From: an uncultured Ardenticatenia bacterium
Lineage (GTDB): Bacteria > Chloroflexota > Anaerolineae > 4572-78 > NAK82
DNA: 64,000 nucleotides
NCBI GenBank assembly: GCA_937127125.1
Contig: CAKZLO010000003.1
Location: 1 to 64,000 of the forward strand
Direction of reading: 5' to 3'
Position 1 is the stretch's first letter. Each line of letters begins with the position of its first letter. Of the stretch, positions 1 to 64,000 are shown in pieces. The translations under genes were made by a program, and so were the position numbers. Under the pieces are notes generated by a model. That model made no database searches. It was not told the origin of the DNA and saw only the letters and a program-made list of their open reading frames with translations.

Positions 1-38
1 AGGAAGATGTGGTTGAGGGTGAGTTCACCGAGGCATAG
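1..38 (+). CDS. dnaK: C-terminal tail of a probable DnaK chaperone (partial)
   Basis: Only the last eleven codons are present, in the frame starting at base 3, reading EDVVEGEFTEA followed by TAG at 36-38. The D-V-V-(D/E)-x-E-(F/Y) ending is typical of the C-terminal tail of DnaK/Hsp70, where the last acidic residues bind co-chaperones. The reading frame has no other support inside the window, so the identification rests on this short tail and on the hairpin terminator that follows about 50 bases later. A GrpE or unrelated acidic tail is a less likely alternative. Confidence 0.5.
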   Translation, partial: EDVVEGEFTEA

Positions 39-89
39 GTGGACCCACATGGGTTGGGGTTAACAAGGCTGGACCTGTTGCAGTGATAG

Positions 90-128
90 AAATGCCAGAG
101 CGACCGCACGGCGGCAACTCTGGCGTTT
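90..128 (+). terminator. Hairpin terminator after the DnaK-like gene
   Basis: An 11-base arm (90-100) pairs with 118-128 (one G-U pair) around a 17-base loop, and a T-rich stretch follows at about 126-139. It sits 51 bases after the stop codon at 38. This fits an intrinsic terminator separating the left-edge gene from the peptidase cluster. Confidence 0.6.
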
Positions 129-268
129 CTGGCTATTTTAAGGAACAAGTTATCCAATGTGATGCCGGACAGGCAGACAATTGTAACACGTCAGCGTTCG
201 GCAGCTGCGACATCAATTATGCTGAGATTTCTTATTGCTTACAGAGCCATATGAACCGAGGTAAGCAA

Positions 269-297
269 TTCACTTTTGTGTTGCAACGTGATACAAT
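269..297 (+). promoter_or_regulatory. Putative sigma70-type promoter for the peptidase cluster
   Basis: TTCACT at 269-274 and TACAAT at 292-297 are separated by 17 bases. They lie about 40 bases upstream of the first peptidase start at 340, in an otherwise geneless stretch (39-339). An ORF reading 83-304 through this stretch has no recognisable protein features and overlaps both terminator and promoter. Confidence 0.5.
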
Positions 298-339
298 AAG
301 GTAAAGTGGATGGTGAGATCAGATCGGAGGTGATGGGAG

Positions 340-1062
340 ATGTACTATCCAATCTGGTATGACCCTACATTCTTCATTTTCATCGTACCAGCACTGATCA
401 TGGGCCTGATTGCCCAAGCGGTCGTGCAGGGACGTTTCAACCAGTATTCACAAGTGCGCACCCTGCGTGGGCTGACGGGAGCTGAGGCGGCACGGGCTAT
501 CCTGGACGCCAACGGTCTGGTGGATGTTAGGATTGAAGAGACTACCGGCTTCCTGAGCGACCACTACGATCCTCGCAGCCGGACGCTGCGTTTGTCCCCC
601 CAAGTAGCACGTAGCCCATCTATCGCTGCGGTAGGAGTGGCAGCCCACGAGGCGGGTCATGCTTTACAGCATGCCTCAGGCTATTTCCCTTTGCAGATTC
701 GCTCTGCTATGGTACCAGCAGTACAGTTTGGCACGTGGTTGGGTCCTATCATTATTATGGCCGGCATCCTCTTGGAGGCTGCCACTGGCGCCTTCCGGCT
801 GGGTAATACCATCGCTTGGTTGGGAGTAGCTCTGTTTGCGTTGGTAGCTGTTTTCTCTTTCATCACCCTGCCAGTTGAAATTGACGCCAGCGCACGTGCC
901 CGCCAGCTACTTGCCCACTATCGTATCGTCAACCAACAGGAACTGGCAGGGGTCTCCAGCGTATTGAACGCTGCAGCTTGGACCTATGTCGTTGCAGCGT
1001 TGGCAGCGTTGCTGCAGGTATTGCGGTGGGTCATGATCCTGACATCCGACCGCCGCAGGTGA
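340..1062 (+). CDS. YugP-like zinc metallopeptidase, integral membrane
   Basis: A 240-residue membrane protein of the neutral zinc metallopeptidase 2 (YugP, M48-like) family. The zinc motif HEAGH is at residues 103-107, and transmembrane segments occur at about 8-28, 120-145, 155-180 and 205-230. The family is thought to cleave membrane or membrane-proximal proteins, but substrates are largely unknown. A strong ribosome binding site (GGAGGTGATGG, about 324-335) precedes the ATG. The next gene begins 3 bases after the stop, so the two are probably cotranscribed from the promoter at 269-297. Length matches the family. Confidence 0.85.
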   Translation: MYYPIWYDPTFFIFIVPALIMGLIAQAVVQGRFNQYSQVRTLRGLTGAEAARAILDANGLVDVRIEETTGFLSDHYDPRSRTLRLSPQVARSPSIAAVGVAAHEAGHALQHASGYFPLQIRSAMVPAVQFGTWLGPIIIMAGILLEAATGAFRLGNTIAWLGVALFALVAVFSFITLPVEIDASARARQLLAHYRIVNQQELAGVSSVLNAAAWTYVVAALAALLQVLRWVMILTSDRRR

Positions 1063-1065
1063 TAT

Positions 1066-2400
1066 ATGAACCGGGCTTATCGGATTCTTGCAGGTAGCGT
1101 GGTCCTTGCGCTCGCGACTGTGGCGTGCAGCTCTCTGCCCCATCTGCGAGTGAGCATCGAGTGGCCCGCGCTCACCCAATCTGATCCTACCCGGGCAGTG
1201 GAAGAGGGTGAAGGTCGTATAGCTGCACGGACAGGGACACCCACGCCTTTCCCAGTCGCGGCTGTTCCCTCTCCCTTGTATGTTCCACCCACAGTGCCAC
1301 CTTCCCCTACTCCACTGCCTGAGGACATGGTGCAGGAAACTCTGGCAGAGGAGCAGCTACTCGTCCATTTATATGAACGTGTCGGACCATCAGTGGTGAG
1401 CATCCAGGCCATCCGGGCCGAAAGTGGTTTTATCCATCCGCCCCTTCCACAAGGCATACCGACCCCCCAAATGCCGTTTCGGGAGTTTGGTGAGGGGTCC
1501 GGATTTGTGATCGATACACAGGGGCATATTGTCACTAACCATCACGTTGTGGAAGATACCAGTGAAGTGTTGGTCACTTTCTATGAAGGTACCAGCGTCC
1601 CGGCCACCATCGTCGGCAGTGATCCAGACAGTGACCTGGCGGTTATACAGGTGAATGTGCCTCCTGAGAGTCTGCGTCCTATTGTTTGGGGGGACTCAGA
1701 CCAGGTCAAGGTTGGACAACGGGCGGTGGCGATCGGTAATCCATTCGGCTATGAGAACACCCTCACGGTGGGGATCATCAGTGGGCTCAGTCGTAGCCTG
1801 CCCGCGAGCACTGGTTATCGCATCCCAGAGATCATCCAAACCGACACTGCCATTAATCCTGGCAACTCGGGAGGACCTTTGCTCAATACCCGAGGTGAGG
1901 TGATTGGGGTGAACACCGCGATTGTGCCGAGTATCAACCTGTTGGGTGAACGCAGCTTCCTCGGCATCGGCTTTGCTGTACCATCGAATATGGTGCGCCG
2001 TGTGGTGCCCGTTCTGATAGCTAGAGGGACATACGAGCATCCATGGCTAGGCTTTTGGGGTACAGATGTAGTACCCCAGATCGCTGCTGCGATGAGTCTG
2101 CCTGAGTCAAGAGGTGCATTGGTCCTTGAGGTGGTGCCTGATGGGCCAGCGGCTAATGCTGGGTTGCGCGGCGGGACACGCGAAATTCAGGTGTTCGGGC
2201 GCCCAGTCACTATCGGGGGAGACGTTATCATCAGAATTGCTGATACAGACGTACGCCGGTTCGATGACATCCTGGTGTATCTGTACCGTAAAGGTGAGGT
2301 CGGGCAACAGGTGGAGCTGACAATTATTCGTGACGGCCAAGTTCAGACATTACAGGCGACGCTGGGCAAGCGTCCTCCGCAAGCGTTGGAGCGCGATTGA
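1066..2400 (+). CDS. HtrA/DegP-like serine protease lipoprotein with PDZ domain
   Basis: A 444-residue S1C (trypsin-like) protease. The N-terminus is a lipoprotein signal with lipobox ending at Cys21. A Pro/Thr-rich linker (about 55-90) follows, then the protease domain. The catalytic triad reads as His160 (TNHHVV), Asp190 (DSDLAV) and Ser268 (GNSGGP), all intact. A single PDZ domain covers about residues 335-435. The family degrades or refolds damaged extracytoplasmic proteins. It lies 3 bases after the YugP-like gene and 15 bases before the M28 peptidase, so the three probably form an operon. Lipidation would need Lgt, which is encoded at 61572-62453. Confidence 0.9.
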   Translation: MNRAYRILAGSVVLALATVACSSLPHLRVSIEWPALTQSDPTRAVEEGEGRIAARTGTPTPFPVAAVPSPLYVPPTVPPSPTPLPEDMVQETLAEEQLLVHLYERVGPSVVSIQAIRAESGFIHPPLPQGIPTPQMPFREFGEGSGFVIDTQGHIVTNHHVVEDTSEVLVTFYEGTSVPATIVGSDPDSDLAVIQVNVPPESLRPIVWGDSDQVKVGQRAVAIGNPFGYENTLTVGIISGLSRSLPASTGYRIPEIIQTDTAINPGNSGGPLLNTRGEVIGVNTAIVPSINLLGERSFLGIGFAVPSNMVRRVVPVLIARGTYEHPWLGFWGTDVVPQIAAAMSLPESRGALVLEVVPDGPAANAGLRGGTREIQVFGRPVTIGGDVIIRIADTDVRRFDDILVYLYRKGEVGQQVELTIIRDGQVQTLQATLGKRPPQALERD

Positions 2401-2415
2401 GATATGGAGCACTAG

Positions 2416-3507
2416 ATGAGAGACGCCCCCCAAAGTTCTCCGGTGCGTCACACTGCAGCGTGGGTGTTATTCGGCTTAGGAGCCATAGCCATAACAGCCT
2501 TCTTGTTATGGCCAGGCGGCTACGCGGGCCGAATCTCATCAAGCACCAGTACCTCTGTCGCCACGGCGACAGAGCAGCTCCGCGAATCGAGCACATCAAC
2601 ACCTCCCACTGGAACCTTAACGCCAACAGTTATTGTCACATCCACCGTTCTGCTTTCACCTGCTTCGGTTACAGAAGCCACAGAAGCTGCATCCGACAGT
2701 GCCATTAGCCGTTTCAGTGGCGAACAGGCTTATCAGTTCGTGCTGGAACAGGTCGCCTTTGGCCCACGTCCTGTGGGTTCTGAAGCCGGCTGGAGGACTG
2801 GAGACTATATCATACGCCAGCTGGAGGTGACCGGTTGGGAGGTAAGCACTCAAGAGTTTACTTACAAAGGGGTAACGGGACGTAATATCATTGGAAAAGG
2901 GGGGTCTGGGCCAGTCATCATTCTTGGGGCGCATTACGATACAAGACCTGTAGCTGACCAAGACCCCGACCCTGCCCGACGTAGTGAACCTATTTTGGGC
3001 GCGAACGATGGTGCCAGTGGCGTAGCAGTGTTACTGGAACTGGCGCGTGTGCTCGATCAGGCTGCCCTTAAGCGCGAGGTGTGGTTGACATTCTTCGATG
3101 CAGAGGATCGCGGAAGATTAGACGGCTGGCCTTTCTCTGTGGGAGCTATGGAGATGGCACGTCGCCTGACCCAGGTGCCAGAAGCGATGGTGCTTGTGGA
3201 CATGGTCGGCGACGCCGATCAACAAATCTATTTCGAGAGCAACTCTCATCCCGACCTAGCTGCTGAGATCTGGAAAGTGGCCAAGTCGCTGGGCTATGAG
3301 AAATATTTTATCCCTCAGCTCAAATACACAATCATAGACGACCACCTTCCCTTCGTCCAGCGTGGTATTCCCGCTGTGGACATCATCGACTTCGACTATC
3401 CTTATTGGCACACCGTCGAAGACACCGCTGATAAGGTCAGCCCTGAGAGCTTACAGCGTGTCGGGCACACCCTACAGGTGTGGCTGGAGAATCTGCCGAC
3501 GAGGTAG
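2416..3507 (+). CDS. M28-family zinc peptidase, glutaminyl-cyclase-like
   Basis: A 363-residue protein with an N-terminal membrane anchor (about 13-33), a Ser/Thr-rich linker (about 40-90) and an M28 aminopeptidase fold. Metal ligands read as His173 and Asp175 (HYDTR), Asp198 (GANDGASG), Glu230 (FFDAED), Asp262 and His332 (YWHTVEDT). The DDHLPF segment (308-313) and the WHT-x-D region resemble bacterial and animal glutaminyl-peptide cyclotransferases, which share this fold. It could therefore be an aminopeptidase or an N-terminal glutamine cyclase; the sequence alone does not decide. It is the third gene of the extracytoplasmic peptidase operon and ends 33 bases from a convergent gene. Confidence 0.8.
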   Translation: MRDAPQSSPVRHTAAWVLFGLGAIAITAFLLWPGGYAGRISSSTSTSVATATEQLRESSTSTPPTGTLTPTVIVTSTVLLSPASVTEATEAASDSAISRFSGEQAYQFVLEQVAFGPRPVGSEAGWRTGDYIIRQLEVTGWEVSTQEFTYKGVTGRNIIGKGGSGPVIILGAHYDTRPVADQDPDPARRSEPILGANDGASGVAVLLELARVLDQAALKREVWLTFFDAEDRGRLDGWPFSVGAMEMARRLTQVPEAMVLVDMVGDADQQIYFESNSHPDLAAEIWKVAKSLGYEKYFIPQLKYTIIDDHLPFVQRGIPAVDIIDFDYPYWHTVEDTADKVSPESLQRVGHTLQVWLENLPTR

Positions 3508-3540
3508 CTGGTACCCCATTGTTTTTATTTTCTTTGCTAC

Positions 3541-4836
3541 TTAGGAAGCCTGAGCCAGTATCTCCTCCCGCTTAGGCAACCGCAAAAAGAGCAGGGCACT
3601 CAGTATCTGCAGAACCCCTCCGATCAGCAGGCACGAACGCACGTCAAGCGACTCGGCTAGCGCAGCCCCCAGTAATGGCCCTACGAACGAGGTGGCACTG
3701 CTAAGCACATAGGTGGCCGCTACGAAGCGAGGACGCTTGTCCTCTGGGCTTAGCGCCATCATCATAGCAAAAAGACCAATATCAATACCGGACGCAGCAA
3801 CCCCCCACAACGCTGCCACTGCTGGCAGCCACCCCATTGAAGGAATCGCAACGGTCAAGAGAGAGTAGAACCCGAACCCCAATCCAGAAAGAAAAAGCAC
3901 AACGCGGTCTCCCCATCGGTTAGACCAATGTCCCCACAGAGTATAGCCCAGAGCAAGGCAAGCATAACCCACACCACCGCGCAGCCCGATCACAGTATCA
4001 CTGGCATACAAGTCATGTACCCAGTACACGCTGAACAAAGCATAAGGTATATAAAGAGCAATGCGGAAAGGGAGAGTCGCCAAGACGTAACGCACGAACA
4101 GTCGAGACTCTGCGAAGGAGTGCAGGAACTCACGCGTTCTTGTCAGCCAGTTATGTGCCACCCCCTCTTTAGCTGACGCTGCCACAAACGGTGGCACCTG
4201 TACTCGCCCGAAGTGCACCATATGAAGCACAGATGCCAGGAAAGAGATCGCAAATACGAACACGTACCCAGGGATAAAGGGAGTGCGATCAAGGAGCAGT
4301 CCAAATAGAGGGATGGAAGCGGCCGATACAAGGGTCATAATCGCCCAACGCAGGCCCAAGAACTGGGCACGTATTTGCAGCGGTATTGCCTGTTGCATTA
4401 CTGTGAAGAATGAAGGAACAAAGACCGCCGTAGGAATAGCCGCCAGTGTCCAGATCGCTACAGCCAGGGGTGGTAGGAGAGATTCTTCGAAAGCCAGAGG
4501 TAGTAAAGCAATAAGAAGATAGGATGAACGGGCAACAATGCTGCTCAGATTGGCAAGGCGCACCTGATCCCTGTGTCGCTCGGCATAGGCGCCTCCGGGG
4601 ATGTAAGCTAACATACCTACCAGGAACTGGCCAGCAGTAAGCAAGCTCATCATGGTGGGCGTAGCGCCCAGACGAGCCAGGAAAACGGGCAGATAGGTGA
4701 TGATACCACCCTCGATCAGGCCAACCCAGCTTCCACTGATGATCAGATTGCGACAGTTGTGAAGCGTGACCACGTCTGTTGTGGCTCCGCACCACGAGTG
4801 GAGAAGGTCGGAAATGCGTCGAAAGAATGGAGACAT
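3541..4836 (-). CDS. Major facilitator superfamily transporter
   Basis: A 431-residue polytopic protein with about 12 hydrophobic segments, typical of MFS. An N-terminal half with a motif A-like loop (PGGAYAERHRDQVRLAN) and a C-terminal half ending KLPKREE-like are visible. The substrate is not identifiable. I chose the ATG at 4836 rather than the upstream GTG at 4887, because a GGAAGTG-type ribosome binding site precedes it and a putative promoter at 4870-4897 would put the transcription start inside the longer ORF. It is convergent with the M28 gene and monocistronic by spacing. Confidence 0.8.
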   Translation of the reverse strand: MSPFFRRISDLLHSWCGATTDVVTLHNCRNLIISGSWVGLIEGGIITYLPVFLARLGATPTMMSLLTAGQFLVGMLAYIPGGAYAERHRDQVRLANLSSIVARSSYLLIALLPLAFEESLLPPLAVAIWTLAAIPTAVFVPSFFTVMQQAIPLQIRAQFLGLRWAIMTLVSAASIPLFGLLLDRTPFIPGYVFVFAISFLASVLHMVHFGRVQVPPFVAASAKEGVAHNWLTRTREFLHSFAESRLFVRYVLATLPFRIALYIPYALFSVYWVHDLYASDTVIGLRGGVGYACLALGYTLWGHWSNRWGDRVVLFLSGLGFGFYSLLTVAIPSMGWLPAVAALWGVAASGIDIGLFAMMMALSPEDKRPRFVAATYVLSSATSFVGPLLGAALAESLDVRSCLLIGGVLQILSALLFLRLPKREEILAQAS

Positions 4837-4869
4837 AGAGATACACTTCCAAAAGGTATGCCTTGTAGC

Positions 4870-4897
4870 AAGATAACAGGATAACACGTACGGACAA
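4870..4897 (-). promoter_or_regulatory. Putative promoter of the MFS gene
   Basis: Read on the minus strand: TTGTCC at 4897-4892, a 16-base spacer, then TATCTT at 4875-4870. The predicted start of transcription near 4863 lies downstream of the alternative GTG start at 4887, which supports the start at 4836. Confidence 0.45.
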
Positions 4898-4982
4898 CGG
4901 CCTGGTATCGCGCACAGGGATTGCTAGAGAAGCACCTCGTAGCGCTTAGTTTGCTCGATACTGTAATCTAAAGGCGTGGATT

Positions 4983-6233
4983 CTATCCATCGCCCACCCA
5001 TTCCACGAGCGTGGAAACGCCCATGCCAACCCCTACGCACATTGTCGCCAGGCCGTAATAGGGTCGCCGTTCGTAGGGGGCGCGCCTTTTCATCTCATGT
5101 ACGAGTGTGGTTAGGATGCGTGCGCCAGAGCAACCTATTGGGTGACCAAGCGCGATAGCTCCTCCATTAACGTTGGTGATCTCGTGAGACAGCCCCAATT
5201 GACGCATAACCCCTATCGCTTGTGCGGCAAATGCTTCGTTGAGTTCGACAAGACCAATATCCTCTATTGTGAGGCCAAACCTTGCCAACAGCTTCCGTGT
5301 CGCCGGCACCGGGCCATAACCCATTACTCTTGGATCTACACCAGCGACTGCCGAACCGACCCAGCGCACCGATGGTCGCAAACCCAATTCACGGGCTCTT
5401 CTGGCGCTCATTAAGAGCAGCGCTGCAGCGCCGTCGTTGATGCCACTCGAATTCCCAGCGGTTACAGTGCCTCCGGCGCGGAAAGCTGGTTTGAGTGCCG
5501 CCAGCTGTTCCATGCTGGTGTCCAGTATGTAGCGCCCTCCGACACATTTGCAGCGTGGATGCTCATCGGCGTCCACCACCAAGGGTGCGCCTTTGGGTTG
5601 TGGCACTGCTATAGGCACAATCTCGTCACGAAAACGGCCAGCGTTCATAGCCTCTACGGCACGCCGATGGCTTTCCAGCGCAAAAGCATCCTGTTCTTCT
5701 CGTGTAATTCCCATCTCTTGGGCAATGTTTTCGGCGGTCTCGCCCAGGCTGATGATTGGATACAGTGCCTCCATACGCGGGTTGTTAAAACGCCAACCAA
5801 GCGTGGTATCCCACATCTGCCAGTGACCAATGGGCTGCGCACGTTCCGGCTTTGGCACTGCCCATGGTGCACGGCTCATGCTTTCCACTCCACCCCCAAT
5901 GAAGATCTCCCCCTCACCGATGAGAATAGATTTAGCAGCGAGGTTGACCGCTTCCAAGCCTGACGCACAGTTGCGGTTGACCGTGATACCGCTCACCTCT
6001 TTGGGAAAGCCAGCCAGCAAGACCGCCATGCGCGCCACGTCCCGATTATCCTCGCCTGCCTGATTACCGCATCCAGCGTATACATCCTCGACCAGATCTG
6101 GGGCCAGACCCACACGCTCGATCAGTTGCTTAAGCACTTCGGCCAATAGATCGTCTGGGCGCACGCTGGACAACACACCGTTGTGACGCCCGACTGGTGA
6201 GCGCACGGCCTCAATAATCACTGCTTCTTCCAT
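4983..6233 (-). CDS. Acetyl-CoA acyltransferase (thiolase)
   Basis: A 416-residue thiolase that cleaves 3-ketoacyl-CoA or condenses two acetyl-CoA in the cytoplasm. The acylated nucleophile is Cys89 in [11 protein letters not shown]. The C-terminal His lies in [17 protein letters not shown] and the second active-site Cys in TMCVGVGMG, so all catalytic residues are present. The FadA-like pattern fits beta-oxidation or acetoacetyl-CoA formation. The start at 6233 ([15 protein letters not shown]) matches the family N-terminus; an upstream extension to 6284 carries no thiolase sequence. The neighbouring histone-deacetylase-family gene lies upstream in the same direction with a hairpin between them. 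Two CoA-transferase subunits at 56052-57743 could supply CoA esters. Confidence 0.9.
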
Positions 6234-6280
6234 GGGACAACATTCCACAACATAAGATATTCCGGTTAAACGGAGATAGA

Positions 6281-6308
6281 ACAAAAATGTAGGGAGGTTG
6301 CTGACCTC
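6281..6308 (-). terminator. Weak intrinsic terminator after the HDAC-family gene
   Basis: On the minus strand a 5-base GAGGT/ACCTC stem (6308-6294) with a 5-base loop is followed by CCCTACATTTTTG. It lies 33 bases past the stop codon of the upstream gene at 6341. Confidence 0.4.
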
Positions 6309-6340
6309 TTTGTCGCATTTGCATGGCTCGAGCCGCTTTG

Positions 6341-7372
6341 CTAGTTTTCCATGTGATGGAGCTGGCGCAGGCTGGCTACATAATCGCTGATATCCTGCTC
6401 GGGGTAGGGCGAGGGTCCGAGCGGATCCGCAATAGTCGGGTCACCCAACAAAGCATAGAAAGTGTTCAACACGCCACAGGCTAGTACCTGGGTGTTATAA
6501 CCGCCTTCTAACACGAAGACGATGCGACCATCACATAGCTCTTCGGCCAGTGCCACCAGGGTACGCGTTAACCAGGCGTAGCCGGTCAGCGAGAGAGTCA
6601 GCCCGGCCAAGGGATCACTGTGGTGAGCATCATAGCCTGCTGAAACCAACATTAAATCAGGCTTGAAACGACATGTCGCCGGAATCAAGACCTGCTCGTA
6701 GAGCGTCTGAAAAGTGCGGTCGCCGGCACCTGCCGCCAACGGCATATTGATCACGTTGCCTCGTGTAATCCCACTACCAATCTCGTGCATGGCTCCGCTT
6801 CCCGGATAATGGGGAAATTGGTGAGTCGAAATGTAACAGATACCTGGATCGCTTGTGACCATCGACTGCGTACCATTGCCATGGTGTACATCGAAATCCA
6901 CAATCACGACACGCTCTATTCCATGTGCGTGACGTGCTGCCAAGGCGGCCAGAGCCACGTTGCCGAAGAGGCAGAAACCCATACCGTGATCAGGCAGTGC
7001 GTGATGTCCGGGCGGGCGCACTAAAGCAAACGCATTGTGGACTTGCCCTCTCAGAACTGCCATTGTTGCTTCGATGGTGCTACCGGCGGCCATTACAGCC
7101 ACATCAAATGAATCGCGGGTGACATAGGTGTCCGGATCGAGATAACCACCCCCTTGCTTGGCCATCTCTCGTACGGCATCTATGTACCTGGGCCGATGGG
7201 CAAGTTCCAGCTCCTCGCGTGTGGCTGGGCGAGCTGGAATACGCACCAGCCATTCCAACACTCCCGAAGTGAGCAGCTGCTGCATGATAGCCTCAAGACG
7301 GTGGTGATTCTCGGGATGGCCCAGCAACGTGTGTTTCAGGAAGATCTCATCGTAAATGTAACCTGTGCTCAT
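6341..7372 (-). CDS. Histone-deacetylase-family amidohydrolase (AcuC/HDAC-like)
   Basis: A 343-residue arginase/deacetylase-fold protein. The paired catalytic histidines are H123-H124 (RPPGHHA), the zinc ligands D161 and H163 ([10 protein letters not shown]) and D248 ([12 protein letters not shown]), and the transition-state Tyr lies in LEGGYN near residue 313. Bacterial members remove acetyl groups from lysine side chains of enzymes (AcuC acts on acetyl-CoA synthetase) or from acetylpolyamines. The DPL motif and the long HH-containing loops fit class II-like bacterial HDACs; the substrate is not determined. It starts at ATG 7372, only a few bases from the predicted transcription start of the promoter at 7382-7410. 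A thiolase lies downstream, so a link to acetyl-CoA status is possible but is inference. Confidence 0.88.
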
Positions 7373-7381
7373 AAATATCCA

Positions 7382-7410
7382 TCATAGGAAGAGATATCGA
7401 AAAGGGCAAG
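7382..7410 (-). promoter_or_regulatory. Strong putative promoter, HDAC-family gene
   Basis: Minus strand TTGCCC (7410-7405), a 17-base spacer, TATGAT (7387-7382). The -10 element ends only 10 bases before the ATG at 7372, so the mRNA would be nearly leaderless. A divergent promoter starts 24 bases away at 7434. Confidence 0.6.
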
Positions 7411-7433
7411 TTCTGACAGGTGTGAGCGCATGT

Positions 7434-7462
7434 TGACTCGGCCGTGTTCTATTGTTATGATT
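7434..7462 (+). promoter_or_regulatory. Strong putative promoter, large glycosyltransferase gene
   Basis: TTGACT at 7434-7439 and TATGAT at 7457-7462 with a 17-base spacer, 44 bases upstream of the GTG start at 7506. It is divergent from the promoter at 7382-7410. Confidence 0.65.
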
Positions 7463-7505
7463 TGCTTAAATCACCTAATTCCCCAATGGTGAGAGAATAG
7501 CTGCT

Positions 7506-10500
7506 GTGTCGTATAACCCCAGCTTTCTCCAAACGTCACCTGGGTCACGCACCTTTCAGCACAGGCTGCCTCAACGGCGCACACTGGCGCGCCTGGCTTG
7601 GGCTCTGATTGCTCTGGTTTTGGCTTGGTCGGCGCAGAGGCTGTTGCAGGACAACTGGTTGTGGGAAGGTCTCCTGCTTTATGTTGTCGCCACATTGCTC
7701 TTCGCCCGGCAGCTGCGAGAGACACCACTGGCTTGGCCCGCTACTACTATAACATCGCTCACGAATATCCAACCTACTGTGCTCGAGTCCGCCCAGCGCA
7801 GCACTTGTTCGAAGATGATACGTTACGCCGGCCTGGGTATGGCTGGATTAAGTCTGCCTTTGTCCCTTATTGCTCTGAGCCACTTCGGCCGTCTGGAGAA
7901 CCCAACAGGCTGGATGTACTACCTGGCCAGCCTGGGTATATTCATCTTTGGGGTAGGACTGGCGACTTGGGCTGGTCGAGGAGATTGGGCTGCACGAGAT
8001 GCACCATATAGCCAACGTGGATGGCCAAGGATAGATATAGTGCTCCTGGCTATCCTTGGGCTGGCACTTTTTTTTCGGACTTACCGCTTTCATTCACTAC
8101 CCTTTGGCGTCTGGTACGATGAAGCAGTAGCTGGCATTGAGGCACGCCTTATTTGGAGCGATGCAACCTTTCGTCCTGTCTTCTGGGAGTCAATGAATCA
8201 CCCTGCACATCACCTCTACCTATTTGCTCTATCGTTGGCTCTGTTTGGAGACACCATCTGGGGATTACGCGCGGTGAGTGTTGCCTTCGGCATAGGCACT
8301 GTCCTGACAGCTTATCTCTTTGGATGTGCCCTCCGGGGGCGCCGCTGGGGGTTGTTGCTCGCTTTCTTGGTCGCTACAATGCGCTGGGATGTCAACTTCA
8401 GCCGCGTGGCGATGAACAGCATTGATGTGCCTTTCTTTGCCTTCCTGACCCTCTTCTGCGGGGTGCACGCGTGGCGTGTCCGGCTGCGGTCACCCGGGTG
8501 GATGGCTGCCACCGGTCTCTCGCTGGGACTGGGATTGTGCTTTTACACAGGTTTCCGTTTGTTCACAATCGCGTTTCTGGTGTTTGGGGGGACGCTTCTG
8601 GTGGCGGAGATAGTGCGCCACGCTCGGAGAGTACCACGTCGTACTATGCCCCCAGACACCGGAGGCGCTGACACTGTCTCTTGTTGGACGATTGGCGAGG
8701 TGTGTCATCGTGTATGCCCTGGGGCATTGTTCCTGCTTGCAGTGTGGTTGACGACAGCCCCGATAGTACAATTCGCTGTTGCGCGTCCTGAGATTTTCTG
8801 GCAGCGTACGCGCACAGTTTCGATCTTTACCAACCGTGAGAATCCTGATCTGGTCGCTGCCCTCGTCAATAATGTCCGCAAGCACGCGTTGATGTTCAAC
8901 TATCGCGGCGACCCCAATGGACGACACAACCTGCCTGGTGCCCCCACGCTTGACCGTCTGTCCGCAGTGCTTTTCGTTTTGGGTTTGGGTCTGGCAGTAG
9001 CGCGTCGTGACCAAGCAAGTCGTTTCTTTCTGCTATTGTTCCCATTTGGTCTGGCAGGTGGAGTCTTCTCTCTTGATTTTGAGGCACCCCAGTCGCTGCG
9101 ATCGATTGCCTCCCTCCCGGCTGTTGTCTATTTTATCGCTCTCAGCCTCGATACCCTATGGAGCGAGCTGCGCTGGAGTGCTGCTATTGTCCGTCCACGC
9201 CTCAGCCTGGCAGCCGTTGTACTGGGATTAGGATTTATCGCGTTTGAGAATGGTCATATGTATTTTGTGCGCCAGGCGAGCGACTTGGCTGTATGGCAAT
9301 CCTTCTCCACTACCGAGACGTTGATCGGCATGAAAGTCGCTGCTCTGGGCACGCGACCGATCTACTATTTCTCGCCACTTCTGTACGACCATCCTACGAT
9401 CCGTTTCCTGGCACCGGTGAAACCTTCCACCGATGGGTTCCCGAGTGAGCGCAAGATTATGGAGCTGCCTGATCCCTTGCCAGCTCGTGAAGCTGGTGAT
9501 CGGCCTGTAGTCTACTTCTTGCATCCGGATGAAACATGGGTGGCAATGTTAGCGCGCAATCTCTACACCAACGCTCGTGTTGTAGAACTGCCAGGTGAAC
9601 CGGGTTATCCCGTGGTGGCAACAATGATCGAGCTGCAGCCAGAGGATGTGCAAAGCGTACAAGGGTTGGAGATGCGTTACTGGAACGGCAATGACACCCG
9701 GCAGCCTCCCATAATGTTGGAACGTTGGCTCACTGTAGACAGCAAGTGGCCTGATAGTGCTCCCCTAGAGCTTCCTTTCAGTGGGGAGCTGAGCGGTGTC
9801 CTTTATGCACCTCAATATGGTCACTACCAGCTGGCAGTCTATGTGCCCGGACGCGCGAGCCTGATGCTGGATGACCAGCAATGGGCAGTTGACCGTGCTC
9901 TTTCGTTGGACCTTTTGCTGGCGCAGGGTAATCACAGCTTGCGCCTGTGGATAGAAGGCGGTCACGGACGTGTACATCTGGCGTGGAAGCCACCAAGCAG
10001 TACAGAGCTGCATACTATCCCTCAACACGCCCTCTACAGAACTCCTGTCAGCGCCCATGGCTTGTTGGGAAGATATTTCGCCAATCCTAACTTCACCGGG
10101 TCCCCCGTATTGGAGCGCATTGACCCACGGCTTGACGTTTATTTTCATCTGACGCCGTTGCCTCGTCCTTACAGCGTCGAATGGAGTGGCGCCATCGAGA
10201 TACCCTATGAGGGTATCTATACGTTTGGGGTACGTGCAGTCGATGCTGCCGAGCTGTATTTAGACGATGAACTGCTGTTGCGCACGCAGGCACCTGATCG
10301 TCTCAGCGAAGAATCGATTATGCTCCAACCAGGCTTGCACACGTTACGCCTCACCTTTCGTGACCTGACCGGGCGCTCGCGCATTCATCTGTACTGGACC
10401 CGACCGGGTGGAGAACGCGAGATTATCCCTTCATCCTATCTTTGGCCCAGTGTAGTCAGTAGGCGTATGGCACCGCCTCCGCCGTCGACCCCAGAAACAT

Positions 10501-11348
10501 CCGGCGTGTGGCTACCACTGGAGCTAAGTTGGCTGGCTTCTTGGGGTGGAATAGGTGATGGCGTAGGTCAGTTCAACGAACCGCGCGATGTAGCTGTTAT
10601 CAGAGATATGGTTTACATCGCCGATACTGGCAATCGACGCATTCAGGTCTTCGACCGGGAGGGCAACTTCCGCACCCTATGGACTGGGGGTGAAGAGGAT
10701 TTTGTGGAACCTCTTGCCTTAGGGGTGACCAGCCAGGAAGAGTTGCTGGTGCTTGATTCATTACCCGGTTGGATCTACCGCTTCACGCCGGCGGGGACAT
10801 CGCTTGGTCGCATAGCGGGTCCGGGCGCAGCGTTTTTCCATCCACGCGGCATGACAGTACTACCGGGCGACATTATCGCTGTAGCCGACACTGGCGGGGC
10901 ACGCCTAGTCTTTCTCAATATAGCTGGAATTCCAGTAGGCCAAATAGGACGTTATGGCACCGCGCCGGGCGAATTCCATGAACCGACCGATGTGGCGCGC
11001 GATGAGCAGGATACCTATTACGTGCTGGAAGCGTATAACCAGCGGATGCAACGCGTGGACCGCTGGGGTGGCAGCTTGGCTATGTGGCCAATTCCCCCCA
11101 GTATCGCCTACGACGGTCCTCATTTGGCGTGGGCACCTGACGGCAGCTTGCTAGTGACGGCACCTGAAGAAGGGGCTATCTTACGCTATACACCTGACGG
11201 CCGGCTGCTGGGACGTTGGAAGCAGGCCGGCGAAGCAACTATGCAACGTCCAGTGGGCATCTATGTAGACGATCGCCAAATCTTGTATGTCACCGATACA
11301 CTCACCCACCAGGTGCACCTCTTTGCGCTGCGCCAAGAATCTCACTGA
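7506..11348 (+). CDS. GT39-type membrane glycosyltransferase fused to PA14-like and NHL repeats
   Basis: A 1280-residue protein. Residues about 1-620 are a polytopic membrane domain of the protein mannosyltransferase/ArnT type (GT39/GT83 superfamily), with the acidic pair in the first external loop at Y204-D205-E206. After about 620 the chain is soluble and probably outside the cell. Two PA14-like beta modules follow (about 728-835 and 850-980, the second starting GLLGRYF and ending with the HLYW-TRPGG pattern). Then comes a six-bladed NHL-type propeller (about 1012-1275; e.g. GVGQFNEPRDVAV, YIADTGNRRIQVFD). The transferase part should move a sugar from a lipid carrier to an acceptor; PA14 modules often bind glycans. 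The GTG start is preceded by GGTGAGAG. It ends 62 bases from convergent lon. Confidence 0.85.
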   Translation: MSYNPSFLQTSPGSRTFQHRLPQRRTLARLAWALIALVLAWSAQRLLQDNWLWEGLLLYVVATLLFARQLRETPLAWPATTITSLTNIQPTVLESAQRSTCSKMIRYAGLGMAGLSLPLSLIALSHFGRLENPTGWMYYLASLGIFIFGVGLATWAGRGDWAARDAPYSQRGWPRIDIVLLAILGLALFFRTYRFHSLPFGVWYDEAVAGIEARLIWSDATFRPVFWESMNHPAHHLYLFALSLALFGDTIWGLRAVSVAFGIGTVLTAYLFGCALRGRRWGLLLAFLVATMRWDVNFSRVAMNSIDVPFFAFLTLFCGVHAWRVRLRSPGWMAATGLSLGLGLCFYTGFRLFTIAFLVFGGTLLVAEIVRHARRVPRRTMPPDTGGADTVSCWTIGEVCHRVCPGALFLLAVWLTTAPIVQFAVARPEIFWQRTRTVSIFTNRENPDLVAALVNNVRKHALMFNYRGDPNGRHNLPGAPTLDRLSAVLFVLGLGLAVARRDQASRFFLLLFPFGLAGGVFSLDFEAPQSLRSIASLPAVVYFIALSLDTLWSELRWSAAIVRPRLSLAAVVLGLGFIAFENGHMYFVRQASDLAVWQSFSTTETLIGMKVAALGTRPIYYFSPLLYDHPTIRFLAPVKPSTDGFPSERKIMELPDPLPAREAGDRPVVYFLHPDETWVAMLARNLYTNARVVELPGEPGYPVVATMIELQPEDVQSVQGLEMRYWNGNDTRQPPIMLERWLTVDSKWPDSAPLELPFSGELSGVLYAPQYGHYQLAVYVPGRASLMLDDQQWAVDRALSLDLLLAQGNHSLRLWIEGGHGRVHLAWKPPSSTELHTIPQHALYRTPVSAHGLLGRYFANPNFTGSPVLERIDPRLDVYFHLTPLPRPYSVEWSGAIEIPYEGIYTFGVRAVDAAELYLDDELLLRTQAPDRLSEESIMLQPGLHTLRLTFRDLTGRSRIHLYWTRPGGEREIIPSSYLWPSVVSRRMAPPPPSTPETSGVWLPLELSWLASWGGIGDGVGQFNEPRDVAVIRDMVYIADTGNRRIQVFDREGNFRTLWTGGEEDFVEPLALGVTSQEELLVLDSLPGWIYRFTPAGTSLGRIAGPGAAFFHPRGMTVLPGDIIAVADTGGARLVFLNIAGIPVGQIGRYGTAPGEFHEPTDVARDEQDTYYVLEAYNQRMQRVDRWGGSLAMWPIPPSIAYDGPHLAWAPDGSLLVTAPEEGAILRYTPDGRLLGRWKQAGEATMQRPVGIYVDDRQILYVTDTLTHQVHLFALRQESH

Positions 11349-11410
11349 ACAATCCGAGCACGAAGTCCGAAATTCGCTGCCCCAGACTTTTCTTTTCAAG
11401 CCAGACCTTT

Positions 11411-13861
11411 TCAGGCACGGCTCATAGCTTGTGCTGCACGTCTGGCCGTCTTCTTTTTTGTGACCATTTTGGCTGCTATTGGGGTTTCTGCTGCAGGCAA
11501 TAGCGCTGCATTCAGCGCGTCAGCTATACGTTCAGCATAAACGAACTTTAGCTCGCGCTGCACATTCTTAGGAATCTCGACAAGGTCTTTCTGATTGCGG
11601 CGTGGAATCACCACCACTTCGGCTTTGGCACGATGAGCAGCTAACACCTTCTCTTTCAGTCCACCAACTGCCAGTACACGACCACGCAGCGTGATCTCAC
11701 CGGTCATTGCCACCTTATGCCGCACAGGGCGTCCAGTAAGCGCTGAAATGAGCGCTGTTGCCAGAGTAACTCCTGCAGAGGGTCCGTCCTTTTGTACAGA
11801 GCCCTCGGGCACATGAATATGGATGTCCAGTTGGTCGAAGTCAATTTCTTTGATACCAAGTTCTTCGGCGTGAGAACGTGCATAGCTGAGCGCGGCCTGA
11901 GCTGACTCTTGCATCACCTCACCCAGCTGGCCGGTCAGGATCAGGTTGCCTTTTCCGGGCATAAGGGACACTTCCACCGGCATCATGTCCCCGCCTGCCT
12001 CCGTCCATGCGATGCCCATCGCCACACCGACTTCGTCGCTGTCCTGGTCAAGATCGTCCGTGTATCGTGGTGGCCCAAGGTACGTGTACACAACTGTGGG
12101 GGTTACAAGCTTACACGCCTTCTTCCCTTCAGCTAGACGGCGTGCTACTTTACGACAGATGCGCCCGATCTCACGCTCCAAATTGCGCACCCCTGCCTCA
12201 TAAGTGTACTCACGAATGATGGTCTTTAGCGCCTGATCTGAGAAGCGCAGTTCTGCGGGGGAAAGACCATGCTCCTCCAGCTGGCGTGGGATAAGAAACT
12301 GGCGGGCAATGCTCAGTTTCTCTTCCTCCACGTAACCTGGGAAGCGGATGACCTCCATGCGGTCGCGCAACGCTGGAGGAATTGGATCGAGCAGGTTGGC
12401 GGTAGTGATAAACATCACGTGAGAAAGGTCATAGGGTATTTCGAGATAATGATCGGAAAACGCATAATTTTGCTCAGGGTCAAGTGCTTCCAGCAAAGCA
12501 GCACTTGGATCACCCCGAAAATCTGCACCCACTTTGTCTATCTCATCGAGCATGAAAACTGGATTGATGGTGCCAGCACGGCGCATCGTCTGGATGATGC
12601 GTCCTGGCATAGCTCCAATATATGTCCGTCGGTGCCCGCGAATCTCGGCTTCATCTCGGATACCGCCCAAGCTGACGCGCACAAAATGTCGACCTAACGC
12701 TTCTGCGATAGAGCGCCCCAGGGAGGTCTTGCCGGTACCCGGTGGGCCAACAAAGCATAATATAGGGGTGCGCATCTTGGCTCCGGCGCGCTGACGTACG
12801 GCGATATGTTCCAGAATGCGTTCCTTCGCCTCTGGTAAGCCGTAGTGATTAGCGTCCAGCACGCGTGCCACATGCTGGATGTCCTGGTTATCCTCTGTTT
12901 CCTGGGTCCACGGTAGCTCAATCAACCAGTCAAAATAGGTGCGCACAATAGAGGCCTCAGGTGAAGCGGCAGGCATGGCGGCCAAACGATTAAGTTCGTG
13001 CTCTGCGCGCATCCGCACCTCGGCTGGCATGTCTACTTCAGCCAGTTTCTCACGCAGCCTGTTGATATCGCCAAGGTGGCTGTCAATCTCACCCAGCTCG
13101 CTCTGGATGATGCGCATCTGCTCGCGTAAATAGTACTCGCGCTGGCTCTTATCCACCTCCTGCTGCACCTGGTTCTGGATCTGGTTCTCCAGCTCCAACA
13201 GCTCCAACTTGCGATTGAGCAATACACTCAGGCCTTGCAGGCGCGCGTACGGATCCAATGTATTGAGCAGCTGGAGGCGTTCCTCGGTGCTCAGATCAAC
13301 TACTGAAGCCACCATATCGGCGAGCCAGCCCGGCTCATCGATGTTCATTGCAGCCACGTAAGCCTCTTCAGGCAAGTTACGGTCAAGCTGCACACATTTT
13401 TCGAAGAGAGCAAGCACAGCGCGCATCATGGCTTCCATAGGTAACGTGCGCTCGCTCGTCTCGACAATGGGCTGTACGGTGACGCGTAAGTAGGGTGCGG
13501 TCTGAACATAGTCGATGATCCTGACGCGCCGTTGTCCCTGTGCCAGTACACTGGTCGTGCCATCCGGCATACGCAGGATGCGTCCCACTACTACCTCAGT
13601 GCCCATCTCGTGGAGATCCTCTGGAGTGGGATTCTCGACTTCGGGATCACGCTGCGTGACAACTACTAATCGGTTGTCGGACGCTAGTGCCGCCTCGATA
13701 GCGCGCAGTGATCGATCACGGCCTACGAAGACTGGTGTCAGCAGACGTGGGAACACCACTACATCACGCACCGGCAGCAAGGGATAATCACCGGCTTCTT
13801 CGTCACGGCGCGGACTATGCTCACTCAGACTGATAAAAGGCAGTCCTCCTTGAAAGAACAT
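11411..13861 (-). CDS. lon: ATP-dependent protease Lon (La)
   Basis: An 816-residue LonA protease that degrades misfolded and regulatory cytoplasmic proteins. The N-terminal substrate domain (about 20-215; [12 protein letters not shown]) is followed by a coiled-coil segment, then the AAA+ domain with Walker A GPPGTGKT near residue 370 and Walker B MLDEIDK, and the peptidase domain with catalytic Ser in DGPSAGVT near 690 and Lys in [12 protein letters not shown] near 735. All parts are intact and length is normal. The ATG at 13861 has only a weak ribosome binding site; a perfect AAGGAGG lies inside the ORF at 13851-13845 without a standard in-frame start at the right distance. It follows folC by 48 bases and may be the last gene of a uvrD-folC-lon operon. 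Confidence 0.95.
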
Positions 13862-13909
13862 ACGTTAACCCAGACGCTATCCTAACCTAAGAATTTATTC
13901 TCGCCCTTT

Positions 13910-15247
13910 TCACACAGGCGGATCAATCGGTGGTAACGGCATGCCATTACGCCGGAACCAGTATTCACGTGCATCCGCGACAGTGAAAATGGAACCTGTC
14001 ACGCAAATTAAATCATTGATCCCGCCATTTTGCAATGCAGCTTCGATAGCTTGTCCCACTGGCGTTATCACAGAAGCTTGCCACCCCAATCGGACAACTG
14101 TCTCAAGCAGCGCTTCTGGAGCAGCCGCGCGTGGATGGCGGGATCGGGTGATCAGCGTGCGCCTAGCGACCGGCAACAGCTCGCGAAGTGCATCCGTGAA
14201 GGGATGATCGGCTGAGGCGCCGAACACCAAGGTGACGTCCCGCCCCGGGAAGAAATCGTGTAACGCTTGACGCAGCTTGCTAGCCGAATCGCCGTTATGC
14301 GCGCTGTCCACGACCAGATAAGGATGGCAATGCAAGATCTCTAGGCGCCCCGGCCAGTTTGTGTTACGCAAACCCTGGCGCCGCGCATCCAAAGGCACAA
14401 CCAGGCTAGCGCGTTGTTCCATGCCATCCAGTGCTGCCCAGGCTGTCACAGCATTAGGGATCTGGTGGCGTCCCAATAGTGGGATCCAATAACTTTCTCC
14501 GCCCAGCTCAAACGACTGGCCATGCATGGTGGCATGGCCCTCCAGCCAACGATAGTCTCCCTCGCCCACCACGATGAGCTCGGCTCGCCGCCCTGCGCAT
14601 ACCTCCTCGATCAATGTCATGGCTTCTGGCACCTGGGGCGCACTGATCACCAGTGCACCGGGGCGTATGATACCCGCCTTCTCACGCGCAATCAGCCAAA
14701 GTGTGTCACCCAGCAACTGTGTATGGTCATAGCTAATCGAGGTAATGACCGCTACGGAAGGGTGGACGACGTTGGTGGCATCCAGACGTCCACCCAATCC
14801 CACTTCCAACACAGCAACCTCCACTCCCATCTCGGCAAAGACATAAAAAGCCAGCGCTGTTATCAGCTCGAAGGCGGTCAATCCTGCAATGCTCTCGAGA
14901 TGAGGCCTCATCACTTCCAGGACTTGAACCACTTTTTCTTCCGTGATCATCTCACCATTAATCTTGATACGCTCTCGGAAGGTATGCAGGTGTGGTGATG
15001 TGTAGAGACCTGTACGATAGCCCGCCGCGCGAAGCATACTCTCGGCAAACGCAGCCGTAGAGCCCTTGCCCTTGGTACCGGCGATAAGCAGTGAGCGAAA
15101 TGCGTGCTGTGGATCGCCCAGCCGCGTCAACAAGGTACGGATGCGCTCCAAGTCGTAATGGGACATTGTATACTTGGGCATTCCCTGGCGCTCATAATTG
15201 GTGTAGCTGTAGATGTAAGCGAGGGCAGATTGATAAGATGTTATCAC
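13910..15247 (-). CDS. folC: Folylpolyglutamate synthase / dihydrofolate synthase
   Basis: A 445-residue Mur-ligase-family enzyme that adds glutamate to dihydropteroate or folate with ATP. The N-terminal pattern MITSYQSALAYIYSYTNYE is typical of FolC. The P-loop is GTKGKGSTAAF (57-67), the omega-loop/Mg region TSPHLHTFRERIKING follows near 80, and the C-terminal domain carries the VDSAHNGDSA motif. The GTG start at 15247 is 6 bases after the uvrD stop at 15253, which implies cotranscription. The length fits the family and no motif is missing. Confidence 0.93.
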   Translation of the reverse strand: MITSYQSALAYIYSYTNYERQGMPKYTMSHYDLERIRTLLTRLGDPQHAFRSLLIAGTKGKGSTAAFAESMLRAAGYRTGLYTSPHLHTFRERIKINGEMITEEKVVQVLEVMRPHLESIAGLTAFELITALAFYVFAEMGVEVAVLEVGLGGRLDATNVVHPSVAVITSISYDHTQLLGDTLWLIAREKAGIIRPGALVISAPQVPEAMTLIEEVCAGRRAELIVVGEGDYRWLEGHATMHGQSFELGGESYWIPLLGRHQIPNAVTAWAALDGMEQRASLVVPLDARRQGLRNTNWPGRLEILHCHPYLVVDSAHNGDSASKLRQALHDFFPGRDVTLVFGASADHPFTDALRELLPVARRTLITRSRHPRAAAPEALLETVVRLGWQASVITPVGQAIEAALQNGGINDLICVTGSIFTVADAREYWFRRNGMPLPPIDPPV

Positions 15248-15252
15248 GGCCG

Positions 15253-17544
15253 TTATCCCAGTTTCGTCAATGGTGCCAGAGCAACGGACAACCGCTTGGT
15301 CCCCAGCTCTCCAAATGAGACTTCTATCTCTTCGTCATCGTGCGTCAGGTAACTTGCAAGAACGACACCCTCGCCAAATTTGGGATGTTTCACCAAATCT
15401 CCCGCTTTGAAGCGCGGCCGTCTCTCTTCAAGCTGTTGAGGTAAAGGTTGTGAACTAATCGTGGTAACGTTCTTCCCAAAGCCGTGCCAAGAAACGGCCA
15501 AGGCACCTTCGGGGAGCTTGTGCTTCGACTGTGACGTCAGTGGTGCGAGAGTGTCCCCTTCATAGCTTGAGCCTCTCTCAATCAACTCCTCTGGGATGTC
15601 ACGCAGGAAGCGTGAAGGAACACATGGCCCATTCTGGCCCAACGTGCTGCGCCGGAAGGAATGCACCAGATAAAGTCGATCGCGTGCACGGGTCATACCC
15701 ACATAGCACAGCCGACGTTCCTCTTCAATCGCTTCGGGACTGTCGAGTGAACGGGAATGGGGCAGGATGTCCTCGTTCATCCCAACAATGAACACCACCG
15801 GAAATTCCAACCCTTTTGCAGCGTGCAACGTGAGGAGAGCAGCACCTGTGGCCTTATCGTTCAACCCGTCAACGTCAGAGATCAATGCCACTTGTTCCAG
15901 GAAGAGGGATAATGCTTCCTCTGGCTCCATAGCTGCAAACTCTTGCGTTACAATACGCAATTCCATCAGGTTTTCCCAGCGCTCTTCTCCTTCTGGAGTA
16001 CCATCCTGCACCAGCTCGCGATAACCTGTAAGCTTAAGGGTGAGATCGTAGAGCTCTGGCAGGCTGTGGCGCCCCCGCGCAGCGATCAGGCTCAATAACA
16101 ACTCAGTGAACTTCAGCAGAGCACTGCGCGCTCGCGCATTGAAAGGTGCCGGTATAGGGGACGACATGCCGGCTGCCTCATCGCGCAATCTCAGCAAAGC
16201 GCCAAACATAGAGGCACCCAACTGAATTGCCCAGCGCTCCAGGTCTGCTACTGTTTGGGCACCAATTCCGCGTGCCGGAGTGTTGATAATGCGCATCATG
16301 CTCACATTGTCGTGTGGGTTGTGAATCAGGCGCAGATAGGCCATCACGTCTTTGATCTCTTTGCGTTCGTAGAAACGGGTGCCCCGCACAAGTTGATAAG
16401 GCATCCCGTGCCGGATAAACTCCTCCTCCAAGACTCGGCTCTGCGCGTTAGTGCGATACATGACAGCGCACTGGCTGGCAAGTGCTTCGCCAGAGGCCTG
16501 CATACGTGCGATCTCGCCCACTACAAATTGAGCTTCAGCATACTCATCGTATGCCTCGATCACTTGTATTCGTACTCCCTTTCCTCGCTGGGTAAAGAGA
16601 TTCTTGTCCACGCGATGTCTGTTGCGACGGATCACGTGTTTGGCTGCTTCCAGGATGGTAGCTGTCGACCGATAATTCTGTTCGAGCAGTATCAGTCGAT
16701 GTTGCGGGAAGTCCTCACGGAAACGCAACACATTGCGATAATCCGCGCCACGCCAGCTATAAATGCTTTGGTCTTCGTCTGCCACGACGAAGAGGCACGG
16801 CTGCTGGCCAGCCAACAATTTTAGCAGTTCGTACTGTGCTACGTCGGTATCCTGGAACTCATCCACAAGGATATGTTGGAAGCGCGCTTGATACGCGCGG
16901 AGGAGGTCATCGCGCGCGCGAAAGAGCTCCACGGTTTTCATAATTAGGTCATCAAAGTCCATTGCGTTGTTCGCTTGCAGCAATTGCTGGTAACGTTCAT
17001 AGGAACGTCGTACAATCTCCTCGTAATAGGAAGTGGGCTGAAAGTCTTCCGGCCCAACCAGCTCGTTCTTGCAGTGGGAGACTGCATTTAGAAGAGAAGC
17101 TGGCTTGTACTTCTTCTCGTCCAGATTCAGGTCGCGCAGTGCCTGGCGCATCAGAGCGAGCTGATCGTCCGTGTCATAGATGACGAAGTTAGCATCCCAA
17201 CCTTCCAGTGCAGCGCTCTCCCGGCGCAGGATGCGCGCGCAGGTAGCATGAAACGTTCCAACGGTTAGTGCCTCTAGCTGACGGGGAGTAAGCAGCACGG
17301 GCTGTCGTGAGATCTGATCGCCCACGGATCCTAGACGTTCCTTCATCTCACGCGCCGCCTTGTTGGTGAATGTGACCGCCATAATATGCCAGGGAGCAGC
17401 ATCGCGGATTTGTATCAGATAGACGATGCGGTAGGTGAGCACGCGCGTCTTGCCGCTGCCCGGTCCTGCCAGCACCAGCACAGGGCCGCATTCTGCCTGT
17501 ACAGCTTCGCGCTGCCTATGGTTCAGCTCGTCAAGGAAATCCAT
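15253..17544 (-). CDS. pcrA: ATP-dependent DNA helicase UvrD/PcrA
   Basis: A 763-residue superfamily 1 3'-5' helicase for nucleotide excision and mismatch repair. Motif I is LAGPGSGKTRVLTYR (Lys32), motif II DEFQDTD, motif III DEDQSIYSWRGAD, motif IV region LEQNYRST, and motifs V/VI LTLHAAKGLEFPVVFIVG and VGMTRARDRLYL. The C-terminal 50 residues (FKAGDLVKHPKFGEG onward) form the PcrA-type Tudor-like RNA-polymerase-binding domain. I chose the ATG at 17544, preceded by GGGGTGA, instead of a longer ORF to 17649, because the extension contains the promoter at 17585-17613. A perfect palindrome overlaps the -10 box, suggesting regulation. Confidence 0.93.
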   Translation of the reverse strand: MDFLDELNHRQREAVQAECGPVLVLAGPGSGKTRVLTYRIVYLIQIRDAAPWHIMAVTFTNKAAREMKERLGSVGDQISRQPVLLTPRQLEALTVGTFHATCARILRRESAALEGWDANFVIYDTDDQLALMRQALRDLNLDEKKYKPASLLNAVSHCKNELVGPEDFQPTSYYEEIVRRSYERYQQLLQANNAMDFDDLIMKTVELFRARDDLLRAYQARFQHILVDEFQDTDVAQYELLKLLAGQQPCLFVVADEDQSIYSWRGADYRNVLRFREDFPQHRLILLEQNYRSTATILEAAKHVIRRNRHRVDKNLFTQRGKGVRIQVIEAYDEYAEAQFVVGEIARMQASGEALASQCAVMYRTNAQSRVLEEEFIRHGMPYQLVRGTRFYERKEIKDVMAYLRLIHNPHDNVSMMRIINTPARGIGAQTVADLERWAIQLGASMFGALLRLRDEAAGMSSPIPAPFNARARSALLKFTELLLSLIAARGRHSLPELYDLTLKLTGYRELVQDGTPEGEERWENLMELRIVTQEFAAMEPEEALSLFLEQVALISDVDGLNDKATGAALLTLHAAKGLEFPVVFIVGMNEDILPHSRSLDSPEAIEEERRLCYVGMTRARDRLYLVHSFRRSTLGQNGPCVPSRFLRDIPEELIERGSSYEGDTLAPLTSQSKHKLPEGALAVSWHGFGKNVTTISSQPLPQQLEERRPRFKAGDLVKHPKFGEGVVLASYLTHDDEEIEVSFGELGTKRLSVALAPLTKLG

Positions 17545-17568
17545 TATCACCCCAGTGGAGGAGAATGA

Positions 17569-17589
17569 ACAATTGCAAGCAGCAATTGT
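17569..17589. repeat. Perfect 8+8 bp inverted repeat at the uvrD promoter
   Basis: ACAATTGC at 17569-17576 and GCAATTGT at 17582-17589 form a perfect inverted repeat with a 5-base centre. It covers the predicted transcription start and overlaps the -10 box of the uvrD promoter. It could be an operator or a 5' mRNA hairpin. Confidence 0.6.
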
Positions 17590-17613
17590 AGTGGGTTCAT
17601 AGGGGGGTGTCAA
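17585..17613 (-). promoter_or_regulatory. Consensus-like promoter of uvrD-folC
   Basis: Minus strand TTGACA (17613-17608, perfect -35), 17-base spacer, TACAAT (17590-17585). The predicted start near 17578 leaves a leader of about 34 bases to the ATG at 17544. Confidence 0.75.
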
Positions 17614-18233
17614 AGCACACTCCACAGTTATTAATGGCATCCGATGCACCCGTCTGCACGGCTTATTTACCTAAATAAGATCTCTCCAGGTGATGCGAAA
17701 AAGAGACTATCCCATTTAGACTGCTCGTATGGAGGGTACAAGCACTTCTCCCGACCACATAACGGCATAATAGAACTTGTCCAAGGTTCGTTTATCACAT
17801 TGCGAGGGCTTGCCTTGGGCTGGCCGGATGGCATTGCTGAGAGAGATATTGTCCGATACAAAGTAATGTTCGACCGGGACGGAATATGCGAGAAGCAAAA
17901 GTCGTCCGAGCTATGTTGCACGCGACATTATCGTTTCGGCAGCATCTATAAGCGGAAGGGGCCAACAAGACAGGCCCCTCCCTTCTGAACACGGCTTCAA
18001 GATCAAACCCATTAGCACTTATGCTTATCCTATCCGCCGCAATAGAGCTGATTGACGCGAGATGCTTGATCACCTAGGACGCAAAGCACACCCCTGCACT
18101 TCGTAATCACTGTGACCTCGACGACAAACGCAAGGTACTAACGGCCCCAAGGCACTTCCGATCACAGCGGAAACGCCGATTTGCGGCCACGGTACGCGAA
18201 CAACGCAACAGATTGGGCCACAGAACACCAAAT
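17614..18233. other. Geneless stretch of about 620 bases with one GC hairpin
   Basis: No reading frame here looks like a protein: open frames are short, overlap on both strands and have no ribosome binding site or known motif. A GC-rich hairpin (GGGGCC/GGCCCC core) is at 17955-17985, with no U-run on either side. I looked for tmRNA, RNase P and SRP RNA signature sequences and saw none. The region may be decayed coding sequence or hold an unrecognised RNA. Confidence 0.4.
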
Positions 18234-18638
18234 CTAATGAGATATCACTTTGGGAAGCTGCTTTGCTTGTTCGATCCAGTCCTGTATCTGTGACAGGGTT
18301 GGCAACCTGCGAACAAGGTTCCTTTCCAAATTGACCGCGGTTATCTTCTGGAGGAGGTTCTCTGGATTCCGTTGGGCAAGTTCGGGAGCTGAGTCAACAC
18401 CGGAAGCTTCCAAGAGCTCGGAATATTCTCCTCCTACGCCTCTAATTCGAGATAGGTCAGCATGGTTAACCCAACGTAAAAGCAGGTCTTCGCTAATGCC
18501 TGTGCTCTTGGCAATATCTTCTCGACCTTTCTTGGTTCCTCCCTTTTCGAGCAGGGCTTCTACTGTAGTGATCCCTGCTTCTTTGAGCTTCTGTGCATAC
18601 GACTTTCCGATACCTTCGATGTCGATAAGTCTGGTCAT
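18234..18638 (-). CDS. DUF4332 helix-hairpin-helix protein
   Basis: A 134-residue soluble protein beginning MTRLIDIEGIGKSYAQKLKEAGI. It has two helix-hairpin-helix-like units: IEGIGKSYAQKL at about 6-17 and IRGVGGEYSELLEASGV at about 65-81. It ends with a helical segment. The DUF4332 family has no assigned role; its repeats resemble the non-specific DNA-binding HhH of RuvA and radC-like proteins, so nucleic acid binding is inference. The ATG at 18638 has a clear GAGGAG site 6 bases upstream; an ORF start 8 codons earlier lacks one. A near-consensus promoter lies at 18713-18741, so it is a single-gene unit bounded by a strong hairpin upstream. Confidence 0.75.
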   Translation of the reverse strand: MTRLIDIEGIGKSYAQKLKEAGITTVEALLEKGGTKKGREDIAKSTGISEDLLLRWVNHADLSRIRGVGGEYSELLEASGVDSAPELAQRNPENLLQKITAVNLERNLVRRLPTLSQIQDWIEQAKQLPKVISH

Positions 18639-18712
18639 TGGTTTCTCCTCTGTCGTGGACAAGCGATCCCTTACGCAGGTCCCACAAGCAAGATTATTAA
18701 GATTTTTAAATA

Positions 18713-18741
18713 ATTATAGCATATTCTCGTGAAAAACGCAA
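18713..18741 (-). promoter_or_regulatory. Promoter of the DUF4332 gene
   Basis: Minus strand TTGCGT (18741-18736), 17-base spacer, perfect TATAAT (18718-18713). It lies about 75 bases upstream of the ATG at 18638. Confidence 0.65.
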
Positions 18742-18824
18742 TAGCGCCTTGGAATGGTCTCCGCACGCAGGATACGGAAAATGTCCACAGTACAATCGCC
18801 TAACACGCAGCGCCTCACCTGGAG

Positions 18825-18854
18825 ACCTCCCGCAGAGGATCCCCTGCGGGAGGT
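18825..18854 (-). terminator. Strong 11-bp hairpin between two minus-strand genes
   Basis: ACCTCCCGCAG at 18825-18835 pairs perfectly with 18844-18854 around an 8-base loop. It is 30 bases past the stop codon at 18884. No U-run follows, so it may end transcription only in part or protect the mRNA 3' end. Confidence 0.5.
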
Positions 18855-18883
18855 TCTCTCTCGAGCGAAGGGGGCAGTCGTGC

Positions 18884-19975
18884 TTATGTCCCTACGATGC
18901 GGTTGATCTTCTCTTCCATTTGTCTCGCCTCAGCCGGCAGGAGGACACCCACCTCGATGTGACAGCGAAACTCACCGCCAGCAGGCAATACCTTGACGTT
19001 ACCTTTTGCTTTTTCGGCGTGATAACCCTCTGGCTCAGCCGTAGCAGGTAGCACCATACCCAGCGCGTCTTGGTCTGGGTTGCGCGCGATCCAGCGCACA
19101 CCGTGGTCCAGTTCAGCCGGACGATGGCTGATGAAATCGGCTGAACCGTCAGGATGCACCTGCATCGTATGCGCCCAGCCCGTCTCGTCAGTCAGGTAGT
19201 CGATGAAGAACACCACCTCTGGGTCAAAAGCCAGACCCGGCTTGAGCACATTATGACGCTCGGGGTGCTGCGCCAGCTCCTCCAGGAACTCACGATAGCC
19301 TGGCGGTGGCTGCAAATGTCCTGGAATGCTGCGACGCACACGTACATGCTCAGGTGTGCAGTGAGCGGTGTAGACCAGTCTGCCATTGTCTACTGGTCGG
19401 AAATTGGCGTGCGCCATATACATATATTCCATTGAGCTGCGCTTGAGATTGCGGATGGAAATAGAAATGGGCACGCGAGCAGAGTTGGCGTAGAGCTTCG
19501 CCACTGGACAGGCAACGTAGTTGGTGTTGAATGCCACCGTGTACTGCCAGCTGCCGCTCACCCCCATGTATGGTCCGCGCTCATCTTCGCCGATGAGCAA
19601 CTGTGCAGTTTGATAAGGCGCATTGGGCAGCTCACCGTGCAGAGGATGTTTGTCCTCAGCAGCTGGTACCCCCATGGCTGTGAACCCACAATGCACCATA
19701 AAGGCACCATAAGTGCGCAGATACTCTGAACTCTCAGTTGGCTCGTCGAACATGGAACGCATAGCCAGTTCGCGCCCATGCAGCTCCAATCTCCAGATCT
19801 GTTGGCCCTTGTAGGGCAGGGCGATCATCTGCCCCACTTTGTTGGTTATCCGCAATCCGCATACCCCACTTGAATAACGGAACGCTCGTGCGGTCAGCTC
19901 ACCGAACTCAGCCAGTGTGGTTTCGACCCGGCTAAAGAACTCAGGTTGCAAATGGATAGTGGTTTGCCACGACAT
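18884..19975 (-). CDS. DUF4432 / aldose-epimerase-like protein
   Basis: A 363-residue soluble protein with the beta-supersandwich pattern of the galactose-mutarotase superfamily, most like DUF4432. Visible family features are HGELPNAPY near residue 113, the long beta-rich middle and a His/Arg-rich core. Members bind sugars or sugar phosphates; no reaction is assigned. The ATG has an excellent AAGGAGGATG site. It follows the NAD-dependent epimerase gene by 87 bases in the same direction, suggesting a shared carbohydrate role, and a weak internal promoter may lie in the gap. Confidence 0.75.
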   Translation of the reverse strand: MSWQTTIHLQPEFFSRVETTLAEFGELTARAFRYSSGVCGLRITNKVGQMIALPYKGQQIWRLELHGRELAMRSMFDEPTESSEYLRTYGAFMVHCGFTAMGVPAAEDKHPLHGELPNAPYQTAQLLIGEDERGPYMGVSGSWQYTVAFNTNYVACPVAKLYANSARVPISISIRNLKRSSMEYMYMAHANFRPVDNGRLVYTAHCTPEHVRVRRSIPGHLQPPPGYREFLEELAQHPERHNVLKPGLAFDPEVVFFIDYLTDETGWAHTMQVHPDGSADFISHRPAELDHGVRWIARNPDQDALGMVLPATAEPEGYHAEKAKGNVKVLPAGGEFRCHIEVGVLLPAEARQMEEKINRIVGT

Positions 19976-20000
19976 AGGACATCCTCCTTGTGGGTACCTT

Positions 20001-20028
20001 GATATATTCTTAATGCTGCATAGTACAA
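20001..20028 (-). promoter_or_regulatory. Possible weak promoter before the DUF4432 gene
   Basis: Minus strand TTGTAC (20028-20023), 16-base spacer, TATATC (20006-20001), 26 bases upstream of the start at 19975. The match is modest and read-through from the upstream gene is also possible. Confidence 0.35.
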
Positions 20029-20062
20029 CTCTGCGCTTTAAGAGGGCACACCAATGCTAATC

Positions 20063-21055
20063 TTACCCCGGATACCATACCACGCGCGGCTCGTCGGCAC
20101 CACGCTCATAGCTCCATGCCGCTTCAATCAAGCGGGGTAGATCATACTCCGGCCGCCAACCGAGCAAGAGCTTCGCTTTGCTGTTGTCCAGCCAAGTAGA
20201 CCAGTAGATCGTAGCAACTGGCACACTAGGCAGGCCACGCGTGCGCGCGAGATAGTCGGCCACTTCGGCATAGTCAACCGGTTCATCCATACTGATGTTG
20301 AACAACTGCTGGCGCGCCGCAGGGTTGTCAAGTGCGCATAAGATCGCACTAACCAAGTCCTCCACGTGCACGAAGTTACGTTTTACTGGCTTCCCGTTCG
20401 GATCCAACATGACTGGAACAGCTTGCATCTTCAGATACCCGTCAGCTCGCTCGGCGCCCACCAAGTCGCGCCACCGTGGCGCACCGAAGACATCTGGGCC
20501 AAACGACAAGCTGTACTTGAAATCATCCTTCTCCATGATCCATGGTGCCCGCAGGCAGCAACCGTTGAGGTCGTATTGGATGTAATACTGTTCCAGCATC
20601 ACCTCCTCAAGAACCTTGGAGAGCGCATAACAGCCCGGATAGGCGCTCCAGCGCTGGCTTTCTGTCACGGGTGCGGGATGTGGGTAGAAGAAGTGCCCCA
20701 CTGCTGCGTCACCGCCTATCAAGATGAACTGACGAAAGCTGGAGCTCGTGCGACAAGCTTCCAACAGCCAAAAAAGACCTTTAACGGCTACGTCCATGAT
20801 CTGGTCTGGAGTTTCTTTCACTGTGGCCAGGTGCAACACGTGGGTGATGCCTTCCATAGCTTGTTTGACCACAGTACGGTCAGCAATGGAGCCCTGTACA
20901 ACCTCCAACCGAGCATGTGGCTGTAACGGCCGGTTATGGATCAGTGCACGCACCCGGAAGCCAGCGAAGCGCTCGTCAGCGAACAAGCGGCGCAAAAAGT
21001 TTTGGCCCACTTTGCCAGTTGCACCAGTGACAAGAATACACCCCGTTGTTTGCAT
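20063..21055 (-). CDS. NAD(P)-dependent epimerase/dehydratase (extended SDR)
   Basis: A 330-residue extended short-chain dehydrogenase. The Rossmann motif is VTGATGKVGQNFL near residue 10, and the catalytic Tyr and Lys are in YALSK near 150. The family converts nucleotide sugars or free sugars at C4/C5/C6 or oxidises a hydroxyl; the substrate cannot be told from sequence. The ATG at 21055 has an AAAGGGTAG site and matches the family N-terminus, whereas the longer ORF to 21214 runs over the promoter at 21161-21188. The DUF4432 sugar-binding protein downstream fits a two-gene sugar pathway. Confidence 0.82.
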   Translation of the reverse strand: MQTTGCILVTGATGKVGQNFLRRLFADERFAGFRVRALIHNRPLQPHARLEVVQGSIADRTVVKQAMEGITHVLHLATVKETPDQIMDVAVKGLFWLLEACRTSSSFRQFILIGGDAAVGHFFYPHPAPVTESQRWSAYPGCYALSKVLEEVMLEQYYIQYDLNGCCLRAPWIMEKDDFKYSLSFGPDVFGAPRWRDLVGAERADGYLKMQAVPVMLDPNGKPVKRNFVHVEDLVSAILCALDNPAARQQLFNISMDEPVDYAEVADYLARTRGLPSVPVATIYWSTWLDNSKAKLLLGWRPEYDLPRLIEAAWSYERGADEPRVVWYPG

Positions 21056-21160
21056 TGATCTACCCTTTGAGAAAACAACCTGCAGCGCGACCGACCATTC
21101 TGGTTCTAGGCACGCGTGCGGCTGTACCTGCGGTGACCCTCTATCGGTTGTGGCGCGATC

Positions 21161-21188
21161 ATGATAGCACAGCGTGGTACAGGTGCAA
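21161..21188 (-). promoter_or_regulatory. Putative promoter of the epimerase/DUF4432 pair
   Basis: Minus strand TTGCAC (21188-21183), 16-base spacer, TATCAT (21166-21161). It gives a leader of about 100 bases before the ATG at 21055. Confidence 0.5.
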
Positions 21189-21279
21189 TTGCCATGTGCA
21201 CCCGCCGTGCGCATTCATTAATCACTATGTCGACTCGTAATCTCGACCAGATCGGGGCGTTGTCATCGGAAGAGTGCTC

Positions 21280-23991
21280 CTAGACGGTCTGATCTCCGAT
21301 CTTTTCTCCATGGTGATGCACGCTTGCCACATTCCTCCCGTTGGCGCGTTCCAAAAGCCAGCGTTCTACCCAGGCATGTTCGTCCTCAAGCGTGACCACC
21401 TGCCCATCCAGCCGGGCACCGCGTAGAGCATCTATGATCTGTCGATAAACGGGGCCGGGACGCAGTTTGAACACGCTGCGGAGATAATGACCATCGATGA
21501 TAGGTTGTACATGGCGCAGCTCACTTTCAAACTGGGTTAGCTGAGCGCGCACTGTTTCGTCATCACTCCCTAACCAGCCGATGAATATACTTTGGCTGTC
21601 AAATGGGGCGAGTAGCTCATAGAGACGGCTAGGACGCTGCGGTTGTTCCAATACGGGCAGGTGTGTACGTCGCAATAGTTCCACTTCACGCAGCGTGTCT
21701 GCGAACTGACCAGGGATATGCAGACGGGTGATGAGCTGCTCCAACGCTGGCTGTGTCATACGAAAGGTCAATATACCCAGGTAATGCACCTCCACGGGGT
21801 GTAGACGCTCCCATGGTGTACCATCCCGGGAATGACGCAGTGCCACAATGCGTTGCATGGCCCACTCATCCGCGCGCAGGTCAGGGTGGATCTGGTGCAG
21901 AACGCCCAAGGCGTCCAGCCGGCTCAGAACACGCTCTGGCTCCTTCTCCCGCAGGATGAGCAGCAGCTCGTGAAATATCCGTTCACCGCTTACTCGATCC
22001 AGCAGATCGATGGCACCTTGTAAAAGCTCCATAGTACGTGCTTCAATCTGAAACCCCAAACGCTGTTCAAGGCGCACTGCACGCAGGATTCGCGTGGGGT
22101 CTTCCACAAAGCTGAGGCTGTGGAGGACTCGGATAAGCCCACGACGCAGGTCGTGCTCGCCACCGTAGAAATCCAGCAACTCTCCGAACCGCTCCGGTGA
22201 CAGGCAAATGGCCAACGTGTTGATAGTGAAGTCGCGTCGATGCAAGTCTTGTTTGATCGAGCTACGTTCCACCTCTGGCAGCGCAGTGGGGTGTTCGTAG
22301 AACTCCATACGTGCCGTGACAAAGTCGAGCGATGGAGGTAGTTGCCCTGTCGTAACAGGAATCTCGACCTCTGCGGATGAGGCATCTCTCGCTCGTTCAT
22401 CGGGCAGATGGAGCGTTGCCGGCAGCAGCCACTTGGCTGTGCCAAAGCGTTGATGGCTGCGCACTTGACCACCGTAACGCTGTGCCAGATGGCGTGCCAG
22501 CCGGATCGCATCTCCCTCGACTACCAAGTCAATGTCGGGAAAGGATATGTGATACTCAGAGTTGGTACGGTGGAGCAAATCGCGCACGAAGCCACCCACG
22601 ATGTACAGTGTATCACCTTGCGCGGCTGCGATACGGCCTGCCTCACGTAGGAGCTGTAGCAATGCGGGTGGCATCACCTCCTGCAAGCGTCGTGCAACTT
22701 GCTCGGCGCGCGATGCACCCGGCGTGGTGCTCCACAGCTTGAGCAGATCAGTGCGCGTGACAATGCCAATCACCTTGTCACCTACTACCACTGGTACCTG
22801 TCCTATGCCCTCGCGCGTCATGATCTCCTGAAGCTTTTCCACCGAGTCCTCGGGCGTAACGGAGATCTCCCCCTTGCGCATTACCCGGCTGATAGCACTG
22901 CTGCCCAGTTTGTGGTGCAACGCCTTGTCGATTTCGCGGCGCGTCAATACACCCACAATACGCCCTGCTTCCACCACTGGAAACCCTTCGTGACCATAAC
23001 GCGCCATCATCTCGGCTGCGCGCGCGACCGTATCATAAGGGGATAGGGTATGTACTCCATAGGACATAATGTCGCCAACAGTCACAGAGGGTCGTGCGTG
23101 CTGGTGGAGCAAGCTCAGAAGCTGTTCCCGTACCTCGCCTATGTTCGTGCCACGTACTAACGCTGCCGCTGCGCGCGCATGTCCCCCGCCTCCCAACAGA
23201 CTGGTGATAAATCCCACGTCAACCGCATCGGTGGTGGAACGTGCCACAATTTGGATGTGATCCTCCATTGCCACAATGAGAAAGAGGGCATCAGGCTCGA
23301 ACAAGTCGCGCAATTTGTGAGCCAGCGTGCTAATCTCTTCCACATAGCTGTGCGCCACCGCTGTGGCAATCATAACTACGTGGCCCGCGATGTGATGCGT
23401 CTCCATAGCGTCAGTCAGCTGATGGTAAAGTGCCTGTTGGTTCTCACTAAGTGGGTACTTGAGAAATTGGCGCACCAACTCCATCACGGCACCCTGCTCC
23501 ATTAACCAGGCGGCAGCGTAGACGTCGCGTGGAGTGGTACTAGAGTATAACAGCGAGCCAGTGTCCTCGTAGATGCCCAGTAGCAATAACGTAGCCTCAT
23601 GGGAGGACAGCGGGATGCGTTGGCTCTTAATCTCCTCCACCAGCAGCGTGGCTGTGGCGCCTGTGTTCTGCAATATGGCTATCGCATTAGCAGGCAGATG
23701 AGGTGCCCGCGCGTGATGGTCAACTACCTGATAAATGGTATGGTCGTCTAGCCCACGGAGAGAGGGCGCGTGCTGGGTGTCTACCAGAATAAGCCGGCTT
23801 ATCTTCTTCTGGGGCAGTTCGTGTGGCCACGTGAAAGGAAACTCGTCGGCGTACAACTGCAGAAAGTCACGCACATTGCGGTTGAGACGATTGGGAAGCA
23901 GTGCCCGAGCGTCTGGATAAAGCTTCGCAGCACCTAACAAAGATGCGACTGCATCAAAGTCAGCATTCTCGTGCGTTACAATCACCTGCAT
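21280..23991 (-). CDS. DHH-CBS-CBS-tRNA nucleotidyltransferase fusion
   Basis: A 903-residue fusion. Residues about 1-300 are a DHH/DHHA1 phosphoesterase domain (THENADFDAVASL at the N-terminus, VDHHA near 110, GGGGHARAAAA near 275). Two CBS domains cover about 304-365 and 370-430. The class II nucleotidyltransferase head starts near 464 (IVGGFVRDLL) with catalytic acids in DIDLVVEGDA, then RRDFTINTLA and the RNA-binding C-terminal domain to the end. It probably adds CCA to tRNA 3' ends; the DHH part may hydrolyse nucleotides or short RNA, and the CBS pair may sense adenylates (inference). The tRNA in this window lacks encoded CCA. The start at 23991 has GGGTAG upstream and a promoter 17 bases away. 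Confidence 0.88.
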   Translation of the reverse strand: MQVIVTHENADFDAVASLLGAAKLYPDARALLPNRLNRNVRDFLQLYADEFPFTWPHELPQKKISRLILVDTQHAPSLRGLDDHTIYQVVDHHARAPHLPANAIAILQNTGATATLLVEEIKSQRIPLSSHEATLLLLGIYEDTGSLLYSSTTPRDVYAAAWLMEQGAVMELVRQFLKYPLSENQQALYHQLTDAMETHHIAGHVVMIATAVAHSYVEEISTLAHKLRDLFEPDALFLIVAMEDHIQIVARSTTDAVDVGFITSLLGGGGHARAAAALVRGTNIGEVREQLLSLLHQHARPSVTVGDIMSYGVHTLSPYDTVARAAEMMARYGHEGFPVVEAGRIVGVLTRREIDKALHHKLGSSAISRVMRKGEISVTPEDSVEKLQEIMTREGIGQVPVVVGDKVIGIVTRTDLLKLWSTTPGASRAEQVARRLQEVMPPALLQLLREAGRIAAAQGDTLYIVGGFVRDLLHRTNSEYHISFPDIDLVVEGDAIRLARHLAQRYGGQVRSHQRFGTAKWLLPATLHLPDERARDASSAEVEIPVTTGQLPPSLDFVTARMEFYEHPTALPEVERSSIKQDLHRRDFTINTLAICLSPERFGELLDFYGGEHDLRRGLIRVLHSLSFVEDPTRILRAVRLEQRLGFQIEARTMELLQGAIDLLDRVSGERIFHELLLILREKEPERVLSRLDALGVLHQIHPDLRADEWAMQRIVALRHSRDGTPWERLHPVEVHYLGILTFRMTQPALEQLITRLHIPGQFADTLREVELLRRTHLPVLEQPQRPSRLYELLAPFDSQSIFIGWLGSDDETVRAQLTQFESELRHVQPIIDGHYLRSVFKLRPGPVYRQIIDALRGARLDGQVVTLEDEHAWVERWLLERANGRNVASVHHHGEKIGDQTV

Positions 23992-24007
23992 AAATCTACC
24001 CATTCTG

Positions 24008-24035
24008 ATTGTAACCGGCGACACACTAGAGTCAA
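24008..24035 (-). promoter_or_regulatory. Promoter of the DHH-CBS-nucleotidyltransferase gene
   Basis: Minus strand TTGACT (24035-24030), 16-base spacer, TACAAT (24013-24008). The leader to the ATG at 23991 would be only about 10 bases, just enough for the GGGTAG site. Confidence 0.6.
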
Positions 24036-24097
24036 ACAAATGGTGAAAGCGCTCGCACTCTGAAGTCTCTTCCCCGATATACTGTTGCACCTTTCAC

Positions 24098-24125
24098 TTG
24101 TCCAATCACAGCAATACGGTATACT
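24098..24125 (+). promoter_or_regulatory. Promoter of the UDP-glucuronate decarboxylase gene
   Basis: TTGTCC at 24098-24103, 16-base spacer, TATACT at 24120-24125, 35 bases before the ATG at 24161. Divergent from the promoter at 24008-24035. Confidence 0.55.
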
Positions 24126-24160
24126 TGGGCCTACGTCCGAGACAAAAGGGGAATAAAACC

Positions 24161-25102
24161 ATGCGCGTTTTGATCACTGGTGGCGCAGGATTCATTGGTT
24201 CGCATCTCTGCGACTACCTGCTGGCACGTGGGCATGAGGTGATCTGCATGGATAACCTCATCACAGGTAGCACGGCCAATATCGCCCATCTGGCAGGATA
24301 TGAACGCTTTCTGTTTATTAAACATGACGTGACCAATTACATATTCGTTGAGGGTCCCTTGGACGCTGTACTGCACTTCGCCTCGCCAGCCAGCCCAATT
24401 GACTATTTGGAATATCCCATCCAGACGCTCAAAGTGGGTGCGCTGGGCACGCACAAGGCATTAGGTCTTGCCAAGGACAAGAAAGCACGTTTTCTCCTGG
24501 CTTCGACCTCTGAGGTCTACGGTGACCCGTTGGTGCACCCTCAGCGTGAGGACTACTGGGGCAATGTTAATCCAATCGGACCACGCGGTGTGTATGATGA
24601 GGCCAAACGCTTCGCCGAAGCCATGACGATGGCATACCATCGTGCGCACGGGGTGGACACACGCATTGCCCGCATTTTTAACACTTATGGACCTCGCATG
24701 CGCCTCAAAGACGGACGCGTAGTCCCCAATTTCGTCGCTCAGGCATTGCGCGGGGAGCCACTTACCGTCTTCGGGGATGGTAGCCAGACACGCAGCTTTT
24801 GTTATGTCAGCGATCTCATCGAGGGAATCTATCGGCTACTTGAATCAGAAGTAACCGACCCAGTCAACCTTGGCAATCCTGAAGAGATGAGCATATTGGA
24901 GTTTGCACACAAAATCGTAGCGCTAACTGGCAGTCGATCGCCTATCGTGTTCGTGCAACCGGAAGATGCGCGTGTGCGAGACGATCCCAAAGTGCGCAAG
25001 CCTGACATTACCCGCGCACGGACATTGCTAGGCTGGCAACCACAGGTGAGCTTGGAAGAAGGCCTGCGCCGCACGATCGAGTGGTTTCGCGACCGGGTCT
25101 GA
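24161..25102 (+). CDS. UDP-glucuronate decarboxylase (UDP-xylose synthase type)
   Basis: A 313-residue extended SDR. The NAD-binding motif is [15 protein letters not shown] near residue 7-21. The family signatures [35 protein letters not shown] and the catalytic YDEAK are present, and the C-terminal half carries NTYGPRM and [19 protein letters not shown] enzymes oxidise UDP-glucuronate at C4, decarboxylate it and reduce the product to UDP-xylose. The ATG at 24161 is preceded by AGGGGAA; upstream codons of the longer ORF cover the promoter. The GT2 gene starts about 110 bases downstream, so a role in making a surface polysaccharide is likely. Confidence 0.9.
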
Positions 25103-25211
25103 AGGGACTTATTAGTGGATGGGGCGTGACAGGTAGGCCATTCATCAGCTCCGTTCGGTCAGTCTTCCGAGGCGTAGTGTGCTCTAGTGTGGCTGGATTC
25201 GCACAGGATAG

Positions 25212-26213
25212 GTGGGCTGTCTCCCCGTGAAGGTCAGCGTCATCGCTACCGTGTTGAACGAAGGCGCAACCATACACCGCCTACTCGACTCACTGGCGGA
25301 ACAGACGCGTCCACCCGACGAGATCGTGATAGTGGACGGAGGCTCGCGCGACAGCACCTTATCCATCCTTCAATCCACTGCTCAGGAAGGTCGCCTACCA
25401 CTGCGGGTGCTGGTCGAAGCAGGTGCCAACATTTCACGCGGACGCAATGTGGCCATTGCAGCATCTTCCGGCGATGTGATTGCCAGCACAGACGCCGGAG
25501 TGCGCCTTTCACCTGGATGGTTGGAGGCATTGGTAGCACCATTTGACTCCGAGGACCCACCTCAGGTGGTGTCCGGTGTCTTTCTGCCTGAGGCGCATAC
25601 TGTGTTCGAAATTGCTATGGCTGCCACTGTGTTGCCCACCCTGAGAGAGATTAAACCGGATCGTTTTTTGCCATCGAGCCGCTCTGTGGCCTTCACTCGT
25701 CAAGCTTGGGAGACTGTAGGGGGATATCCAGAATGGCTGGACTATTGCGAAGATCTGGTCTTCGACTTACGCCTGAGAAAACATTTTCATCCCTTCCGTT
25801 TTGCTCCCACGGCCGTGGTGTTCTTCCGACCGCGCTCCAACCTGCGCAGCTTCTTCCGCCAATATTACCTTTACGCGCGGGGAGATGGTAAGGCAGATCT
25901 GTGGCGCAAGCGCCATCTCGCGCGTTATCTGACTTATCTGGTAGCACTGCCGCTCCTCACACTGTTGTGCTGGCTGGTAAGCCCATGGTGGTGGCTTGGG
26001 ATAGGTGCAGGTGCAGCCTTTCATCTCTACATGCCCTATAGACGATTGCTACCATGGTTGTCATCGTTGCCATGGGGTGAACGCTTGCTGGCTCTTCTAT
26101 GGGTACCAGTGATCCGTGTCACGGGAGATGTGGCCAAGATGTTGGGCTACCCAGTGGGACTTATTTGGCGACTGAGGCGTCTACGCCAACACCCTGAATT
26201 GCGTTGGCATTGA
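25212..26213 (+). CDS. Family 2 glycosyltransferase, membrane-anchored
   Basis: A 333-residue GT2 enzyme. The GT-A domain starts VSVIATVLNEGATIHRLLDSL and has the donor-binding acidic region VDGGSRDST and an ASTDAG motif (DxG rather than a plain DxD) near residue 95. The acceptor region is YCEDLVFDLRL near 180. Two to three hydrophobic segments follow from about 235 to 310. It should transfer a sugar from a nucleotide sugar to a cytoplasmic-face acceptor. The start may be GTG at 25212 or GTG at 25227; neither has a strong ribosome binding site. It lies 109 bases after the UDP-xylose synthase gene, which may make its donor (inference). Confidence 0.82.
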   Translation: MGCLPVKVSVIATVLNEGATIHRLLDSLAEQTRPPDEIVIVDGGSRDSTLSILQSTAQEGRLPLRVLVEAGANISRGRNVAIAASSGDVIASTDAGVRLSPGWLEALVAPFDSEDPPQVVSGVFLPEAHTVFEIAMAATVLPTLREIKPDRFLPSSRSVAFTRQAWETVGGYPEWLDYCEDLVFDLRLRKHFHPFRFAPTAVVFFRPRSNLRSFFRQYYLYARGDGKADLWRKRHLARYLTYLVALPLLTLLCWLVSPWWWLGIGAGAAFHLYMPYRRLLPWLSSLPWGERLLALLWVPVIRVTGDVAKMLGYPVGLIWRLRRLRQHPELRWH

Positions 26214-26226
26214 ATACATCTATAAT
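26199..26226 (+). promoter_or_regulatory. Putative promoter of the small membrane gene and thioesterase
   Basis: TTGCGT at 26199-26204, 16-base spacer, perfect TATAAT at 26221-26226. The -35 lies in the last codons of the glycosyltransferase gene. The start at 26278 follows about 45 bases later. Confidence 0.55.
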
Positions 26227-26277
26227 GTCTTCATTCACTGTGCACCATAATTTCCTACACCAAGGAGGAGAGGCACA

Positions 26278-26445
26278 ATGATGCAGGGAGGACTCAGCGT
26301 TGGTGATGGCTTCAAGTTCGGATGTGGGTTCATGTTGGCAGGAATCATTGCATGGATTGTGATAGCGATCATCGCTCTTGTATTAAGCCTGGTGTTGGGG
26401 GCCGGCATGGGGGCTATGATCCCATTTATGCAAAATACCATGTGA
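26278..26445 (+). CDS. 55-residue single-pass membrane peptide
   Basis: A short gene encoding 55 residues starting MMQGGLSVGDGFKFGCGFML. A hydrophobic helix of about 24 residues (18-41) is followed by a Gly/Met-rich tail. A very strong AAGGAGGAG site precedes the ATG, and a promoter with a perfect TATAAT lies just upstream, so expression is well supported. I do not recognise the family. The stop at 26443-26445 is one base before the ATG of the thioesterase gene, so the two are translationally linked. Confidence 0.7.
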   Translation: MMQGGLSVGDGFKFGCGFMLAGIIAWIVIAIIALVLSLVLGAGMGAMIPFMQNTM

Positions 26446-26446
26446 G

Positions 26447-26851
26447 ATGAACCCGCTCGCCTCTATTACACCGGGCACCGCGGGCACAATTGAATATGTG
26501 GTCGATGAAAGTGCTACGGCGCGTAGCATGGTAAGTGGGACCGTTGAGGTCCTGGGCACACCAGCATTGGTGCGGCTTATGGAAGCGGCTGCTGTGCAAG
26601 CATTAGAAGGGCGCTTGCCACAAGGCAGCACTACCGTAGGAGCTTACATTGCTGTCTACCATACAGCGCCCACACCGGTTGGTATGCGCGTTCGTGTGAC
26701 CGCCACGGTGAAAGCAGTGGAGGGTCGGCGCATCACCTTTGATCTTCTGGCGCACGATGAAGTCGAGCAAATCGGTCACGGGACGCATCAGCGCGTACTG
26801 GTTGACATGGAACGCTTTACTTCCAATGCGCTAAGCAAGCGAAACCGGTGA
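26447..26851 (+). CDS. FlK-like hotdog-fold acyl-CoA thioesterase
   Basis: A 134-residue hotdog-fold protein like fluoroacetyl-CoA thioesterase FlK and related short-chain acyl-CoA thioesterases. Candidate catalytic residues are Thr in LGTPALVRLMEAAA (about 38), Glu in the same helix (about 46) and His in GHGTHQR (about 108-112). These enzymes hydrolyse short acyl-CoAs in the cytoplasm. The start follows the upstream stop by one base, which suggests coupling to the small membrane peptide. Substrate specificity is not readable. Confidence 0.8.
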   Translation: MNPLASITPGTAGTIEYVVDESATARSMVSGTVEVLGTPALVRLMEAAAVQALEGRLPQGSTTVGAYIAVYHTAPTPVGMRVRVTATVKAVEGRRITFDLLAHDEVEQIGHGTHQRVLVDMERFTSNALSKRNR

Positions 26852-26863
26852 GTTCGAGACGAC

Positions 26864-27148
26864 TCAGCCGCCTGCTGCAGGACTTAGGATGTGTAGCCTG
26901 TCCCCATTGCGCAGGTGATGGGTTGATACCATTTCATTGGGCACGAGACGTCGATTCACAAAGAGGTGATACGGCAAACCACTGCGCGTCTTGCCGCCAG
27001 GCCGAAGTTCTTCGGCTAACTTGGGGAAGCGGACGAATAGCTGTGTCAGCGCATCGGTCAGTGTTGCAGGTTCGTCAAGTTCCAGCTCAATCTCCCCCTG
27101 ACCGACCGTTTGCCACAATGTCTCACCGACTCTCACAGTGATTCGCAT
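26864..27148 (-). CDS. MoaD/ThiS-family ubiquitin-like sulfur carrier
   Basis: A 94-residue beta-grasp protein ending in Gly-Gly (LSPAAGG), the hallmark of MoaD and ThiS, whose C-terminal glycine is thiocarboxylated to carry sulfur for molybdopterin, thiamine or other sulfur-transfer reactions. The central pattern ATLTDALTQLFVRFPKL and VNRRLVPNEMVSTHHLRNGDRLHILSPAAGG fits MoaD. No activating enzyme or large molybdopterin-synthase subunit lies in the window. Its start overlaps the 3' end of the membrane-protein gene by 26 bases, so it belongs to the three-gene unit 26864-28240. Confidence 0.82.
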   Translation of the reverse strand: MRITVRVGETLWQTVGQGEIELELDEPATLTDALTQLFVRFPKLAEELRPGGKTRSGLPYHLFVNRRLVPNEMVSTHHLRNGDRLHILSPAAGG

Positions 27149-27842
27149 CTCGCCACACCAACCATAGGATGATGAAGCTCATTAGTACCCCGCCCCCTAC
27201 TGTTGCCCAGACACCCCATCCAAGAGTAATCGCCGATGCATATGCACGAGCAATGGCCGGTTGTGCTTCCACAAACTGCCATATTGCAAGCAGTGGGGCC
27301 ACCACCCATCCGAGAGATAGCAACGCAAGAAGATAACGCGGCAAACGCCAGTTTGACCGCCAAACGATAGCTAGCACGATGCATACGATGCAACCCAGTG
27401 TTTGCAATCGGAACTCTTCCGAGATCATCACTGTTGGGCTCCAGACCGGCGGCAATAACATCAACGCAAGAGGAAAAACTGCTAATCGAGTAAGCAGACG
27501 CAGCCAAGACGGAGTGCCTGATAACCCAGATCCAAGAGCTAACGGCGTTCCCAGCGTTAGCAGGAACAAGGGCGCCAGAAAAAACAGTCGCTGTATGCCC
27601 AGAGTGCCATCACGCACTTCGGGTAAGAACTTGACAAACTCTGCCAAGTCCGGCGCCGTAAGCACGAGAGCGGCGGCTGGTCGCTCAATCCACGGTGCAC
27701 AAGAGGCTCCAGTGGCTGCCACCATCCAGCCCACACTAAATAACAGAAGTCTGACCCATCGCACCCTGTGGGTGCGATGGGTTGCAGCACCACCTGACAT
27801 CTCTCTACGTGACGAGAGGGGGATCTGACAGGCAGCCCTCAC
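27123..27842 (-). CDS. Polytopic membrane protein of unknown function
   Basis: A protein of about 239 residues with roughly five to six hydrophobic segments after an Arg/His-rich N-terminus. The periplasmic-type loop after the first helix contains LTAPDLAEFVKFLPEV. I do not recognise the family. The GTG at 27842 overlaps the TGA of the upstream oxidoreductase gene (GTGA), typical of translational coupling; an ATG at 27800 is the alternative start. It overlaps the MoaD-type gene downstream by 26 bases. Its role may be linked to these neighbours, but nothing in the sequence says how. Confidence 0.65.
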   Translation of the reverse strand: MRAACQIPLSSRREMSGGAATHRTHRVRWVRLLLFSVGWMVAATGASCAPWIERPAAALVLTAPDLAEFVKFLPEVRDGTLGIQRLFFLAPLFLLTLGTPLALGSGLSGTPSWLRLLTRLAVFPLALMLLPPVWSPTVMISEEFRLQTLGCIVCIVLAIVWRSNWRLPRYLLALLSLGWVVAPLLAIWQFVEAQPAIARAYASAITLGWGVWATVGGGVLMSFIILWLVWRDANHCESR

Positions 27843-28240
27843 CCCCAAGTCTGCACCGCTTCCGGAGTGATGCGCACAATCAGGCGCACTTCACCGGGCT
27901 GACGATAGGGATATGTGTCCACTCCTAGGTACTTCTTGGCCAGCCTATCAATGTGTGCATCGGCGCCTTCCTCGCTAATCTCGGCACGTCCGCGCACCTG
28001 GATGTACCGGTAAGGATTAGTGGGATCCGAAATCGTCAACGCTACACGTCCATCACGACGCAAATTGCGTTCTTTGACACGCCCTTTAGCCGTATTGAAG
28101 ATCACGTGAGCCCCATCATAGTCCACCCAGACGGGGGTTACTTGAGGACTGCCATCTGGCATAATTGTGGCCAAATAGCCAAATGCCTTTTTCTCCTCGC
28201 TGAACAGATCAAGATATTGCTTAGGTATGCGTTTTGGCAT
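27839..28240 (-). CDS. PPOX-class FMN/F420-dependent oxidoreductase
   Basis: A 133-residue split-barrel flavin-type protein of the pyridoxamine 5'-phosphate oxidase-like superfamily. Features are FGYLATIMPDGSPQVTPVWVDYDG (cofactor-binding strand pair), FNTAKGRVKERNLRRDGRVALTISD and RYIQVRGRAEI. Members use F420 or FMN to reduce or oxidise varied cofactors; the exact cofactor cannot be read here. The ATG is preceded by AAGGAGGGTG. It heads the unit oxidoreductase, membrane protein, MoaD-like protein with overlapping junctions. Confidence 0.82.
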   Translation of the reverse strand: MPKRIPKQYLDLFSEEKKAFGYLATIMPDGSPQVTPVWVDYDGAHVIFNTAKGRVKERNLRRDGRVALTISDPTNPYRYIQVRGRAEISEEGADAHIDRLAKKYLGVDTYPYRQPGEVRLIVRITPEAVQTWG

Positions 28241-28317
28241 CGCTTTTCACCCTCCTTCATCCAGGTTGGCAGAATGAGCCACATAAGTGCTCTTACTGTA
28301 TCACTCGCACGCTGTCA

Positions 28318-28357
28318 TCTCGCTTCGGCGAGACAAGAACGACTGCCAGAAAGGCAG
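28318..28357 (-). terminator. Tandem small hairpins after der
   Basis: Minus strand order: CTGCC/GGCAG (28357-28343, 5-base loop), TTCTTGT, then TCTCGC/GCGAGA (28333-28318, with a 4-base CGAA loop). They lie 50-90 bases past the der stop at 28408 and before the oxidoreductase gene. Stem lengths are short, so termination is plausible but not certain. Confidence 0.35.
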
Positions 28358-28407
28358 AATTCTCTTGATCCCTGTACCTGCCATAAAACCCCACCAACTT
28401 GGACAAT

Positions 28408-29838
28408 TCAACTTTTGTTCTCCGATTTCGCGTGCCCACGAAACACCATTCGCAATGGTGTGCCAGTGAAATGATACAATTCACGGATGCGATTTTCAAG
28501 ATAACGTTGGTAGGAGAAATGCACCAGCTCAGGATCGTTGACGAAGAATATGAAGGTGGGTGGGTCTACTTCTGGTTGTGTGGCATAGTAGAAGCGCAAC
28601 TGCCGCCCGGTGCGACTCTTGGGTGGGTGGCGCGCCACGGCATCCTGCACCAGCTGGTTGAGATCACTTGTCGAGATACGATAACGACGTTCTTTCCACA
28701 CTTGAAGTGCCACTTCCAGCACTTGGTGCACACGCTGGCCAGTCAACGCTGAGACAAACAACACCGGCACGTAGTCCATGAAACCCAGGACGCTGCGGAT
28801 TCGCTGTGTGTATTGCTGCATCGTGTGTGCATTTTTGTTCACCGCGTCCCACTTGTTAACCACGACGACAACGCTTTTTGCCTCTTCAAGGATATAACCG
28901 GCAATGTGCTGATCTTGGGTAGTCACCACGTCACGCGCATCCAGGATCAACAAACAGACATCCGCACGATTGATGGCCTTCATAGTGCGCAAAACGCTGT
29001 GCTTTTCCACACCAGGTTGAATTTTGCCACGTCGGCGGATGCCAGCCGTGTCGATCAACACCACTGGCTGTCCTGCAAACTGCAACACGGTGTCGATAGC
29101 ATCACGTGTAGTCCCTGGCACTTCACTCACAATAATGCGGTCCTGACCCAGCAGCCGATTGAGTAAGGAAGACTTCCCCACATTAGGACGCCCAACAATA
29201 GCTATTTGGGGACATTCTTGTGCTGCTGCCTCTTCTACCACCTGAGCACTCGAAGAAGCCAGCTCCTCTACGAGTCGGTCCAGCAGGTCTCCGACGCCAA
29301 GGCCATGTAGAGCACTAATGGCAATTGGCTCCCCTAGTCCCAGTGCATAGAACTCGACTGCCTCAGCGCTCCGGCGTGCGCTGTCTGCCTTGTTGACAGC
29401 TAGCAGCACAGGCTTGCGACTGCGCCGCAGCACATTCGCGATCTCCTGATCGTCCGGGGTAAGGCCAGCCTCGACATCTACAAGGAAAATGACCACATCA
29501 GCTTCTTCAATGGCAATGTATGCCTGACGGCGCATCTCCTTCAGAAAAAGGCCACTTTCCACGCCGGCTGTCTGGCCAATCGGCGGTGGGCTTCCACCTT
29601 GCCCACGCGTGCGCTGTGCGGGGCTGCCTTTGTCACTCTCGATCGCTGTTAACCCACCAGTATCCACCACCAAAAAAGAGACACCACCCCATTCCGCATT
29701 TGCATACAAACGATCGCGGGTGGTGCCAGGCAAGTCCTCTACAATAGCAATGCGCCGTCCTACCAAGCGGTTGAACAATGTACTTTTACCCACGTTGGGT
29801 CTTCCCACCAGGGCAACAATTGGCTTGTCAGGTCTCAT
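28408..29838 (-). CDS. der: Ribosome biogenesis GTPase Der (EngA)
   Basis: A 476-residue double GTPase needed for 50S ribosome assembly. G domain 1 has GRPNVGKST (12-20), DLPGTT and VVDTGG (58-62), then NKAD. G domain 2 has GRPNVGKSS, EVPGTTRDAIDT, DTAGIRRRG and NKWD. The C-terminal KH-like domain ends the protein. Between G3 of domain 1 and the helix QAYIAIEEADVVIFLV there are about 24 more residues than in standard Der (about 66-98, Gly/Ser/Pro-rich). The ATG has a GGAGCGGAG site. Downstream are small hairpins; aconitase lies 76 bases upstream in the same direction. Confidence 0.93.
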   Translation of the reverse strand: MRPDKPIVALVGRPNVGKSTLFNRLVGRRIAIVEDLPGTTRDRLYANAEWGGVSFLVVDTGGLTAIESDKGSPAQRTRGQGGSPPPIGQTAGVESGLFLKEMRRQAYIAIEEADVVIFLVDVEAGLTPDDQEIANVLRRSRKPVLLAVNKADSARRSAEAVEFYALGLGEPIAISALHGLGVGDLLDRLVEELASSSAQVVEEAAAQECPQIAIVGRPNVGKSSLLNRLLGQDRIIVSEVPGTTRDAIDTVLQFAGQPVVLIDTAGIRRRGKIQPGVEKHSVLRTMKAINRADVCLLILDARDVVTTQDQHIAGYILEEAKSVVVVVNKWDAVNKNAHTMQQYTQRIRSVLGFMDYVPVLFVSALTGQRVHQVLEVALQVWKERRYRISTSDLNQLVQDAVARHPPKSRTGRQLRFYYATQPEVDPPTFIFFVNDPELVHFSYQRYLENRIRELYHFTGTPLRMVFRGHAKSENKS

Positions 29839-29914
29839 CTCCGCTCCTGTTCACCAAGGACACGGGTCGCGGCATTGACCGAGACAGGGATAATGCAAGA
29901 ATGTCTGAACTGGG

Positions 29915-32647
<2,733 letters not shown>

Positions 32648-32893
32648 AAGCTACGTGCGTGCTCCTCCCTTGAGATCAACAAGTAATTAAGTAAAGATAA
32701 TTCACAGTCTCCCTACCCCTAAGTAGCACCCTAGTAAAGCACAATTGTACTCGGGTAATCGTACCTGTCCAGCTCAGAGGTCTTAGAATCAGGTGTTCCC
32801 TCAAAGGCTTTGCTTTTGTCGAGGATTCGGATAATATAAAGCCTTCAAGTTATAGTTCTGCAGGAGATTTGTTGATACCGAGGACTTCTCGCC

Positions 32894-33847
32894 ATGAGAC
32901 TGCGCGCATGGAACATACTGGCTGCGGGACTGCTGCTGATTATAACAGCTGTGTGGCTGGTGTACAGCAACATGGATGTTAAGGCGCAGAGTTCGAGCTC
33001 ACTCGCCAGTATGACAATCGCGTTGTGGCCGGAGTATGACCGCCCTGCCGTTCTAGTGATTTATCGGGGTGAAGTGGCACCTGAGGTCTCCTTGCCAGCC
33101 ACTGTCCGCTTCGAGTTGCCCGCAACGGTGTCGCAGATGCACGCTGTCGCCCATTGGAGCGAAAACACGAACACTCTTGTCAACCTGGATGATTTTCACC
33201 TCGAAGCGACACCGCAAGGTAAGCTATTAACATTGACCACCCCTGTGCGAGGCTTTCACGTTGAATATTATGTAAATGATCTGTTAAGCTTTCAGGGAGA
33301 CACTCGCATTATCCGATACGTCTTCACAGCGCCAGTGACCATAGCTAACTTTAGCTTTGAGGTTCAGCAACCAGTAGATGCCACCGACTTCACTTCCGAG
33401 CCTCAGCCTGTTTCGATCACACAGCGGGGCGATGGCCTCCTTTACGCACGTTATGTGGCTGAGAGGATCACTGCTGGTGAGTCGCGTTCGCTACGCGTCA
33501 CCTATAAACGCACTACCAATGTGTTATCGTTTGAAGCAATGCATCAGGGGACGAATGTATCTTTCTCCCCACCTTTGCCGAGCGCCACGGACACAGAATT
33601 GCCTCTAGGATGGGTTATCGGGTTGGTTGGCTCATTCTTTCTGGGCGTTGGGCTGACCTATTATGTGTGCAGCCAGCGTTATGGAAAGCGTAGAGAGAGT
33701 GCGTTTCAGGCGGCGTCGGTCAAGCATGGATCGGTTGCCAGCTACTGTTATCAGTGTGGGGTACGTCTATTCCCTGAGGCTCTATATTGCCACGTCTGTG
33801 GCACTCCGCGACGTGGTATCTCAATCTCAAAGGAAGAGCCCGGCTGA
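32894..33847 (+). CDS. Membrane-anchored beta protein with C-terminal zinc ribbon, ccm-linked
   Basis: A 317-residue protein of unknown function. An N-terminal signal/anchor (about 8-26) is followed by a beta-rich exported domain (about 35-225) that ends in a helix at about 237-258. A cytoplasmic tail carries Cys285-x2-Cys288 and Cys299-x2-Cys302, a double-knuckle zinc ribbon of the DZR type. The ATG has a GAGGA site. It lies 120 bases before ccmE in the same direction. A second gene in the island (37749-38339) ends in the same kind of ribbon, which argues for a shared ccm-related role (inference). Confidence 0.7.
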   Translation: MRLRAWNILAAGLLLIITAVWLVYSNMDVKAQSSSSLASMTIALWPEYDRPAVLVIYRGEVAPEVSLPATVRFELPATVSQMHAVAHWSENTNTLVNLDDFHLEATPQGKLLTLTTPVRGFHVEYYVNDLLSFQGDTRIIRYVFTAPVTIANFSFEVQQPVDATDFTSEPQPVSITQRGDGLLYARYVAERITAGESRSLRVTYKRTTNVLSFEAMHQGTNVSFSPPLPSATDTELPLGWVIGLVGSFFLGVGLTYYVCSQRYGKRRESAFQAASVKHGSVASYCYQCGVRLFPEALYCHVCGTPRRGISISKEEPG

Positions 33848-33967
33848 AGTATTCAGAACGCCTAAGTGACTTTGGTGTTTTAATAGGGTGTTAATCCAGC
33901 AGTGCTAACATTCAGAATTGTGATTGGACTGTGTCTGGCTCATCCTCTCTATGGGAAGGTGTAAAGT

Positions 33968-34438
33968 GTGACCGAAGAAGCAATAGATTTGAGCTCGCAC
34001 TCCTCACGCGCAGCCAGACGTAACCGAATCAAGTTTCTGTTGGGTGGCAGCATCATTGCGCTGGCAGTCGGTTATCTCATTATTACGGCCACGCAAAGCA
34101 CAGCAGCCTACTTTTTCACGATTGGCGAGCTCTACGCGCGCGGGAGTGCGGTCTATGATCGCTATGTACGTGTCTCAGGTAAGGTAACCCATGATGCTAT
34201 CGACTTTGATGCACGTGAACTGGTGTTGCGTTTCCAAATCGTTGACGAGCATGGGCAAAGGTTGCCGGTTGTCTTTTATGGTCCCAAGCCCGATCAGCTG
34301 CGTCCAGACGCTGAGGCCATCTTAGAGGGCAGGTTTGATGGTCAACTCTTTACTGCGCAGAACATCTTATTGAAGTGTCCCTCCAAGTACGAGGAGGAAA
34401 AAGGGGTAACTGAAGAGAAAATTGAAGCGGTCCGCTAG
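33968..34438 (+). CDS. ccmE: Cytochrome c maturation heme chaperone CcmE, Cys-x3-Tyr type
   Basis: A 156-residue CcmE: short cytoplasmic tail, one helix at about 23-42, then the periplasmic OB fold (TIGELYARG, VRVSGKV, VVFYGPKPDQL, EAILEGRF). CcmE takes heme from CcmC and passes it to CcmF. In the usual protein the heme is bound covalently by His in an HxxxY motif. Here the equivalent position is Cys137 with Tyr141 (LLKCPSKY), the CxxxY type known from some archaea and Desulfovibrio. The GTG start is preceded by GGAAGGTG. It begins the ccmEFHG series. Confidence 0.88.
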   Translation: MTEEAIDLSSHSSRAARRNRIKFLLGGSIIALAVGYLIITATQSTAAYFFTIGELYARGSAVYDRYVRVSGKVTHDAIDFDARELVLRFQIVDEHGQRLPVVFYGPKPDQLRPDAEAILEGRFDGQLFTAQNILLKCPSKYEEEKGVTEEKIEAVR

Positions 34439-34519
34439 CTGGTGTTGTGATGGGATCTCATCTCGTTTTCTTGCACCTGAAGTGATTGTCTCCATAGCCC
34501 CCTTCGGTGAAGAATTTTT

Positions 34520-36655
34520 ATGATGGCAGCCGATTTAGGATATGTAGCGCTTTCGTTAGCCTTTGTGCTGGCGATCTCTTCTGCTGTGGCGGCGTGGTGG
34601 GGTGAACGTCGGCGTGCTATCGAGCTGATACTGAGCGCACGTAACAGTGTGTTAGCCGTGGCAGGGTTGCTGACATTTGCGATTGCTCTCGAGCTCTACT
34701 TGTTGCTAAGCAGCGATTTTCGCGTGATGTATGTGGCCCAGGTGACCAACCGTGCCATGCCCGCCTTTTTCAAACTGACTGCTTTATGGGGAGGTCAGGC
34801 TGGCTCCCTCCTTTTCTGGTCCTGGTTGATGTCGTTATTTGCAGCGGCCGCTGTGTCCGGCAGCTGGCGGCGTGCGCAGATTCTGATACCCAAGGTAATC
34901 GTCGTAACCCAGTTAACCCTTGCTTTCTTCCTCAGCCTGATCTCAGGTGTCTGGGCACTTGCGGCATCACCTCTCAGGGCAATCGGGCTTGCTGAGAGTG
35001 CCAGTTTGATGGCAGAAATGGAAACGCTCACCCCATTTTATCAGCTCGGATTTACCCCTGCTGATGGTAGTGGTCTGAATCCATTATTGCGCCATTGGGG
35101 TATGATCATTCATCCCCCGTTGCTCTATCTGGGCTTTGTTGGTTTTGTCATCCCCTTCGCCTTCGCAGTGGCAGCATTGAGCACCCGCCAGACCAGCGAT
35201 GTGTGGATTCGAGTCATACGACGCTGGACATTAGTGGCGTGGTTGTTTCTCTCAATGGGATTGTTGGTAGGTATGTGGTGGGCATATGGCGTGCTCGGCT
35301 GGGGAGGCTACTGGGGCTGGGATCCCGTAGAGAATGCAGCGCTTATGCCGTGGCTGACAGGCACCGCATTTCTCCACTCCGTGGTTATTCAGGAACGACG
35401 GGGGATGTTCAAGGTGTGGAATGTGGTGTTGATCATGATCACCTATAGCCTGGTGATCTTTGGCACGTTCCTCACGCGTAGTGGGGTTGTTTCATCAGTA
35501 CATGCTTTTGCCCAGTCGGGTGTGGGGCCCTTGTTCCTCGGCTTTGTAGCGGCCACTTTTATTGCTTCCGTTATCTTGCTATTTGAGCGGTTGGACAGCT
35601 TGCGCAGTGAGCACATGCTTGACTCGTTGATGTCACGCGAAGCGATTTTCCTGCTCAACAATTTGCTGTTTCTGGCGATCTTCTTCGTAACTTTCTGGGG
35701 CACAATATTCCCGGTGATCTCGGAACTGCTGGCCGGCCAGAAGGCGATCGTAGGACCACCTTTCTTCAATCAGGTTAACGGTCCGCTTTTTGCTTTGCTC
35801 GTCCTGACAATGGGTATTGCTCCATTGATGCCATGGCGACGGACGTCACTGGGCAAGCTTGGACGGCTGGTGTTATGGCCCTCTGTGGCCGGCTTAATCA
35901 CGACACTGGGACTACTAGCAATACCCTCCCTACGCCAATTCGCCGTTTTGCCAAGCACACAGCTACACATGGTGCCAGTGACAATATTTTACGGCCTGTT
36001 GGTGTTCGTGGTGGTGGTGATCGGGCAAGAGTTTTGGCGTGGCATACATGCACGAAGACGGACAACTGGAGAAACCTGGCTGAGGGCGTTGCTCAATCTG
36101 ATTGGACACAATCGACGTCGCTATGGAGGGTATTTGGTTCATCTGGGTGTTGTGATGATTGCCTTGGGCGTGATTGGCACCAACTTTTTCAAAGTGGAGA
36201 CGCAACGCAATCTGAGCAAGGGTGCATCGTTCACTATCACCTCACCCCTTACAGGCAGCTATACATTGACCTATGAGGGGCTGAACTTGCACGCGACGGC
36301 GGAGGATGTGCGCCGTACTGCAGCGACACTGAGAATTGCGCAAGAAGGGCGATTTGTCGGCTTGATCCAGCCTTCACAAGATTTCTTCATCCCCCAGCAA
36401 CAGGCCATAACCGTACCAGCTATGCGCCACTCCTTGGCCGAAGATCTATACATAATCCTGGCAGGATGGGAGGATGACGGCACGACTGCCACTTTCAAAG
36501 TATACATAGAACCACTGGTGAACTGGTTGTGGATTGGTGGGTTGGTTCTCGTCCTCGGTACAGCGGTGGCAGTGTGGCCGGCTCGGCTGGAGGAACATCG
36601 GACTGCATTAGCTGCGAGAGCTTCTGGTCAGCCAGTAGCAATGGAATCGTCATAG
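34520..36655 (+). CDS. ccmF: Cytochrome c heme lyase subunit CcmF
   Basis: A 711-residue polytopic protein with about 14-15 helices, part of the heme-ligation complex with CcmH. The tryptophan-rich WWD motif is at about 260-275 (WGGYWGWDPVENAAL). Conserved histidines flank it, including IIHPP at 197-200 and FLHS near 284. The C-terminal helices and a periplasmic loop of about 120 residues (562-680) match the family. ATG pairs at 34520 and 34523 follow GGTGAAG. The ccmH start is 3 bases after the stop. Confidence 0.93.
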   Translation: MMAADLGYVALSLAFVLAISSAVAAWWGERRRAIELILSARNSVLAVAGLLTFAIALELYLLLSSDFRVMYVAQVTNRAMPAFFKLTALWGGQAGSLLFWSWLMSLFAAAAVSGSWRRAQILIPKVIVVTQLTLAFFLSLISGVWALAASPLRAIGLAESASLMAEMETLTPFYQLGFTPADGSGLNPLLRHWGMIIHPPLLYLGFVGFVIPFAFAVAALSTRQTSDVWIRVIRRWTLVAWLFLSMGLLVGMWWAYGVLGWGGYWGWDPVENAALMPWLTGTAFLHSVVIQERRGMFKVWNVVLIMITYSLVIFGTFLTRSGVVSSVHAFAQSGVGPLFLGFVAATFIASVILLFERLDSLRSEHMLDSLMSREAIFLLNNLLFLAIFFVTFWGTIFPVISELLAGQKAIVGPPFFNQVNGPLFALLVLTMGIAPLMPWRRTSLGKLGRLVLWPSVAGLITTLGLLAIPSLRQFAVLPSTQLHMVPVTIFYGLLVFVVVVIGQEFWRGIHARRRTTGETWLRALLNLIGHNRRRYGGYLVHLGVVMIALGVIGTNFFKVETQRNLSKGASFTITSPLTGSYTLTYEGLNLHATAEDVRRTAATLRIAQEGRFVGLIQPSQDFFIPQQQAITVPAMRHSLAEDLYIILAGWEDDGTTATFKVYIEPLVNWLWIGGLVLVLGTAVAVWPARLEEHRTALAARASGQPVAMESS

Positions 36656-36658
36656 GCC

Positions 36659-37162
36659 ATGCAAGTATTTGGTGAAATATTTCAGCGCCTTACCCGGTTA
36701 ACACTCTTTCTGACGTTAGTGTACGCGTTGGGTGGGCTTCCAGCGTTAGCGTTAGCTCAAGAGCCCTCACTGGATGACATCAATCGGGTGGCTAAGCAGC
36801 TCAGTTGCCCTACTTGCGCTGGCATCAATGTGGCAGACTGTCCTACAGAGACGTGCGCTCAATGGCGTGCCAAAATCGGCGAATTACTCGCTGAGGGTAA
36901 GACTGACCAAGAGATCCTCGAATATTTTGCCGCACGCTATGGCGACCATGTGTTGCAAATGCCGCCGACGCGTGGCGTCTTTCTGAGTATCTGGGTGGTG
37001 CCCGTTCTGGCCATTCTGGCTGGACTAGGCCTGTTAGGTTACCTGGTACGCCGCTGGACCGGGGCATCTGCGGCCATGGTAGCTTCTGTTACCTCAAATG
37101 AAGAGTTACAGGACGAATATCTCAAACGCGTGGAACAAGAGCTGAGCATGTGGCGGGAATGA
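36659..37162 (+). CDS. ccmH: Thioreductase/heme-ligation subunit CcmH with extra Cys pair
   Basis: A 167-residue CcmH: a signal segment (about 11-33), the periplasmic three-helix domain with LSCPTC (Cys50, Cys53) that reduces apocytochrome disulfides, and a C-terminal helix at about 107-128. A second pair, Cys61 and Cys66 (DCPTETC), lies 7 residues after the first; it is absent from the E. coli-type motif LRCPxCQNxNI-ADS. The AEGKTDQEILEYFAARYGDHVL helix is standard. The TGA stop overlaps the ATG of the thioredoxin-like gene (ATGA). Confidence 0.88.
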   Translation: MQVFGEIFQRLTRLTLFLTLVYALGGLPALALAQEPSLDDINRVAKQLSCPTCAGINVADCPTETCAQWRAKIGELLAEGKTDQEILEYFAARYGDHVLQMPPTRGVFLSIWVVPVLAILAGLGLLGYLVRRWTGASAAMVASVTSNEELQDEYLKRVEQELSMWRE

Positions 37163-37746
37163 CGAGAGGTGAACCATCCACTGTACCAGCCTTAAGAGCA
37201 CACCCCGGCGGGCGACGCCTGATCTGGTTGATCGTTGTGCTGACGCTGTTGGGAACGCTAATCGGCCTGCTGGCATTGGGTCTACAACCGCGCACGTCCA
37301 GGCTGTTGCAAGGCAAACCGGCACCGCCATTTGAGATCACTGCAGTTAATGGAGACTTCGTTGGGCAAAAGTTCTCCTTAGCCAATTTGCGGGGAGATGT
37401 CGTGGTCTTGAACATATGGGCGTCGTGGTGCGTCGAGTGCATGCGCGAGGCGGCTGTCTTGGAACAAGCGTGGCGCGCCTACCGCGAGCGAGGTGTTTGG
37501 TTCATTGGAGTGGATTACTTAGACACCGATACCGCTGGATTAGCCTATCTGAAGCGCTTTGGTATTACCTATCCCAATGGCCCTGATATTGGTTCGCGCA
37601 TCTATCAGGATTATCACGCCACAGGAGTGCCTGAAACCTTTTTTATCGATCGCGAGGGCATTGTGCAACACGTACAGATTGGTCCCATTGGGCAAGCACA
37701 GCTCTATGCATTGCTGGACCGTTTGCTGACAAAGGATAGTCCCTGA
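37159..37746 (+). CDS. ccmG: Thioredoxin-like thiol:disulfide protein (CcmG/TlpA)
   Basis: A 195-residue membrane-anchored redoxin: one N-terminal helix at about 22-42, then a TlpA/AhpC-TSA fold. The active site is WASWCVEC with Cys91 and Cys94, and the cis-Pro loop is GVPETFFID. It keeps the haem-binding cysteines of apocytochromes, or CcmH, reduced. I chose the ATG at 37159 because it overlaps the ccmH stop (ATGA); a GTG at 37150 is the alternative. Its place between ccmH and ccm accessory genes supports the CcmG role. Confidence 0.9.
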   Translation: MTRGEPSTVPALRAHPGGRRLIWLIVVLTLLGTLIGLLALGLQPRTSRLLQGKPAPPFEITAVNGDFVGQKFSLANLRGDVVVLNIWASWCVECMREAAVLEQAWRAYRERGVWFIGVDYLDTDTAGLAYLKRFGITYPNGPDIGSRIYQDYHATGVPETFFIDREGIVQHVQIGPIGQAQLYALLDRLLTKDSP

Positions 37747-37748
37747 GG

Positions 37749-38339
37749 ATGACCTTCCTTTTTCTTGTGTTGGCATCACTGTTAGTGGGGGGAGTGTTGG
37801 TATTTGTGTTGTGGCCACTGTGGGGAGCGCACACGCCCGCAACGATTGAGGTGCTGCCAAACACACAATGGTCAGATGTATCGGAGTTTGCCATAGACAC
37901 TTCTTCGACTCGGGCTGCGTTATTGGCACGTCGCGAAGCGCTCTACGCTGCATTGCGTGACATCGCATTTGATCACGCCTTGGGCAAGCTCGCTGAGGGA
38001 GATTACCAGATACTGCACCGCCAACTGACACTCGAAGCTGCTCAGGTTTTGCATCAGCTGGATCATCTCGCGCCGGAGACAGCAGTACGTGATCAGGCAA
38101 TTGAGCAAGCCGTCACTCATTTGCGTGGCAGCGAGGGCGCGCTGTTATCCTCCCTGCCGGCCAATGTCAAGGAAGCTGTCGAAGCGGAAATTGCGCTGCT
38201 GATCAAACATACAACAGGCTCCAAAGAGTCCGACGAGCTGCTGTGTCCCAACTGTGGCCAATCTTTTCAACCCGAGGACCTTTTTTGTGTTCACTGTGGC
38301 GCACGATTGGAGCAAAGAGACAACAGGAGTGCCACCTGA
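37749..38339 (+). CDS. CcmI-position membrane protein with C-terminal zinc ribbon
   Basis: A 196-residue protein: one N-terminal helix (about 3-25), a helical middle (about 58-145, LAEGDYQILHRQLTLEA-type heptads) and a zinc ribbon with Cys166, Cys169, Cys180 and Cys183. The short N-terminal helix followed by the LAEGDY helical segment recalls the N-terminal part of CcmI, the apocytochrome chaperone, and the gene sits where ccmI often does. A zinc ribbon is not part of CcmI as known. It starts 3 bases after ccmG and ends one base before the next start. Confidence 0.7.
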   Translation: MTFLFLVLASLLVGGVLVFVLWPLWGAHTPATIEVLPNTQWSDVSEFAIDTSSTRAALLARREALYAALRDIAFDHALGKLAEGDYQILHRQLTLEAAQVLHQLDHLAPETAVRDQAIEQAVTHLRGSEGALLSSLPANVKEAVEAEIALLIKHTTGSKESDELLCPNCGQSFQPEDLFCVHCGARLEQRDNRSAT

Positions 38340-38340
38340 G

Positions 38341-39627
38341 GTGAGTTTCTCCATTCACGTTCCCGCTGTGACACAAACGATGTGCGCTGTAATTAGCTTC
38401 ACTGTGATATGGTTCGCCGTGCCTGTTAGACCTGTTACCCCGCCACCCCATATCCAGGCTACGACGGAGACTCCGCGTGGCACTCTGATCGGAAGGGTGC
38501 ACAACGTAACCGTGGAACAGCCGATGCCAGGGATCACCGTCCGTCTGCGTCGCTGGCGCCTTGGAACCGAATATCCTCCTCTCGCAACCGAGGCTAATAC
38601 TGAAGGTTACTTTCGCTTCGAAGGATTGGATACCGATGTTCATTCTCTTTATCGCGCGGAAGCGGATCACCACAACGTTACGTTTCATTCAGGCTTTGTC
38701 AGCTTTGAACCAGGTTCTACCCACGTGTCGGTTGTCTTGAACGTATACGAGACGACCGACGTTCCAGAAGATGTTCATATTAAGCGCTTTCATTTTATCA
38801 TTTTAGCGCGTGAGCGCGGCGTGCTATCGATTCTGGAGCTGTATCAATTCGGCAATAAAGGAAACCGAGCTTTTATCGGCACACCGAGCGTCGAAGGTCA
38901 TCGTGAAACAGTGCGAATGGCACTGCCTGCCGGTGCGCGGGATCTGACGCTGCAGACAGGTACACTGGGCATCGATTTTATCACTAGACCGAACGAGCTG
39001 GTGGCTACAGCACCCGTGCTGCCCGGCGAGGAAACCTTTGATGTGGCCTTTGTCTACCTGGTGCCCTATGGTGCTCCTTCGCTTGTGCTCGATCGTCGCC
39101 TCTATTACGACACTGTGGCGATAAATGGTTTACTGATGGACGTAGGCATTAAGATGCGTAGTAACCTGCTCAGGTTTGCTGGAGAACGAGAGGCACAGGG
39201 GCAAAGTTTTCTCCAGTTTATCGGGGAAGATCTCAGGGCCGGGCAGCTATTAAGTATTACCTTGGACCATCTAGACGAGATTCGGATTGTTAATGCCCCG
39301 GGGGAAACAGCCCCCGATGACGCCGAAATGAACGCTGAGCTCCCGCAGCCAATAGGGCATTCGCTGATATTGTGGGCAATCTTGAGCTTGGGCGTTCTGA
39401 TCTTTGGTCTGATCATTGTGTATCCCTCGCTGCGGGCTCGTACCTATGTCCCAGCGTCTCCCTCAAGAAAAGAAATAGAGAAGGAACGCGATCGTCTTCT
39501 GCTTATGCTAGCGCGCCTGGATGAGGCGTACCAAAATGGCCAGCTAAGTGAAGCCATCTACCGTCGTGTCCGCGCTCAGCGCAAGGCGGAGTTGGCCCGC
39601 TTGTGGGAACGTTCTCGGCTCTCATAA
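38341..39627 (+). CDS. Exported beta-domain membrane protein in ccm island
   Basis: A 428-residue protein of unknown function. A hydrophobic segment near the N-terminus (about 12-28) is followed by a Pro/Thr linker and a carboxypeptidase-regulatory-like beta domain (about 42-115: GTLIGRVHN, PGITVRLRRW, TEGYFRFEGL). A second beta-rich region extends to about 320. A helix at about 342-364 leads to a cytoplasmic coil with EKERDRLLLMLARLDEAYQNGQLSEAIYR, a SHOCT-like or CcmI-like short motif. The GTG at 38341 lies one base after the upstream stop, with AGGAG 12 bases before it; a longer ORF from 38254 overlaps the previous gene. ccmA starts 6 bases after the stop. Confidence 0.68.
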   Translation: MSFSIHVPAVTQTMCAVISFTVIWFAVPVRPVTPPPHIQATTETPRGTLIGRVHNVTVEQPMPGITVRLRRWRLGTEYPPLATEANTEGYFRFEGLDTDVHSLYRAEADHHNVTFHSGFVSFEPGSTHVSVVLNVYETTDVPEDVHIKRFHFIILARERGVLSILELYQFGNKGNRAFIGTPSVEGHRETVRMALPAGARDLTLQTGTLGIDFITRPNELVATAPVLPGEETFDVAFVYLVPYGAPSLVLDRRLYYDTVAINGLLMDVGIKMRSNLLRFAGEREAQGQSFLQFIGEDLRAGQLLSITLDHLDEIRIVNAPGETAPDDAEMNAELPQPIGHSLILWAILSLGVLIFGLIIVYPSLRARTYVPASPSRKEIEKERDRLLLMLARLDEAYQNGQLSEAIYRRVRAQRKAELARLWERSRLS

Positions 39628-39633
39628 TGCACT

Positions 39634-40335
39634 ATGATTGAGATAGAGAGGCTGGTCAAGACATTCGGCAACCGCCTTGTGCTCAGAGGTATTACCCTGC
39701 ATATAGGTGCAGGAGAATTCATGACGCTAGTTGGCCCCAACGGCGCCGGCAAGACTACACTCATGCGCATCCTTGCTGCCCTGAGTCGACCGACTGCAGG
39801 ACGGGTGGTGCTGGGTGGCTGCGATCTAGCTCTCGATCCGACGTCGGTGCGCCGCATGATCGGGTTGGTCTCACATCGTACATTGCTTTACGACGACCTG
39901 AGCGGAGAACAGAATTTGCTCTTCTATGCTCGGATGTACGATGTGACACAGCCAAGAGCACGCATTGAGGAGCTGTTGCGACAGATGGGCCTTTGGGAAC
40001 GCCGGCGCGATCCGGTGAGCACCTATTCACGAGGAATGCAGCAGCGCTTGGCAATCGCGCGTGCTGTGTTACATAGCCCGTCTGTTTTACTGCTGGACGA
40101 ACCGGATGCAGGCCTGGATCGACACGCAACAGAGATGCTTGGCACATTGCTGCGCCAGACCGACCTCAGCCGGCGCACTGTGCTGATGACCACACATAAC
40201 CTTGAACATGCTGCAGCGTGGGGGGAACGCATCGGCATTCTGGTCAACGGACAGATTGTCTTTCAAGCCACCCGGCCAGCAATCGACTTGACTGCACTGC
40301 GGGCGCAATACGATCGCTATGCATCATCTGCATAA
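39634..40335 (+). CDS. ccmA: Heme-export ABC transporter ATPase CcmA
   Basis: A 233-residue ABC ATPase. Walker A is GPNGAGKTT (Lys40), the Q-loop region follows, the signature is YSRGMQQRLAIARA and Walker B is VLLLDEPDAGLD with a switch His in MTTHN. With CcmB it forms the ABC unit that releases holo-CcmE from CcmC. The last 17 bases overlap ccmB. No strong ribosome binding site is seen at 39634, and the preceding stop is 6 bases away, so reinitiation is likely. Confidence 0.9.
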   Translation: MIEIERLVKTFGNRLVLRGITLHIGAGEFMTLVGPNGAGKTTLMRILAALSRPTAGRVVLGGCDLALDPTSVRRMIGLVSHRTLLYDDLSGEQNLLFYARMYDVTQPRARIEELLRQMGLWERRRDPVSTYSRGMQQRLAIARAVLHSPSVLLLDEPDAGLDRHATEMLGTLLRQTDLSRRTVLMTTHNLEHAAAWGERIGILVNGQIVFQATRPAIDLTALRAQYDRYASSA

Positions 40336-40993
40336 AGTGTTGGCTATCGTAGCAAAGGATCTGGCGGCAGAATTGCGCACGCGCGAGATGCTCAGCGCGA
40401 TGTTTGTTTTCGCATTGGTGGTGATTCTGATCTTCAACTTCGCCTTTGAGCTGCGTGCAGAGGATCAGCAGACACTGGCTCCGGGTGTGCTTTGGGTGGC
40501 AATCACCTTTTCTGGTATGCTGGGCCTCTCGCGCTCTTTTATCCGAGAACAGGATCGCGGCTCACTCGAAGGGTTACTGCTGACACCAGTTGACCGCGGG
40601 GTGATCTTCTTGGGCAAAATGCTCGGCAACGCACTCTTTATCACAGTCGTTGATTTGATTGTGCTGCCTGTGTTTGTTGTGCTGTTCAATCTTTCTGGTG
40701 CGTTGATTCCTCAGTTGGCGTTGGCAATTGTTCTGGGCACTCTTGGGTTGAGTGGGGTGGGCACTTTGTTCTCAGCGATGGCCATACACACTCGCGCACG
40801 GGAGATCCTGCTGCCCGTTCTTCTCTTTCCGTTGATCGTTCCAGTGATAATATCTGCTGTTAAGCTGAGCGCAGGAATTATCGATAACCTGCCGTTTGCT
40901 GAAATACAGCAATGGTTCAGCTTGTTACTCGTCTTCGACATCGTCTTTGCTGTGTTGTCTTTTATATTCTTTGATTATGTCGTAGAAGAATGA
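40319..40993 (+). CDS. ccmB: Heme-export ABC transporter permease CcmB
   Basis: A 224-residue membrane protein with six hydrophobic helices. The family pattern is visible in the N-terminal cytoplasmic helix (AIVAKDLAAELRTREMLSAM) and in RSFIREQDRGSLEGLLLTPVDRGVIFLGKML. It is the membrane partner of CcmA. It overlaps ccmA by 17 bases and ends 18 bases before the chosen ccmC start. Confidence 0.9.
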   Translation: MHHLHKVLAIVAKDLAAELRTREMLSAMFVFALVVILIFNFAFELRAEDQQTLAPGVLWVAITFSGMLGLSRSFIREQDRGSLEGLLLTPVDRGVIFLGKMLGNALFITVVDLIVLPVFVVLFNLSGALIPQLALAIVLGTLGLSGVGTLFSAMAIHTRAREILLPVLLFPLIVPVIISAVKLSAGIIDNLPFAEIQQWFSLLLVFDIVFAVLSFIFFDYVVEE

Positions 40994-41011
40994 TTGCGGG
41001 AGGATGGTGAT

Positions 41012-41728
41012 ATGAGACGATATGACCAGCTCATAATCGGGCTGTTCATCGTTACGGCATTGATGATGATAATCGCTCTCGTGCTTGCGTTGGGTGTTGC
41101 TCCTGATCCTGCGAATCTGGTGACTCCAGCGGAACGCTTCGCGCAGCGCATTTTCTACTTCCACGTTCCTAACTGGTGGGTGGGATTTTTGGCCTACTTC
41201 ATAGGGGCTGTAGCGGGGGCGTTGTATCTAATCTCTCGGAAAGAGCAATGGGATGCGGTCGAAATCTCCTCCATCGAAATTGGTTTGACGTTCAACACCA
41301 TCGGGCTCATCAGCGGGTCTATTTGGGCCAGACCAACATGGAACACTTGGTGGACATGGGAACCGCGCCTGACGACAGCTGCGATCGGTTGGCTTATGTA
41401 TGTGGGTTACCTGATGTTGCGCAGCGCGATCGACAGTCCACAACGACGTGCACGATTTGCCGCTGTATTTAGTATATTGGCTTTCCTGGATGTGCCGGTG
41501 ATTTTTCTGGCAATTCACTGGTGGCGCACGATTCACCCCGTGGTGATCGGAGGCGAGGTGGGGCAGGGCACGGGTGGCTTTGCGCTGGGCCCAACAATCC
41601 AGATGGTGTTCTTCGTTTGTCTGGCTGCGTTCACCGTGTTGTACGTAACATTGATGCTTGTACGCCTGCGCACTGAATTCCTCGCTCAGCGCGTGGAACA
41701 TCTGCGGCAGCAGTTTATGTTCCTCTGA
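41012..41728 (+). CDS. ccmC: Heme-delivery membrane protein CcmC
   Basis: A 238-residue six-helix protein that loads heme onto CcmE. The tryptophan-rich loop is WNTWWTWEPRLT (about 110-121), a WWD-type site; the usual WDARLT reads WEPRLT here. His residues flank it (YFHVP near 47-51 and IHWWRTIHP near 168-176). The ATG at 41012 has a GGGAGGATGG site; a TTG 6 codons upstream is less likely. It is followed 33 bases later by a CcmD-like gene. Confidence 0.9.
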   Translation: MRRYDQLIIGLFIVTALMMIIALVLALGVAPDPANLVTPAERFAQRIFYFHVPNWWVGFLAYFIGAVAGALYLISRKEQWDAVEISSIEIGLTFNTIGLISGSIWARPTWNTWWTWEPRLTTAAIGWLMYVGYLMLRSAIDSPQRRARFAAVFSILAFLDVPVIFLAIHWWRTIHPVVIGGEVGQGTGGFALGPTIQMVFFVCLAAFTVLYVTLMLVRLRTEFLAQRVEHLRQQFMFL

Positions 41729-41761
41729 GTCTTTACCTGTCTTAATAAAGGATACATGCCG

Positions 41762-41947
41762 ATGATTTACCTGATTGCTGCCTATATTGTAGTCTGGGCC
41801 ATAACATTTGGATTCGTTGCCACCATCTTCTTGCGACAACGTCGACTGCAACAGCAGCTGGAATGGATGGAGGAGCTCCTGAAGACGGAGATAAAGTCCT
41901 CAGAGAGAAATGGCTTAACGACCTCCATTTCCGAAGTTCCAAGATAG
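41762..41947 (+). CDS. ccmD: CcmD-like small membrane protein
   Basis: A 61-residue protein with one helix (about 3-25) followed by RQRRLQQQLEWMEELLK, matching the short CcmD pattern of one helix and a charged cytoplasmic tail. CcmD stabilises the CcmC-CcmE complex and helps release holo-CcmE. The second ATG (41762) is better placed for the AAGGAT site than the first (41756). It ends the ccm island; the next gene is convergent. Confidence 0.75.
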   Translation: MIYLIAAYIVVWAITFGFVATIFLRQRRLQQQLEWMEELLKTEIKSSERNGLTTSISEVPR

Positions 41948-42009
41948 ATTGCCCCGAGACAGCTGCGTGCCATCCCGGGGCAACGTCAAGGATGTACGTT
42001 CGACCTCGA

Positions 42010-43059
42010 TCAGGCGATGGTTACTTCCTTGGAGAGATAGACATCTTGGATGGCTTGTAATAGTTTAACGCCCTCCTCCATTGGCTTCTGGAAGGCTTTC
42101 CGACCCGAAATGAGCCCCATTCCACCGGCGCGCTTGTTGATTACAGCAGTGCGCACGGCTTGAGCGAGGTCATCCTTGCCTGAGGCACCACCCGAATTGA
42201 TCAACCCGACACGGCCCATATAGCAGTTTATGACCTGATAACGGGTCCAGTCGATCGGATGGTCTCCGGTTAACTCAGTGTACACACGCGGGTCGGTCTT
42301 ACCGAACTTAACGGCGTTGTATCCACCGTTGTTCTCGGGCTGCTTCTGCTTGACGATGTCTGCTTCGATGGTGACTGCCAAGTGATTCGCCTGTCCAGTC
42401 AAATCGGCGGCAGTCTCGTAGTTGACCCCTTCCACCTTGAAACCGGGGTTGCGCAGGTAAGCCCACAATACCGTCACCATACCCAGCTCATGTGCATAAG
42501 CGAAGGCCTCGCTGATCTCTTGGATCTGGCGACGTGATTCAGGTGCACCGTAGTACACGGTAGCCCCAACCGCCACGGCACCCATATCGAATGCCTGCTG
42601 CACACTGGCAAAAATCGTCTGGTCATAGATATTGGGATAGGTAAGCAGCTCGTTGTGGTTGATCTTAACGATGAACGGGATTTTGTGCGCATACTTGCGC
42701 GACACTGCGCCCAGCACACCCAATGTTGAGGCAACAGCGTTGCACTGTCCTTCGATGGCCAGCTTCACAATGTTTTCTGGATCAAAGTAGATAGGATTGG
42801 CGGCAAAGGAAGCGCCACCGGAATGCTCAATCCCCTGATCGACGGGCAGGATGGAGAGATAGCCGGTGCCGGCCAAGCGGCCAGTATTGAAGAGCAGCTG
42901 CATATTGCGCAGCACTGCGGTAGGGCGGTCAGTTTGCGCCATCACCCTTTCGACAAAATCAGGGCCAGGTAGATGGAGCATTTCCTTAGGCACTTTTGCC
43001 TTATAGGTCAAGAGGCTTTCCGCCTCTGCGCCCAACAGGTCAGCAATTGGGGTAGTCAT
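42010..43059 (-). CDS. Class I fructose-bisphosphate aldolase (FbaB/DhnA type)
   Basis: A 349-residue TIM-barrel class I aldolase of the archaeal/FbaB type, which interconverts fructose 1,6-bisphosphate and the triose phosphates by a Schiff base. Visible parts are [12 protein letters not shown] near 71, KINHNELL near 132, the barrel strand with ADIVKQK carrying the candidate Schiff-base Lys, and [12 protein letters not shown] near 285. The ATG has a strong AGGAGG site. It is convergent with the ccm island and 113 bases downstream of tRNA-Arg. Confidence 0.9.
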
Positions 43060-43172
43060 AGTTCCTCCTAAAACAAATTAGAAATTTGTCAAAAAGATTG
43101 CCAGTTGTGGATCCACCAAGTCGACGACACTGTCACCGGGGTGAAGAGGAGGCACGCCATGGCACACTTCAA

Positions 43173-43244
43173 TGCCCCTGGGGCGACTCGAACGCCCGCA
43201 CACGGCTCCGGAGGCCGCTGCTCTGTCCTCTGAGCTACAGGGGC
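43173..43244 (-). tRNA. tRNA-Arg (anticodon CCG)
   Basis: A 72-base cloverleaf on the minus strand. The 7-bp acceptor stem (GCCCCTG/CAGGGGC) closes with discriminator A. The D arm has GCTC/GAGC. The anticodon stem GCGGC/GCCGT holds the loop CTCCGGA, so the anticodon is CCG. The T arm is GGGCG/CGCCC with loop TTCGAGT. CCA is not encoded. A promoter with a 17-base spacer lies just upstream. Confidence 0.93.
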
Positions 43245-43256
43245 ATGTATGCAAAT

Positions 43257-43285
43257 ACTTTAACACATCCGCGTATGTTTGGCAA
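43257..43285 (-). promoter_or_regulatory. Promoter of tRNA-Arg
   Basis: Minus strand TTGCCA (43285-43280), 17-base spacer, TAAAGT (43262-43257), ending 12 bases before the tRNA 5' end. Confidence 0.6.
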
Positions 43286-43505
43286 CTACACGTATCCCTG
43301 CGTACTAATGTACAATCGATGCTGGTTATCAGCTTGGACGTGGCAGCAAGGTGGCGCACAGTTCAGGCAAGCAATCCACTAGCTTCTCTACGAACCCGTA
43401 TTGGCACAAGATCCTTGCATCCATGTTGACTGCCGGTGAAAAATTGTCACTTCGCACTTGGGTCACACCCTATTAGGCTTGGATACGATCAAGTGCCATG
43501 AATTA

Positions 43506-44381
43506 TTACGCCTGCACCAGCGCCATACCACCCAATACCAGACCAGCCCCAGCAGCGGTGGCGACAGTGAGAGGTTCACCGAGCACCAGAATGCCCAACA
43601 CTGTGGAAACGACAGGGGTCAGATAGAGAAAAACACCTGCCTGTGAGATAGGCAGATGTTTTGCTGCATACCACCATAGCCAGTAGGCAGCTGCACCACA
43701 GCCGATGGCCAGTCCAAGCAGTGCTGCCCACACCTCAGCTGACCACTGAAAAGAGACACCTTCCACAATAGCAATCGGTGTCATAGCAAGCGCACCGATC
43801 ACACCGGCGAGCGTGATCACCGTCAGCGGACCGTAAACAAGCACTAGGCGCTTGCCAGCCACTATATAGAACACCCCCGCCAGTGTCGCCAGTAGAGCCA
43901 ATGCGTTGCCCAGCACACGCGCCTGAGCTCCGACCTCGTTTGCCCACGCCCCACCGAGAGTGATAAAAGTCACCCCCAACAGCCCCATGAACAGACCTCC
44001 GGCGGCACGCAGCGTCATCGGCTCTCTCAACACCCACATCCCAAGCACAGCGCTGAGAATAGGATAGGCATTCATGATGAGGCCAACATCTACTGTTGTG
44101 GTGTGGGCAAGCGCTAGATTCTGCAGCACATAGGCGATCCCTTCACCTATTATTCCCAGAGCGAGAAACAATGGCCACTCCTTGCGCCAGGCTTGGTAGA
44201 AAGAGCGGCGTCCATCTCCAGAGAACCCAACAATGAGGACCAGCACTAAGCTGGTGATCCACCAGCGCAATGCCGCAACGGCAAGTGGTCCCATTTGGGT
44301 CATTGCCACCCGAGTAAGCAGGAAGCTGGTACCCCACAAGGTTGCCGCACTGGCAGCGGATGCATAGGCATTTAACCTCAT
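43506..44381 (-). CDS. EamA/DMT-superfamily transporter
   Basis: A 291-residue protein with ten hydrophobic segments in two EamA repeats (WGTSFLLTRVAMTQMGPLAVAALRW near the N-terminus, and AAYWLWWYAAKHLPISQAGVFLYLTPVVS in the second half). Such proteins export amino acids or related metabolites; the substrate is not readable. The ATG at 44381 is one base past the smc stop, with GCAGGTGA before it. It is the last gene of the obg-smc-transporter series. Confidence 0.82.
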   Translation of the reverse strand: MRLNAYASAASAATLWGTSFLLTRVAMTQMGPLAVAALRWWITSLVLVLIVGFSGDGRRSFYQAWRKEWPLFLALGIIGEGIAYVLQNLALAHTTTVDVGLIMNAYPILSAVLGMWVLREPMTLRAAGGLFMGLLGVTFITLGGAWANEVGAQARVLGNALALLATLAGVFYIVAGKRLVLVYGPLTVITLAGVIGALAMTPIAIVEGVSFQWSAEVWAALLGLAIGCGAAAYWLWWYAAKHLPISQAGVFLYLTPVVSTVLGILVLGEPLTVATAAGAGLVLGGMALVQA

Positions 44382-44382
44382 G

Positions 44383-47300
44383 TCACCTGCGCTCCACATC
44401 CTCCAGTTGCAACGAGATCACTCGCGAGGCTGTGTCTGTCCCCATTGAGATACCATAGATCGTCCTCGCTGCCTCGACGGTATGACGATTATGAGTGATC
44501 ACGATAAACTGGGTCTGTTGGGAGAGCTCTTCCAACACCTGGCGAAAGCGACCTACATTGGCTTCGTCGAGCATTGCGTCCACCTCATCCAAAGTACAGA
44601 AAGGTGTCGGGTTTACCTTGAGCAGAGCAAATATCAGCGAGACTGCTGTTAACGCTCTCTCACCCCCAGAGAGCATGGCAAGAGTACGTGCACGTTTGCC
44701 AGGTGGGCGTGCAACGATGTCGATGCCGGTTTGGGTGATATTCTCAGGATCGGTCAACACAAGGCTGGCATCTCCACCGTTGAACAGACGTTTGAAGTAG
44801 TATCTGAACTCCTTGGAGACCGCCTGAAAAGTTGCCAGAAACCTGCGCTCCATCAGCTCATCCAGCTCAGCGACCACACGGCGTAAATTGGCAGCGGCCT
44901 TTTCCAGATCGCTGATCTGACCACTCAAGAAGTCATAACGTGTGCGCAACTCTTCATATTCCTGGGGTGCATTTAGATTGACCGTCCCCAGTTGACTTAA
45001 TTGCACTCGCAGACTGCGGATCTCCATTTCCAGATCTTCGGGCACCTCCTCAACGAGAGGAAGCGATGAAACCAGCGGGTGCAGTGGCAGAGGAGGCTGA
45101 CCATTGATATCCTCGTCCATCGCTATGTCCACCAGACCCAGATCACTTTCGATCTGGCGTCGCAACGCCCGTAATTCATCCTGACAGCGTGCCAGCTCCA
45201 AAGCGGAACGAGCGTGACCGCTTTCCAGCGAGCGCAACTTCTCGCGTTGGCGATGTTCTTCCTCTTCAAGTGCAGCTTGATGTGCTGCGAGCTCAGCGAT
45301 CTCTTTCTCCGCTGGTGCGATCCGTGCGCTCAGTGCATTGAGCTCTTCACTCAGGTTAGAAAGACGTGCATATTGCTCGCTTAGCTGGGCAGCCAGAAGA
45401 GAGATTTCGTGTGCCAGCTCTTCTGCGCGGGCGCGTCTGGCGCTCAGACGACGATCCATCTCGTCTAATGCGGTTATGTGTCCTTCCAGCAATGTGCGTT
45501 GTCGCTCTGCTTCCCCTTGCGCGCCTGCCAGTGTTGTCTGCGCCTGGGCAATCGCTGCCAGTAAAGCTTCCTGGCTCAACCTCGTGGTTTCTTTAGCTAG
45601 TTTTTCCGACTCCAATTGGACGGCCGATTGCTCCTCCTTGAGATGTTCAATCTCCTCCGCGATCTGTTCCATAAGCTGGCTCAGTTCAAATTGTCTAGCT
45701 TGAGCACGCTCTGCGAGATCGTGTTGCCACTCCGCTGCCTGCGCAACGCGTTCCATTTCTCGGGTCAGGGTTATTATCTCGCGGTTGAGGGCACCATGTC
45801 GCGCCTCCAGCTCGGCATAGCTTCGTCTCAGTTGCTGCAACTCGCCTTTCGTCTGCGTGAGAATGGCCTCCTGCTCATTGATCTGTTGTAGTAACTTCTC
45901 CTCGACCGCCTGCTGTGCCTGGATGGTGGATGGCAGCTCCACCCATTCGCGCTGGCGTGTCAGAAGCCCTGCCCCTTTTTCTCGTCCCACACTGCCACCC
46001 GTGACGCTGCCCCCTGAGCGCACCAGCTCGCCAGCCAAGGTTACAATCTGAAAACCGCCCTGCAAAGAACGCAACACTTGACGCGCCGTTGAGAGATCTT
46101 CGACGACTACTGTGCGGCCGAGTAATAGCTGCACGATCGGACTGAGTTGTCTCTCACACGTCACCAGGGTACTGCCGACACCTAACACCTTATCATCATA
46201 CTTCGGTAAGGTGATTACTTGGGGCGGACGGATGGAGTCAAGGGGGAGAAAGGTAGCACGACCCCCATGACTGGTCTTGAGATACTCAATAGCTGCCTCT
46301 GCGTCTGCCCATGTCTCCACCACAATATCCTGCAGATGGCTGCCAAGTGCTGTTTCAATTGCCACTTCCAGATGAGCGGGGACGCGCAACAACTGGGCCA
46401 CAGTGCCCAAGACTCCCCGCAAATAGCTTCGAGCAGAGGCAGCCAGCACCGAACGCACACCTTCGTAGTAACCCGTCAGGTCGTGCTGCATCTTGACAAG
46501 CATGTCATAACGCGCCTGAAGTGCTTCCAACCGACCGCGGCATGTGTTAAGCGCCTCCTTTCTCGCCGTGAGCTGTTGTTCCGCTCGCTGAACGGAGAGG
46601 AGCTGTTCCTCAATCCGCGTACGAAGATTGTCCAGTTCCCTTGCTAATTCCTGGGCATCTCGACTCTTTTCCTGCAGTTGTCGCTCGATCGCAGCACGTT
46701 CCTGTAAATAGCCTGCGTATGTCGCAGTGGCTTGGGCCACTTCGCGTTCCAGCTGGGCATGCTGCTCCTGGAGATGCTGTAGCCGTGTGCTCTGGCTGAT
46801 AATCCGATCAGCCATCTGGCGAACACGTCGCTCACAAGATGCCTGTCGCTCAAGCAAATCCTTCCGTTTGGCTCGTTCTTCCTCTAAGCGAGCGCCTAAC
46901 TCGTTGATTCGCTGGCGCGCCGCTTGTAATCTTTCCTCCGCCTGCGCCAACGCCGCCTCACTCTGCGCAATTCTGGACTGCGCCTCAGCCCGGGAGATCT
47001 CCAGAGTCTCGATTTCGCCCAACAACTCATCGCGCTGGGCGCTGAGTAGCCGCACACGTTCTTCACTGACAGCCAGATCACGTTGTATGACCTCAGCCTC
47101 GCTATGTAATATGCTACTCTGGCGATGCCATTCACCCACCTGCGCGCGCACTATGCCTTGATCGGCAACTAAGCGAGAAATCTGTGCTGTAATCTCCTCC
47201 AATTTGCCGGTCTGTGCACCGACCTCCACCTGATAGCGCTCTTCAGCTTGGCGTGCCTGGTACAACCTCTGCTGCATATGGCGCCACCTATAACCATACC

Positions 47301-47988
47301 AAGTGTGCAGTAAGTCGCGCAGATTTGCCGAGATCACCTGATGGGTGCGCGCTCGCTCAGCCTGGCGTTCCAGCTGGCGCAGACGTGGCTCGATCTCGTT
47401 TAGAATGTCGCGGAGGCGCACCAGGTTAGACTGCGTGGCATCGAGGCGAGCTAGGGCCTCTGCGCGTCGGGCGTGATGCAATGCAATTCCTGCTGCATCT
47501 TCCACAAGGGCACGTCGCTCCTCTGGGCGCAGTGATAACGTTGCGTCTACCACTCCCTGACCAACATGAACATAGGTACGTTGTCCCAGTCCACCGGCAG
47601 CTAGCAAATCGGTGACATCGCGCAGGCGCACCCGATTGCCATTCAAGAGGTACTCATTCTGTCCATCGCGCGATGCACGTCGCGTGATGGTGACCTCAAC
47701 AAAGTCTATAGGCAGCCAGCCATCACTGTTGTCTAGCACCAACGTAACCGAGGCCATACCCAGGCGGGGACGACTGTCAGAGCCCGAGAAAATCAGGTCC
47801 TCCGTCTTTCTGGCGCGCAATGCAGAATAGCTCTGCTCGCCAAGCACCCACCGTATGGCATCGGCCACGTTGCTCTTACCGCTACCATTCGGGCCCACAA
47901 TGGCAGTTATGCCAGCGTCGAAGTGGAAGGTGGTTCTGGTAGCGAAGGATTTATACCCTTGTAGCTCCAGTGTCTTGAGACGTATCAT
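44383..47988 (-). CDS. smc: Chromosome segregation protein SMC
   Basis: A 1201-residue SMC ATPase that compacts and segregates chromosomes. Walker A is GPNGSGKS near residue 34. The N-terminal head is followed by a long coiled coil, a hinge (about 515-670, with GVLGTVAQLL and the GGR-x-TFLPLD region), a second coil, and the C-terminal head with LSGGERALTAVSLIFALL and Walker B FCTLDEVDAMLDEANV. The ATG at 47988 (MIRLKTLELQGYKSF) fits the family; a longer ORF to 48123 lies inside obg. It starts 11 bases after the obg stop. Confidence 0.95.
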   Translation of the reverse strand: MIRLKTLELQGYKSFATRTTFHFDAGITAIVGPNGSGKSNVADAIRWVLGEQSYSALRARKTEDLIFSGSDSRPRLGMASVTLVLDNSDGWLPIDFVEVTITRRASRDGQNEYLLNGNRVRLRDVTDLLAAGGLGQRTYVHVGQGVVDATLSLRPEERRALVEDAAGIALHHARRAEALARLDATQSNLVRLRDILNEIEPRLRQLERQAERARTHQVISANLRDLLHTWYGYRWRHMQQRLYQARQAEERYQVEVGAQTGKLEEITAQISRLVADQGIVRAQVGEWHRQSSILHSEAEVIQRDLAVSEERVRLLSAQRDELLGEIETLEISRAEAQSRIAQSEAALAQAEERLQAARQRINELGARLEEERAKRKDLLERQASCERRVRQMADRIISQSTRLQHLQEQHAQLEREVAQATATYAGYLQERAAIERQLQEKSRDAQELARELDNLRTRIEEQLLSVQRAEQQLTARKEALNTCRGRLEALQARYDMLVKMQHDLTGYYEGVRSVLAASARSYLRGVLGTVAQLLRVPAHLEVAIETALGSHLQDIVVETWADAEAAIEYLKTSHGGRATFLPLDSIRPPQVITLPKYDDKVLGVGSTLVTCERQLSPIVQLLLGRTVVVEDLSTARQVLRSLQGGFQIVTLAGELVRSGGSVTGGSVGREKGAGLLTRQREWVELPSTIQAQQAVEEKLLQQINEQEAILTQTKGELQQLRRSYAELEARHGALNREIITLTREMERVAQAAEWQHDLAERAQARQFELSQLMEQIAEEIEHLKEEQSAVQLESEKLAKETTRLSQEALLAAIAQAQTTLAGAQGEAERQRTLLEGHITALDEMDRRLSARRARAEELAHEISLLAAQLSEQYARLSNLSEELNALSARIAPAEKEIAELAAHQAALEEEEHRQREKLRSLESGHARSALELARCQDELRALRRQIESDLGLVDIAMDEDINGQPPLPLHPLVSSLPLVEEVPEDLEMEIRSLRVQLSQLGTVNLNAPQEYEELRTRYDFLSGQISDLEKAAANLRRVVAELDELMERRFLATFQAVSKEFRYYFKRLFNGGDASLVLTDPENITQTGIDIVARPPGKRARTLAMLSGGERALTAVSLIFALLKVNPTPFCTLDEVDAMLDEANVGRFRQVLEELSQQTQFIVITHNRHTVEAARTIYGISMGTDTASRVISLQLEDVERR

Positions 47989-47998
47989 CGCAACAACT

Positions 47999-49267
47999 TC
48001 ACCACAACCATTCGAGCTCCATACCACCAATGCGCACCGTGTCACCTGGTTGTATCCCAGCGCGGCGCAGCGCCTCGAAAACGCCCATAGCTTCCATCTG
48101 TCTTTGTGCTCGTTCGGCGGCATCGGGGTACTGCCACATTGTGCGTGCTACCAATTGTTCGATGCGCTTGCCCTCAATCACCCAGACGTTTCCTTCGCGC
48201 CGCACGGCGAAAGCAGGCGTCTCATCCAAGCGAAAAACAGGCACTTCACCAACCGGAACAGCTGGCGCCGGCAGAGTTTGCAGTAGCTGGCCAACATACC
48301 GCATCAGTTGTTGAACTCCTTGGCCAGTTGCCGCTGAAATGGGGAAGACCTTTCTTTGCTTGGACAGAAGTCTTTCCGCCTCTGGCCAATGTGCCTGCGC
48401 TTCTGGCAGATCCATCTTGTTGAAAGCAATCACCTGCGGCCGTTCTGCCAGAGCAGGGTTGTAGAGTCTCAATTCCTCATTGATTTGCGCGTAGTGATCC
48501 AGAACCTCAGGTTGGCTCCCGTCTAGCACATGGATCAACAGGCGTGTCCGTTCAACATGGCGTAGGAATTGATGACCCAGCCCAGCACCAGCATGTGCTC
48601 CTTCGATCAGGCCAGGCAGGTCGGCCAGTATGAACTCATACTCGTCATCCACTGAAACGACCCCTAGGTCGGGTTGTAGTGTGGTGAATGGATAGTCAGC
48701 AATCTTGGGCTTCGCTGCACTGACTACAGAAAGCAACGTGCTCTTACCTGCATTGGGCATCCCGATCAATCCAACGTCGGCCAGGAGCTTGAGCTCCAGT
48801 CGCAACCAGCGCCTCTCGCCCGGCTCTCCCTTCTCAGCGATATGTGGAGTCTGATGCGTTGAGGTGGCGAAACGTGCGTTACCGCGGCCTCCCCTTCCGC
48901 CACGCGCTACCACGACACGTTGACCAGGGCTCACTAGGTCAGCTAACACATCTCCACTTTCATCATCATACACGACAGTGCCAACTGGCACACGGATAAT
49001 CTTGTCATGACCACGTGCACCTGTTTGGTTCTTGCCGCGCCCGTGGGCACCACGGCCGGCAGCAAAGTGGGTTTGTTGATGAAACTGGAGCAATGTGTTC
49101 ATCTGGGGGTCAGCCTCCAGAATCACATCGCCGCCAGCACCGCCATCGCCACCTGCTGGCCCACCACGTGGCACATATTTCTCCCGTCGAAACGCGACCA
49201 CGCCGTTTCCACCGTCACCAGCTCGAACGTAAATTCTTGCCTCGTCAATGAATCCAGAGGTTTCCAT
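47999..49267 (-). CDS. obg: GTPase Obg (CgtA)
   Basis: A 422-residue Obg GTPase that acts in ribosome maturation and stress control. The Gly-rich Obg fold is FIDEARIYVRAGDGGNG through GGRGGRGNARF (about 6-135). The G domain has GMPNAGKST near 167, the switch region DYPFTTLQPDLGVV, DLPGLIEGA and NKMDL. A C-terminal OCT domain follows (about 340-420). All G motifs are intact. Promoter elements lie upstream at 49322-49351. SMC follows closely, as in an operon. Confidence 0.94.
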   Translation of the reverse strand: METSGFIDEARIYVRAGDGGNGVVAFRREKYVPRGGPAGGDGGAGGDVILEADPQMNTLLQFHQQTHFAAGRGAHGRGKNQTGARGHDKIIRVPVGTVVYDDESGDVLADLVSPGQRVVVARGGRGGRGNARFATSTHQTPHIAEKGEPGERRWLRLELKLLADVGLIGMPNAGKSTLLSVVSAAKPKIADYPFTTLQPDLGVVSVDDEYEFILADLPGLIEGAHAGAGLGHQFLRHVERTRLLIHVLDGSQPEVLDHYAQINEELRLYNPALAERPQVIAFNKMDLPEAQAHWPEAERLLSKQRKVFPISAATGQGVQQLMRYVGQLLQTLPAPAVPVGEVPVFRLDETPAFAVRREGNVWVIEGKRIEQLVARTMWQYPDAAERAQRQMEAMGVFEALRRAGIQPGDTVRIGGMELEWLW

Positions 49268-49321
49268 ACTCGTGAGATACTTGCCTGCTGCATTCTATAG
49301 CGCTTTAAATGTAACTTTCCA

Positions 49322-49351
49322 ATTATACACGACATCCCGTATAAAGCTGAA
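49322..49351 (-). promoter_or_regulatory. Possible promoter of obg-smc
   Basis: Minus strand perfect TATAAT at 49327-49322, with TTCAGC at 49351-49346 and an 18-base spacer. The -35 match is weak. The ATG at 49267 is about 45 bases downstream. Confidence 0.4.
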
Positions 49352-49484
49352 TAAATGAAACATAGGCTGAGCAGCATATCGCCAACGATTCGGTCATCGC
49401 GAGGATAAGCAAATCTGAGAAGCACTAAGGGTTCAAGGGTTTCGCTGGATATACTGTTATTCCCTCTTCGGGAGACCCTGAAGC

Positions 49485-50219
49485 TTACCGCCGGGACGAA
49501 TGGAGTACATACAATAGGTAGGCTACCAACAACAGATAGATGGCCCCAAGTAGTACATAGAAGCGCAAATCACCCCATATTGAAGGTTTGCTTGCAGTGA
49601 TCTTGTGCCCTAGCGCGGCCAGTTTATCGCCTAATGTCACGCCGACGTAGTAAGTCCTGAATGCAGCGTCTGCACGGACGGGCTGGTCATTCATAAGTCC
49701 ACTGCCGTAAGGATAGAGATCGCCTTCCACACCTCCCAAGGTAATTGCGTCCTGCTGTGTCGAAGTAGGTGACTCGAAGAAAAATTGATAGGCCTGGCCT
49801 TCTGAGTCGAGCAAAGGTTCAAAGACAAAAGATCTCCAATGCCATCCCCATATCTCGCTGGAGCTAAAGGGAATGACGACCAGATCCTCGTGAGATCCCT
49901 CCTTACGCAGACGGAAGGTTACCGGTTGGGTATTATGGCGAAAGTAACCATACAGGAGCACATCAATTCGGTACAGCCCTGACCGTGGCGCCACAAAGCG
50001 CTGGCCGAGTCGCGTTCCGTCCGCCAGATTGATAGCGGGCGACAGCCTGACAAGATTAACCGGCTGTCCTTCGAAACCGATCAAATCTAAAGTGTGAAGC
50101 ACAACCAATATCAACCCTGCCATAGTCAATATTGGCAGAGCGATCCAGAACAAGCGTTTGCGTGCTATCGTCGAGGAGGACAAGGCAGTAGGTCTCGTAG
50201 GGTCTGAGTCTAACGCCAT
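49485..50219 (-). CDS. Two-helix exported protein, glycosyltransferase partner
   Basis: A 244-residue protein of unknown family. A helix at about 21-42 is followed by a beta-rich domain outside the membrane (about 55-205: GQRFVAPRSGLYRIDVLLYGY, a jelly-roll-like pattern) and a second helix at about 215-240. The start at 50219 overlaps the DUF2142 gene end by 10 bases; a longer ORF to 50315 is fully inside that gene. There is no good ribosome binding site, so translation is probably coupled. Confidence 0.65.
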   Translation of the reverse strand: MALDSDPTRPTALSSSTIARKRLFWIALPILTMAGLILVVLHTLDLIGFEGQPVNLVRLSPAINLADGTRLGQRFVAPRSGLYRIDVLLYGYFRHNTQPVTFRLRKEGSHEDLVVIPFSSSEIWGWHWRSFVFEPLLDSEGQAYQFFFESPTSTQQDAITLGGVEGDLYPYGSGLMNDQPVRADAAFRTYYVGVTLGDKLAALGHKITASKPSIWGDLRFYVLLGAIYLLLVAYLLYVLHSSRR

Positions 50220-51673
50220 AGTGGATAAAAGAAAGGCAAAGCATGCACCAGCAGAATTGCTGTATCGAACACGAAAAAGAAGGCCCCAAAAGCAGCCAGA
50301 GCTTCCCAATGCCATCTTCGGGGCACAATCTCACGCCATCCGATGACCAACAGTCCCGTGATCGGTAAGATTGCCACGAAGAAGTAGCGACCTACGAACA
50401 TATCCTTATTAGCTGTTGCTCCCTTCAAAGTCACTAACAACCCAAGCACCACGAGCATCAGGATAAACACCCAAAACGTACGCCAGAGGGGTATGGCCTC
50501 TGGAGTACTTGACTTGTTTCCCATGTGATGCCAAATGAAACGGATCCAGCCAAGCACTGCTGCTCCTGTCATTATAAGCAAGCTCCATACCCATCCGTCC
50601 GAGGCGGGCAATGACTCCCAGCCCAAGAAGGCCCACCAGCTGCGAAAAGCCCACAGGAATCCTCTATGGAAAGAGTTGTTAATCATCGAAGTAAGAAAGG
50701 CCTCCAATCCTACTCGATTAAGATACACTTGGAATATGCGTATCTGACCAGACACGCGTGGCACACCGAGCACGATTCCGACGATGGCTGCCAGCCCAAG
50801 TGTAACGCCTATCCACTTCCAGCGCGTGGGCAATCTCTGCCAGACAGGCACAGCTATCAACAGCGCCAATACTGGTACTAGAAAGGTTGCAGGCAACTTG
50901 GCCGCGGTCGCCAGAGCAGCACAAACCGTACCTAGGACAAACCAGGTCCAGTGTAATCCCCGGAATATGATGGCAATCATAGCCAGAACGGCAGTACTCG
51001 CAAACAGTTCCGCCATAACACCATCATTAACACCCGCTAGAATGAAGGTGTGCTGGGGATGGAATACAATCAGAAGTGGCAACAACCAGCTACCGAAAGG
51101 GTCACCACGAAACATTATCCTTCCGACCCATACAGCCAGCACCACAATGCCCAAGTTGACGAGGACGGAGCATAGGCGGGCCCAATAGAGCTGAAATACA
51201 ATATCTCGGTGCTGTACCAGTCGCAATGCCAACGCAAGAATATAATAGGTAAACGCGCGCGGCGCCGCCGGACGTCGGGTCGCGACAATATCCTTGAGAC
51301 GAGCATTCTCCTCCTGCAAGTCTTGAGGTGCCTGCTCAAACACTGTATAATCCCAGAATCGCAATCGCACCATTGAGGAAGCTATTTCCGTTTGAAGGGT
51401 TCGCCATGCTGTATCTGTATCTGGCGCTGGTGGCAAGAGTGGCAACCAAGCAGAGCTAAAATGATACGGCTCATCAGGCACCTGCCACGGTGGTATAACA
51501 GCCACGTAAATCATCCCTCGTACCAGCGTCAATGCCAGCAACAGCACCAACAGCGTCGTTTCGCGCCGTGAACACCAGCCTTTTAACGAATCCAGCAAGC
51601 TTGCCTTCGCTGAGACAGACACATATGGCCTGCGTTCGGCAAGATGATCCCCATTCAAATGCGCGATGCTCAT
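50210..51673 (-). CDS. DUF2142-family polytopic membrane protein
   Basis: A 487-residue protein with about 11-12 hydrophobic helices. The first outer loop carries PPWQVPDEPYHF, a DUF2142 signature resembling the acidic motif of GT-C glycosyltransferases. A second marker is the HPQHTFILAGVNDG region near 215. A transferase using a lipid-linked sugar is likely but not shown. No Shine-Dalgarno is visible before the ATG at 51673. Position between glycosyltransferase genes supports the glycan role. Confidence 0.75.
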   Translation of the reverse strand: MSIAHLNGDHLAERRPYVSVSAKASLLDSLKGWCSRRETTLLVLLLALTLVRGMIYVAVIPPWQVPDEPYHFSSAWLPLLPPAPDTDTAWRTLQTEIASSMVRLRFWDYTVFEQAPQDLQEENARLKDIVATRRPAAPRAFTYYILALALRLVQHRDIVFQLYWARLCSVLVNLGIVVLAVWVGRIMFRGDPFGSWLLPLLIVFHPQHTFILAGVNDGVMAELFASTAVLAMIAIIFRGLHWTWFVLGTVCAALATAAKLPATFLVPVLALLIAVPVWQRLPTRWKWIGVTLGLAAIVGIVLGVPRVSGQIRIFQVYLNRVGLEAFLTSMINNSFHRGFLWAFRSWWAFLGWESLPASDGWVWSLLIMTGAAVLGWIRFIWHHMGNKSSTPEAIPLWRTFWVFILMLVVLGLLVTLKGATANKDMFVGRYFFVAILPITGLLVIGWREIVPRRWHWEALAAFGAFFFVFDTAILLVHALPFFYPLWR

Positions 51674-51768
51674 AAAGGGAAAACCGGTGCACTACCCAGA
51701 GAGTTAGGCGCTATGATAGAACTGATGGAGCCAACTGACAACTCGATATGCATCGCTCGACGTTACTC

Positions 51769-53736
51769 TCACGGTATAACGGACACCTCAGACAGCACCG
51801 CCTGTAACGTTCCATCCGCTAGCGGCACCTGGTTGCCTGCAGAATCACGCAGCCCGAGCACCAGCATATAATCGCCGGGAGGCGTCACTGGATTAAGATT
51901 CACGTCAAAATCAGCGCGCACTACCTGATCAGCTTGCCAATGCACTACAGGATACAGATGAAACACGTCCTGGCTTCTCTCTAACGATGCACCCCAAATT
52001 TGCCCCATATTGTCCACCATATGCACAAACGGGGCATAATCTTGTGTACAAATCCCCTCTCGTTGCCAGTACGTGACCACGTGAATCCATCCGCTGGGTG
52101 GGTGGAACAGGTCATCCGTGGCACGCACTCGCACATCTTGCGCAAGGTACCCCACGAGACGGATGCAACCCTGAAATGTTACCAGTTTATGACCGGCAAA
52201 GGAAGGAATGTCGTCCATCAGGTACCCAGACACATACGCGCGTACAGCCAAACCGGGAGGATAGATCTCAGTTGCCAAAGGGTAACGAGCTGCCAGCCAG
52301 GCATTAACCCGACGTTGCGGATCGGCGAGTTCCACGTGTGACTCCACCAACCACACTACCGGATGGCGGCTACTGATTGACAAGAGTGGCGCATCCAGAT
52401 TGCTGTCCGCCTCGACAGAGCTGAACACTGCATATGTCTGCCCGCCTCCTCGAAGGTAATACTGTAACGGGTAGCGCACCCAGTCCGGATGAATGAGAAT
52501 GGCTTCTTCTGGACGGCTATGTGTCGCCAGATAAGCGGCAGTCTCTCGCCAACCTTCCTTACGCGCCTGCGGGCTCCACTGTCCAGGCAATGCAACAAGG
52601 GACAAGACCAACGGAAGTGCCACACAACACCCTTGGATCAGATCGCGTTGTACCGCAGGCAACGATCGTGCTAGGCGGCCTAGCTGTGTCGCACCTAAGG
52701 CAACGGCTACCAACAGCCACGGTACGATCACAATGAAATAGCGTTCGCCAAAGAAAGCCAGACGATTGCGCAACAGCAACAGTGACGCAAGCGCTAGAGG
52801 CATTAGCAGGAGTAGGGCGATAAGGGGACGTGTTGCAGGAAGTGCAGTAACAAGCGATCGTCGTGCTTCGGGTAAGAGGGACTCTATGGGACTCAAAGCG
52901 ACGAGAGCAAGCATCCCCATCATCCCCGCTATAGTGGCCGACAAAAGAGGTGTGAGTGGCGCTTTCCACACCGTGAAGGAGACCAACAGCGTCCAAAGCC
53001 GCTCCACCAATCCATCCAAAGGGTTGCCCGGACCTGCTTCTCCGCTGACGCGCAATGCAGCTAACATCAGTGGACTAGCGAGGAGGGTGGCAACGGCCAA
53101 GCTACCGAAAAAGTACAACCACACCCGACGAGATCGTGGTCGAATCCACAACAGGTACAAGCAATGAGCTGGCAAGAGCAACGCGGTATACAGGTGTGTG
53201 TACAGCCCAACAAGCACACATGCAGCATATGCCATCCACTGTAGGAAGATTGTGCGTCCTGCCTGAGAAGCGCGCACTGCCGAGACAAAGCCCCAGGTAG
53301 CACACGTCGCGATGAGGGCGGCCAAGGCGTACATACGTGCCTCCTGGCTGTACCACACCAGAAAGGGGTTCAGGGCAGCCAGGGCACCGGACAACAGGGC
53401 TATATGACTGCCTAGCAGAACCTGCACCAGACGATATATCACGGAGACTAGCAACACACCCAGCAGCACCGAAGGGAAACGAAATGCCACTTCGCTGTCC
53501 CCAAACACAAGACGCCACCCGTGTAATAGAAGATAATATAGGGGCGGCAGACGATCCTCCACCAGGTTCATGCTGACCTGAATAATGCGGCTTATCCCTG
53601 AACGCGCCCAGTGGACGCTCATTGCTTCATCAAACCAGAAGCTGTGATATGTCAGGTTCTGGAACCTTACTGCGAATGCTACACCAACTAGGGCGACCGG
53701 CAGCCAGGTGTATGTCCTGGCGAGCGCTCTGCTCAC
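51769..53736 (-). CDS. GT39-type (ArnT/PMT-like) glycosyltransferase
   Basis: A 655-residue protein: a polytopic N-terminal domain with the first-loop motif FWFDEAMSVHWA near residue 33-44 (Asp-Glu catalytic pair), the VWYSQEARMY motif near 128, and an extracytoplasmic C-terminal part of about 220 residues ending in a beta domain. It should use a lipid-linked sugar donor outside the membrane. The GTG start overlaps the TGA of the upstream gene (GTGA), so the two are coupled. Confidence 0.85.
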   Translation of the reverse strand: MSRALARTYTWLPVALVGVAFAVRFQNLTYHSFWFDEAMSVHWARSGISRIIQVSMNLVEDRLPPLYYLLLHGWRLVFGDSEVAFRFPSVLLGVLLVSVIYRLVQVLLGSHIALLSGALAALNPFLVWYSQEARMYALAALIATCATWGFVSAVRASQAGRTIFLQWMAYAACVLVGLYTHLYTALLLPAHCLYLLWIRPRSRRVWLYFFGSLAVATLLASPLMLAALRVSGEAGPGNPLDGLVERLWTLLVSFTVWKAPLTPLLSATIAGMMGMLALVALSPIESLLPEARRSLVTALPATRPLIALLLLMPLALASLLLLRNRLAFFGERYFIVIVPWLLVAVALGATQLGRLARSLPAVQRDLIQGCCVALPLVLSLVALPGQWSPQARKEGWRETAAYLATHSRPEEAILIHPDWVRYPLQYYLRGGGQTYAVFSSVEADSNLDAPLLSISSRHPVVWLVESHVELADPQRRVNAWLAARYPLATEIYPPGLAVRAYVSGYLMDDIPSFAGHKLVTFQGCIRLVGYLAQDVRVRATDDLFHPPSGWIHVVTYWQREGICTQDYAPFVHMVDNMGQIWGASLERSQDVFHLYPVVHWQADQVVRADFDVNLNPVTPPGDYMLVLGLRDSAGNQVPLADGTLQAVLSEVSVIP

Positions 53737-55982
53737 TCAGTACACTCCCCCTTAAGATGAATCGGGATAAGCACTTGCTCGGCGGGTTGCAACTCTCCGG
53801 ACGGCTCAAGCACTACCGGCCCCAGGCGAGGCATTTCAGGAAGGTCGGGATGATAGAGCCCGACTTCCAGCCAATAGCTCCCGGATGGCATCTCGGATGG
53901 CAATCTCAGTGACACGTGATCAGGGAACATGCTCCCAACAGGCCACTCTTGGGTAGGCCGTGCCGGAAGATGATCGCCATTCGCTAGGGTCCTCCCACCA
54001 CTATCCTTCAGGTGTACGAACACTGCATAATCCTCTTTCACCCGGGCTACCGCTTGCCAAACGAGCACGAGCTCCATGTGCCTGTGCTGCTGCGGATGTG
54101 CCTTCGCAACATCGCGTGCTATGCCACACCACTCCGGTATAAAGCGCAAACCCAACAAACGAATTTGTTCGCCTAGCAATGCTCGCACTGGATGCGTGAT
54201 GAAGTACTCTAGGTCGAAACGCATTCGCGAAGGCAGACGATAGTGGAGTAGCTCCATATGCCAAAACTGGCCGTAATCATCCTGAATCCCCACCGCACCT
54301 AACAGCAAAGGCAATACGTTGAATGGATCGGTGGTCTCGTTCTGCCAACGCACCAACCACACACCACTTTTGTGTGTCAGAATGTCTTCCAATTGATCTT
54401 CCACCGATAAGTCCAAGACGGCCCGCACATCCAAGGTCTCGATAGGAGGCAGGGGATGCCAACCTTCCCAACCGTAGTAATACGCCCAAGCAGGTGCCAT
54501 ATGGCCAGAGCTAAGCAGCACTGCCTCACTCGGCAGGATACGCTCACGGACAACTTGGGCAGTTATGCGAAAGTCTGCCTTGTTGAATTGATTATCCTTG
54601 TAGGGCAGATACCAATTGCGCAATGAATAGACCGAGGTAGATAGCACAAACCCGAGCGCCAGAAAGCCGGTGAAGTGTGGGAGCAATCTCATTAATACCC
54701 CAAGGCCAACTGTCCTTCTCCAGTTAATCAGCACTGCCAGCCCTCCCGCTAGTATTAGCACAAAGGCTGGCCAAGCAAGAATGGCATAACGAGGGTTAAA
54801 CTTGGGTACCCGCCATGCAAGGAAAAGGACAAGTGCTGCTGGCACGATGAGACAGATAAGAAGAAAAAATGGCACTACACGGCAGCAAAATCTACTGGCC
54901 GCATTGGTTGGCCTTCGCTCAGATGAAACGTCCCCTCGTGTAATCGAATTGTCATTTCTGCGATGATGATCTACAGTGACCGGGTACATTATTGGCCGCC
55001 TACCGCCCCATAATGTCAGTGCCAATACCGAGCTGGCAAAGATAACACCGAAACCCAGTCCCAGTTGTGTAGCAGTAAATTCTTTTACTGTCTCGCCGAA
55101 GCTAAAGGTGAGAAACAGGCGACGTGCCATTTCCCAGAAGCTGAGCGTTCCAGGCCAGTAGCTGGCATCCTGACCATAACGTCCCAACACGAAGGGCAGC
55201 CAGGGTGCATAAAAAAAAGGAACCAGAGTTGCCGCCACGGCCAGAGACCCCAAGCGGGAGTGTATCCAGAGCAATTGGGCTGTTTCCACATTGCCAATCG
55301 TACCCTTCGAAAGGGTCGAAGAGGTTGCGAAACACCCTCCTATTATGACCCCTGCCGCAGACACTACGTGGGCTGCAAAAAGAAAAACGGCAAAGTAGTG
55401 TGTATAGAGAGCAGCCGCCATCGTGATAGCATATCCTACCACGATCGGCCAGTTACAGGCCTGAGATGGAGAAGAGTCAGACTGGTGCCCAATGCCTAAC
55501 AGGTGCAGCCACAGATAAGTGCTTGTCAATCCCAGAAGGATGAGCAACGTGTACATACGTGCTTCCTGGGCATAGTAGACGTGAAGTGGGGAAAGAAGTC
55601 CCAGCAGCAACACTATCCACGCTCCAGGACTGCCAAACAGACGCCGACCCACCCGCCATAACATAGGGAGAGTGAGCGCAGCGAACAACACGGAGGGGAA
55701 ACGCAGTGCGTATTCTGAGGTGCCAGCTATGCGAACCCAAAACCAGAGCAGATAGTAATACAAAGGAGGCTGAATGTCATTAGCTGTCCATGTGGTCAGC
55801 TGCGGAAGTGACATTTGCGTGAGATACCAGCTCACACCTTCGTCATACCACAGGCTTTGTGCAGCCAGGAGATGAACACGCAGGGCAAAGCCGACCAGTA
55901 CCATAAGTAGAAAGATCGAAGCGGAAATTACTTTGTTGTCTCGCAAGGGAGAAACAGTCGGCCAACTATAAGACGTTTTCAT
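53733..55982 (-). CDS. GT39-type (ArnT/PMT-like) glycosyltransferase, first of pair
   Basis: A 749-residue protein built like its downstream neighbour: the motif LWYDEGVSWYLTQM near residue 43-56, DIQPPLYYYLLWFW near 69, HVYYAQEARMYTL near 138, about 10-11 helices, then a soluble C-terminal part. Similar motifs in the two genes point to duplication. The last four bases overlap the next start. The probable donor is a polyprenyl-phosphate sugar and the acceptor is unknown. Confidence 0.85.
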   Translation of the reverse strand: MKTSYSWPTVSPLRDNKVISASIFLLMVLVGFALRVHLLAAQSLWYDEGVSWYLTQMSLPQLTTWTANDIQPPLYYYLLWFWVRIAGTSEYALRFPSVLFAALTLPMLWRVGRRLFGSPGAWIVLLLGLLSPLHVYYAQEARMYTLLILLGLTSTYLWLHLLGIGHQSDSSPSQACNWPIVVGYAITMAAALYTHYFAVFLFAAHVVSAAGVIIGGCFATSSTLSKGTIGNVETAQLLWIHSRLGSLAVAATLVPFFYAPWLPFVLGRYGQDASYWPGTLSFWEMARRLFLTFSFGETVKEFTATQLGLGFGVIFASSVLALTLWGGRRPIMYPVTVDHHRRNDNSITRGDVSSERRPTNAASRFCCRVVPFFLLICLIVPAALVLFLAWRVPKFNPRYAILAWPAFVLILAGGLAVLINWRRTVGLGVLMRLLPHFTGFLALGFVLSTSVYSLRNWYLPYKDNQFNKADFRITAQVVRERILPSEAVLLSSGHMAPAWAYYYGWEGWHPLPPIETLDVRAVLDLSVEDQLEDILTHKSGVWLVRWQNETTDPFNVLPLLLGAVGIQDDYGQFWHMELLHYRLPSRMRFDLEYFITHPVRALLGEQIRLLGLRFIPEWCGIARDVAKAHPQQHRHMELVLVWQAVARVKEDYAVFVHLKDSGGRTLANGDHLPARPTQEWPVGSMFPDHVSLRLPSEMPSGSYWLEVGLYHPDLPEMPRLGPVVLEPSGELQPAEQVLIPIHLKGECTE

Positions 55983-56051
55983 TTCCGACCACAGGAACGG
56001 GACGAGCGGAAACTGGACACGGCAGTCCTCAGTCCGACAAAGGGCAAGCTG

Positions 56052-56816
56052 TCACCCTCGCAGCATACCGGCTGGATCAAGTTCCTCGCGGATAATGCGC
56101 AATTCTTCTTCGGTAGGAGGAGATGTGACGTCCAGATCATCCGCCACTCGCAACGGCCAGCCGACCTGCTCCTGAACGCTTTCCACGGTGCAGCCGGGAT
56201 GAAGAGATGAGAGAAACATCTCGTGAGAGGTGTGCTCGAACCGAAAGATGCCCATATCAGTGATCACAGCTGCAGGCCCTTCACCGTAGTCACCCAGACG
56301 ATCTCGTGCCTCACCGCCGCTTAGAAAGCCAGGACTGGTTACGAAGTCAAGCTTTTCAACAAACGTGCGCCGATTGAGTCGGGCAATGATAAACACCCGG
56401 CGACACATTAGCGCAATCTCACATGCGCCGCCACTTCCCGGAAGACGCACCTTCGGGCGGTAGTAGTCACCGATAACGGTTGTGTTGAGATTGCCATAGC
56501 GATCAATCTGGGCAGCTCCTAGAAATCCAACGTCTATCAGCCCCTTCTGCAGATAATACTGAAGTAGCTGGGACATAGGCACCACCCCTGTCGCGCCGCT
56601 CACCAAGCAAGGGTCGCCGATGGAAAGCGGCAACCGGCTGGGACGTGCCCCATACACGCCTGACTCATAAATCAGTTCCAGATGGGGTGCTACTGTACGC
56701 TGCGCCAGATTGCAGGCAATATTGGGCAATCCAATCCCCACGAACACCATTCTGGCATGGGTCAACTCGCGGGCTGCGGCGACGATCATCATCTCGGAAG
56801 CTGTGTACCCGTCCAT
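56052..56816 (-). CDS. CoA-transferase, subunit B
   Basis: A 254-residue family I CoA-transferase B subunit (glutaconate/3-oxoacid type). Marks are VFVGIGLPNIACNLA, LIYESGVYGA with the candidate catalytic Glu, SGGACEIALM and the C-terminal GCTVESVQEQVGWPL. With subunit A it would move CoA between carboxylic acids; IpdAB-like ring hydrolases share this fold, so a hydrolase role is possible. It starts 12 bases after the subunit A stop. Confidence 0.85.
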   Translation of the reverse strand: MDGYTASEMMIVAAARELTHARMVFVGIGLPNIACNLAQRTVAPHLELIYESGVYGARPSRLPLSIGDPCLVSGATGVVPMSQLLQYYLQKGLIDVGFLGAAQIDRYGNLNTTVIGDYYRPKVRLPGSGGACEIALMCRRVFIIARLNRRTFVEKLDFVTSPGFLSGGEARDRLGDYGEGPAAVITDMGIFRFEHTSHEMFLSSLHPGCTVESVQEQVGWPLRVADDLDVTSPPTEEELRIIREELDPAGMLRG

Positions 56817-56828
56817 CAGCTTTTCTTC

Positions 56829-57743
56829 TCAGCAATAGCGTCCGTAATTGACTTGGCCACTCCAGGCGTCATCTGGCTTAAGACGCTGCCATACCTGGCT
56901 GCCTAATTTGTCTACATACTCGGCGCGTCCGGAGAGGCCGTATACCCATTCGTCCAACCACTGCTGCAGGGTCTGATGCTCACGTGAGATGGTATCCCAC
57001 GCGATATAGGCTTCCGTATCCCGGTCATAATAGCCTTGCGCGTAGGAAGGATGGGCACCAAATGGTTCATGCACCACTGCATTGACGATCAGGCCGGGAA
57101 TAACGGTGCGATTGGGATCGGAGCGGATGATAGCCTCGTCCACTATCTCTTCGGCAACGACGATCACCCGCTTAGCCGCAAAAGCTGCTTCGACTTGAAC
57201 ACCCACAAGCCCCCAGATGTGGGCATTGCCTTCTACGTCGGCACGCTGCACGTGAATTATGGCCACGTCTGGGTTGAGTGGCGGCACCACGAACACCATG
57301 CCGCTGCCATACGGATTCTCCACTTGGCGAATAAGTGGATTGACGCGCAAGAGGTCGGACCCGGCAAAAGTGCGCACGGGATAGAAGGGCAAGTTGGCAG
57401 CGCCAGCGATGTAACGGGCCACCATGCCGAAATGGGTATACTCTTCCAATTCTAGAGGAGCAGGGATCCCCTTTTCCACCGCGCGACGTACTGCGTGCAA
57501 GGAGCCAACGCCAGGATTGCCCAGATAGGAGAAGACGAGTTTGCGTGCACAACCCGCTGCGACCATTTGGTCGTAGATCAGATCAGGTGTAAGACGGCAT
57601 AAGGTTAGGTTACGCTTGCGCTGGCGAATGATTTCGTGACCTGCAGCAAAACAAATGAGATGGGTGAATCCCTCGATCGCCACGCTATCGCCATCGCGCA
57701 CCAGCTCGGCGATCGCTTCACGCATACTGGTGAGCTTGCTCAC
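56829..57743 (-). CDS. CoA-transferase, subunit A
   Basis: A 304-residue family I CoA-transferase A subunit (GctA-like). Marks are the IEGFTHLICFAAGHEIIRQ region near 23, LVFSYLGNPGVGSLHAVRRAVEKG, GMVFVVPPLNPDVAIIHVQRADVEGNAHIWG and a C-terminal helical tail. The GTG start has a very strong GGGGGAGGTG site. It follows rpoD by 76 bases in the same direction. The A and B subunits are 12 bases apart and surely work as one enzyme; the substrate is unknown. Confidence 0.85.
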   Translation of the reverse strand: MSKLTSMREAIAELVRDGDSVAIEGFTHLICFAAGHEIIRQRKRNLTLCRLTPDLIYDQMVAAGCARKLVFSYLGNPGVGSLHAVRRAVEKGIPAPLELEEYTHFGMVARYIAGAANLPFYPVRTFAGSDLLRVNPLIRQVENPYGSGMVFVVPPLNPDVAIIHVQRADVEGNAHIWGLVGVQVEAAFAAKRVIVVAEEIVDEAIIRSDPNRTVIPGLIVNAVVHEPFGAHPSYAQGYYDRDTEAYIAWDTISREHQTLQQWLDEWVYGLSGRAEYVDKLGSQVWQRLKPDDAWSGQVNYGRYC

Positions 57744-57819
57744 GTAATAGCACCTCCCCCAGTGTAGCCCCTAATGAGCCAGGATCGGGGAGCAGATTGT
57801 TTGCTCAGAAGCAGATTCG

Positions 57820-59181
57820 TCATGATACGAGGTAATCACGTAATTTGCGGCTGCGCAAAGGATGGCGCAATTTGCGCAATGCTTTCGCTTCGATCTGACG
57901 GATGCGTTCGCGGGTGACACCAAAGGCCTCTCCCACCTCTTCCAGAGTGTGACTCTGTCCGTCCAGCAGGCCGAAGCGCATCTCAAGCACTTTGCGCTCC
58001 CGGTCGGATAATGACGCGTCGAGCATAGCACGCATTTGTTCCTTGAGCAGCTGCTTAGAAGCTGCATCTACCGGCCCTGGTACTGTCTCATCCTCGATGA
58101 AATCTCCCAGATAGCTGTTCTCCTCAGAGCCAATGGGTGTTTCCAGCGACATAGGTTCCTGAGCAATACGGATGATACGGCGTATCTTGGCAGATGCCCG
58201 CCTCCAGCGACGATCCACCGCAGGATCTATGGGACGTCTGTTAGCAATGGCATCCTCGATTTCAGCGCGATCTTCTTCAGAGAGCATATCCATCTCCAAT
58301 GCGATTTCGCGCGCTGTGGCATCACGGCCGAGCTCCTGCACTAGCCGACGCTGCACACGGGCGAGGCGGTTGATCGTTTCTACCATATGCACCGGAATGC
58401 GGACTGTACGCGCCTGGTCAGCGATCGCTCGACTGATGGCCTGTCGAATCCACCAGGTGGCATAGGTACTGAACTTATAACCGCGACGCGGATCAAACTT
58501 TTCCACTGCGCGCAGCAATCCAATATTCCCTTCCTGGATGAGGTCAAGCAAGCTCATTCCACGGCCAATGTAACGCTTGGCAACGCTGACAACCAGACGC
58601 AAATTTGCCTCCACCAACCGTCTCCCAGCGAGCCGGCCTTCCTCGACAAGAGATTGCAACCTTTTTCGTTCAGAAGGATCGATATCTGGCGATGCCTGTT
58701 GCTGTTGCTTCCGAGCCTGGACACCGGCCTGCACCTTTAAAGCCAGAGATTTTTCCTCCTCCTCTGTCAGAAGATCAACTTTGCCAATCTCCCGGAGATA
58801 CATCCGCACTGGGTCGTTGGTGAGCTCCAGACTTTCCAGGTCTATGAGATCTTCTTCTTGATCTGCCTCACGCTCCAGCTCTTCTTCGACACGCGCCAGC
58901 TCAGTGTCAGGAGGCTCATCCAGGTCAAAAAGTCGATCGGTGGAGAACTCTTCCTCCTCGTCTTCCTCCAGATCCTCTAGATCCTCCTCATCCTCAATGA
59001 GGCCGTCGGACTCGTTCCAGAGTGCCTCTTTCTCCAAATCCGAAGGTCGGCTCTTTGCTATCACCCTTTGGTGCTCAGAACGAGAGCTGCCCTGGCGTCT
59101 GGCCGAGTCTCGCTTGCGTTCCGAGCTTTCTACCGAAGGCTGTTTCAGATGTTCTTCGCTGCGCTTCGACCGCCTGGCCAT
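57820..59181 (-). CDS. rpoD: Primary sigma factor RpoD (sigma70)
   Basis: A 453-residue primary sigma factor. A basic N-terminus (MARRSKRS) leads to an acidic stretch at about 60-95. Region 1.2 is [18 protein letters not shown]; region 2 is [20 protein letters not shown], the [24 protein letters not shown] helix and [10 protein letters not shown]; region 4.2 has [26 protein letters not shown]. It recognises the TTGACA/TATAAT-type promoters seen across this window. The ATG at 59181 has GGGGAG upstream. It follows dnaG by 77 bases; two overlapping TATAAT-like boxes in that gap may be its own promoter. Confidence 0.95.
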
Positions 59182-59258
59182 TATGACTCCCCGAAAAGTT
59201 GATCCCTCCAAATAGACCTGACTACTCGACGCACCATTATAATTATAACTGGAATACT

Positions 59259-61214
59259 CTATAGTGCGACTCTCTGACGGGCCGCCTCTTCGCGACGCCG
59301 CCCCGTCAAGGTACAACGGTCATAGGCACGTTCCAGCGCCTGCAGTTTTCGTTTGGTCGCATCAACCAAACGGGAGTACACGCGTTGCTCTCCACTGGTG
59401 TCCTCGAGCGGCACCTCATCCAACAACAGGCGCAAGTTGGCAATTTCCGCCTGGATACAGCGAATGCGCAGGCGTAGTGTCCCTTTAACCATCTCCTCTG
59501 CAGCTAGCTGGGTAGAGATAGTGCCCGGTTGTGCTCCCTGCTCGCGTAGGAAACCAAAATGTTTGTGCAGTAACTTGTCTGTCTGCCCGATCCTCTGGCC
59601 CAGTTCCTCAAGTGTATCTCCTGCGGAGGTCCGCTGCAACGCCCACGACGAAAGACAGGAAAACAAGGAACGATTCTCACTCTGCTGAAAGTCATCCGGC
59701 AGTAAGCCCGAGAAACCTATGGCCGCTAGCTGTTCGTTGGCGAGAGCGAGCGCGTCCGGATGATACATCACGAGTGCCAGCAAATATTCCTCCGCGCCCA
59801 GACCTTGTCTCTCCCTGTCTTTGCCCTCAGCCGCCACAGAAGGAGTTGCAGCCGCTGCCCTTGCCGAAGGTGCTGAAAGCCGCTGTAGCTCGCTCAAGAG
59901 CACACGTTCATTGACCTTGACCAGCTGTGCCAGCTCACTTATGTAATGGCTGCGCTCGATCTCGTTGTTCACCTCACGAATCAGCGGCAGCACCTGACGC
60001 ACCAGCTGGTTCTTCTCCCGGGCTGTGCTCAGATCAGTCTGTGACGCCATAGTTTTCATCACAAAGCTGACCACTGGAAGAGCATCCGCGATGATGCGCG
60101 GCCAAGAATCCGGCGACTCCCTCAGGATATCATCCGGATCCTGACCGGCCGGCAACGCTGCAATACGAATATCCACGTCGAGACGCCCCTCAAAACGGAT
60201 CAGCCCATGTGAGGTCACTACTGGCTGCAAACTTCTCTCCAAAGATCCTCGTGCCGTTTCGATGCCGCGTAGCGTGGCAGCGGCACCCGCCGTGTCTGCA
60301 TCCAGCGCCAGCACGAAATGTCGGGTGAGACGCTTCAGCTGCTGCAACTGCGCTTCTGTAAGCGCTGTACCCATCCCAGCTACTACATCGGTGTAGCCGG
60401 CCTGATGGGCAGACAACACGTCCATATAGCCTTCGACCAAGACCACCTGATCTGCTTGCCGGATCGTCGGAGCCGCTGCATCGATCCCAAACAAGGTATG
60501 TCCCTTGTCGAACAGCAAGGTTTGTGGCGAGTTGAGATACTTGGGCACATCATTCGGGTTCAGGGCGCGTGCACCAAAAGCAATGACCTGTCCCTTGATG
60601 TTGCGGATAGGGATCATAAGCCGATTGCGAAAACGATCGTACGTGCCCTCGCCGCCCTCTTTCTTTACAATCAGACCACCCTCAATCAGTTCCTGTTCGC
60701 TATAACCACGCCCAAGCAGGAAAGTTTTGAGGCCTTCCCACGCATTGAGCGCATAACCCAATTGAAAGAGCCTGATTGTCTCTGAACTGATCTTGCGTTG
60801 TGCCAAGTAATTACGCGCTTCTTCCGCCTCAGCGGCGTGGCACAATAGGTTATGATAATACTGTGCTGCCGCTGCGTGCATCTCTATAAGACGCGAGCGT
60901 TTCTGCTCGTTCGCTTCAACGCGCGGACTGGGCGGCTCGAGAACCACACCAGCGCGCTCAGCTAGGCGGCGCAGTGCCTCAGAAAAGTCCAGCCCCTCGC
61001 GGCGCATCAGAAAACTGAAGATGTCGCCGCCAGTCCCACATGCACCAAAACAATGCCATGTCTGCGTGTGAGGAAATACAACAAAGGACGGGGTCTTCTC
61101 AGCATGAAACGGGCACAATCCTTTGTACGTTCGTCCAGCTTTCTTGAGTGGGACATAGCTGGATATGAAATCTACAATGTCGATCCGATCCTTGATCTCC
61201 TCAACAATTTGCAT
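59259..61214 (-). CDS. dnaG: DNA primase DnaG
   Basis: A 651-residue primase. The N-terminal zinc domain has Cys34, His37, Cys55 and Cys59 ([12 protein letters not shown]), with a Cys-x3-Cys second knuckle instead of the usual Cys-x2-Cys. The catalytic core begins [20 protein letters not shown], with Toprim Glu in [17 protein letters not shown] and acidic DAD in LALDADTAG. The C-terminal helicase-binding region covers the last 150 residues. The ATG at 61214 is chosen because a promoter at 61252-61279 excludes the longer ORF. Its place before rpoD is the classic macromolecular-synthesis arrangement. Confidence 0.94.
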
Positions 61215-61251
61215 GGGTCTGCTGTCCCTTGCCCGCACAGGTGCACTTTTG

Positions 61252-61279
61252 ATTATACATAGTAGTGAGTTGGCGTCAA
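61252..61279 (-). promoter_or_regulatory. Near-consensus promoter of dnaG-rpoD
   Basis: Minus strand TTGACG (61279-61274), 16-base spacer, perfect TATAAT (61257-61252). The predicted start near 61245 leaves about 30 bases to the ATG at 61214. Confidence 0.7.
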
Positions 61280-61349
61280 ACATCTCTGAAAGCACACCAT
61301 CAGCACAGAAATGTCAAGGCAGTCTCTGCTCTCACAGTCTGACAGGGGT

Positions 61350-61376
61350 GGGATGGTCAAAAGAGCAGACCAACCC
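61350..61376. other. Hairpin in the dnaG-lgt intergenic region
   Basis: GGGATGGTC (61350-61358) pairs with GACCAACCC (61368-61376) with one A/A mismatch and a 9-base loop. The rest of 61280-61497 shows no gene. Role unknown. Confidence 0.3.
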
Positions 61377-61497
61377 TTCTACGAGAAATCTCCTCCTATT
61401 TGCGAGCGCTGAACAAGACCTTGTAGCCACTGTACCTTCATAACTCAAGCAATAGTCAGGGCAAAAACTGATCTTCTCCACGTGTGCGCCACAGTGT

Positions 61498-61527
61498 TTG
61501 TCACCTCTCAGGTAGGCGCGCTATAAT
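61498..61527 (+). promoter_or_regulatory. Promoter of lgt
   Basis: TTGTCA at 61498-61503, 18-base spacer, perfect TATAAT at 61522-61527, 45 bases before the ATG at 61572. Confidence 0.65.
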
Positions 61528-61571
61528 ACCCAGCAAGCCAACACCCTAGAAGGGATCTAAAGGGATGCCCT

Positions 61572-62453
61572 ATGCCACCTGTTAGCCCGACCCTCCAGAT
61601 TGGACCGCTGACGATTCACCTGTATGGTGTGATCATCGTAATCGGGGCCATTGCAGCAGGTATCTTGACCTCGATCGAAGCGAAACGCAAAGGTGACAAC
61701 CCAGAACACGTGTGGAATCTGGTAACGTGGTGTCTTCTGGGCGGCATCTTGGGAGCGCGCCTGTATCACGTGTTATCCTCCCCTCAGGGGAATGCCATAG
61801 GCTTTCGCTATTACTTTATCACCAACCCTTTTGAGACCGTGCAGGTATTTGGCCTATCGTTCCCATTTCCCACCGCGCTGATGATCTGGAACGGTGGTCT
61901 GGGCATTTATGGTGGAATTGCCGGGGGTGTGCTGGCGTTGGCGATCTATGCCTGGCGCAACCGTCTCTCTGTGGCGCGCTGGCTTGACTATGGTGCTGCC
62001 GGTCTGATTTTGGCCCAGGCGATTGGGCGTTGGGGAAATTTCGTCAACCAGGAACTGTATGGCCCTCCAACCAGTCTTCCTTGGGGTATCCCCATTGACG
62101 CGCAGCACCGTTTGCCGATGTATGCTGATCTGAGCCGCTTTCCGGTGGAGACGACTCGCTTCCATCCGGTGTTCCTGTATGAATCGCTTTGGAACTTGGG
62201 TAGCTGCCTCATCCTGCTCTTCATAGCACGCCGTTTGCAACCGCGGCTGCGCAATGGGGATATATTTGCTTTGTACCTAATCCTCTACGGACTGGGACGC
62301 ATATGGGTCGAGTCCCTGCGGCCCGATGCCTGGTTGATAGGCAATATCCCCGTTGCACAGATTGTGTCCGCGTGCTTGATCGTTTTGGGCGCAGGCATAA
62401 TCGTGTTGCGCCCACGTACAATTATCGAGACGCCACCTGAGCCCAGTACGTAG
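61572..62453 (+). CDS. lgt: Prolipoprotein diacylglyceryl transferase Lgt
   Basis: A 293-residue polytopic enzyme that moves diacylglycerol to the lipobox Cys of prolipoproteins. Seven hydrophobic segments are seen. The family motif GRWGNFVNQELYG near 156-168 contains the essential Arg, and the GGLGIYGG segment near 114 and HPVFLYESLWNL near 200 match Lgt. The ATG is preceded by AAAGGG. It is monocistronic by its own promoter and by a convergent neighbour. The HtrA-like lipoprotein at 1066-2400 is a likely substrate. Confidence 0.93.
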   Translation: MPPVSPTLQIGPLTIHLYGVIIVIGAIAAGILTSIEAKRKGDNPEHVWNLVTWCLLGGILGARLYHVLSSPQGNAIGFRYYFITNPFETVQVFGLSFPFPTALMIWNGGLGIYGGIAGGVLALAIYAWRNRLSVARWLDYGAAGLILAQAIGRWGNFVNQELYGPPTSLPWGIPIDAQHRLPMYADLSRFPVETTRFHPVFLYESLWNLGSCLILLFIARRLQPRLRNGDIFALYLILYGLGRIWVESLRPDAWLIGNIPVAQIVSACLIVLGAGIIVLRPRTIIETPPEPST

Positions 62454-62484
62454 TGTCTCCCTGCTGCGGCTAGCTCGAAGTTCC

Positions 62485-63549
62485 CTATAGGTCCCGAGTG
62501 GCTATCCAATAGCTCAGGTTGGCCGGCGTGGACGGGCTGAGTCCTAGCGCCAGTGCTTTATAGTAAGCCAAGAAGTGGACAGGTGGCATGTAGAGAATCT
62601 CACGCGCGAAATCGGGCAGACCTGACCCGACCTCAAACACCCAGTCAGCCATGGAACGTATTGTTCCGTCGGCGCGCTCACATAATACAAACACCCTTCC
62701 TCCCAGCTCCTTCATCTCGGCTATGAATTCAAGCTCAACGGAACGTGTGCGATCCGTGGTGAACACCGTGATCAGCGTTTGGGCATCAACGCCAGACTTG
62801 GGACCGTGGCGGTAATCCAGAATCGGGTAGGAGTCAGACGGCAGCAACGTCATTTCTTTCATTTTTAGCTGAGCTTCACGGGCCAGACCTATATTGGCGG
62901 CACTACCGACAAAAGCAAACTTGCTCAATGAGGGCATTTCGCCGAGCGCACGGCCAAGCTCAGAGCATCCCGCGATCACTTTACCCCCTAACGCTGGCAA
63001 CTGCCTAAGCTGGCTCAGATAGGGCTCATTTCCGGCAACAATGCCGGCTAGAACTTGGCCGGTGAGTATCATCGAGGTTAAGCTCTGCGTGGTTGTGACG
63101 CTGGTCTCCTTGGCTGCGGCGAGCACCACAGTTGCACTGCTGGCACGAGCCAAGGCGCTCTCCTGAGAGCATGTGATGCCCAGCGTAGGAATGCTACGCT
63201 GTATGGCCACATGACATGCCCGCACCGTCTCAGTGGTGGAGCCAGATCGGGAAAGCAGCACTACCGCATACCGTACGCCAGACACAAAGACTGTCTCGGG
63301 GAAGAACACGATCTCCGCCGCCGGGACAGCCCGCGCACGAACTCCAGTGACGTGCTGAAAAATTGGTGTAATTGCCATCGCTGCGTTCAAGCCGGACCCA
63401 CAGCCAGTGAAGACGACCTCTTCGCTGGAGGAGAGAATCTCGCGCAGAAGCGAGCCTTGCGCTTCCACCTGCTGGATGGTTGCCTGCCATGCATTGGGTT
63501 GGTTGATGATCTCTTGCAGCATGACTCTATCGTTATCGGAGGGGTTCAT
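62485..63549 (-). CDS. SIS-domain sugar isomerase (GlmS-C/AgaS-like)
   Basis: A 354-residue protein with two SIS domains. The first has VVFTGCGSGLNAAMAI near 42 and LLSRSGSTTETVRA near 95. The second has FAFVGSAANIGLAREAQLKMKEMTLLPSDSYPILDYRHGPKSG, similar to the isomerase half of GlmS and to AgaS. It has no glutamine amidotransferase domain, so it would act as a deaminase/isomerase of amino-sugar phosphates (inference). The ATG at 63549 has AAGGAGA; a longer ORF to 63780 overlaps the kinase gene. It starts 4 bases after that gene's stop. Confidence 0.82.
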   Translation of the reverse strand: MNPSDNDRVMLQEIINQPNAWQATIQQVEAQGSLLREILSSSEEVVFTGCGSGLNAAMAITPIFQHVTGVRARAVPAAEIVFFPETVFVSGVRYAVVLLSRSGSTTETVRACHVAIQRSIPTLGITCSQESALARASSATVVLAAAKETSVTTTQSLTSMILTGQVLAGIVAGNEPYLSQLRQLPALGGKVIAGCSELGRALGEMPSLSKFAFVGSAANIGLAREAQLKMKEMTLLPSDSYPILDYRHGPKSGVDAQTLITVFTTDRTRSVELEFIAEMKELGGRVFVLCERADGTIRSMADWVFEVGSGLPDFAREILYMPPVHFLAYYKALALGLSPSTPANLSYWIATRDL

Positions 63550-63553
63550 CGAT

Positions 63554-64000
63554 TCAGTCTCCTTGAGCGTCTTGTTCCAGATGCAGATCTTTCGGTTCAG
63601 CGCCCCGCGACGCCAGAAAAGCTTCAACCTCTTCGAGCCGAGGCATACCCAAGTTGCCGGCACGCGCCACGGAAAGCGCGCCACAAGCGTTGGCAAACCT
63701 AGCGCAGTCCTCCAGATCTTGGCCGCCCAGCCAGGCGTATAGAAAGCCTGCGTTGAAGACATCGCCAGCGCTGGTGACATCCATTACCTGTACTTCGAAG
63801 GCTGGGCAATAGACGGTGCGTGTGCCTTGACGTACTATGCAACCGTAAGCACCTCGTTTGATCACTATAGTGTGCCCATATTTCGCCAGCCGGCTTAGCG
63901 CCTTTTCCGGCGCGTCGGCGCCGGTGATGCGCTGGGCCTCGACCTCGTTGGGCAGAAAGACGTCGACGTAATGAAGTACCTTTAGAATGTCTCGATCCCA
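63554..64000 (-). CDS. PfkB-family carbohydrate kinase (partial, C-terminal 148 residues)
   Basis: The frame stays open to the window edge, so the N-terminus is missing. Visible are FLPNEVEAQRITG, the central VIKRGAYGCIV strand and the PfkB signature VTSAGDVFNAGFL, with the catalytic Asp in AGD. These kinases phosphorylate fructose, ribose, tagatose phosphate or related sugars. The SIS isomerase gene starts 4 bases after the stop, so the two probably act on the same sugar path. Confidence 0.88.
   Translation of the reverse strand, partial: WDRDILKVLHYVDVFLPNEVEAQRITGADAPEKALSRLAKYGHTIVIKRGAYGCIVRQGTRTVYCPAFEVQVMDVTSAGDVFNAGFLYAWLGGQDLEDCARFANACGALSVARAGNLGMPRLEEVEAFLASRGAEPKDLHLEQDAQGD

Follow-up and report, generated by a model that had tools for sequence, protein, structure and literature searches.

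Several membrane proteins with a GT-C core carry additional domains outside the membrane. ArnT and the catalytic subunits of OST (STT3, PglB, AglB) combine the core with an outside C-terminal domain, and we know of no PA14 or NHL modules in any of them. The PMTs (GT39; Pmt1/Pmt2/Pmt4) have an Asp-Glu (DE) motif in the first outside loop and a beta-rich accessory domain, the MIR beta-trefoil, which sits in the helix 7–8 loop (PMC7759382). In EmbB/EmbC, AftD, and GT136, the extra outside modules are carbohydrate-binding modules, and GT-C enzymes equipped in this way make wall and O-antigen glycans (PMC11127046). TIGR03663, named by NCBIfam as flippase activity-associated protein Agl23, is a GT-C relative whose Haloarcula hispanica member moved lipid-linked oligosaccharide in liposomes (PMC11182771). 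RsgI3 of Clostridium thermocellum, an anti-sigma factor and not an enzyme, has a pair of PA14 modules in tandem outside the membrane; this dyad binds pectin-like polysaccharides (PMC4711584). A protein with PMT_2 and PA14, OJX39484.1 of Chloroflexi bacterium 44-23, is tabulated beside a DUF2298 protein; its entry in the appendix table gives no function, and NHL is not mentioned there (PMC8756737). We found no open-access paper on a GT-C/PA14/NHL architecture. A search for open-access work on Chloroflexi S-layers, and PMC10202920, likewise yielded nothing on this enzyme.

We analyzed a 64,000-nucleotide stretch (the window) from an uncultured Ardenticatenia bacterium of the phylum Chloroflexota. 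Positions 7506–11348 (+ strand, as for all features below) form one open reading frame with a GTG start, encoding 1280 amino acids with zero internal stops. The first-pass annotation had described a fusion in a single 1280-residue chain, and this was borne out: PMT_2, PA14, and NHL were all matched by Pfam within this frame, and full-length relatives were found. From the N to the C terminus, a GT-C membrane domain leads into a small alpha/beta domain, a tandem of two PA14 modules, and finally an NHL propeller with six blades. AlphaFold2 models of the protein were confident (pLDDT 90 and 91). Four predicted membrane helices make up an N-terminal extension (residues 1–172; 7506–8021), and most alignments with Pmt2, STT3, and ArnT begin at about model residues 167–177. 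The GT-C core (residues 173–590; 8022–9275), supported by the PMT_2 match and superposition on Pmt2, has about 11 membrane helices. It is followed by the alpha/beta domain seen in the model (residues ~591–734; 9276–9707). Helix count and loop charges predict the N terminus to be inside and the segment past the last helix outside, in agreement with the outside location given earlier to the modules. Unlike the MIR domain of the PMTs, the PA14 dyad and propeller come after the last helix, and the four N-terminal helices are extra. A sigma-70-like promoter match (TTGACT-17-TATGAT, with TG before the -10; 10/12 in a consensus scan) lies at 7433–7461. A strong promoter had been taken as support for expression; this is a consensus match, and its strength is unsupported because the number of sites in the region (4, against 2.9 ± 1.8 in shuffles) is not above that of shuffled sequence. 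The match was therefore discarded as an argument for expression.

When the protein was searched against Pfam, PMT_2 (PF13231) was matched at residues 231–364 with E 3.4e-9 and 37.5 bits, above the curated cut-off of 26.1. Among aligned relatives, which had been chosen for matching all three parts (GT-C, PA14, and NHL), PMT_2 was found in 61 of 62 at E ≤ 0.001. The window protein had no match to PMT (PF02366) at E ≤ 1; 11 of the 62 relatives matched this model at E ≤ 0.001. The label 'GT39-type' used at first could not be kept, since PMT_2, the sole match, is a broad model. The best fold matches were transferases: the core aligned with Pmt2 (6p25_B) at Z 26.1 and rmsd 3.6 over 377 residues, with STT3 (8agb_A) at Z 26.5 and rmsd 6.0 over 436 residues, and with ArnT (5f15) at Z 25.0 and rmsd 5.1 over 446 residues. 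Foldseek gave E 1.6e-6 for the model against ArnT. Across ArnT and the OST subunits Z was 20–26, whereas sequence similarity extended to AglB alone (E 0.0056). The fold match to Emb and AftD was lower, at Z of only about 13–17.

The first outside loop of the core contains the pair Asp205-Glu206 (8118–8123), which would be catalytic by analogy with the DE motif of the PMTs (PMC7759382). Of 63 family members, 58 keep the pair intact, as do 46 of the 48 NHL-bearing members of the window protein's subfamily. Six residues (R191, P199, G262, P419, G493, and P528) are invariant in 63/63, and R532 is conserved in 61. An outside loop (residues 427–483; 8784–8954) holds the conserved segment FNYrGDpNGRHNLPG, in which, or near which, M463, G468, D469, N475, P480, and L482 are each present in 59 or 60 of the 63.

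PA14 module 2 (residues 849–985; 10050–10460) was matched by Pfam PF07691 at 849–976 (E 3.5e-18; 66.3 bits, above the cut-off of 24). Module 1 (residues ~735–848; 9708–10049) had no Pfam match in the window protein. When family profiles of the two modules were compared by hhalign, a probability of 99.9 and E 6e-31 were obtained, and AlphaFold2 built two beta-sandwiches in the region, so that both modules called earlier from the letters stand. They had also been called glycan-binding-like. In PA14 lectins, two consecutive Asp residues (DcisD) hold the sugar-binding calcium (PMC8092209). The window protein has V912-D913 at the corresponding place in module 2. Scored by alignment column, the Asp-Asp site was present in 0 of 48 NHL-bearing subfamily members, against 11 of 15 outside the subfamily. 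A typical calcium lectin was hence rejected, and the case for sugar binding is weaker than first assumed because this site is missing. The tandem aligned with the RsgI3 dyad (6qe7) over 292 columns (Foldseek E 2e-19) at an rmsd of 16.3; therefore, the two modules do not superpose on that dyad as a single body.

The propeller (residues ~1005–1280; 10518–11345) was matched by Pfam NHL in four stretches (E 2.1e-16). Six blades of four strands each were read from the strand list of the AlphaFold2 model, and the NHL propellers of TRIM3 and TRIM2 aligned at Z 35.5 and rmsd 2.0–2.1 over 265 residues, in line with a six-bladed NHL fold.

We regard it as reasonably probable that the protein is an extracytoplasmic GT-C_A transferase of the PMT_2 superfamily, with a polyprenyl-phosphate-linked sugar donor and an acceptor-positioning ectodomain. 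The membrane core would take a sugar from the donor on the outside of the cytoplasmic membrane and pass it to an acceptor by means of Asp205-Glu206. The ectodomain (alpha/beta domain, PA14 dyad, and propeller) would lie outside and hold or position the acceptor or a partner protein, a role already proposed for MIR in the PMTs and for the added carbohydrate-binding modules that some other GT-C enzymes have; our best guess is still that it would tether the enzyme to its acceptor. Several observations speak against this reading: the DE pair is not intact in 5 of the 63 relatives, the PA14 calcium motif is absent, and in this genome the Agl23-NHL cluster lies far away. It is possible, as a sub-case of the transferase reading, that the acceptor is a glycan and not a protein, the product being a wall, capsule, or other polysaccharide. 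The wall and O-antigen glycans built by enzymes with carbohydrate-binding modules (PMC11127046) would be a precedent, but our results favour neither kind of acceptor.

A GT-C relative that is flippase-like or flippase-associated, in the sense of TIGR03663/Agl23, and not a transferase, is an improbable alternative that draws on the gene neighbourhood. In other genera, the gene often adjoins a gene for an Agl23-type (TIGR03663) protein that ends in the same kind of propeller. Such an Agl23-NHL protein was found in 15 of 39 relative regions fetched (13 labelled, and 2 incomplete ones assigned separately), and in 9 of the 39 it was directly adjacent on the same strand. Pfam gave no family for the proteins of 717 and 707 aa encoded between the gene and Agl23-NHL at two of the relative loci (L074, L082). 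In the window's genome the two are far apart (C3 and C34), and the neighbours of the gene, which from their translations we take to be deacetylase-like, thiolase-like, and Lon-like, carry no hint of glycosylation. Besides the Agl23-type neighbour in relatives and the translocation in liposomes by the H. hispanica protein (PMC11182771), a flippase-like role could appeal to a weak TIGR03663 match in the membrane part (C3:8043–8654). This match scored 21.1 bits, however, far below the cut-off of 126.25, and membership of Agl23 was rejected. In a tree of GT-C cores, Agl23 formed a separate clade of 12 with support 0.999 and the window protein fell in a clade of its own, the best fold matches of the window protein were transferases, and the PA14 dyad is absent from the three Agl23-NHL proteins scanned. 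The DE pair alone cannot separate the two kinds of protein, because the Agl23-NHL protein of the window's genome also has it.

A surface sensor made of PA14 and NHL modules, with the GT-C fold turned into its anchor in the membrane, is very unlikely. RsgI3 does use its PA14 dyad to sense polysaccharides (PMC4711584), and the DE pair is broken in the five relatives noted above. Yet the pair is kept in nearly all NHL-bearing subfamily members, the conserved core residues exceed the needs of a mere anchor, neither the model nor Pfam showed a cytoplasmic signalling domain, and we have no positive evidence for sensing.

The architecture, a variation on a known kind of protein, spans the phylum and has received practically no study. 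Of 298 genomes from the class, at least 46 encode this layout in a single frame; a sample of 301 from the phylum yielded 10, all of them belonging to other classes. Among aligned relatives, again those chosen for all three parts, Pfam found NHL in 60/60 and PA14 in 59/60. The first-pass annotation considered the membrane domain to stand alone normally; a fusion peculiar to this genome was rejected on these counts. A contig scan with the single window protein, which detects close relatives only and hardly probes beyond the phylum, picked up two near relatives and an alphaproteobacterial protein that matched in the propeller only. Among 72,556 plasmid records, eight gave matches, all to the propeller region and none covering 80% of the query. 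A frameshift or assembly error joining two genes, for which no support was found, is ruled out for practical purposes because so many relatives have the single-frame layout.

We would place the gene in a set of membrane proteins shared across Chloroflexota (DUF2298, a small TIGR03663-like protein, Agl23-NHL, GT-C/PA14/NHL, and a paralogue), whose probable role is to make glycans or glycoproteins of the cell surface. More speculatively, and with considerable doubt, Chloroflexota may have their own extracytoplasmic glycosylation machine, made up of a protein of Agl23 type with one or two GT-C transferases, each with an NHL propeller at its end. The propellers would bring the subunits that supply the donor and those that carry out the transfer, or a shared acceptor, together in one outside complex, and the calcium site of PA14, kept in paralogues and lost in this subfamily, would mark a division of labour. 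Our results suggest that the accessory-domain solution represented by MIR in the PMTs was reached here with different modules. Surface glycosylation in Chloroflexota is poorly understood, and a conserved transferase candidate with Agl23-type and sometimes DUF2298 neighbours provides a concrete set of genes for it.

The window gene (7506–11348, + strand) starts at a GTG codon and runs uninterrupted for 1280 codons; because many relatives have the layout in one frame, the single chain proposed in the first-pass annotation stands, and a frameshift joining two genes is ruled out. HMM searches with Pfam matched PMT_2 (residues 231–364, E 3.4e-9) in the window protein, along with both accessory domains that the annotation had named, namely PA14 (residues 849–976, E 3.5e-18) and, in four stretches, NHL repeats (E 2.1e-16). 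This PA14 match is the second module; the first, immediately N-terminal to it, was undetected by Pfam in the window protein. When family profiles were compared, the two PA14 modules matched each other (probability 99.9, E 6e-31, 110 columns). No match to PA14 was obtained for the alpha/beta region (39% over 17 columns) or the propeller (0.6%). It may be noted that a weaker second sigma-70-like match at 7381–7409 (− strand) is oriented toward the divergent upstream gene, which starts at 7372.

AlphaFold2 was run as two separate jobs, each on an alignment of the window protein with relatives from the fetched loci. The models of residues 2–725 (62 sequences; pLDDT 90.3, pTM 0.91) and 595–1280 (60 sequences; pLDDT 91.3, pTM 0.67) thus represent the membrane and ectodomain halves separately and carry no relative placement of the two. 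In the first model, four extra helices precede a GT-C core, which was superposed on Pmt2 (Z 26.1, rmsd 3.6, 377 residues), yeast STT3 (Z 26.5, rmsd 6.0, 436 residues) and ArnT (Z 25.0, rmsd 5.1, 446 residues). In the second, an alpha/beta domain leads into a pair of beta-sandwiches and then a propeller of six blades, which resembles the NHL domain of TRIM3 (Z 35.5, rmsd 2.0, 265 residues). The tandem PA14 region matched the RsgI3 dyad in Foldseek with an E of 2e-19, yet the rmsd was 16.3 over 292 columns. Counted on the model, the helices predict 15 membrane segments for the window protein, an inside N-terminus and an outside location for the whole region beyond the last helix. There are 15 K/R among the 106 residues of loops assigned to the inside and 8 among the 112 residues counted for loops assigned to the outside, long loops being counted at their ends only.

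For GT-C enzymes the donor is a polyprenyl-phosphate or pyrophosphate, and catalysis takes place at the first outside loop. The window protein would be a transferase of this type. R191, P199, G262, P419, G493 and P528 are present in all 63 aligned full-length members, of which 58 keep Asp205-Glu206 intact; the segment FNYrGDpNGRHNLPG, in an outside loop, is also strongly conserved in this alignment. For PMTs, PMC7759382 describes a DE motif with a catalytic role, located in the loop that joins the first two helices.

The architecture recurs in other genomes. Some match, mostly partial, was found in 298/298 genomes of the class, and the full layout (one alignment from query residue ≤467 to ≥1230, in a frame of ≥1080 codons) in at least 46 of the 298, by a hand count among the matches listed. 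Within the window's own family the gene was found in six of seven genomes, split across two contigs in one of them; the only genome without a detected gene was 82% complete (G161). In a phylum sample, 18 of 301 genomes matched at E ≤ 1e-40. Nine of the 301 phylum-drawn genomes, all outside the class, had the full layout as defined above; G475, also from outside the class, makes ten, its single frame being covered by two alignment pieces. Among aligned relatives, Pfam detected NHL in 60/60, PA14 in 59/60 and PMT_2 in 61/62; these counts describe a selected set and not the frequency of the fusion, because the 63 relatives were picked for matches to all three parts (rows outside length limits were later dropped). 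One relative of 1725 aa (L083:6429–11603) carries an N-terminal extension of ~500 residues.

A FastTree tree was built from 95 core sequences (63 with NHL, 13 without, 12 Agl23 and 7 small TIGR03663-like). The window protein fell in a clade of 51 (support 1.0), with NHL in 48 and absent in 3; the remaining 25 (15 with NHL, 10 without) lay outside it, some branches being weakly supported. Some proteins scored as lacking NHL may be incomplete (L093_3_2630 is open at the region end, and L065_1672_4104 is apparently broken). The NHL-less clade members (L041_1459, L059_148, L065_4639) sit at two separate positions in the tree, which implies more than one loss or gain of the propeller. At L065:495–4104, pieces of 566 aa (PA14-NHL) and 811 aa (GT-C) overlap but lie in different frames, probably a break in the assembly or gene; the close relative at L059:2964–6629 is one frame of 1222 aa.

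In PA14 lectins, an Asp-Asp pair holds calcium, as reported in PMC8092209. The aligned position is Val-Asp in the window protein, and Asp-Asp occurred there in 0 of 48 scored members of the window subfamily vs 11 of 15 outside it, as judged by alignment columns and not by a superposed calcium site; in six members it was shifted one column later. Of the "glycan-binding-like" PA14 pair first suggested, the two modules stand, but glycan binding is a weakened reading, since the subfamily lacks the aligned Asp-Asp.

The window gene stands alone, and its flanking genes look unrelated. In relatives, the gene often adjoins a TIGR03663 protein (E 2.6e-87, 9.1e-92 and 3.9e-81 in three examples), named "flippase activity-associated protein Agl23" in NCBIfam, which itself has C-terminal NHL repeats. 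A labelled Agl23-NHL gene was present in 13 of 39 regions (L056–L094, one genome each), a sample that is not random because many were chosen for tandem matches; blast scores pointed to an incomplete one in two more (L063, L076). It was the immediate same-strand neighbour in nine (L056, L057, L060, L061, L063, L068, L069, L092, L093), and a small TIGR03663-like protein lay upstream of it in several. For the ~710 aa proteins between the gene and Agl23-NHL at L074:10612–12762 and L082:10709–12829, a Pfam search at E ≤ 1e-4 gave no family. DUF2298 was found in 7 of 40 regions, by Pfam (L068, L070) or blastp (L077, L079, L080, L093, L095); in general, genes for DUF2298 and TIGR03663 proteins often lie side by side. 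In the window's genome, contig C34 carries Agl23-NHL (1120 aa) paired with a small TIGR03663-like protein (633 aa; L104:9896–15192), and the window gene is on C3; in the congener G051 this pair is likewise separate from the gene. With midpoint rooting, all 17 Agl23 propellers grouped together (support 0.967), separate from the propellers of the window family. Two more GT-C-like genes (~53146–55916, − strand; frames of 655 and 772 aa) have weak TIGR03663 matches, and the whole genome has 23 such matches, a large repertoire.

Haloarcula hispanica Agl23 reconstituted in liposomes was reported to move lipid-linked oligosaccharide (PMC11182771), and for this reason members of the broad superfamily may have a flippase-like role. 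As a transferase, the window protein would be of a kind already known, GT-C enzymes with accessory outside modules. No description of the GT-C, PA14 and NHL combination across a phylum was found in the open-access literature searched; a PMT2/PA14 protein beside DUF2298 is an entry in a table of PMC8756737. The nearest precedents for the ectodomain are the CBM of the GT-C enzyme founding GT136 (PMC11127046) and the MIR domain of PMTs, whose sugar sites are reported to affect processivity of Pmt1-Pmt2 (PMC7759382). The ectodomain of the window protein would similarly hold an acceptor or a partner.
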